Source: a virus
Reading direction: 5' to 3' (one strand)
Length of the DNA stretch: 28,379 nt
Virus record (IMG/VR): IMGVR_UViG_3300037468_000615
Span: 1 to 28,379 of that record
Shown piece after piece: positions 1 through 28,379 of the stretch. Numbering within the stretch: position 1 is the stretch's first letter; each line of letters starts with the position of its first letter. Both the position numbers and the translations under genes were made by a program. The notes under the pieces were generated by a model. That model saw only the letters and a program-made list of their open reading frames with translations. It was not told the origin of the DNA and searched no databases.

Positions 1-127
1 TCTTGGTATCCCTCTTGGAAAAAATACCAAGAGCAATATTAATATGAATATTAAAGAGGATTTGAATATTAAAAAGGATTTGAATATTAAAGAGGATTTG
101 AATATTAAAGAGGATTTGAATATTAAA
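1..127. repeat. Terminal direct repeat, left copy (circular-contig overlap)
   Basis: Bases 1-127 are identical to bases 28253-28379. The overlap covers about 46 bases of unique sequence and then part of the 18-bp tandem repeat. A gene that starts at 27582 stays in frame across the join. Exactly 127 bases is a common largest k-mer of short-read assemblers, so this is most simply an assembly overlap of a circular or circularly permuted molecule rather than a biological terminal repeat. The closed length is 28,252 bp. Confidence 0.93.
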
Positions 128-391
128 GAGGATTTGAATATTAAAAAGGATTTGAATATTAAAAAGGATTTGAATATTAAAGAGGATTTGAAACCTTTAT
201 TCAAAAGAAATTTAAACATTCTACTGAAGGATATAACAAAAGAAGATGAGCATAAAATAAAAAGCAGTTTGTTTAATCTCTTTTTCAGTAAAGGATTTTC
301 AGGAGATGGATTAAATCGTTTTTGGACACGAAATGATCTTAAAGATCTAAAAACCTTTTTACAAGAATTAAATGAAATGAAAAAGAAATGA
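2..391 (+). CDS. 3' part of the seam-spanning candidate replication initiator
   Basis: This is the carboxy-terminal part of the protein that starts at 27582; the frame is open from base 2 and stops at 389-391. It encodes residues 225-353 of a 353-aa product: a short linker, eight copies of the hexapeptide NIK(E/K)DL (residues 240-287), and a charged 66-residue tail containing FSGDGLNRFW and a lysine-rich end. The ATG at 44 is internal, not a start, because the frame continues upstream through the seam. The hexapeptide array is a helix-prone, highly charged linker. I recognise no family; the role is inferred only from the DNA repeats inside the gene and its place in the early half. Confidence 0.85.
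   Translation, partial: LGIPLGKNTKSNINMNIKEDLNIKKDLNIKEDLNIKEDLNIKEDLNIKKDLNIKKDLNIKEDLKPLFKRNLNILLKDITKEDEHKIKSSLFNLFFSKGFSGDGLNRFWTRNDLKDLKTFLQELNEMKKK
47..190 (+). repeat. 18-bp tandem repeat, 8 copies, AT-rich
   Basis: Eight head-to-tail 18-bp units (AATATTAAAGAGGATTTG or the same with AAG for GAG) encode NIK(E/K)DL. Unit order by the variable codon is E K E E E K K E. Apart from that one base the units are identical, which points to recent expansion. Each unit has 14 A/T of 18 bases and no C on this strand. The array lies directly after the ATACCAAG boxes, where an AT-rich unwinding region would sit if this is an origin. Because the contig was cut next to it, the assembled copy number may be wrong. 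Confidence 0.9.
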
Positions 392-411
392 TTGTATATT
401 CCTTTCTGTAT

Positions 412-530
412 ACTCCGTAGGAGTTAGAAGCATCGAAGATGAAAACAAATGATATATCACTTCTGTATAGTACGAAGTACTTTAGTTTCCTGAAACAGGA
501 AACGATTGGATTCATTACATTCATCCAATC
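412..530 (+). other. Cluster of five tandem short hairpins, no gene
   Basis: The 239-base gap between the initiator candidate (stop 391) and the next gene (631) holds five consecutive perfect inverted repeats: ACTCC/GGAGT with loop GTA (412-424), CATC/GATG with loop GAA (431-441), AGTAC/GTACT with loop GAA (469-481), GTTTCCTG/CAGGAAAC with loop AAA (485-503), and GATTGGAT/ATCCAATC with an 11-base loop (504-530). The last two abut. No T-run follows, so a simple terminator is unlikely. The rest of the gap (531-630) is AT-rich with an SD-like AAAGGAGAAG at 554-563 that leads to no start codon. Possible roles are a structured RNA, a single-strand initiation site or an RNA-processing region. Confidence 0.6.
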
Positions 531-630
531 AATACTTGGAAGTTTATTTAAAGAAAGGAGAAGAAAACATTATTTTAACTTTATCTGTTATAAATTATAT
601 ATAAAGGAACAATAAATTGGAGCTTATAAA

Positions 631-852
631 ATGAAAGGATATAAATTGTCAAAAGAAACTTTGAAGAAACGAGAGAACTATTATCGTTCTCACTATCATC
701 CAAACACTAAATCATTTCCTTGCTGTATATGTGGAGAATCAATGAAAGAAGATGTTTATTTCTGTTCAGATGAATGTGAAGAGATTCATAAGAATAAAGT
801 AATCAGATTGAAGAAAGCACTTGAAGAGGCCAGGAAAGATGGAACAGTATAA
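631..852 (+). CDS. Small treble-clef-type zinc-finger protein
   Basis: 73 aa. Four cysteines in a CxxC...CxxxC arrangement (C31, C34, C45, C49, with an extra C32) around FPCCICGES and YFCSDEC suggest one bound zinc in an FCS or MYM-like finger. The first 27 residues and the last 20 are basic or charged and probably helical. The same F-C-x-x-E-C signature occurs in the 64-aa protein at 1627. The start has GGAG eight bases upstream. The stop overlaps the next gene, whose start is at 839. Zinc fingers of this size in phages are usually of unknown role; nucleic-acid or host-protein binding is an inference. Confidence 0.8.
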   Translation: MKGYKLSKETLKKRENYYRSHYHPNTKSFPCCICGESMKEDVYFCSDECEEIHKNKVIRLKKALEEARKDGTV

Positions 853-1093
853 CAATCCAGAAAGAAAAATGTATTCTACTGCTTTGTACAATTACTACAG
901 ATATTCTCTTCCTCGTTCTCAAGTGAAAAAGTATAAAATTACAAAGGAAGAATTTGAAGACAAAATTGTGGAAGCGAGGAAAAATGTGATCAACTATAGA
1001 GAATATGAACAAGCATTGTTAGAATTTATTTGTAAAAACCCTTTTCTGGGTGAGAAAGTATTTGAAGTAGTAGTGAATTTAACTGAAGAATAA
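839..1093 (+). CDS. Hypothetical early protein, 84 aa
   Basis: I do not recognise a family. The start is placed at the ATG at 839 because AGGAAAG sits just upstream; an in-frame TTG at 821 has no such site. The gene overlaps the end of the zinc-finger gene by 14 bases, which suggests translational coupling. The product begins MEQYNNPERKMYST, is rich in tyrosine and lysine, and its second half looks helical. No membrane segment or cysteine cluster is present apart from one cysteine in EFICKNPF. Confidence 0.75.
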   Translation: MEQYNNPERKMYSTALYNYYRYSLPRSQVKKYKITKEEFEDKIVEARKNVINYREYEQALLEFICKNPFLGEKVFEVVVNLTEE

Positions 1094-1123
1094 AAAACAA
1101 AAACAAAATTAGGAGAAATGAAA

Positions 1124-1369
1124 ATGAGTAGAGAAAAACAGATTAAGTATCCAGTAACATTTGATGCAACATTGAAGAATACTGAACTTTCACAAGATGA
1201 GTTGAATGAATTTATAAAATATTATAAAGATGGAGCCAAATTAAAATTAAGTGATGAAGAGAAATCTTTTTGTCAAGAATGTAAAATAGTTGATATTAGA
1301 ATAAATAAATTTGATTTTGAAATCAATAAGTTTTTAGTTACTGTAAAGTTAATTAGTAAAAAATCATAA
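1124..1369 (+). CDS. Hypothetical early protein, 81 aa
   Basis: Unrecognised. Two in-frame ATGs lie at 1118 and 1124. AGGAGA at 1111-1116 is one base from the first and seven from the second, so the second is chosen. The protein starts MSREKQIKYP and has an acidic helical middle (SQDELNEFIKYY) and a beta-rich end (INKFLVTVKL). The pair FCQEC could bind metal but is alone. It lies 30 bases after its upstream neighbour in the same transcript. Confidence 0.72.
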   Translation: MSREKQIKYPVTFDATLKNTELSQDELNEFIKYYKDGAKLKLSDEEKSFCQECKIVDIRINKFDFEINKFLVTVKLISKKS

Positions 1370-1400
1370 TAAAACAAACAAAACCGAAAGGGAGAAAGAA

Positions 1401-1496
1401 ATGATTACAACACTTTTACTTTTAAGTGGATTAATATTCGTGCTTTTAAGTTGTGTATTACTTGCATGCTTCATTAAAGATTTCTTTTTTAACTAA
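1401..1496 (+). CDS. 31-aa single-span membrane peptide
   Basis: A short frame with a good ribosome site (AAGGGAGAAAGAA before the ATG) encodes 31 residues. Almost the whole peptide is hydrophobic (leucine-rich, with LLSCVLLACF) and the end is IKDFFFN, so it should cross the membrane once with a tiny charged tail. It is immediately followed by another tiny membrane peptide at 1516. Similar peptides in phages include accessory holins and host-membrane effectors; no specific family can be claimed. Confidence 0.65.
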   Translation: MITTLLLLSGLIFVLLSCVLLACFIKDFFFN

Positions 1497-1515
1497 AACT
1501 AAAACAGGAGAAGAA

Positions 1516-1623
1516 ATGATTTCAACTATCATCGTATCAGGCATCATTGGGATGCTTCTCTGCGCTATCTTAGGATATTTAGCAGGATATCAGGCAGCAA
1601 AAAACAAATACAGGAGAAACTAA
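1516..1623 (+). CDS. 35-aa single-span membrane peptide
   Basis: The ATG follows CAGGAGAAGAA, a strong ribosome site. The product is a hydrophobic span rich in isoleucine, glycine and leucine (IIVSGIIGMLLCAILGYL) followed by a short basic tail (KNKYRRN), as expected for an N-out, C-in single-span peptide. It does not resemble the 31-aa peptide beyond topology. It lies 19 bases after that gene and 3 bases before the zinc-finger gene at 1627. Function unknown; an early membrane effector or accessory holin are options. Confidence 0.65.
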   Translation: MISTIIVSGIIGMLLCAILGYLAGYQAAKNKYRRN

Positions 1624-1626
1624 GAA

Positions 1627-1821
1627 ATGCAATATGACGAATTATCAGCAGCAATTCAAGCAGAATACCAAACATTTATGTCATCCAGTGGAATCACCAA
1701 TCAATGTATCAACTGTGGCAAATCAACTAAGAATAAATTATTTTGCTGCAGAGAATGCCAGAAAAGTTTTACGGAATATGATAAACTCTTAACGAAATTC
1801 CATAAGGAGAATCATATTTGA
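1627..1821 (+). CDS. Second small zinc-finger protein
   Basis: 64 aa with C27xxC30 and C40xxxC44 (NQCINCGKS and LFCCREC), spaced like the finger at 631: CxxC, nine or ten residues, then FCxxEC. The two proteins are probably distant paralogues or share a fold; their flanks differ (this one has an acidic N-terminal helix, the other a basic one). CAGGAGAAACTAAGAA precedes the ATG. The stop overlaps the TTG start of the next gene by four bases. Function unknown. Confidence 0.78.
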   Translation: MQYDELSAAIQAEYQTFMSSSGITNQCINCGKSTKNKLFCCRECQKSFTEYDKLLTKFHKENHI

Positions 1822-2483
1822 AAGAAATTCTTTATATATTACTGTTTCTGTTCATAGGTTTCTGTGTTTATAAAACATTCATTGATGAACCAGAAGTAAT
1901 AACAAATACAATCATTGATTCTGTCTTTGTTTATCAACCAGCTGAAACAGTATTCGTTGAAACCAATTTAAATCCATTTTACGCTGTTGTAAAACAAAAT
2001 GGATATAATATACCACTTAAAAATAACACTATACAAAACTTAGAAGATTCATTAGAAAACGTTGTAAATTCTTATAGAATGTTTAAAGAATCTATTGAAA
2101 AAGATAGTGTTTTTCTAAGGCTAAATAATAACACTGCTTTTAGTACTGGTGATAGTATAGAAACAGAAGTAAACATCTGGAAAGAAGATAGTTTGATATA
2201 TAATTCATTCAAGTACATTTTCTTCCCAAGACCAGATAAAACCATATACAAAATTGAAACTGTTTATAAAGAAGAATGGATCTCCTTTGCCCCTTACGGA
2301 GAAATATATTTTGCTGATAAATTAGAATACGAACTTGGTATTCTTTGCTTTGGAAGAAATAATATAGTATTTGGTCTGGGTCTTCACAAGACAGAAGGAG
2401 ATTACGGCAGGACAATTGGGGTTTCTATCGGAAAGAAATTTGATGTTGTTAAGCCGAAGTTTCTGTTCAAGAGAATACTTTAG
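1818..2483 (+). CDS. Membrane-anchored 221-aa protein with beta-rich C-terminus
   Basis: The start is a TTG at 1818 with AAGGAGA upstream, overlapping the previous stop. Residues 4-20 form one hydrophobic span (ILYILLFLFIGFCVY), followed by a long extramembrane part: an acidic, probably helical middle (about 70-100) and a C-terminal run of alternating hydrophobic residues with glycines (FAPYGEIYF, ELGILCFG, VFGLGLHK, GRTIGVSIGKKF). Anchored proteins ending in such outer-membrane-like beta hairpins are frequent in phages of two-membrane bacteria, where a spanin-like role has been suggested. That is a resemblance seen by eye, not a family assignment, and the gene lies far from the amidase. Confidence 0.75.
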   Translation: MKEILYILLFLFIGFCVYKTFIDEPEVITNTIIDSVFVYQPAETVFVETNLNPFYAVVKQNGYNIPLKNNTIQNLEDSLENVVNSYRMFKESIEKDSVFLRLNNNTAFSTGDSIETEVNIWKEDSLIYNSFKYIFFPRPDKTIYKIETVYKEEWISFAPYGEIYFADKLEYELGILCFGRNNIVFGLGLHKTEGDYGRTIGVSIGKKFDVVKPKFLFKRIL

Positions 2484-2528
2484 AAAACATCATTTATTTT
2501 GTTGTTTTTAAAAAAACCTTAAAAAACA

Positions 2529-2561
2529 TTTGGTATATCATCTGTAATTCATTATATTATA
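2529..2561 (+). promoter_or_regulatory. Early promoter, copy 1
   Basis: TTTGG at 2529-2533 and CATTATATTATA at 2550-2561, with starts 21 bases apart, exactly as in the copies at 26383 and 27097. Read as sigma70 it is TTGGTA, 17 bases, TATATT. Read as Bacteroidota it is TTTG, 20 bases, TAnnTT. It precedes the gene at 2627. The 65-base leader is A-rich and lacks the pseudoknot found after the other two copies. Confidence 0.75.
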
Positions 2562-2626
2562 TATAAGATAATGAAATAACAATACAGAAAAGTTTTTTAC
2601 AAACAACAACACAAGGAAGTAAGAAA

Positions 2627-2995
2627 ATGGATTCAATTTTTGTAAACCAGTATGGCAGGGAATATGAAGAACTTCTTGCCATCAAAGAAGCAAACAAAGC
2701 ATTACTCAACACCATTGAACAGAAAGAAACCAGTTTGAAGAATCTTGCCAAGAGCATTGAAAAAGGAATGAAGGCGGATTTGGTTTCTGAACTCAAAGGT
2801 GATAGTTGGGTAGCAAGATTGGTCAAGGGTTTGAAGTACAAAGTAATTAGACCAGATTACAAAGAATGCTTCGAAATTGCCAAAGGCAAAGTAAATGGAG
2901 CAACAATGGCAGTCTTAGAAAAGATTGTTGAAGAACACAAAGCAGCCAAAGCAGTTGAAGAAGAGTTGAAGTTTAGCATTGAAAAGGAGAACTAA
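2627..2995 (+). CDS. Hypothetical helical protein, 122 aa
   Basis: First gene after promoter copy 1; ribosome site AAGGAAG. The product is almost entirely predicted helix, with heptad-like stretches (residues 15-50, AIKEANKALLNTIEQKE) and a charged C-terminal helix rich in alanine, glutamate and lysine. No membrane span, cysteine motif or enzyme motif is visible. The stop is followed after two bases by the next ATG, so the genes at 2627, 2998, 3337 and 3476 form one operon. Unrecognised. Confidence 0.78.
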   Translation: MDSIFVNQYGREYEELLAIKEANKALLNTIEQKETSLKNLAKSIEKGMKADLVSELKGDSWVARLVKGLKYKVIRPDYKECFEIAKGKVNGATMAVLEKIVEEHKAAKAVEEELKFSIEKEN

Positions 2996-2997
2996 CA

Positions 2998-3333
2998 ATG
3001 AAGTTACAATCAATTCAAGATTATCGTTCTGATAATCCAAACAATGATGAAATTCTTTTGTTACCTGTTAACAAGGATTCTTTGAAAGATTGGAATCCTT
3101 TACATTGGATTACATTTCCACCTGCTAAAACCTTTAGTGATGAATTAAAGAGATTGGTAAACAAAATTGAAGAATCTCTTGATTTTAGTAAAGGAGATGA
3201 TTGGAGTGTAGATAATAAAATAAAAATTATCATCTATTCTGCTGAAACAGGACAATGGGAAATTTGTTTAGAGTATTTGGAATTTTATAAAAGATTTTTT
3301 GATTATGATTTTGATGAAGAAGAGGAGGATTGA
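2998..3333 (+). CDS. Hypothetical acidic protein, 111 aa
   Basis: Second gene of the promoter-1 operon, with AAAGGAGAACTAACA before the ATG. The protein has a proline and tryptophan-rich middle (KDWNPLHWITFPP), a helix (about 42-58) and a very acidic end (DYDFDEEEEDstop). Aromatic residues cluster near the end (LEYLEFYKRFF). Acidic small early proteins can be DNA mimics or host-protein inhibitors, but nothing specific supports that here. Unrecognised. Confidence 0.75.
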   Translation: MKLQSIQDYRSDNPNNDEILLLPVNKDSLKDWNPLHWITFPPAKTFSDELKRLVNKIEESLDFSKGDDWSVDNKIKIIIYSAETGQWEICLEYLEFYKRFFDYDFDEEEED

Positions 3334-3336
3334 AAG

Positions 3337-3474
3337 ATGAATATAATTTTAATTGGTTCTATTGTGGTTGGAATAACCATTGGAATAATATGGGTTTCAT
3401 CGATTGCCATAGCATACAACTTATCAATGATAAGATTGTATTTGAAAGAGATAATTGAAAGAAAGGAGAACTAA
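3337..3474 (+). CDS. 45-aa single-span membrane protein
   Basis: The ATG lies three bases after the previous stop and GAGGAGG overlaps the end of that gene. The product has one hydrophobic span with glycine spacing (residues 2-27, IGSIVVGITIGIIWVSS) and a short charged helix at the C-terminus. This is the third tiny membrane protein of the rightward half. Function unknown. Confidence 0.68.
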   Translation: MNIILIGSIVVGITIGIIWVSSIAIAYNLSMIRLYLKEIIERKEN

Positions 3475-3475
3475 G

Positions 3476-3952
3476 ATGAGAAAAGGAACACATCATACAA
3501 TTGAAACAAAAGAAAGAATGAAAAAACAAAGCAAGAAAAAGGGTAAAACATATTCAAACAAACCCCTTATAAGCTTTCCCGTAAAAGTAAAGAAAGATAT
3601 AAGAATAAAAATGTCTGAGAAAGCATTCTCTTTGCTAAAACATGATATAATATTATTTGAAGAATTTAAAACTTGTTATGGAGAATTTCGCGGTATAATA
3701 CATAAACAACTTCCTAATCCAAAAAACCCAATTTTCTTTGATATAGATGGAAATCCTTTTCTTTATAAAAGAATATATGATCCTGATTTTATGTGTGAGA
3801 GAATAGCAGGAGATAAAGGGTGTTATTTAATGACAGAAATAAAATATAAAATTGATGAAGCTTTTATTGTTTCAGATAGAATTGAGTGGGATAGATTATT
3901 AAAAGAATCTAAGAGTGAAAAATGCTATGAAAAAAACTTTCTTGAATTATAA
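3476..3952 (+). CDS. Hypothetical protein with NUMOD3-like basic N-terminus, 158 aa
   Basis: The start is the ATG at 3476 (AAAGGAGAACTAAG upstream), not an in-frame TTG at 3455 inside the previous gene. Residues 1-30 are very basic and read HHTIETKERMKKQSKKKGK, similar to the NUMOD3 DNA-binding motif of homing endonucleases (h-S/T-x-E-T...KGK). The rest (40-158) is mixed and contains IFFDIDGNPF and two cysteines; no GIY-YIG or HNH catalytic motif is seen. It may be a DNA-binding protein or the remains of a nuclease. Last gene of the rightward half. Confidence 0.7.
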   Translation: MRKGTHHTIETKERMKKQSKKKGKTYSNKPLISFPVKVKKDIRIKMSEKAFSLLKHDIILFEEFKTCYGEFRGIIHKQLPNPKNPIFFDIDGNPFLYKRIYDPDFMCERIAGDKGCYLMTEIKYKIDEAFIVSDRIEWDRLLKESKSEKCYEKNFLEL

Positions 3953-4107
3953 TGAAAAACACAAGCAATGATATTTTAAAAAACATCGAATCTTTATAAG
4001 AATAGAATGTTTTTGCTAAAATTTGATTTTGTAACTTGTTGATAATAAAGCAATTAAAAAAATGGAAAAAACTGTGAAAACCATACCTATATATAAGTCT
4101 ATTTCAG

Positions 4108-4135
4108 AAAAAACACCGGTTTTACAATGTTTTTT
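4108..4135. terminator. A/T-rich hairpin at the convergent junction
   Basis: AAAAAACA (4108-4115) and TGTTTTTT (4128-4135) can form an 8-bp stem with a 12-base loop, U-rich at its 3' end for rightward transcripts. A weaker similar hairpin, AAAAACAT/ATGTTTTT, lies at 3979-4014. Both are between the converging gene ends at 3952 and 4235. The 282-base gap holds no gene that I can support. Confidence 0.45.
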
Positions 4136-4158
4136 GACCATTCAAAAATACAATGAAA

Positions 4159-4192
4159 AAACTCCCAAATGAATCAAATCAAATGGGAGTTT
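4159..4192. terminator. Bidirectional intrinsic terminator
   Basis: AAACTCCCA (4159-4167) pairs with TGGGAGTTT (4184-4192), a 9-bp stem with a 16-base loop. A T-rich run (TTCTTTTT) follows on the + strand and an A-run precedes it, so it works as a terminator in both directions. It sits between convergent rightward and leftward genes, the expected place. Confidence 0.85.
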
Positions 4193-4234
4193 CTTTTTAG
4201 GAGAAGAAATGAAAGAACATCCTATCAATGATAG

Positions 4235-4630
4235 CTAAATATACTTTGAACCATAAACCAAATTTTTCTCATTTAACGTTAAAAATGCTTTAGTTAAACG
4301 TTCTATGACTTTCTCTTTTGCAAATTGATGTTTATTTGCAATTAAAGGAGTTAATCCACAATCAATAAATAATAATTCAAGCATTTCATGTATAATAGTT
4401 GATGTAGGATGTGAAGGATCTGGTATATCATATTCATTCAAAAATTCTATCAGTTCAATTTGAGCAATTTCTGATGCTTGTGCACAATAATCCATTGATC
4501 CCATTCTATGAATTTTTTCACCTTCTTTTTCTTTTACTATATGACAATATATAGACCAATGATTAAGATGAAACAATGTTTTCAGTTTTTTTATTGTTTG
4601 ATGTGCTTTATTTTTATTAATAGGTTTCAC
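4235..4630 (-). CDS. Zincin-like protein with HExxE core
   Basis: 131 aa. The start is a GTG overlapping the last base of the upstream TAG stop. The layout is that of small metallopeptidase-fold phage proteins: an N-terminal W-containing strand (NHWSIYCHIV), a middle repeating small and hydrophobic residues (ASEIAQIELIEF), then a helix with TIIHEMLELLF at about residues 78-88. The helix carries HEMLE rather than the usual HExxH, so the second histidine ligand is replaced by glutamate; the site may be altered or inactive. Last gene of the leftward transcript, next to the holin candidate. A lysis role or a purely structural use of the fold are both possible. Confidence 0.6.
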   Translation of the reverse strand: MKPINKNKAHQTIKKLKTLFHLNHWSIYCHIVKEKEGEKIHRMGSMDYCAQASEIAQIELIEFLNEYDIPDPSHPTSTIIHEMLELLFIDCGLTPLIANKHQFAKEKVIERLTKAFLTLNEKNLVYGSKYI

Positions 4631-4872
4631 TACAAATCCAAATTTTCTGGTTTAGCAGGAACAATTGTCTTTGAATATTCACGAGCTCCTAACAAAGCAA
4701 GAACCATTACAGAATAAAGTTCATCACTTATCTTATCAGTAAAGAAAAACATTCCTGTTATAACAAAGACCATTATTACTTTGATAGAGAGTGCTTTGTT
4801 ACCAAGTTGTTTTAATCTTGATTTAGTTTCGACTTTGTTTAGCAATGTAGGATACCAAGTTTGTGAATTCAA
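4630..4872 (-). CDS. Holin candidate, two membrane spans
   Basis: 80 aa. After about 27 polar residues there are two hydrophobic segments separated by a short polar turn: VIMVFVITGMFFF and ELYSVMVLALLGA (turn TDKISD). The C-terminus (EYSKTIVPAKPENLDL) is polar. This size and topology are common in phage holins, and it lies in a cluster of small membrane proteins at the end of the late transcript. The start is a TTG at 4872 that overlaps the upstream gene by 50 bases and has no good ribosome site, so the exact start is uncertain. Confidence 0.6.
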   Translation of the reverse strand: MNSQTWYPTLLNKVETKSRLKQLGNKALSIKVIMVFVITGMFFFTDKISDELYSVMVLALLGAREYSKTIVPAKPENLDL

Positions 4873-5026
4873 ATGGATTTTTATTTTCTTTATTATTCAC
4901 AACTTTATAAGGAAATAATTTACCAAATAAATACAAGAGAATTATAGGTAGTATAATTGATAAAGTTATTAGTACTACAAATATGAATTTGATAATCTCT
5001 TTAAAAATTTTAAATAACTTTTTCAT
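4823..5026 (-). CDS. Small single-span membrane protein, 67 aa
   Basis: The ATG overlaps the stop of the upstream gene (ATGA), indicating coupled translation. A basic N-terminus (MKKLFKIFKEIIK) leads into one long hydrophobic segment (about residues 13-38, FIFVVLITLSIILPIILLYL), followed by a polar tail. With the holin candidate that overlaps its 3' end by 50 bases it makes a pair of membrane proteins, as in holin/antiholin or holin/spanin cassettes. No family recognised. Confidence 0.68.
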   Translation of the reverse strand: MKKLFKIFKEIIKFIFVVLITLSIILPIILLYLFGKLFPYKVVNNKENKNPFEFTNLVSYIAKQSRN

Positions 5027-5454
5027 TTCTCATTCCCATAAAGTTGTTTTCTTTGTTTCTTGAATTTATGATTCCAATATTCCTGATATCTAAACGGATC
5101 ATATTTCTTTGGTATTGGTAGTTCAACCGGAATTACTTCTTCTTTCTTTTTTATCAAAGTAAAATCTGGACAATCTTTATGTTCAGTACAAAGGGTTATA
5201 GGAAGTTGTAATCTCGTAAGAAATTCAAACACAGCATGTAGTTGAGCATCGCTATAATCCCAAATATCCTTTACTCCAATTACCAATTCAGTATCATCAT
5301 CTTTTATTTTTCTACTTCCATTAGCAATTTCACCAGAAAATTCTATAATTAAATGATATTTGCCATCTTTTCTATATCTATGAAATATAACTTCATGAAG
5401 TTTACCAATTTGAACAGATGTTTTAGTTGTATTAGTTAGTGTTTCTCTTTTCAT
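5023..5454 (-). CDS. Hypothetical late protein, 143 aa
   Basis: Begins MKRETLTNTTKTSV after GGGAGAAAAAT. The first 70 residues look like a beta domain (LHEVIFHRYRKDGKYHLIIEF), followed by a helix (YSDAQLHAVFEFL), CTEHKDCPDF with two cysteines, and a basic C-terminus (HKFKKQRKQLYGNEK). No membrane span. It follows the structured spacer at 5478-5531 and overlaps the next gene by four bases. Placement suggests a late structural or lysis-associated protein; the function is unknown. Confidence 0.72.
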   Translation of the reverse strand: MKRETLTNTTKTSVQIGKLHEVIFHRYRKDGKYHLIIEFSGEIANGSRKIKDDDTELVIGVKDIWDYSDAQLHAVFEFLTRLQLPITLCTEHKDCPDFTLIKKKEEVIPVELPIPKKYDPFRYQEYWNHKFKKQRKQLYGNEK

Positions 5455-5477
5455 ATTTTTCTCCCTTAAAAATTAAA

Positions 5478-5531
5478 GAGGAACAAGTTCTGCTGAGCAA
5501 GGAGAAGCAACTCTGGCATTACCTGTTCCTC
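5478..5531 (-). terminator. Hairpin between tail module and lysis cluster
   Basis: On the minus strand GAGGAACA (5531-5524) pairs with TGTTCCTC (5485-5478), an 8-bp stem around a 38-base loop that itself can form AGTTGCT against AGCAGAACT. TTTAATTTTT follows, so it reads as a terminator or attenuator. It starts 5 bases after the stop of the 265-aa tail gene and ends just before the ribosome site of the next gene, so it could also control that gene. Confidence 0.6.
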
Positions 5532-5536
5532 AATTA

Positions 5537-6334
5537 TTAATAATCCAAAATAAATTCCAACGCTGTAAATGAAAAATTATATATATTAAATCTGTCCTTT
5601 GTAAGAGATATGTTATCCCCTTTTATCACCATCAATCTCTTCACATATTCAGTAGAAGAAGACCATTCTAACAAATAAAAAGGTCTATATGATACTCCAA
5701 ACAATTTGATCATATTTTTTACAGTAACTACTTCTTCATCTCTTAAACCTTGCCATTCCAACGAAATTTCTTTACAAAGTTTAGTTTTATAGGCAACATT
5801 ATATTGAGGGAACATCTTTTCAGATAAACTTTCTCCTTCAAATGCTAAAGCAGGATATGAATATTCTATACTTGAACCTTGGTTATACATTGGAAGAATA
5901 TTATTATCGCTATATACAACATTCCTAACTGAATACAAATCACAATTATTCAAACTACCTGTAACAATATTAAATGATAAATTTGAAATGCCTTGCCCAA
6001 ATGAACAGCTATATAATTCATTACCAAAGTTAATTACAATAGAACCAGAATGAAATTGAATACTATAATCTTTGTTCTTCTCATCTGCTGCTAATAAATT
6101 ATCAATCAAGAACCATTGTGGTCGATGAGCATGATTTAAATGAAATTCAATACTCATACTCCCAAGGGCTGTAGATTCAGTATAATCTAATGAACAAGTG
6201 GTCAAATCCATTGAACACATATTTCCTTCATCAGTAGAACAATCAGAAGAGGGATATCCATTTTTTAGACCTACATTTCTGTTGTATGTAATTGGGATTA
6301 AGAAGAGACAGTACTTTGAGTAGTTAGTGCTCAT
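5537..6334 (-). CDS. Tail protein (distal-tail type), 265 aa
   Basis: The start overlaps the amidase stop by four bases. The protein is beta-rich and polar, with no membrane span. Its last about 70 residues (SLEWQGLRDEE...VKNMIKLFG...PFYLLEW...SFTALEF) match in pattern the C-terminus of the 345-aa tail protein encoded on the other side of the amidase, so the two are probably paralogues. Position after the tape measure and tip genes supports a baseplate or tail-tip role. N-terminal residues hold several cysteines (CSTDEGNMCSMDLTTC). The exact part of the tail is not identified. Confidence 0.7.
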   Translation of the reverse strand: MSTNYSKYCLFLIPITYNRNVGLKNGYPSSDCSTDEGNMCSMDLTTCSLDYTESTALGSMSIEFHLNHAHRPQWFLIDNLLAADEKNKDYSIQFHSGSIVINFGNELYSCSFGQGISNLSFNIVTGSLNNCDLYSVRNVVYSDNNILPMYNQGSSIEYSYPALAFEGESLSEKMFPQYNVAYKTKLCKEISLEWQGLRDEEVVTVKNMIKLFGVSYRPFYLLEWSSSTEYVKRLMVIKGDNISLTKDRFNIYNFSFTALEFILDY

Positions 6335-6855
6335 TTGTTTCTATATTCTTTGATAAATCCTTGAAAATATATTCCAGGACAATTCTCTTTACCAAAAAAA
6401 TCACAATGTCCTTTCAAAGATTTTTTTATATTCAATTTCTTAAAATCTGGTTGATACTTATACAATCTTTCAAGTAATTCTGCCAAAGCAACAACTTGAA
6501 AATCAGTAGGAGTATTTGTTCCTTGATAAGAAGGACCATCGAAGTTCCCTAATAAACAAATACCAATTGAATCAGTATTATGCCCTCTACAATGCCAGGT
6601 AACATCAGTTAGTGAATTTGTTTTATATAAAGAATCTTTACCAATTATGTAATGGTAGCAAATGTGCGGCGCACCGTTGGTAGAGATATGGTTGTTTTCT
6701 GAGGGGGTGATATGATAATTGTTTATATTCTGAACTGTGGAATCGCAAAGGCTTTGATGTACAATTATATATTTCACTTTGGATAAAGATCTTTGTTGCC
6801 ATCTACGAGTAGGATGCCAAGGGAGTAAATCAATATAATTTTTAATTTCTATCAT
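6331..6855 (-). CDS. Endolysin: N-acetylmuramoyl-L-alanine amidase (Amidase_2)
   Basis: 174 aa, a single catalytic domain as in T7 lysozyme. It cuts the amide bond between N-acetylmuramic acid and L-alanine of peptidoglycan. Visible motifs: KYIIVHQS with H33, CYHYIIG with Y67, VTWHCRGHNTDSIGICLLGNF at 85-105, and GHCDFFGKENCPG with H150 and C159. H33, H150 and C159 fit the three zinc ligands, and Y67 the catalytic tyrosine. There is no signal peptide or wall-binding domain, so release should need a holin, probably one of the membrane proteins at 4630-5026. It is embedded in the tail operon between two related tail genes and overlaps the downstream one by four bases. Confidence 0.93.
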   Translation of the reverse strand: MIEIKNYIDLLPWHPTRRWQQRSLSKVKYIIVHQSLCDSTVQNINNYHITPSENNHISTNGAPHICYHYIIGKDSLYKTNSLTDVTWHCRGHNTDSIGICLLGNFDGPSYQGTNTPTDFQVVALAELLERLYKYQPDFKKLNIKKSLKGHCDFFGKENCPGIYFQGFIKEYRNK

Positions 6856-6858
6856 TTT

Positions 6859-7896
6859 TTAAAACTCTTGTAATTCAAACGAAACATTAAATCCACCAGC
6901 AACAATTTCTTTCACAGACAAATTTTTCATCCCACATATAATCCAAGTTGAAACATCAGCTGAATCCTCTACAAATAAAACGGGGAGCCCACCTTTGCCA
7001 AGTTTATACATATCAACCAATTCACTCATACTACTTGATGGAAGATATTGAAATTCCAAATTAAATGATCTTTGATATCCTGTATTTTGGACTCCATCAA
7101 AAGTAATATCACCAAGTAAATTTCTATCAGTTGAAGATTTAGGATATCGATATTCGGTAGTTTTATCTTCTATCATATAACCATTTGGCAAATTCATCAA
7201 TATTCCATGCATGAACACATACATCTTCTCTTGAGAAGCATGTGGATTTGTTTGATTCCAACGATAGTACTGATACTTTGTTGCAGCAGGCCACAAACTT
7301 ATAACTTGAGAATTACTTGGCCAATTTGTTAGGGCTATTTGATTGTATCCATAATCAGAAATCTCTACACTTGTACCATATACTTTAGAACAAGACAAAT
7401 TTACTACATCTGTATAATCACTTGAACTTGCTATTTGAAGATGACTGATGTTATCAAGATTAAAAAAGTAATCATATGCTTCAATATACACTGCTTGTGA
7501 ACAAGTAGCAACCCAAGGATATTTCAAATCTATATTTGTGTTGACAATAGCATATTCATTTTTATCAGAACTAAGTGCTTTATAAATACGAAAGTTTGGA
7601 GTTTCAACACTCATTGTGACTTGAAAATCCTTCATATCTGGATCATTTGTAAGAGCAGGCATAAACGAATCACCAGAACGCGTCCACCACCCATCACTTG
7701 TACTTCCAGTACTTAAACAAACAGAAGCAGTTGCAACAGAATGTGTTTCAAAGAAGCCAGCTTGTGCAGGTAAGACTTCTTTTAGTTGAAGTGATACTCC
7801 ATCAGCAGCAAGTTCCCAGCAAGAAGGTGTGGCTTCATTGTAGTTTCTGAATCCAGATGAGAAGAACTGAAGGGGCAAAAGTATGAAACTACTCAT
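6859..7896 (-). CDS. Tail protein (distal-tail type), 345 aa
   Basis: Starts four bases inside the end of the 957-aa tip gene (ATGA). The protein is polar, beta-rich and aromatic, with serine/threonine-rich stretches. Its C-terminal part (FNLEFQYLPSSSM, VDMYKLGKGGLPVLFVED, FNVSFELQEF) follows the same pattern as that of the 265-aa protein at 5537. Such endings are seen in distal-tail and baseplate proteins of siphoviruses. Location between tape measure and lysis genes agrees. Assignment to a particular ring of the tail tip is not possible from the sequence. Confidence 0.7.
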   Translation of the reverse strand: MSSFILLPLQFFSSGFRNYNEATPSCWELAADGVSLQLKEVLPAQAGFFETHSVATASVCLSTGSTSDGWWTRSGDSFMPALTNDPDMKDFQVTMSVETPNFRIYKALSSDKNEYAIVNTNIDLKYPWVATCSQAVYIEAYDYFFNLDNISHLQIASSSDYTDVVNLSCSKVYGTSVEISDYGYNQIALTNWPSNSQVISLWPAATKYQYYRWNQTNPHASQEKMYVFMHGILMNLPNGYMIEDKTTEYRYPKSSTDRNLLGDITFDGVQNTGYQRSFNLEFQYLPSSSMSELVDMYKLGKGGLPVLFVEDSADVSTWIICGMKNLSVKEIVAGGFNVSFELQEF

Positions 7897-10766
7897 GCGT
7901 CAACTCTACGAAGAATGCTGTAATATTCAAGATTGTGTAACTGGATGCATTCAATTTGGATTTTATTCAAATTTTTATTTATTTGTGTAATCACAAAAGC
8001 ACTATATACTGTTTGACTATTGATTGTTGAGGTAAAGTTTGTATATCCAGCAAATCCTTTGATATTCATTCCTAACAAATTATATGGAACATTGTTAAAA
8101 GCAATTATATCACCTATAGTATACGCCAATAATTCAAGATTCTTTGTTGTAAATTTTATAGTTCTATGACGATTTGCCCATTGATTAATATTATATTTGG
8201 CAATTATTCTATTCTCCTCATCCTCTCCTTTGTAACTTCCAGTAGCATGCCAAGCCGAACTTGTAGCAGGAACAACGTCCTTAGCAACCGGTGCCCAATA
8301 TTTGTTCAAAGAAGATGTAGCCAATGAAAGATTTGGTGCTTGACCAACATTACTACGAACACATCCATAATAAAGATTATTACAAGAAACAAAATCAACT
8401 GGGCAATAACTTGTATATTTCTTCTCTATTTTATCTATCTTAAAAGAATTCTTAGCAAATGTATTTGTTTGTTCCCACTTTGTATAATCATAATTTGCAT
8501 CATCAATACACCAATTTATTTTCTGGGTGTAATCATCGAATGCATACATAAAATCTGTTTTCATCTCAACTATTTCAGTTTTAACATTTTCAAGAGGAGT
8601 TAAAGATATATCAAAAGAATCAATGTCAGAAAATTCAATTGTTCCATCTATATCAGTGGTTTCATAAGTTGGTTGTAACATTATAAAATTATATTTCCCA
8701 TCATCATTTATAAACAAAGTAAATGGTTCATATTGAATATATTCTTTTATGAACTTGTTCAATTCTGTTTTTTCATGTATAACAAATCCACTATAATCTC
8801 TTGATTCAGAAAAGAATGTAGTCCATTTTGGTTCAAGTGTTAACTGAGCCCAGTTAGCATTATAATAAGCATCAGTTGACCATACAAATGTTCTTAACAA
8901 ATACTCAATATATTCGTATGGTCTTCTTAGTTGGTACAACAACCCTTTGCCATCAGTTGAATATAAAGAATCAGCATCATTCAAACAAATTCCTTTTATT
9001 GCACCATAAATTGGTTTATCATAAGGAGTATCTACAGAACCAGCAGATAAGTGATAAATCTTTGAACAAGTAAATTGAGTTAAGGTATCACCACCACCAG
9101 TATAAGTATGATTCTGATTCCAGTTAATTTCAATTCTACAGCCTAATCCTCTTTCAATTTGATTTCTATTTACAGAAGAAGCAGAACCCATAAATTCAGT
9201 AACACCAAGTGTTCCATATTTACAAACATTATCATATTCAGTAGCCCAATCTGTATAATGATGATTTGCATTTGTTCCAGTTCCAAAACATCTTGTATTT
9301 TGATTTCTTGAAGCAGTGAACCAAGTACTTCCAACAGGACTTTCACCTTGTATACTAAAAGCATTCCCACCAATATAAGCACCCATTCCTTCCATATAAG
9401 CACTTTGTGAAGCTTGTTCAGAAATTAAAGGTGTTTTTAAGTTATCATAATTGAAAGTTCTTAAAATAGAAGTAGCATATTCTACACCCCCTATAATTGT
9501 TCCACCATAAGGATGATCCATATAGTACAACATGAAATGACCCATTGTCATGCCACGACCATCATCAAAATCAGTTGTAGAAGGAATACTTATTTTTCTA
9601 CTTGGTCTTACAGATCCATCTCTTTCTGATTTTAACTGAGCAGTATCAAGAATTGTGTTTGCCCAGAAATAAAAGAAATCAGAACCAGATTCTGCTAAAT
9701 TACCTGAAAAAGGTGCTAAACTAAGATTACCATGAAAAGCATTTTCTTTTAAATTATCAATTGGAGAAAGATTACTATTTACAGTATTCAAAGAAGAACC
9801 AGTTATCCACCCATTTCCCCAACTACCACTATCAAGTAAAATGTAGCGCATTGGAACATGAAGTAACATTGCTTCATCAGTTCGAAAATGATTACTTGAT
9901 GTTCCTCTTATTTCAACACAAGCAGCCATAAGTTCACCTGATTGACCATAACTTCCTGTATGAATGAGATATGTATGTTCTGTTAAACTTCTATTCCAAT
10001 CATGCATTACAAGAGGAGTATAAAATTCATCATTTTCTAACAGAATAGAATATTGAACATCACAAAGATTAGATTGAGTAATTAAAGAAAATAAATCTTC
10101 GGTTGGATTTATGAGAGTAGAATGAAGAGCATCTTCTGCAGCATAAAATAAAGAATGTCCATTATCTGAACCAACTAATATGAGAGGGGCATTCCAATGA
10201 TTCCCAAATGGAACAGGTAAATATCTATCTTCATCTGTTTGAAGAATAGGAATGTTACAAGAATAAATAGGACCTAATTTCTTATTAACAAAGTCAATCA
10301 ATCTTCCTTGAATTGGTGTTTCAGGCATATCTACATTCTTACATTCAATTTCTATCCCATCTTTACTCATTGAAATATCTTTTATATAACCATCGAAGAT
10401 GCAATAAAAACCATTGGAAGATAAAGACATTCCTTCATAACCAATGTAAATTACTATTCTCTTGCCGTAGTAATCTTTATCAAAGAATTCTTTTATAATA
10501 GAAAAATCACGACCTTGTCCTTGATAATCAACTAATTCAACTTTAGGTGCTACAGATGTAACATTGTTATCACCAGTTAAATTCCAAGTACGAGAAGAAC
10601 CAATATAATTTTTTATGCAACCAATATATTGATTACTATCTATAATAGTTGAAACAGATGCTAATCTTAAAACATCAGATAAGGTTTCGTAGATGTGAAT
10701 AATTATAAGTTTATCTGTGTCTTTAAGACTTGATCTACGAGTAAATTCGCTTGAAAGTGTAAACAA
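7893..10766 (-). CDS. Large tail-tip / baseplate hub protein, 957 aa
   Basis: Follows the tape measure gene with no gap (tape measure stop at 10767). Residues 1-170 look like a hub domain (DKLIIIHIYETLSDVLRL, then KRIVIYIGYEG and CIFDGYIKDISMS), the middle (200-650) is rich in serine, glycine, tyrosine and histidine and may be a receptor or fibre-like insertion, and the C-terminal region (about 840-957) again looks hub-like (IGDIIAFNNVPYNLLGM, QINKNLNKIQIEC). Hub domains at both ends with a large insertion are seen in tail-associated proteins. No peptidase motif is visible. It is the best candidate for host recognition, by size and place. Confidence 0.75.
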   Translation of the reverse strand: MFTLSSEFTRRSSLKDTDKLIIIHIYETLSDVLRLASVSTIIDSNQYIGCIKNYIGSSRTWNLTGDNNVTSVAPKVELVDYQGQGRDFSIIKEFFDKDYYGKRIVIYIGYEGMSLSSNGFYCIFDGYIKDISMSKDGIEIECKNVDMPETPIQGRLIDFVNKKLGPIYSCNIPILQTDEDRYLPVPFGNHWNAPLILVGSDNGHSLFYAAEDALHSTLINPTEDLFSLITQSNLCDVQYSILLENDEFYTPLVMHDWNRSLTEHTYLIHTGSYGQSGELMAACVEIRGTSSNHFRTDEAMLLHVPMRYILLDSGSWGNGWITGSSLNTVNSNLSPIDNLKENAFHGNLSLAPFSGNLAESGSDFFYFWANTILDTAQLKSERDGSVRPSRKISIPSTTDFDDGRGMTMGHFMLYYMDHPYGGTIIGGVEYATSILRTFNYDNLKTPLISEQASQSAYMEGMGAYIGGNAFSIQGESPVGSTWFTASRNQNTRCFGTGTNANHHYTDWATEYDNVCKYGTLGVTEFMGSASSVNRNQIERGLGCRIEINWNQNHTYTGGGDTLTQFTCSKIYHLSAGSVDTPYDKPIYGAIKGICLNDADSLYSTDGKGLLYQLRRPYEYIEYLLRTFVWSTDAYYNANWAQLTLEPKWTTFFSESRDYSGFVIHEKTELNKFIKEYIQYEPFTLFINDDGKYNFIMLQPTYETTDIDGTIEFSDIDSFDISLTPLENVKTEIVEMKTDFMYAFDDYTQKINWCIDDANYDYTKWEQTNTFAKNSFKIDKIEKKYTSYCPVDFVSCNNLYYGCVRSNVGQAPNLSLATSSLNKYWAPVAKDVVPATSSAWHATGSYKGEDEENRIIAKYNINQWANRHRTIKFTTKNLELLAYTIGDIIAFNNVPYNLLGMNIKGFAGYTNFTSTINSQTVYSAFVITQINKNLNKIQIECIQLHNLEYYSILRRVDA

Positions 10767-13700
10767 TTATGCCACCTTCAAAGAGTAACCACGTTTAATT
10801 CCTTTATTAATAAGAGGAATCATTGTACTATTAACAAATTCCTCTGTTCCAATAAAATCACCTTCTATATAAACATTTACATTATTACTTGTACTTCCTA
10901 AATTTCTTCCAGAATTTATATATTCCAATGCTCTTGCATTTTCTTTAGCAGCATTTCTGTTTACAACATATTCACCGGGTGTTAACATTGTATGTTGAGA
11001 ATCACCAAATCCTTGTCCTCCAACCCATCCACCCAATGCTTTACGATATGGATTCTTTGTTCCCATAATAGTTGCTAATTGAACAACACCAGTAGCAGCA
11101 ACTAAAGCAGCTAAAATAGGTGCAAACCAAACTGGTTGAACTGTCCAAGCATTCATAAATGCCTGAGCAGTTGTCATTATAACACCAGCTTCCCTTGATT
11201 TTTTATCAGCATCCCAGGCTTTTATTTTCTGTTCAGTTTCTCTCTTTTCATATTTCGTTAAAGTATCATTGTGAACTTTTAGTTGATTCTTGTAATATGT
11301 TGTATATTCAAGACCACTTGCTCTTAAGTTTTCAGATTCTTTATCCCATCTTAAATTTTCAAGATTGATAAGTTCTCTTGTTCTTTCAAGTTTGTTATCC
11401 ATCAAAGTAACTTCAGAATCAAATACTGATTGAACAAGATTAGCAGTTTCAGAAATTATTTGTTGATAGTTTTGGTAGAAATTACCAATTACAGATTTAG
11501 CTTTACCAAACCCATTCTCTGCTCCTTCCGCTACTGCTGCCCAGAATTTTTGTTCAGTAGGTGATACCCAATGTTCTGGTAATCCCCCTAAATCAATTTC
11601 TGTTTCTGGGGGTCTTTGTACCAAATAAGTAATTGGCTTAAAATCACTCATTGTTATCTTTGGTAATTCGCCTCTTAATTCTACAAGTTTGTTGATTATA
11701 AACTGTAAAGAATTACCAAAATATAAACCAGAGTTTGCCATTTCATTTAGTAACTTTATAGTATTTCTTTTTTCATCTTCACCTTCTTTGTATGCTTTCA
11801 TTTCTTCAAGAAGTTTTTGTCTTAATTCTGCAAGATTATCAATTACTTTCTTTGATGGTTGTGATATACCCAAATCAATCATTTGTTCAGGACCATACAT
11901 TTCTGCTTGTTTATTAATAACTCCAAATAATGAATAATATTGATCTTTTAGTTTTAGTAAAGCAGCACATTGTCTATCAATTTCCCAATTTAATTTCTTG
12001 TTTGATAACTCAGCAGCTTTTACTTGATTGTCCCAAGCAGTAAAATATAACTCCTGACTACCCTTTGCTACCCCTCCTAATTTAGGTGGTTCAGTAGGAG
12101 TATATTCTAACTGAGCTGTTAAATTTTGTATATAAGTTCGTTTAGATTCTATAGCATCAGCTAATACTGCTTGTCTTCTTTTTGCTTCTGCAGTATCTAT
12201 ATCATTTATTGCTTTTACTATAACACCAGAATCGCTCTTTATTGAATCAGAAGCAGTTTTCCAATAATTTTTCCAACTATTTAACCATTCACTTGGTTTC
12301 TTGAAGAAATCAACCCCTGTTATTAAATGTATGAAATCAGATATATCAGAAATAATTTTAGCTAAAGCATAACCAAACGCTTCTAAAACATTTGCTCCTT
12401 TACTAAAAGCATCTATGAGATCATAGATAAAGAATGCAACTTGTAGAATCCAAGCAGCTTTACCCAACATTCTAAAGATTGGAGATAAACCAGCACCTAA
12501 TCTTGTTAAAGCTGGAACGAGTTTTGATATAGCTACAATTATCCAATTAAATACATTTGCAATTGTAACACCAAATGCTTGTAATTTTATAATAATTTTT
12601 ATAATAGGAACAAGTTTTGCTGCTGCGGCATCCATAATTCTTATCATTTTTGTGTTAAATAATTTTTCAAGATCATAAAACTTTTCTGCTATTATAACAA
12701 TATTTGCTCTTGCAAACGCAAAAAGAGTATCTGCTTTTGTAGTAAATACTCTACCTACTTCTTTCGATGCATCTATAAATCTTTTTATTTCATTTATTAA
12801 TCTTTCTTCTAATAATAAATCAAGCAATTTATTATATGCTTTTGCAACTATATTTGTACTTTCAGCAAATTTTTTCATTACTAAAGTTGCTTTATCTATT
12901 TCCTTTTCTTCAAACATAAGAGGAATACTTGCAAATTCTTTTAAAAGTTTTCCCCCTTCCATCAACCTCTCAAATAATCCACCAACATCAAAAACTGTTA
13001 CAAGAGTAGTAAATCCTCTTACTAATCCTCTTGTTGCATCACCTAACCACTCAATCACTCTTATTATTACTAATAATCCATCAGCAAACGCAACCCAATC
13101 AATTCTTTCTATCATTCCAAAGATTGCTTCAACTGCTTCTTTTATTTTAGGTGTAGCAGCAGCAACTCCTTTTGCTATAGCTGGAATGAGATCAGCTTTT
13201 AATAATTCCAGTTGATCATTAAAGTTACCAAGAATTTCTATTTGATTAGGAGGAATAAAGTTCATTCCTTCAGCTTTTAACTGTTCAATACTTTTACCAA
13301 GTATATTAGAGTTAGCTGCCAACGTTGCTATCATATCTATGGTAGTTCTATCAAATCCTAAAGCAGCAAGTCCTTCAGGATTATCTTTACCAAGTTGAAA
13401 TATCTTGTTCAACTTTTCTTCCCAAGTAGCTAATCCCAATCCTAATCCTTCAAATGCTTTCTGATTTACTTTGCTTAACATCATCTTTGATAAAACATTG
13501 CCCAAATCTTCTAAAGAATAACCAGTTTCAATAGCAGCAAATCTATATTTCTGTAATAGATTAGTATCAATTTTTAATTTTTTACTTAAATCAGAAAGAG
13601 CATCACCCAATTCATAAGATTGAACAACCATTCTTTTCAAACCTTGCAGAACATAAACTGAAGCAAATGTTACAGCAGTAGCTATCATCATATTTTTCAA

Positions 13701-14021
13701 AGAAACTAAACTTGAAGTCATCTTCTCAGACCAAGTTCTTTGACCAGTTAGTAAACGTTGATGTGCTCTTTCTGCCGATTTTACCAATCTTTCTTGATAA
13801 TCTTTATCAGACCTTAAAGCTTTGGCTTGTCTTGCTTCTTCAGCTAAGTACAATTTCTGATTATGAAGTTTTAGAGCAGCATCAGCTTTAGCATTAGCAA
13901 CATCTTGCACCTTTTCAATAGTTGCTACATGTTTCTTTAGTTCAGCTTCTTGTTGCTTTAAAGAAAAACCTTCAGAAGATTTCTTGTACTTTAATTCAAT
14001 TGGGATGACTGCTTTAGCCAT
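10767..14021 (-). CDS. Tape measure protein
   Basis: 1084 aa. Charged coiled-coil N-terminus (20-95), hydrophobic segments (around 105-125, SLKNMMIATAVTFASVYVL, and several between 290 and 570), helical middle, and a C-terminal block typical of tape measures: ALGGWVGGQGFGDS then LTPGEYVVNRNAAKE. Length sets tail length; at about 1.5 angstrom per residue, a known rule for siphoviruses, this gives a tail near 160 nm. The gene directly follows the frameshifted chaperone pair, the conserved order. DNA-ejection and membrane-pore functions are usual for the family. Confidence 0.93.
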   Translation of the reverse strand: MAKAVIPIELKYKKSSEGFSLKQQEAELKKHVATIEKVQDVANAKADAALKLHNQKLYLAEEARQAKALRSDKDYQERLVKSAERAHQRLLTGQRTWSEKMTSSLVSLKNMMIATAVTFASVYVLQGLKRMVVQSYELGDALSDLSKKLKIDTNLLQKYRFAAIETGYSLEDLGNVLSKMMLSKVNQKAFEGLGLGLATWEEKLNKIFQLGKDNPEGLAALGFDRTTIDMIATLAANSNILGKSIEQLKAEGMNFIPPNQIEILGNFNDQLELLKADLIPAIAKGVAAATPKIKEAVEAIFGMIERIDWVAFADGLLVIIRVIEWLGDATRGLVRGFTTLVTVFDVGGLFERLMEGGKLLKEFASIPLMFEEKEIDKATLVMKKFAESTNIVAKAYNKLLDLLLEERLINEIKRFIDASKEVGRVFTTKADTLFAFARANIVIIAEKFYDLEKLFNTKMIRIMDAAAAKLVPIIKIIIKLQAFGVTIANVFNWIIVAISKLVPALTRLGAGLSPIFRMLGKAAWILQVAFFIYDLIDAFSKGANVLEAFGYALAKIISDISDFIHLITGVDFFKKPSEWLNSWKNYWKTASDSIKSDSGVIVKAINDIDTAEAKRRQAVLADAIESKRTYIQNLTAQLEYTPTEPPKLGGVAKGSQELYFTAWDNQVKAAELSNKKLNWEIDRQCAALLKLKDQYYSLFGVINKQAEMYGPEQMIDLGISQPSKKVIDNLAELRQKLLEEMKAYKEGEDEKRNTIKLLNEMANSGLYFGNSLQFIINKLVELRGELPKITMSDFKPITYLVQRPPETEIDLGGLPEHWVSPTEQKFWAAVAEGAENGFGKAKSVIGNFYQNYQQIISETANLVQSVFDSEVTLMDNKLERTRELINLENLRWDKESENLRASGLEYTTYYKNQLKVHNDTLTKYEKRETEQKIKAWDADKKSREAGVIMTTAQAFMNAWTVQPVWFAPILAALVAATGVVQLATIMGTKNPYRKALGGWVGGQGFGDSQHTMLTPGEYVVNRNAAKENARALEYINSGRNLGSTSNNVNVYIEGDFIGTEEFVNSTMIPLINKGIKRGYSLKVA

Positions 14022-14038
14022 TTATCTTTCTAAATTTA

Positions 14039-14500
14039 TCATTTCTTGTTCTTTTTCAATTCCGATTCAGATTTCGATTGTTGTGTTTTTAATTTATTAC
14101 TCTCATCCTTATCACAAATATTCTGTATCAAATCAAATGCTTCTAAAACATAAGCAGGAATATCATTCCATGTAGGATAGAAAAATTGAATACCATATCT
14201 CTTCATTTGAGAATATAAAGAAAGTAATTTGTAAACATCTTCTTCAATGAATATCTCTGGATGAAATTGGCGGGTTATAGTTTCATCTTTTATCTTTGTT
14301 ATATAAAATCCACCAACAATTTGACCAATTACATTCATCTCTTTTTCATCTCTACAAATCAGATGATTGAATAATTCTTCTTTATCATTACAAACCTTTT
14401 CTTGTTTTTTACAATTAACTACATTGATTGGGTAACTTGGATTTTTTTCAAATTTTTCAATTCCTTCTTTTTTATCATATAACATCCACCAAGCTCCCAA
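14039..14500 (-). CDS. Tail assembly chaperone, frameshift extension (T-type part)
   Basis: 153 codons from a TTG at 14500, but the frame is open to a stop at 14536-14534 and has no credible start. It is read by a -1 shift from the gene at 14506-14901: the slippery A AAA AAC lies just before the upstream stop, and after the shift the frame reads CTA ATT CAA TTG GGA into this ORF. The fusion would be about 287 aa. The extension begins LGAWWMLYDKK, has FHPEIFIEEDVYKLLSLY and a lysine-serine-rich end. In lambda the corresponding G-T fusion helps the tape measure assemble with the tail tube. Confidence 0.85.
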   Translation of the reverse strand: MGAWWMLYDKKEGIEKFEKNPSYPINVVNCKKQEKVCNDKEELFNHLICRDEKEMNVIGQIVGGFYITKIKDETITRQFHPEIFIEEDVYKLLSLYSQMKRYGIQFFYPTWNDIPAYVLEAFDLIQNICDKDESNKLKTQQSKSESELKKNKK

Positions 14501-14505
14501 TTGAA

Positions 14506-14901
14506 TTAGTTTTTTGATTGTTTTCTTTCTGGGTTACTAATTTCAGCAATCTTTGTACTCAATTCCATTCTATTTTCAGAACTTATCTTGTTCAAATTTT
14601 CTTCTATATCATTAGTCCATTCTGCAAGTTTATCATCTTCATAAAAGAAATTTTCCCAACCGATAAGACCATAACAAAGAAGTTGATAAAGATACGAACC
14701 TTTATTTAGTATGTCTATATCATCATCATCTATTTTCTTCTTACCTTTCTTTGCTTTAGTAAATTTCATACCATCAATCAATTCGGCATTCTCTTTAGCA
14801 GATAAAGGTTTAAGAATGAAAATTGTTTGCTTGTCCTTTGTAAGCTTTTTATCTTCATCAAGGATGTACTTAATTGTTTGAAGTGTTAAGGCTCTTGCCA
14901 T
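14506..14901 (-). CDS. Tail assembly chaperone (G-type part)
   Basis: 131 aa, between the tail tube and tape measure genes, as in lambda gpG. The ribosome site AGGAG lies upstream of the ATG, about 12 bases away. The protein is charged and helical, with a lysine-rich middle followed by aspartates (KAKKGKKKIDDDDID) and ends KQSKN. Its last codons are TCA AAA AAC TAA, which contain the -1 slippery heptamer, so most ribosomes end here and a minority make the longer product with 14039-14500. Confidence 0.85.
   Translation of the reverse strand: MARALTLQTIKYILDEDKKLTKDKQTIFILKPLSAKENAELIDGMKFTKAKKGKKKIDDDDIDILNKGSYLYQLLCYGLIGWENFFYEDDKLAEWTNDIEENLNKISSENRMELSTKIAEISNPERKQSKN
14509..14515 (-). promoter_or_regulatory. 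-1 programmed ribosomal frameshift site (A AAA AAC)
   Basis: On the minus strand the heptamer AAAAAAC is in register X XXY YYZ with the 0 frame (TCA AAA AAC TAA), directly before the stop at 14508-14506. A -1 slip leads to CTA ATT CAA TTG and the downstream ORF. Place between tail tube and tape measure genes is the classic one. I see no strong downstream hairpin; the stop codon in the next position may act as the stimulator. Confidence 0.85.
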
Positions 14902-15101
14902 ATTATTTTTTTTCTCCTGTTGGTTTGTTTGTTTTAAAAATAGTAGTGAATAAAAACCTACCCATAAAATTCAATTGTTTTTCTATCATTTTCTTCATAA
15001 TTTCAATAGAAAGCATTTAAGTTTTAATAGAATTATTGATAAAATTTGATAGGTTTTTTTCACCATATATAAAATATCCAATTCTTTTTCAACTATTAGA
15101 A

Positions 15102-16118
15102 CTAAGCATTTCTCATGAATGAACCAGAGAATGCATATTCACCAGAAGCTACAGTACCCAATCCAGCTTTGAATGTAAAATCAATTATTTCACCTTCTGT
15201 ATAATCAATACTGTAACCAGTTAACTCTGAATGCATATCAATGATCAAATCACCTTCAGCAGAACAAGATGTTGCAGAAGTACCAAATGCTAATTTTATT
15301 TTTTTAAATTGAGCAGTATCTGTTTTTAATGAATCAAGTATCATTCCATCAGTAAAAGCATTTTTTACCATTTTAAATGCTCCACCAATTTCCCACTTTG
15401 GAAACACTACTTCTGAAGAAGGAATATCACCAACAAATTTAGCATTGTTAGTAATGTTTATTTCCATACTAATGAAATCAGGTGTTAAATTACTTCCATT
15501 ATAACTTACTTCTTTTATATTAGCCCAATCATAATGACCAGACATAGAAGCAAATAAGGAAGCAGTACCAGCACTTATACCTTGTGAATAACCCCTACCA
15601 ATCCATTCCGTATCAGCCATCAACCAACCATTGTCAGCAGTTCTATCAATGTTTAACTTACAAGATTTCATGATAGCAGAATTTAATCTAACATCATCTG
15701 AACTTGAAGGAGAGTTTCTAACTAATGTTTGAAAAAATCCTTGATTTTCAGTTGGCAAAGGAAGATTAGCATAATTCTCATTTAACAATAGATAAGCATT
15801 TATAGAAGAAGTTCTTGCTGCCATACTTCCAGTTGTATGCTGGAATAAGCAAGGCATTATATCAAACATAAACTCGGGGGTTACAACTGCTTTAAAAGTA
15901 GCTCCAGGAATGTTGGAACCAGTATCTTGCCAGGAATTATCTTCGTGCATTGTTCGATATCCCATTGCACGGTCAAATTCCTTGTCGGTTGATTCCATAG
16001 TAATACCAAATCCACCAACTTCTACAGTCATGATTTTAGGATTTACTCCTGATGCTGTATTCCAGCCGCTTCCGGAAGCGTAGCTATAAACCCAGTCACG
16101 TTCAACGGGATATCCCAT
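15102..16118 (-). CDS. Major tail tube protein
   Basis: 338 aa, after the capsid gene and before the chaperone pair, the usual place of the tail tube. The sequence is beta-rich with many glycine, serine and threonine residues and no membrane span; it begins MGYPVERDWVYSYASGSG. KIMTVEVGGFGITM and the end IDFTFKAGLGTV look like tube-domain strands. The middle (about 195-240) may be an extra surface domain, since the protein is longer than simple tube proteins. A perfect 12-bp inverted repeat lies upstream. The 200-base gap downstream (14902-15101) is AT-rich, with a weak AAAAACCTA/TAGGTTTTT pairing but no supported gene. Confidence 0.82.
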   Translation of the reverse strand: MGYPVERDWVYSYASGSGWNTASGVNPKIMTVEVGGFGITMESTDKEFDRAMGYRTMHEDNSWQDTGSNIPGATFKAVVTPEFMFDIMPCLFQHTTGSMAARTSSINAYLLLNENYANLPLPTENQGFFQTLVRNSPSSSDDVRLNSAIMKSCKLNIDRTADNGWLMADTEWIGRGYSQGISAGTASLFASMSGHYDWANIKEVSYNGSNLTPDFISMEINITNNAKFVGDIPSSEVVFPKWEIGGAFKMVKNAFTDGMILDSLKTDTAQFKKIKLAFGTSATSCSAEGDLIIDMHSELTGYSIDYTEGEIIDFTFKAGLGTVASGEYAFSGSFMRNA

Positions 16119-16145
16119 TTTTATTTCCTATATTTTAAATTGTTT

Positions 16146-16181
16146 ATGGATGGGGGAATATATTTCAACTCCCCCATCCAT
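16146..16181 (-). terminator. Perfect 12-bp hairpin after the capsid gene
   Basis: ATGGATGGGGGA (16146-16157) and TCCCCCATCCAT (16170-16181) form a perfect 12-bp G/C-rich stem with a 12-base loop. It lies 15 bases after the stop of the major capsid gene in the direction of transcription. The minus-strand sequence that follows is AAACAATTT rather than a clear U-run, so it may act as a partial terminator or protect the 3' end of the capsid mRNA, keeping capsid level above tail level. Confidence 0.75.
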
Positions 16182-16196
16182 TTAGTTTTTACTTAC

Positions 16197-17036
16197 TCAA
16201 CCGATTTGATCAAGAACTGCAATACCACCTTGATCATTTACTTCACAACACCCAAAGAACATTTCACCATAAACTGATATACCAAGTGTATTTGTGATAT
16301 CAGGAACAACAACAATGTTTACTAATGGAGTGTTCTGAGCAACACCAATTGCTCCTCTTGAGCAAATTAGGTTTACATATCCAGAACCACTTGAACCAAT
16401 ACCCCCCGCAGTAACATAAGAACTTACGAATATATCCAAATCACCCCAAAGGCGACCCATATATCCGTTTTGTAAATACTCATCTGCTTTTGGGAGTGAA
16501 TTCAAAGCAGCCAAATCCATTGCTAATTTATGGAATGTGACAGGATGTAGAATCGCGGCATACGGAGGAGCATATCCAGTTGCCTGTAATTTACCATAAC
16601 ATTCAGAAAATTTATCCAAAGTAAGATCAGTAGAACCAGTTGTATCACATTGACTGTTAGAGGTAAATCCAACTGCTAAAATACATATTGCATTATCATA
16701 TGTTTTAGCAAGTCCACCTACAATTTGTTCAACAGCTGCCTCATATATCAATGAACTATTTAACAATGAATCAATTGGATACAATTTATGGTAATGACCA
16801 ACTGTTGCCGCTTTGGTAACACTTGTCAATACAGAAGCCGTAGGAGCTCCAGCATTTATTGCAACACCGGCAGTAACAGGTAATGTTTCACCAAAGTTTA
16901 CTGTTAATTGACCTGCTTTAACAGGTTGGGTTGAAAATACTCCATTTAAAGCAACTCTTTGCATTAAAAGAGCATTTATGTCTGCAGTCAAGGTTTCAAT
17001 CAACCCAGCTGCAGTTGTACTTGTCGTTATACCCAT
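16197..17036 (-). CDS. Major capsid protein (HK97 fold)
   Basis: 279 aa, directly after a scaffold-type gene and before the tail tube. Composition is typical of a coat protein: rich in alanine, glycine, threonine and valine. Seen features: a helical N-arm (LIETLTADINALLMQR), FGETLPVTAGVAINAGAP, a long helix with EAAVEQIVGGLAKTYDNAI, the P-domain-like strand YAAILHPVTFHKLAMDL, and LICSRGAIGVAQNTPLVNIV near the end. GGAGATT precedes the ATG. There is no long delta domain or protease site; a separate scaffold gene (17071) is present instead. Confidence 0.88.
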   Translation of the reverse strand: MGITTSTTAAGLIETLTADINALLMQRVALNGVFSTQPVKAGQLTVNFGETLPVTAGVAINAGAPTASVLTSVTKAATVGHYHKLYPIDSLLNSSLIYEAAVEQIVGGLAKTYDNAICILAVGFTSNSQCDTTGSTDLTLDKFSECYGKLQATGYAPPYAAILHPVTFHKLAMDLAALNSLPKADEYLQNGYMGRLWGDLDIFVSSYVTAGGIGSSGSGYVNLICSRGAIGVAQNTPLVNIVVVPDITNTLGISVYGEMFFGCCEVNDQGGIAVLDQIG

Positions 17037-17070
17037 TTTTTAATCTCCAAAATTATTTGAAGGATTATTT

Positions 17071-17616
17071 TTAAAATATTTTAAATCCTTCTTGTTTTCG
17101 TTTGTTATAGGCAGCAATTTGTTCTTTTACCTTAGTAGGATTACTAAGATCCTCAACATTTTGAATGCCTTTTAAAATTGTTTCTTCCCCCTTCTTGGGG
17201 TTTGCTACTTCTTGATTGATTTTTACTGGCACAATCTTATCAGAATCCATAAGAATTGTCATATTTTTACTAATATAAGTTACTTTCTGAGCAACTGTTA
17301 ATTCATCTGGAATCAATGTTCGTTTGTTTTCAGGAATCTTTTCCAGAAATGAATTCAAAGTAGTTGTTAAAGTTTCTGTAACTTTGTTTAGTTCTTCTGT
17401 CTTCTTTGCTGTTTCAGTATTTAAAGAATCAACTTTGCTTGCTTGTACTTTTAGTGTTTCATAATCAGCAAACTTTGATTTTACTTCATTAATTCTACTT
17501 GAAACAATTTCGTTCACTTGTTGTTGTGAAAATTTTTTTTCCTCATTTTTATCCTCATGATTTTGAGTTTGGTTTTGAGTTTTGTCCTGATTTAACGCTT
17601 CAGTTGGCTCTGGCAT
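17071..17616 (-). CDS. Scaffolding protein
   Basis: 181 aa immediately upstream of the capsid gene, 34 bases apart. The N-terminus is glutamine and glutamate-rich (MPEPTEALNQDKTQ), followed by a long coiled coil (about 30-105, VNEIVSSRINEVKSKF and TAKKTEELNKVTETLTT), and the C-terminus is basic (KVKEQIAAYNKRKQEGFKIF), as needed to bind the coat protein. No serine protease motif is seen, so it is a scaffold without the protease fusion. Confidence 0.83.
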   Translation of the reverse strand: MPEPTEALNQDKTQNQTQNHEDKNEEKKFSQQQVNEIVSSRINEVKSKFADYETLKVQASKVDSLNTETAKKTEELNKVTETLTTTLNSFLEKIPENKRTLIPDELTVAQKVTYISKNMTILMDSDKIVPVKINQEVANPKKGEETILKGIQNVEDLSNPTKVKEQIAAYNKRKQEGFKIF

Positions 17617-17650
17617 AATTTAATCCTTTGTGTTTTTTTATTTTACTATA

Positions 17651-18394
17651 TTACTTTGTCGTAGTTGTTGTACTACCAACAGTATCTGTTTGGTATATAA
17701 AACCAATTCCAATCAAAGCAGCATCATTAGCTAAAGTATCAGCTATTAAATCTGCTCCTCTAAATACTCTACAAATCAAACATGATCTTATATTTTCTAC
17801 TCCAGATGCAAGTTGAGCAAATGCATCACATTTATGAACATCTACTTCTGCAGCAGAACCTGTTGCATATACAATTATATTATTACCAAATGTTCCTCCT
17901 ACACTTTGCCATCCATATTCAAGACCCCAAATAGGAACACCAACATTATCTGCACCAACATTTATCCAATGAACACTTGGAACAATTTTAGTATCTTCTT
18001 TGAAATCATGAGGAAGTTGTAATGAAAAGAATGCACTTTCAACTTGATCTTTATCAAACAAATATATATAAGAACCAGTCGAACCACCTACTAAATCTAT
18101 ATCTTTATATTTTGCAAGATCAGGAAATGATTGATCCGCTGTTATTCTCATAACTGACCAAGGAACAAATACTTCGTTATATACAGTAGTAGTTAAAAGA
18201 AATTGAGAACAAGATACTTTGCCACTTGTCATTATCATACTTCCTGTATAACTTCCTGTTGAAATACTTCCTGTATCAGAAATTATTTGTTTGAATGATC
18301 CAGTGTGTATAAAAGATTCTTTATACTGATAAGAACTTGATCCTAAAAAATCTGAAGCGTTTGAACGAGGTATTATTCCAGAAGGATATGACAT
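17651..18394 (-). CDS. Virion surface protein, 247 aa
   Basis: Lies between the connector genes and the scaffold. The N-terminal 70 residues are serine/glycine-rich with repeated TGS (HTGSF, DTGS, STGSYTGS); the rest is a beta domain with the signature FFSLQLPHDFKED, PSVHWINVG and VWGLEYGW-like WGLEYGW, then CRVFRGADL and a GFIYQTDTVGS end. From memory, domains of this kind (LQLPHD...HW...GLEY) occur in many phage structural loci and may be capsid-bound fibres or decorations, but I cannot name the family. It has six TGS tripeptides, more than any other protein here. Confidence 0.75.
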   Translation of the reverse strand: MSYPSGIIPRSNASDFLGSSSYQYKESFIHTGSFKQIISDTGSISTGSYTGSMIMTSGKVSCSQFLLTTTVYNEVFVPWSVMRITADQSFPDLAKYKDIDLVGGSTGSYIYLFDKDQVESAFFSLQLPHDFKEDTKIVPSVHWINVGADNVGVPIWGLEYGWQSVGGTFGNNIIVYATGSAAEVDVHKCDAFAQLASGVENIRSCLICRVFRGADLIADTLANDAALIGIGFIYQTDTVGSTTTTTK

Positions 18395-18406
18395 TATATT
18401 CCTTTA

Positions 18407-18865
18407 TTAATTTGTGACATCAACAATCTCACTAATTTCGACTTCCATTTCTGCATATTTAATTTTGTCTGATAATGTTTGTAAATTTGGTATTTTCGTT
18501 ATTGAAACATTAAAGATTGGTTTAGATATTAATGGTGATATATTACTCAATCCTAAATCACTATCCCTAAGAACCTTTGAACAACTTGAAAAATTAACTT
18601 CAATCTGAGTTCTACTTAAAGATGATTTACTGAAAAGAAATACATTTACTTTATGCTTTAAAACATCATACCCATGACTGTACCAATTCTGTTCTGTTTC
18701 TATATTACCAATTGCAATTGCGGAATTTGTATAAACTAATTTCTCATGATCTGCTAAAACAAGATCGTTATTATCATATTCCTTGATATTATCTACACCA
18801 GAAAATGAATTCAATGATAATGATGATGATAATGTTGTGTAAATACTGTGGCGAATATCTTGCAT
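18407..18865 (-). CDS. Head-tail connector / tail terminator candidate, 152 aa
   Basis: Third of three genes after the portal, 4 bases after the stop of the previous one. About 17 kDa with an N-terminal helix (MQDIRHSIYTTLSSS) and alternating strands, including HKVNVFLFSKSS and YAEMEVEISEIV. Size and order suit a tail terminator or tail-completion protein, which often have this alpha-beta form. This is inference from order; no firm motif is seen. Confidence 0.6.
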   Translation of the reverse strand: MQDIRHSIYTTLSSSLSLNSFSGVDNIKEYDNNDLVLADHEKLVYTNSAIAIGNIETEQNWYSHGYDVLKHKVNVFLFSKSSLSRTQIEVNFSSCSKVLRDSDLGLSNISPLISKPIFNVSITKIPNLQTLSDKIKYAEMEVEISEIVDVTN

Positions 18866-18869
18866 GTGT

Positions 18870-19556
18870 TTACATTGCTAATAAGTTTATAGGGCGTTGT
18901 TTTAAAGTATCTTTTTCAACTACAATATTTTCACCAGGAATACCTAATATACCAAATGAATCTGAAGCACTAAACTTTCCATCATATCTTAATTCAACAC
19001 TTACATCATCAAGTGTTAAAGATGCCCAATCATAACTTCCAGTCATTGTAGCAATAACACTATCACTATCTGTTCTAACAAATTTCATATATGAAGCAGT
19101 AGGATATGCTGAACCAGTATGATAAAAATTAACATTTACTTGTGTTCTAACTGATGGATATCCTCCTCTTATAAATGCACTTCCATTAGCAATTGATTGA
19201 TTTATCAAATGCCAACCTATATCTGTTGGGAATGTTTGTACATCTGGCACTGTTAGTTCGTTTTGCGTAATCTTCGAAAGCATCTCTGCTGTCTTATCAT
19301 ACAACTCTTGATTCTCATCAGTTTGACCCATGTTCGAAAATTCAAGAATGTACTTGTAAAACTTTAATTGTGCTATCTTCAATATTGAAGGTGATTGACC
19401 ATCAGGACTTATTGCAGGTATTCTTAGTTCAGAAGATACAAAACTATTCACTAAGCCATATGAAGCTGAGAGAGCATCTCCTTGTAAAGATGAAGAATAA
19501 TCTGCTGCTAATGGGTATAATCTATTTGCTTCTGTTAATGTAATATAACTGTTCAT
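18870..19556 (-). CDS. Head-tail adaptor candidate, 228 aa
   Basis: The start overlaps the stop of the gene at 19556-19987 by one base. The first 100 residues are helical (TLTEANRLYPLAADY, SPSILKIAQLKFYKYILEF), as in gp6 or gp15-like adaptors that bind the portal; the second half is beta-rich and contains MTGSYDWASLTLDDV and ELRYDGKF, unusual for an adaptor. So it may be an adaptor fused to a surface domain. Position next to the portal supports a connector role. Confidence 0.62.
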   Translation of the reverse strand: MNSYITLTEANRLYPLAADYSSSLQGDALSASYGLVNSFVSSELRIPAISPDGQSPSILKIAQLKFYKYILEFSNMGQTDENQELYDKTAEMLSKITQNELTVPDVQTFPTDIGWHLINQSIANGSAFIRGGYPSVRTQVNVNFYHTGSAYPTASYMKFVRTDSDSVIATMTGSYDWASLTLDDVSVELRYDGKFSASDSFGILGIPGENIVVEKDTLKQRPINLLAM

Positions 19557-19987
19557 TAATAATTTCTCTTTAAAAAATCAGCTATTTTGTCTTGTATATA
19601 TTCCATAATTTCTTCTTGTGCTTTATCAGAAATCATAAACCAAGAATCTGCTTGTTCAACATATTGTAAAATATTATTTGGATCTCTTGGATTCAATTTT
19701 ATTCCATTTGTTAATTTTTCTTTCTTAAGTTTAAGTGAAGGATAATTAGTTGCTTTACCACTTGCCACCAACCAATGATTTTTATCCAATCCTTTCTTTT
19801 CATAAGCTATCTTAGTTGCTGGTTTCTTTGTAGGAAATTTCTTTCCTTCAGCATCTACTTGATTATCTATCTCACTTCTTAAAATATCACTAATTAATTT
19901 AGGAACATCGGTTTTTATAATTCGAATAGTTTCTCTTTCGATGTCTTTATCAATTTTTCTTAAAAGACTTTCTACAACATTTGCCAT
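19556..19987 (-). CDS. Neck / virion morphogenesis candidate, 143 aa
   Basis: First gene after the portal, 2 bases on. It is basic and has a helical N-terminus (VVESLLRKIDKDIERETIRI), a lysine-rich loop (EGKKFPTKKPATKIAYEKKG), then LVASGKATNYPSLKLKKEK and a helical end (DKAQEEIMEYIQDKIADFL). The loop pattern with GKKF...L..SG..... resembles the HK97 gp10 and P2 gpS-type head completion families, which end tail genes at the neck. Assigned by pattern and order. Confidence 0.6.
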   Translation of the reverse strand: MANVVESLLRKIDKDIERETIRIIKTDVPKLISDILRSEIDNQVDAEGKKFPTKKPATKIAYEKKGLDKNHWLVASGKATNYPSLKLKKEKLTNGIKLNPRDPNNILQYVEQADSWFMISDKAQEEIMEYIQDKIADFLKRNY

Positions 19988-19989
19988 TC

Positions 19990-21222
19990 TTATTCAATTC
20001 CATCTATGTCAACAACTGGATCTATCATTCTCTTTGCCTGTTCCAAATCAATAATTCCTTTTTCTAACAACAATAAAACTCTATCTATTGTATCGTTCTT
20101 TGCTTCAGGATATATATCTTTGTTTAAATCAATTCTCAATTCAGTATCAATTGGATACATCTTCTCATTTGACAAATAATACATTTTAATTGCTAAATCA
20201 GTAATTTCAACAATCTTTGGTAATAAAGCAGAACTAAATCTTTCTACGATTTCAACTAATGGTTCAAATAATATTTGTAATGCTACACCACTTGGAATTT
20301 GTCCAACTGCCTTTAAGCCAGATAATTCACCAGGAACTTGACTAACAGCACTTATTTTTCTTTCCAATGTTTCCAAATATTTTTCTTCAGGATCTATATT
20401 TACTTGTCTTGCTGCTTGTTTTAAATCACCATCTTTTCCTACTGACGTTATTGTACCAGGTTGTAATTGTATTGGGTTATATGGATCATTTATATTTGCA
20501 GTTGTTAACCAAATAGTTGGTAAATCAATAATTTGATAATTTTCACTTGATCTTACTTTGTTATAATCAACAACCATATCTTTAAATCTTAAACTAAAAG
20601 GTTTCCCATAAAGATTGTTTATATAAAGATCAATGTTCTTTGTTAGTATACTTGGATTTATTCCAAAGTTATGTAATAAATCACCATACATAAACTCATC
20701 TATAAACACTACTATTATATCTTTTTCTATAGTTGAATTAGTAACTGGTATTGCTCCTCTTTCTTTATCAATGGTATAACAATAACCAAATTGATTTCCT
20801 AAATTTAAAACATATTCTCCTTGCCAAAGAATAATTTGAGGTATCTTCCAACCAGGAATAATTACTGTTAAGTTATTTCCTGTTACAATAGTGTTTACTA
20901 AAATACTTCTTATTTGTTCACGAAAGTTAGCCTTTGTATAAAGCTCATTTATAATCTCTTGAATTTCAATAGATTCTGAAGTAATCTTCATTGTTTTTAA
21001 AAGAATATTGATGATTCTATCAATAATTCCTTGTGTTATAGGAACAGATATTTTTGGTCTACTTTTATATTGTAGTTCATTTTCACCCAATTTTATTGGG
21101 AAATACTTCTTTACATAAGTAGGATGTGTAAGTTGATTATGATAGAATATATTTGCTTCAATAGCGTCTTCAACCATTTGAAGTCTATCTTTGGCTAAAG
21201 CAATGTGTAGTGGTTTAGGCAT
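19990..21222 (-). CDS. Portal protein
   Basis: 410 aa, encoded after the terminase genes. It should form the dodecameric ring through which DNA enters the head. N-terminal helices (DRLQMVEDAIEANIFYHN) are followed by SRPKISVPITQGIIDRII, a wing region (100-280), and a long stem helix with the ISAVSQVPGEL and GQIPSGVALQILFEPLVE motifs usual in SPP1-type portals. The C-terminus (LEKGIIDLEQAKRMIDP) is also typical. It is at the small end of the family range. ATG follows a short gap after the 78-aa gene. Confidence 0.86.
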   Translation of the reverse strand: MPKPLHIALAKDRLQMVEDAIEANIFYHNQLTHPTYVKKYFPIKLGENELQYKSRPKISVPITQGIIDRIINILLKTMKITSESIEIQEIINELYTKANFREQIRSILVNTIVTGNNLTVIIPGWKIPQIILWQGEYVLNLGNQFGYCYTIDKERGAIPVTNSTIEKDIIVVFIDEFMYGDLLHNFGINPSILTKNIDLYINNLYGKPFSLRFKDMVVDYNKVRSSENYQIIDLPTIWLTTANINDPYNPIQLQPGTITSVGKDGDLKQAARQVNIDPEEKYLETLERKISAVSQVPGELSGLKAVGQIPSGVALQILFEPLVEIVERFSSALLPKIVEITDLAIKMYYLSNEKMYPIDTELRIDLNKDIYPEAKNDTIDRVLLLLEKGIIDLEQAKRMIDPVVDIDGIE

Positions 21223-21233
21223 ATATTATTATC

Positions 21234-21470
21234 TTATATATTTTCTATTTCAACAAATCTTTTCAATTTATTATCTGATAACCAAACATTTATCTCTTCA
21301 TCTTCTAATGGTTCACTTATAAACATAAATGATGGATAACTTTTTACTATCTCTGCTTCTTTGCCCCAGAAAAATCCTGCAAATGCTACTATATCTTCTC
21401 CATTCTTATATGTTAAAGGAACAATTGTATTTATTGTTTTTTCTGAAGTAATTGCTACTATTTGCTTCAT
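21234..21470 (-). CDS. Hypothetical protein, 78 aa
   Basis: Unrecognised small protein between the LamG-like protein and the portal (3 and 11 base gaps). Begins MKQIVAITSEKTINTIVPL, appears as alternating strands and one helix, and contains FAGFFWGKEAEIVK and an acidic stretch (SEPLEDEEINVWLSD). No membrane span or cysteines. It may be a small capsid-associated protein; nothing more can be said. Confidence 0.7.
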   Translation of the reverse strand: MKQIVAITSEKTINTIVPLTYKNGEDIVAFAGFFWGKEAEIVKSYPSFMFISEPLEDEEINVWLSDNKLKRFVEIENI

Positions 21471-21473
21471 CTT

Positions 21474-22289
21474 TTATTTTACTCCAATGTTAAATCTATT
21501 ATTCAACCAATCACATATACTATCATGATTCATTTGAGATATCGGTTTATTATACAAATAAAAACAACTAATATTTCCATCAAAGTAGTTTCCTGGTTGT
21601 GGAAGATCATTTTCTCTTATTCTGTTCCCAATTGTTATTTGTTCAGTTGTTGCATTTCTTGTACCACCAAATATATAAGAATAACTAACATTGCTTATAT
21701 CCTTTGAAGCTGTAACACCTGGTGCTCCATTGTAATAACCTTTGTATGTAGAAGTTGGATCACAAATAGCTGATACTATAAAATAACTTGAAGCTCCATC
21801 TGCTAATTTTACAACATCAATTCTCGAATCAGTATTGTTTGAAAATATACCAGTTCTTATATTACCATCTGTTAAATTGTAGCAATAAAAAGCAGCATTG
21901 TTATTTGATGTAGTTGTAAAAGAACCAAAAATAGAACCTGCTGTTGCTGGTCTTCCATCATCACATTTTAGTACTACGAAATAAGAAAACCCATTAGCAA
22001 ACTGATTTGTCATCCTTGGTATTTTTAAGTAATCATCCACTCCGCCGAATACCAATGTTGGATAACTATTACTATTATCATCATCTAATAAAGGAGAATT
22101 TGCTGCTGCTACTACTCTCGCATCATATTGATAATTTGCTCTATTCTGAACAGAAGAAACTACTCCATTTGTTTGTTCTACTTTGCATAAACAAGGATCA
22201 ATTGCTACAATACATCCATCAATTTGCAATGGGAGAATTCCTCTATTCCAATTGTTTTCTGCTCTGTTATAATTTCTATCCCATCCCAT
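21474..22289 (-). CDS. LamG / concanavalin-like virion protein, 271 aa
   Basis: The protein shows the pattern of a laminin-G or ConA-like jelly roll: TLVFGGVDDYLKIP, then FSYFVVLKCDD, GSIFGSFTT, and at the end NYFDGNISCFYLYNKPIS followed by the usual terminal helix (HDSICDWLNNRFNIGVK). Such domains bind sugars or proteins and in phages decorate capsids or fibres. It sits in a block of four extra genes between large terminase and portal. Cysteine content is notable (CIVAIDPCLCK). Whether it is on the head or tail is not shown by the sequence. Confidence 0.75.
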   Translation of the reverse strand: MGWDRNYNRAENNWNRGILPLQIDGCIVAIDPCLCKVEQTNGVVSSVQNRANYQYDARVVAAANSPLLDDDNSNSYPTLVFGGVDDYLKIPRMTNQFANGFSYFVVLKCDDGRPATAGSIFGSFTTTSNNNAAFYCYNLTDGNIRTGIFSNNTDSRIDVVKLADGASSYFIVSAICDPTSTYKGYYNGAPGVTASKDISNVSYSYIFGGTRNATTEQITIGNRIRENDLPQPGNYFDGNISCFYLYNKPISQMNHDSICDWLNNRFNIGVK

Positions 22290-22291
22290 TA

Positions 22292-22777
22292 CTAACTCTG
22301 GTTAACCCAACAATAAACTCTTACTGCAGATTCGCTCGTAGCAGCCGTCTCATATGCTTGAGAGTACCAAGCTTCTACTTGAAATCCATCACAAGGTCCA
22401 AATATTTTCTTTATTACTTTATCATAAACTGAACCAGAAGACATTACTTCAAATGTTGATTGAGAACAAATTGAATGGGTAGTGTTTATTCCATCTACAT
22501 CTGTTCCTAAATAATGTCTTGAATAAGTAACATTAGGACCACTTCCAACACTACAACTTGGAAAGTAATAAAGTTCTCTTAAGTTCATCGTAAAGTAATT
22601 TTGACTTCCTGATTTGGCTGGAATTGTATGTGCTAATCCATAGCAGAATACTACATTACCATTTATTGCTTCATTGTGAGGTTTTAATGGTGAGAAATAA
22701 ATTGAACCAGTATAACTTCCTGTATTCAATCTGTCAAGAGTAAATGCTAATACCTCGGATTGTTTATTAGGTCCCAT
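22292..22777 (-). CDS. Structural-type protein, 161 aa
   Basis: Follows the methyltransferase-like gene and precedes the LamG-like gene by two bases. Beta-rich with glycine, serine and tyrosine; has NTGSYTGSIYF, the same TGSYTGS heptapeptide as the 247-aa surface protein, and a terminal AVRVYCWVNQS strand. This suggests a small virion surface protein. No family recognised. Confidence 0.65.
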   Translation of the reverse strand: MGPNKQSEVLAFTLDRLNTGSYTGSIYFSPLKPHNEAINGNVVFCYGLAHTIPAKSGSQNYFTMNLRELYYFPSCSVGSGPNVTYSRHYLGTDVDGINTTHSICSQSTFEVMSSGSVYDKVIKKIFGPCDGFQVEAWYSQAYETAATSESAVRVYCWVNQS

Positions 22778-22781
22778 TCTA

Positions 22782-23396
22782 TTAGTCCTTTATATTTTTT
22801 ATTTTTTCTTTCTCTGTCTTTTTCTTCAAATTCGTTATTTCATCTTCACTTATCTTCCCTTTTTCAAATCTTAGTAACTGCTTTGATAAATTATCATGAT
22901 ATCCATTTATACAACTAAGTATATCAATTGAACAATTTAAAGTGAATAGTGAAGATTTATCATCTACTAACAACTTATAACAACTAATGAACAATTTATA
23001 ACTTTCTTTCTCATTTATTAAATTGGTGCAATTCAGAAATATAACATCAAACTTATCTGTTGTATTTTTCAAATAAGTATTTACATTTTCTGTCATTGCT
23101 AAATATAAATCTCCTCTTTGTTGTCTTAGTTGTCCAAATAGATTTATAAATTCTTTTCTTTCTTTCTCATCTTTGTAATCAGTAATACAAGTAAAATGAG
23201 AATTCTCTGATATAGCATAACCAATCAAAGTTGTAATTTTACCTGTTCCACAATTTACTTCAAGAACATTTAATTTTCTTCTTGAATATTGTTTTCTAAG
23301 TTTGTTAAAAAGAGGAGTAATAGAAAGATTTGTCAATCCATTCTTATCACCAATTTTGCTGATTCGTTGCTTCGTTTTTTCGAGATCATATTTCAT
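22782..23396 (-). CDS. SAM-dependent methyltransferase-like protein
   Basis: 204 aa with the order of a class I methyltransferase fold: motif I VLEVNCGTG at 44-52, an acidic residue at the end of strand 2 (CITDYKD, D73), and motif IV-like KFDVIFLNC at about 114-122. The usual DNA methyltransferase signatures DPPY, NPPY and PCQ are absent, so the target may be a protein, sugar or small molecule. The C-terminus is a lysine-rich coil (LKKKTEKEKIKNIKD). The gene lies between large terminase and structural genes, an unusual place. The fold is fairly clear and the activity is not. Confidence 0.72.
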   Translation of the reverse strand: MKYDLEKTKQRISKIGDKNGLTNLSITPLFNKLRKQYSRRKLNVLEVNCGTGKITTLIGYAISENSHFTCITDYKDEKERKEFINLFGQLRQQRGDLYLAMTENVNTYLKNTTDKFDVIFLNCTNLINEKESYKLFISCYKLLVDDKSSLFTLNCSIDILSCINGYHDNLSKQLLRFEKGKISEDEITNLKKKTEKEKIKNIKD

Positions 23397-23416
23397 AAAT
23401 TTTCTCTATTGTGTTA

Positions 23417-24715
23417 TTAAATAAAAGATTGTCCAGTTCTTCTCATCATTTCATGCACATAATTGTTTTCTACTTTCTTCATTTGTTCAACTTGACCACC
23501 TGTTATATAATAAACAGGATATCCTAATGCATCTGTTATATGACCTACTTTACCACCTTGTGTATCTATATCATTTGATAAACCTTTCTTATATGATAAA
23601 TCTCTTAGTTCATAAATTAATTCTTTGCAACTTGGATGTATTTTTATTAAATGTTGACCAAGTGCATTTGTTAAACCAGCATTTACTACTGCATATCTTT
23701 CTTGTCTGTGAGGATTTGTAAATGTTGTATTGATATGTTGAATACCTGCTTGTTGTAATAATTGAAATTGTGTTTGACCACTCCCTTTTTCTCTTGCTCC
23801 CCCTGTGGAATCTGGTATTACATAAAATTCATTTACTCTTAACTTTTCTAATTTTTGTAATATTTGTCTCCCCATATCAGGTGTTGTTAGTGTTCCACTT
23901 CCTATAGTAAAAACATTTATCTGTTTAGTTGGTAATCTTTGTAGTGCAACCCAACAATTTAACCCAATGTTGAAATCAGCCCCAATATAAGTTGGAAAAT
24001 TAGGATTATATACTGCTTCATTACTTATACATTCTTCATTCCAAGCAAAATAAACTTGACCTGTCCCAATTGTAATCCATTTACCGTTGACTTCTTGTTC
24101 AAAGGTTTTTTCATCCAAGCTTTCTTTCCAACCATTTATAATTTCATCAGATATAAGTGGATTATCCTTTATGTTGTATCTTAAATAAGTAAATTCTTTT
24201 CTTTCTCCTTGTTCACCAAAAAACATATCATACACCCAACTTGATTTTCCTTTAGGGGTTCCAACAAGATTTATTTGAGCATCAGATGTAAACATTCTTC
24301 CTAATAAAACTTCATAAGCATATTTAGACATTACGGTTATTTCATCAGCAAATATTTGTTTAACATTTAATCCTCTATAATTAGTATCAGGATCTACTCC
24401 ACTTCTAAAGTAAATGATATTTCCATTTACCAGTTCAATAAAATCTTGTTTGTTATACCTCTTTATCATACAAAGTCTATCAAATCTTCGAACTACTTCT
24501 TGTTCAAGAACACTATATATTTGTCTAAATGTTGGAGCTGTTACTAAACTATTCCCATCAGAATTATACCCATTTTTAATTATTTTTGTTATTAATGATT
24601 CACTCTTGCCAGCTCTTGCAGGAGAAATAAGAAGAACTTTATTATCTTTACAATTAATAAATCTTTTTTGATTTTGAGAAAGTATTATGGGTAATTTTAT
24701 TCTTCCGATTTGCAT
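23417..24715 (-). CDS. terL: Terminase large subunit
   Basis: 432 aa. The ATPase pumps DNA into the head and the nuclease cuts the concatemer. Walker A-like SPARAGKS at 31-38, Walker B IFADE with D124 and E125, and the coupling motif LVGTPKG at 150-156 are visible. The nuclease domain carries the three expected acidic residues: ADFNIG (D247), IPDSTG (D302) and HITDALGY (D395). The start overlaps the small terminase gene by 19 bases. First motor gene of the leftward transcript. Confidence 0.95.
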   Translation of the reverse strand: MQIGRIKLPIILSQNQKRFINCKDNKVLLISPARAGKSESLITKIIKNGYNSDGNSLVTAPTFRQIYSVLEQEVVRRFDRLCMIKRYNKQDFIELVNGNIIYFRSGVDPDTNYRGLNVKQIFADEITVMSKYAYEVLLGRMFTSDAQINLVGTPKGKSSWVYDMFFGEQGERKEFTYLRYNIKDNPLISDEIINGWKESLDEKTFEQEVNGKWITIGTGQVYFAWNEECISNEAVYNPNFPTYIGADFNIGLNCWVALQRLPTKQINVFTIGSGTLTTPDMGRQILQKLEKLRVNEFYVIPDSTGGAREKGSGQTQFQLLQQAGIQHINTTFTNPHRQERYAVVNAGLTNALGQHLIKIHPSCKELIYELRDLSYKKGLSNDIDTQGGKVGHITDALGYPVYYITGGQVEQMKKVENNYVHEMMRRTGQSFI

Positions 24716-25107
24716 TCATCTTCATCTTCATATATAATCATATCAGGAATTACAATATTCTTTATTTCTTGTTTGATAGGAGAATCAATACCTACAAGCT
24801 TTGATAATCTTTCTTGTGCTCTTATGTATGCTTGAAAATATCTTAAATCATTTTTCTCGTAAAAAGTTTCAAGTAACTTGTGGCATCCTGCTTTTAAAAT
24901 TTCCAAATGTTCATTCTTCAATGCTGTTAAATCTTCTTGTGGTAGTTCTTTTTTCCAATATTCTCTAAACTTACTAATTATCTTATAAATTGTTACCTCA
25001 GAACATTTTTCTACTTTTGCAATCTCTTCAACGGATTTAAACTGAAGAAACAATTTTTTTACATTTCGTTGTCTCTTTGAATATTTTATTTGTGGTATTC
25101 CTGGCAT
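24697..25107 (-). CDS. terS: Terminase small subunit
   Basis: 136 aa. A basic start (KYSKRQRNVKKLF) leads to a helix-turn-helix (SVEEIAKVEKCSEVTIYKIISKF, about 28-50) for recognising phage DNA, then helices for ring formation (LEILKAGCHKLLETFYEKN) and an acidic C-terminus (YEDEDECKSEE) of the type that meets the large subunit. The gene overlaps terL by 19 bases. Position and overlap with terL support the call. Confidence 0.85.
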   Translation of the reverse strand: MPGIPQIKYSKRQRNVKKLFLQFKSVEEIAKVEKCSEVTIYKIISKFREYWKKELPQEDLTALKNEHLEILKAGCHKLLETFYEKNDLRYFQAYIRAQERLSKLVGIDSPIKQEIKNIVIPDMIIYEDEDECKSEE

Positions 25108-25112
25108 TTAAA

Positions 25113-25343
25113 TTATTTCTTCTCTTCTTTATCTTCTAATGAACCACTTATAATTGCTAAAATGTCTTCAAGTATAAATGTAATCATATCAAGTTTGAAG
25201 TCAATTGATCCGGTATTTTCATTTACATCAACTTCTTTACAATCTTCATATTCACTAAAATTTAATGATTCAGAATATTTTTTTATAGCTGATAGATTTT
25301 CACCAAGCATAAAGTCTTGGAATTGTTCAGGAGACATTAACAT
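25113..25343 (-). CDS. Hypothetical acidic protein, 76 aa
   Basis: Small acidic protein just upstream of terS (5-base gap). Begins MLMSPEQFQDFMLGENLSA and has a hydrophobic C-terminal helix (MITFILEDILAIISGSLED) that is amphipathic rather than a membrane span. Might join the packaging complex because of its place; unrecognised. Confidence 0.65.
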   Translation of the reverse strand: MLMSPEQFQDFMLGENLSAIKKYSESLNFSEYEDCKEVDVNENTGSIDFKLDMITFILEDILAIISGSLEDKEEKK

Positions 25344-25398
25344 TAGAACTCCAAATTGGATGTAATTCTTTTGTTTTCATTTAATAATTTTTAATTTC

Positions 25399-25620
25399 TT
25401 ATATATTTTTACTTACTTTAAAAGTAAACGTTCCTTGAACTTTAAATGGTTCATTATCATCACCATATGAATGTATATCTTCATTTATTAATTCAAATGT
25501 ACATTCATTATGAAATAAAGGTTGTTTATTATAAATAGTATGATAACCACTTGTAATAAATTCTAAATCATCTTGATTAAGAATTACGTCTAAAAAAGTT
25601 ATTTCTCTTTGTTCAAGCAT
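25399..25620 (-). CDS. Hypothetical protein, 73 aa
   Basis: Unrecognised small beta-type protein. Starts MLEQREITFLDVIL; ends with a strand pair (FKVQGTFTFKVSKNI). A histidine-rich middle (SGYHTIY, FHNEC, DIHSYGDD) is noticeable but does not match a metal motif. Separated from neighbours by about 50 bases on each side, without visible signals. Confidence 0.62.
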   Translation of the reverse strand: MLEQREITFLDVILNQDDLEFITSGYHTIYNKQPLFHNECTFELINEDIHSYGDDNEPFKVQGTFTFKVSKNI

Positions 25621-25670
25621 TTTTTCCCCTATAAATTTTCTTTTGAATTGTTTTCTACTTCTTGATCTTT

Positions 25671-25856
25671 TTATTTTTTATTTTCTTCTTCTTTTATATT
25701 CAACGCTTGTTTGATTGTTGCTAAATCTTCTTTGATGGTTGTAATATCATTCATATATTTGTCTTCTAACTTTGGAACTGGTTCCTTTGAATATATATCA
25801 ACGTATTCTTTGATTGTCATTTGCTTTGGTACAATGTGGATTATATTGTCTTTCAT
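25671..25856 (-). CDS. Coiled-coil protein, 61 aa, paralogue of the next gene
   Basis: The ATG overlaps the stop of the 88-aa gene by four bases. The first half (MKDNIIHIVPKQMTIKEYVD) is unique; the second half (KLEDKYMNDITTIKE...) repeats the coil of the 88-aa protein (KLEDKYEKDITTIKE). No membrane span. A tandem partial duplication is the simplest view; the two could pair as coiled coils. Confidence 0.65.
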   Translation of the reverse strand: MKDNIIHIVPKQMTIKEYVDIYSKEPVPKLEDKYMNDITTIKEDLATIKQALNIKEEENKK

Positions 25857-26119
25857 TTTTTCTCCTTCAAAGTTTTTACATTCTCTTCGATTCGTCCAAG
25901 TGCTTCCTTTATTGTTGTTATATCCTTTTCATACTTGTCTTCAAGCTTTGTTTGTCTTTCACAAACAGTTGCTATATCTTGTTCGTTGTTCAAAGTTTTC
26001 TCTTGGTATGTACCCAATGGTTTCGCTAAACCAAATACTAATACTAATATACAGATAATGATCCAAATGTTCTGTAGTAATGAATTTATTATTTTATTGC
26101 CGTTCGATGTTTCTGTCAA
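25853..26119 (-). CDS. Membrane-anchored coiled-coil protein, 88 aa
   Basis: First gene of the leftward transcript. The start is a TTG at 26119 with GAGGAA upstream. One hydrophobic span at about 18-33 (NIWIIICILVLVFGLA) is followed by a charged coiled coil to the end (CERQTKLEDKYEKDITTIKE, LKEKK). N-in single-span proteins with a long coil resemble spanin-type or haemolysin-XhlA-like phage proteins, but the order of span and coil is reversed from XhlA. Function unknown. Confidence 0.65.
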   Translation of the reverse strand: MTETSNGNKIINSLLQNIWIIICILVLVFGLAKPLGTYQEKTLNNEQDIATVCERQTKLEDKYEKDITTIKEALGRIEENVKTLKEKK

Positions 26120-26295
26120 TGTCTATTCCTCAAAGAAGCGGTTTATATTTTTTATTACAAGGATTTTTTAACGTCTATAATATCCCTTTAAAATAACTAT
26201 GCACATGGTTTGGTTGAACCTCCGTGTTTTTCATGTTTTTTTATGGTTTTTAAAAAATAGTTTTATATGTTTTATATATAAGATTTTAGTAAATT

Positions 26296-26356
26296 GTTAT
26301 TTTTATATAAGATAACAGAAAACATCAACTTTTCTTGGGTTATATTTATAAGAAAA
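26296..26356. promoter_or_regulatory. Two dyads in the divergent control region
   Basis: The 397-base gap between the divergent genes at 26119 and 26517 holds no gene. Two inverted repeats lie upstream of promoter copy 2: GTTAT/ATAAC (26296-26316) and TTTTCTT/AAGAAAA (26330-26356). They might be operators. For the leftward genes, minus-strand TATTAT (26179-26184 region) upstream of the TTG start is a possible -10 box, without a clear -35. Confidence 0.35.
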
Positions 26357-26382
26357 TGATAATGTGGAGAAGATTGAAAAAA

Positions 26383-26415
26383 TTTGGATTTTTCGAATAA
26401 ATCCATTATATTATA
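26383..26415 (+). promoter_or_regulatory. Early promoter, copy 2
   Basis: TTTGG at 26383-26387 and CATTATATTATA at 26404-26415, the same spacing as copies 1 and 3. The -35 is TTGGAT and the -10 TATATT with 17 bases between. Transcription would start near 26419, so the RNA begins about ten bases before the first strand of the pseudoknot leader and then reads the GIY-YIG gene. Confidence 0.78.
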
Positions 26416-26429
26416 TACAAGGATGAATG

Positions 26430-26498
26430 GTGCGACAGAATTATAGATTATATACCATTCTGAAACCTTAAAGTCGCACTTAAGGGAGTAGGAATGGT
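26430..26498 (+). ncRNA. Pseudoknotted RNA leader, copy 1
   Basis: Three helices fit together. B: CCTTAA (26466-26471) with TTAAGG (26480-26485), loop AGTCGCAC. C encloses B: ACCATTC (26454-26460) with GAATGGT (26492-26498). A: GTGCGAC (26430-26436) with GTCGCAC in the loop of B, making a pseudoknot. T-rich sequence follows C directly, then GGAG (26508-26511) and the ATG at 26517. A second GAATGGT at 26425-26431 could compete for ACCATTC, giving an alternative fold that excludes A. The same architecture recurs at 27166 with different bases, so structure rather than sequence is conserved. Termination or translation control of the nuclease gene is inferred. Confidence 0.8.
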
Positions 26499-26516
26499 TT
26501 TTTATTTGGAGTATAT

Positions 26517-27089
26517 ATGCCAAAGGGAATATATGTAAGAACTGAACAAATGAAAGAGAATCCCAGAAAAACTTGGGAAGAAAAATTTGGTAAAGAAAAA
26601 GCTGAACAAATGAAGGAGAAAGCAAAAATTAACTTAGAAAAAAGAAGAAATAGAGGTGAATTTTGGGGGCACCCTAAAGGATCTAAACGTTCACCCGAAG
26701 AACTTGAAAAACACTCAAAATCAATGATGGATAAAAATCGTATTCCTTGTTCACCAGAAAAAGCAGAAAAAATACGAATTGCTAAAACAGGCAAACAATA
26801 TAAAAAACATAAAATTTTATTTGTTTACAAATTATGGTTTGATAATGATTCAGAAAAAAGAAGATATTGGGGTTGTTGTTATTCAATTAGAAGAAGATTA
26901 ACTTTTCACAGAAATACATTATTAAAAGGAACTTCACCACATTTAAATCTACAACTTGCTGCTAATAAATTTGGAACTGTAAATTTACAATATGCTATAG
27001 TTGCCAAAGATGAAAGAGATTATTGTTTGAATATGGAGAAACAATTAATCAAATGGGATTCAACTTGTTATAATATGCAAGGCAAATAA
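26517..27089 (+). CDS. GIY-YIG homing-type endonuclease
   Basis: 190 aa. The N-terminal 95 residues are very basic and hold NUMOD3-like repeats (KRSPEELEKHSKSMM and PCSPEKAEKIRIAKTGK). The C-terminal domain (about 100-190) follows the GIY-YIG fold: FVYKL (Y104) for the GIY strand, RRYWG (Y117) for YIG, RRRLTFHR with the arginine and H131, LNLQLAANKFG, the acidic NMEKQL with E174, and CYNM with N186. The order is opposite to I-TevI, where the nuclease comes first. The gene is free-standing, not inside a split gene, and has its own promoter and leader, which duplicate those of the next gene. GGAG precedes the ATG. Confidence 0.85.
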   Translation: MPKGIYVRTEQMKENPRKTWEEKFGKEKAEQMKEKAKINLEKRRNRGEFWGHPKGSKRSPEELEKHSKSMMDKNRIPCSPEKAEKIRIAKTGKQYKKHKILFVYKLWFDNDSEKRRYWGCCYSIRRRLTFHRNTLLKGTSPHLNLQLAANKFGTVNLQYAIVAKDERDYCLNMEKQLIKWDSTCYNMQGK

Positions 27090-27096
27090 TGAAAAT

Positions 27097-27129
27097 TTTG
27101 GATTTCTGTAAAAAGTTCATTATATTATA
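27097..27129 (+). promoter_or_regulatory. Early promoter, copy 3
   Basis: TTTGG at 27097-27101 and CATTATATTATA at 27118-27129, with the same spacing as the other two. It begins 7 bases after the stop of the endonuclease gene and serves the operon that holds the 112-aa gene and the initiator candidate. Confidence 0.78.
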
Positions 27130-27165
27130 AGTATAGATGTTATTTGCAAGTAAAGAAGTGAAACA

Positions 27166-27233
27166 GAGCGACAACATTTAGATTTGTAAATGCCTGCCAA
27201 AGATTGAGTCGCTCCAATCCGAGGTGGGCATTT
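27166..27233 (+). ncRNA. Pseudoknotted RNA leader, copy 2
   Basis: Same architecture as copy 1. B: GATTG (27202-27206) with CAATC (27215-27219), loop AGTCGCTC. C: AAATGCCTGCC (27188-27198) with GGTGGGCATTT (27223-27233), 11 pairs with two G-U. A: GAGCGAC (27166-27172) with GTCGCTC in the loop of B. Compared with copy 1, helix A has one swapped pair (T-A to A-T) and helices B and C have changed in sequence but still pair. CATTTA (27175-27180) with TAAATG (27187-27192) is an alternative that would block C. GGAGG (27241-27245) and the ATG at 27251 follow. Confidence 0.82.
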
Positions 27234-27250
27234 CTATTTCGGAGGAAAGA

Positions 27251-27589
27251 ATGGATTTAATTGAAAAATTAAGACAAAGAGCTGAAGCATTAAAACAAAA
27301 AAACAGTAATGGAGAAATTAAACTTGCTTCAGAAAAACAAATCAATTTATTAAATGATCTAACAGGAGTAGATTTTACCAATGAAGAAGTTCCTCTTACA
27401 AGAAGTAAAGCTTGGTCAATGATAAGTGCAATTATGAATGATAAAATTTCTGAGAAAGAAAAGATAGAGATTATTAAAAGACAAGCTTCTTTGATTTCTT
27501 CGTTGAAAGTTATTATTCTTGAGCAGAAGTATGTTATAAAAGAGTATGAAGAATATCTTTTGAAACAAGTTGGAGAGAAAGATGAATAA
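27251..27589 (+). CDS. Hypothetical early protein, 112 aa
   Basis: The start is the ATG at 27251 with GGAGGAAAGA upstream. An in-frame GTG at 27224 lies inside helix C of the leader and is rejected. The product is helical and charged. It contains ASEKQINLLNDLTG followed by PLTRSKAWSMISAIM, a pattern (S/T-x-KQ-x3-L-x-x-L ... A-x2-x-I) often seen at the ends of phage DNA-metabolism proteins. First gene of the operon with the initiator candidate, whose start overlaps its stop by eight bases. Function unknown; a partner of the replication protein is a fair guess. Confidence 0.75.
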   Translation: MDLIEKLRQRAEALKQKNSNGEIKLASEKQINLLNDLTGVDFTNEEVPLTRSKAWSMISAIMNDKISEKEKIEIIKRQASLISSLKVIILEQKYVIKEYEEYLLKQVGEKDE

Positions 27590-28379
27590 TGATCCCATTG
27601 ATAAAGCACTTAATAATTTTGCTGTTCATAAAAGTAATCCTTATTCTCTTGATGCAGGTGCTTCTTATAAACTTTATATACGACCTTATGATAATTTCAA
27701 AGAGATAGAAGATAAACTTGGTTATGATATGAGTAGTGAAGGATTACCTTTTATGTACTTTGCTAAAACAAATATATATCGTTATTTTTACATTCCAGCT
27801 CATTTAACAGAAAAGTATAAAATATTAGATAAAAATGTAAAACGTTACTGGGAGAAATATCCAAAATATTTTTTAATAACTTTGACAGAAAGAAATTGGA
27901 AAACATTGCTTGATGTTCTAAATGATACTACTATTAAAAAAGTGTTCAAAGAAAGAGGAATAATTTTACATTTGACAGTAATACAATGGAAAGATAGTCA
28001 AAAGATATGGAATATTGATAAGATAGTTATACCAAGGAACATCAAAATAACTTCAGAATTAACCCTTGAGTTAAAAAAACTTTCCATTTTTCCTTATTTG
28101 CAAAAAGAAATTGAAAATATGTCAAACGATAAAGTAAAATTAAAAATGAATGAATTTTTAATATTAAACAAACACAATAGTTACAACGAAAACATACCAA
28201 GCGATATACCAAGTAACATACCAAGTAACATACCAAGTAACATACCAATTACTCTTGGTATCCCTCTTGGAAAAAATACCAAGAGCAATATTAATATGAA
28301 TATTAAAGAGGATTTGAATATTAAAAAGGATTTGAATATTAAAGAGGATTTGAATATTAAAGAGGATTTGAATATTAAA
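27582..28379 (+). CDS. Candidate replication initiator (5' part; continues at base 2)
   Basis: The frame is open from the ATG at 27582 (GGAGAG upstream) to the window end and continues at base 2, for 353 aa in all. Residues 1-195 form an unrecognised mixed alpha-beta domain (SYKLYIRPYDNF, NIYRYFYIPAHL, LHLTVIQW). Residues 204-222 are IPSN/IPSD repeats encoded by ATACCAAGTAAC units; residues 240-287 are NIK(E/K)DL repeats; 288-353 are a basic tail. In lambda O, origin iterons lie inside the gene between a DNA-binding N-domain and a C-domain that meets the helicase loader, then an AT-rich stretch. The layout here is the same, but no sequence homology with O is visible. Confidence 0.8.
   Translation, partial: MNNDPIDKALNNFAVHKSNPYSLDAGASYKLYIRPYDNFKEIEDKLGYDMSSEGLPFMYFAKTNIYRYFYIPAHLTEKYKILDKNVKRYWEKYPKYFLITLTERNWKTLLDVLNDTTIKKVFKERGIILHLTVIQWKDSQKIWNIDKIVIPRNIKITSELTLELKKLSIFPYLQKEIENMSNDKVKLKMNEFLILNKHNSYNENIPSDIPSNIPSNIPSNIPITLGIPLGKNTKSNINMNIKEDLNIKKDLNIKEDLNIKEDLNIK
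28194..28283 (+). repeat. Iteron-like ATACCAAG array (putative origin)
   Basis: ATACCAA starts at 28194, 28206, 28218, 28230 and 28242, a strict 12-bp period (unit ATACCAAGTAAC). One inverted box CTTGGTAT lies at 28254-28261 and a further direct ATACCAAG at 28276-28283; together these last two also make a CTCTTGGTAT/ATACCAAGAG dyad. Five direct boxes on nearly the same face of the helix followed by the AT-rich 18-bp array look like iterons plus an unwinding element. Part of this lies in the duplicated terminal stretch. Confidence 0.65.

Follow-up and report, generated by a model that had tools for sequence, protein, structure and literature searches.

Two diverged copies of a putative pseudoknot leader with compensatory changes in a tailed phage genome

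Introduction

Two neighbouring genes on the plus strand of the window, that is, the whole stretch of 28,379 nucleotides of viral DNA analysed here, are each preceded by a leader which appears able to fold into the same pseudoknot, although much of the sequence differs between them (Table 1). What is this RNA, and why should one small genome carry it twice?

The genome and its transcriptional arms

The first 127 bases of the window are repeated exactly as its last 127 (1–127 and 28253–28379), and because of this terminal overlap we regard the sequence as circularly closed, with a length of 28,252 bp, and as a complete phage genome with a G+C content of approximately 30%. Genes for terminase, portal, scaffold and tape measure proteins occupy a minus-strand arm running from ca. 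26119 down to 4235, while the plus-strand arm, from ca. 26419 across the circle join to 3952, is composed of small genes. This is a tailed phage, and both leaders are located on early messages. Searches of IMG/VR revealed no protein relatives of the 112-aa protein, the endonuclease-like protein, the terminase, the capsid candidate or the portal. Among the matches listed from GenBank phages the terminase relatives share at most 29% identity, and nothing was found there for the other proteins tried. As judged by these comparisons, the phage is without close kin in the collections searched.

Architecture of the leaders

The leaders are found at 26430–26498 (copy 1) and 27166–27233 (copy 2), their starts 736 bases apart, and all strands lie where the initial annotation had placed them. 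Both display the same order: a 7-nt strand (A), a linker of 15–17 nt which is A/U-rich, an outer helix (C), and within it a hairpin (B) with an 8-nt loop. The first base of the loop is an unpaired A, and the other seven pair with the upstream strand A in both copies, as had been proposed. Helix C also pairs in both, but its length in copy 2 had been misjudged, since it comprises 11 bp including two wobbles.

Table 1. Positions of the leader elements, promoters and downstream genes in the window
Feature	Position	Strand	Remarks
Promoter P1, TTGGAT-N17-TATATT	26384–26412	+	Promoter and transcript start (~26419) predicted
Copy 1 extra G-U pair on strand A	26429	+	
Copy 1 strand A, 5' GTGCGAC	26430–26436	+	Pairs with 26473–26479, GTCGCAC
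Copy 1 linker, 17 nt, with ATTATAGATT	26437–26453	+	Core common with copy 2: ATT(A)TAGATT
Copy 1 helix C, 5' arm ACCATTCT	26454–26461	+	Pairs with 26491–26498
Copy 1 hairpin B, CCTTAA/TTAAGG	26466–26485 (26466–26471/26480–26485)	+	Loop AGTCGCAC, 26472–26479
Copy 1 helix C, 3' arm GGAATGGT	26491–26498	+	C = ACCATTC(T)/(G)GAATGGT
Gene 1 Shine-Dalgarno, GGAG	26508–26511	+	9 nt outside helix C
Gene 1, 190 aa, GIY-YIG homing-endonuclease-like	26517–27089	+	phrog_5123, E 5.5e-4, weak match
Promoter P2, TTGGAT-N17-TATATT	27098–27126	+	Promoter and transcript start (~27133) predicted
Copy 2 strand A, 5' GAGCGAC	27166–27172	+	Pairs with 27208–27214, GTCGCTC
Copy 2 linker, 15 nt, with ATTTAGATT	27173–27187	+	
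Copy 2 helix C, 5' arm AAATGCCTGCC	27188–27198	+	Pairs with 27223–27233
Copy 2 hairpin B, GATTG/CAATC	27202–27219 (27202–27206/27215–27219)	+	Loop AGTCGCTC, 27207–27214
Copy 2 helix C, 3' arm GGTGGGCATTT	27223–27233	+	
Gene 2 Shine-Dalgarno, GGAGG	27241–27245	+	7 nt outside helix C
Gene 2, 112 aa, no known family	27251–27589	+	First gene of leader 2 operon
Gene 3, 353 aa in full, candidate replication initiator	27582–28379, across circle join to 391	+	
Promoter P3, TTGGTA-N17-TATATT	2530–2558		Heads unit 2627–3952

Kissing loops have their 3' part stacked upon the stem, while on the 5' side few or no bases are needed to close the gap. With its single unpaired A and seven paired bases running straight into B, we infer that the loop adopts this arrangement. 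The linker would have to run back along A, B and C, ca. 25 stacked pairs, a distance which an extended strand could reach.

The sequence kept between the copies comprises strand A, the loop, the linker core and a purine-rich internal loop, the 5' side of which ends in AAA and the 3' side of which starts with (C)GAG. Helices B and C are almost wholly different. On the basis of their sequences we would regard the two leaders as paralogues of a single element acting in cis on its mRNA, a putative kissing-type pseudoknot situated directly upstream of the ribosome site.

Compensatory changes and chance expectation

The compensatory changes described in the initial annotation were borne out. Counted by script in the structural register, the 20 aligned pairs of this sample of two sequences from one genome include 10 which are identical and 10 which are changed on both sides, with none changed on one side and none broken. 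(MAFFT alignments of the two leaders are one base out of register at the loop.) Because of this compensatory change we recognize a selected, structured leader in two diverged copies; we have very little doubt that the structure is selected as RNA, and the leader is almost certainly a working control element.

In a sequence-blind scan of the whole genome on both strands (A of at least 7, B of at least 5 and C of at least 7 pairs) the two leaders were the only sites with this architecture, against a mean of 0.19 sites per strand in dinucleotide shuffles. A single site is unimpressive by that standard; a pair which agrees in loop, gene position and promoter does impress. Of the five occurrences of the strand motif GCGAC/GTCGC in the genome, four are the A strands. 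One might still suppose that the leader was duplicated along with its promoter and that in an A/T-rich genome the pairings arose by chance, and both the clear relationship of the two promoters and the shuffle mean are in keeping with such a relic. It should, however, contain broken and one-sided pairs, which account for 0 of the 20, and when strand A and the loop were held and the flanks shuffled, B and C together reached at least their observed length in only 0.097% of trials for copy 1 and 0.001% for copy 2 (frequencies of 0.001 and 0.00001). Chance or relic is thus a highly improbable explanation.

Promoters and spacing

The predicted promoters P1 and P2 are part of a common promoter-like 38-base repeat which is 82% identical between them. 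The box CATTATATTATA is found at three sites in the genome, the third of them at 2550, in P3. No pseudoknot leader of this kind lies downstream of P3, and the element is therefore specific to two units. The -10 box and strand A are separated by 17 nt in copy 1 and by 39 nt in copy 2, which puts the leaders ca. 10 and ca. 33 nt from the predicted 5' ends of their transcripts, whereas helix C is followed by the ATG after 18 and 17 nt, respectively. Since the 3' spacing is fixed and that on the promoter side is free, it is the start codon, and not the promoter, to which the leader is anchored, and this favours a translational operator over a promoter-linked antiterminator.

The latter merits consideration because of the precedent in HK022, whose putL and putR sites specify RNAs of ca. 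70 nt, each with two tandem stem-loops, putR lying ca. 270 nt from its promoter; no protein factor is required for put RNA to suppress pausing and termination (PMC9378689). Here too there are two related elements of ca. 70 nt per phage near early promoters, diverged from each other and each just downstream of its promoter, as are putL and putR (PMC9378689), and they might by analogy fold behind the RNA polymerase and cause readthrough of terminators in the early arm. But put is not this pseudoknot of A, B and C tied to a start codon, and the scan detected no clear plus-strand intrinsic terminator in the parts of the early arm which it covered, so that antitermination would meet no evident need. 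We consider this reading unlikely. As to helix C of copy 1, we rejected it as a terminator in its own right: its U-run is absent from copy 2, and the terminator scan did not list it.

Accessibility of the ribosome site

Both leaders had also been said to carry an upstream strand able to trap the 5' half of helix C. Copy 1 does possess a rival helix of 7 bp (shuffle p 0.04), but that of copy 2 is at chance level (p 0.55) and in another place, and a switch based on a trap strand was rejected for this reason. The Shine-Dalgarno (SD) sequence belongs to none of the helices A, B and C, and in the predicted ensembles most of it is unpaired. With the coding sequence included, the predicted accessibility of its bases is much alike in the free and the pseudoknotted ensembles of each copy, and a switch hiding the ribosome site in both copies was likewise rejected. 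The SD is predicted to be hidden in one case only, when A but not C has formed in copy 2. Because the trap strand is unshared and the SD accessibility is alike, a shared conformational switch is unsupported; of the selected RNA switch or protein-binding leader seen in the initial annotation, the selected leader stands on its compensatory changes and the switch does not, while a protein-binding leader would still be the best reading. A domain folded in advance next to the ribosome site, and recognized there by some factor, would fit better.

Without any factor, a structure located 17–18 nt ahead of the AUG might also stabilize the message or promote its translation. Such a compact fold might block decay which depends on the 5' end, or keep the ribosome site clear, with no dedicated binder, and it is consistent with this that the leaders lie near the predicted 5' ends (ca. 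10 and 33 nt) and that the SD is predicted to be mostly free in the pseudoknotted state. For such purposes, however, a simple hairpin would suffice, and the conservation of A, the loop, the linker core and the internal loop while B and C vary would go unexplained. A stabilizer or enhancer of this type seems to us rather unlikely.

Searches for the element elsewhere

No Rfam family matched the window at gathering threshold, and neither leader matched any family of Rfam 15, riboswitches, ribozymes and leaders included, at E≤10; the initial annotation, too, had matched the element to no riboswitch class that it knew. Comparison of the leader DNA with phages yielded chance-level matches only. Motif scans based on the strands GCGACA...AGTCGC covered IMG/VR, with three patterns, as well as the genomes of bacteria and archaea, and the fold was absent from the approximately 250 matches listed from the viral and bacterial collections. 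Their best structural score was 13, with another spacing, compared with 17 and 18 for the two leaders. Since these matches lack the fold, the shared strands alone do not bring it about. No second genome with the element was present among the matches listed from these exact-motif scans, which are blind to other A sequences.

These results bear upon the possibility that the leader is a riboswitch of a class not yet described, a small-molecule ligand being enclosed by the pseudoknot and its presence reported through the geometry of C and the SD. Riboswitches, too, typically have a core of conserved sequence set in a variable framework next to the ribosome site. Against this, no Rfam class was matched at E≤10, no expression platform is shared (the trap being at chance in copy 2 and the SD accessibility alike), there is no metabolic gene downstream, and bacterial genomes are without the element at the motif level among the matches listed. 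A riboswitch is in our opinion improbable.

The genes downstream of the leaders

The assignment of gene 1 to the GIY-YIG homing endonucleases found no support in Pfam, NCBIfam or PDB. The part encoding its N-terminal half contains degenerate direct repeats (26537–26643; 60-base period, 70%), as in the NUMOD-type DNA-binding repeats of homing endonucleases. Structure models of both proteins encoded directly downstream of the leaders were either too poor or matched nothing.

Comparison with known leaders

In phages T4 and RB69 the mRNA leader of gene 32 carries its operator, a pseudoknot, at the 5' end, ahead of the SD (PMC535899, PMC3014915). This operator consists of ca. 28 nt followed by more than 40 nt containing UUAAA/UAAA repeats which are bound by the single-strand-binding protein (PMC535899, PMC3014915). 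Here as there a pseudoknot is located in the mRNA leader 5' of the SD, and its fold is kept while the sequence diverges, in that case between phages; gene 32 is moreover a replication gene, and its GIY-YIG endonuclease neighbour segG, directly upstream, has a counterpart here in the endonuclease-like gene 1. In contrast, the present element measures ca. 70 nt, has three helices and occurs in two copies per genome, there are no UUAAA/UAAA repeats in the 17–18 nt between helix C and the ATG, and neither gene 1, which is endonuclease-like, nor gene 2, without a family match, is recognizable as coding for a single-strand-binding protein.

Leaders of T4-like homing endonuclease genes (I-TevI, segB and mobE) are plain hairpins which mostly hide the ribosome site, while in seg43(25) of Aeromonas phage 25 a stable hairpin directly precedes the ribosome site and leaves it exposed (PMC2988022). 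These resemble the present case in that a phage endonuclease gene has structured RNA around its ribosome site, with seg43(25) the nearest; they differ in that ours is a pseudoknot and is common to a gene which is not an endonuclease, and, unlike most of them, it has an SD predicted to be largely unpaired.

A loop pairing with a distant strand of the leader in the mRNA of a replication gene also calls to mind repZ. In the repZ leader of IncI-type plasmids the strand bound by the hairpin loop lies downstream, and an antisense RNA acts as a competitor for this pairing. In our leaders, unlike repZ, the partner of the loop lies upstream, and we see no antisense promoter which the two copies share. 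An antisense RNA shared by the two copies was rejected, promoter-like matches being no more frequent than in shuffled sequence.

A possible role in translation

Sequence which is kept inside a freely changing scaffold points to recognition by a factor, and as the predicted SD accessibility is much alike in the two states, repression would have to come from a bound factor. We would give an even chance to the reading that the leader is a translational operator for one RNA-binding factor. In such a mechanism helices A, B and C, the linker and the internal loop would form one compact domain, and a factor, coded by phage or host, would recognize the conserved A helix, loop, linker and internal loop. 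Once occupied, the operator beside the SD would control translation of the homing-endonuclease-like gene, and the same factor would jointly control the operon of the 112-aa protein and the candidate replication initiator.

More tentatively, this may be a class of translational operator hitherto undescribed in phages: a kissing-type pseudoknot of three helices through which a single RNA-binding regulator co-controls a homing endonuclease and a replication operon, the selfish gene having captured or donated the operator. According to a 2010 review the gene 32 pseudoknot of T4-type phages may be the sole viral example in translational autoregulation (PMC3014915). A second, unrelated pseudoknot leader, present twice in one small genome, would offer a clean natural experiment, one fold in two sequences, for finding its binder, and if the proposal is true it would show a homing endonuclease gene sharing control with its resident genome.

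Repeats and hairpins elsewhere in the genome

The coding sequence of gene 3 contains tandem repeats of 12 bp (AACATACCAAGT) and 18 bp (TGAATATTAAAGAGGATT) at 28191–28379 and 1–192, which suggests that these may be iterons of a replication origin lying inside the initiator gene, as in lambda O. The intergenic region between gene 3 and the next genes (400–560) displays a row of short perfect hairpins: ACTCC/GGAGT, AGTAC/GTACT, TTTCCTG/CAGGAAA and GATTGGAT/ATCCAATC. Where the two arms converge (4165–4197) there is an inverted repeat, CTCCCAAATG..CAAATGGGAG, followed by TTTCTTTTT. This is a likely terminator, absent from a simple scan on account of a loop over the limit or imperfect arms.
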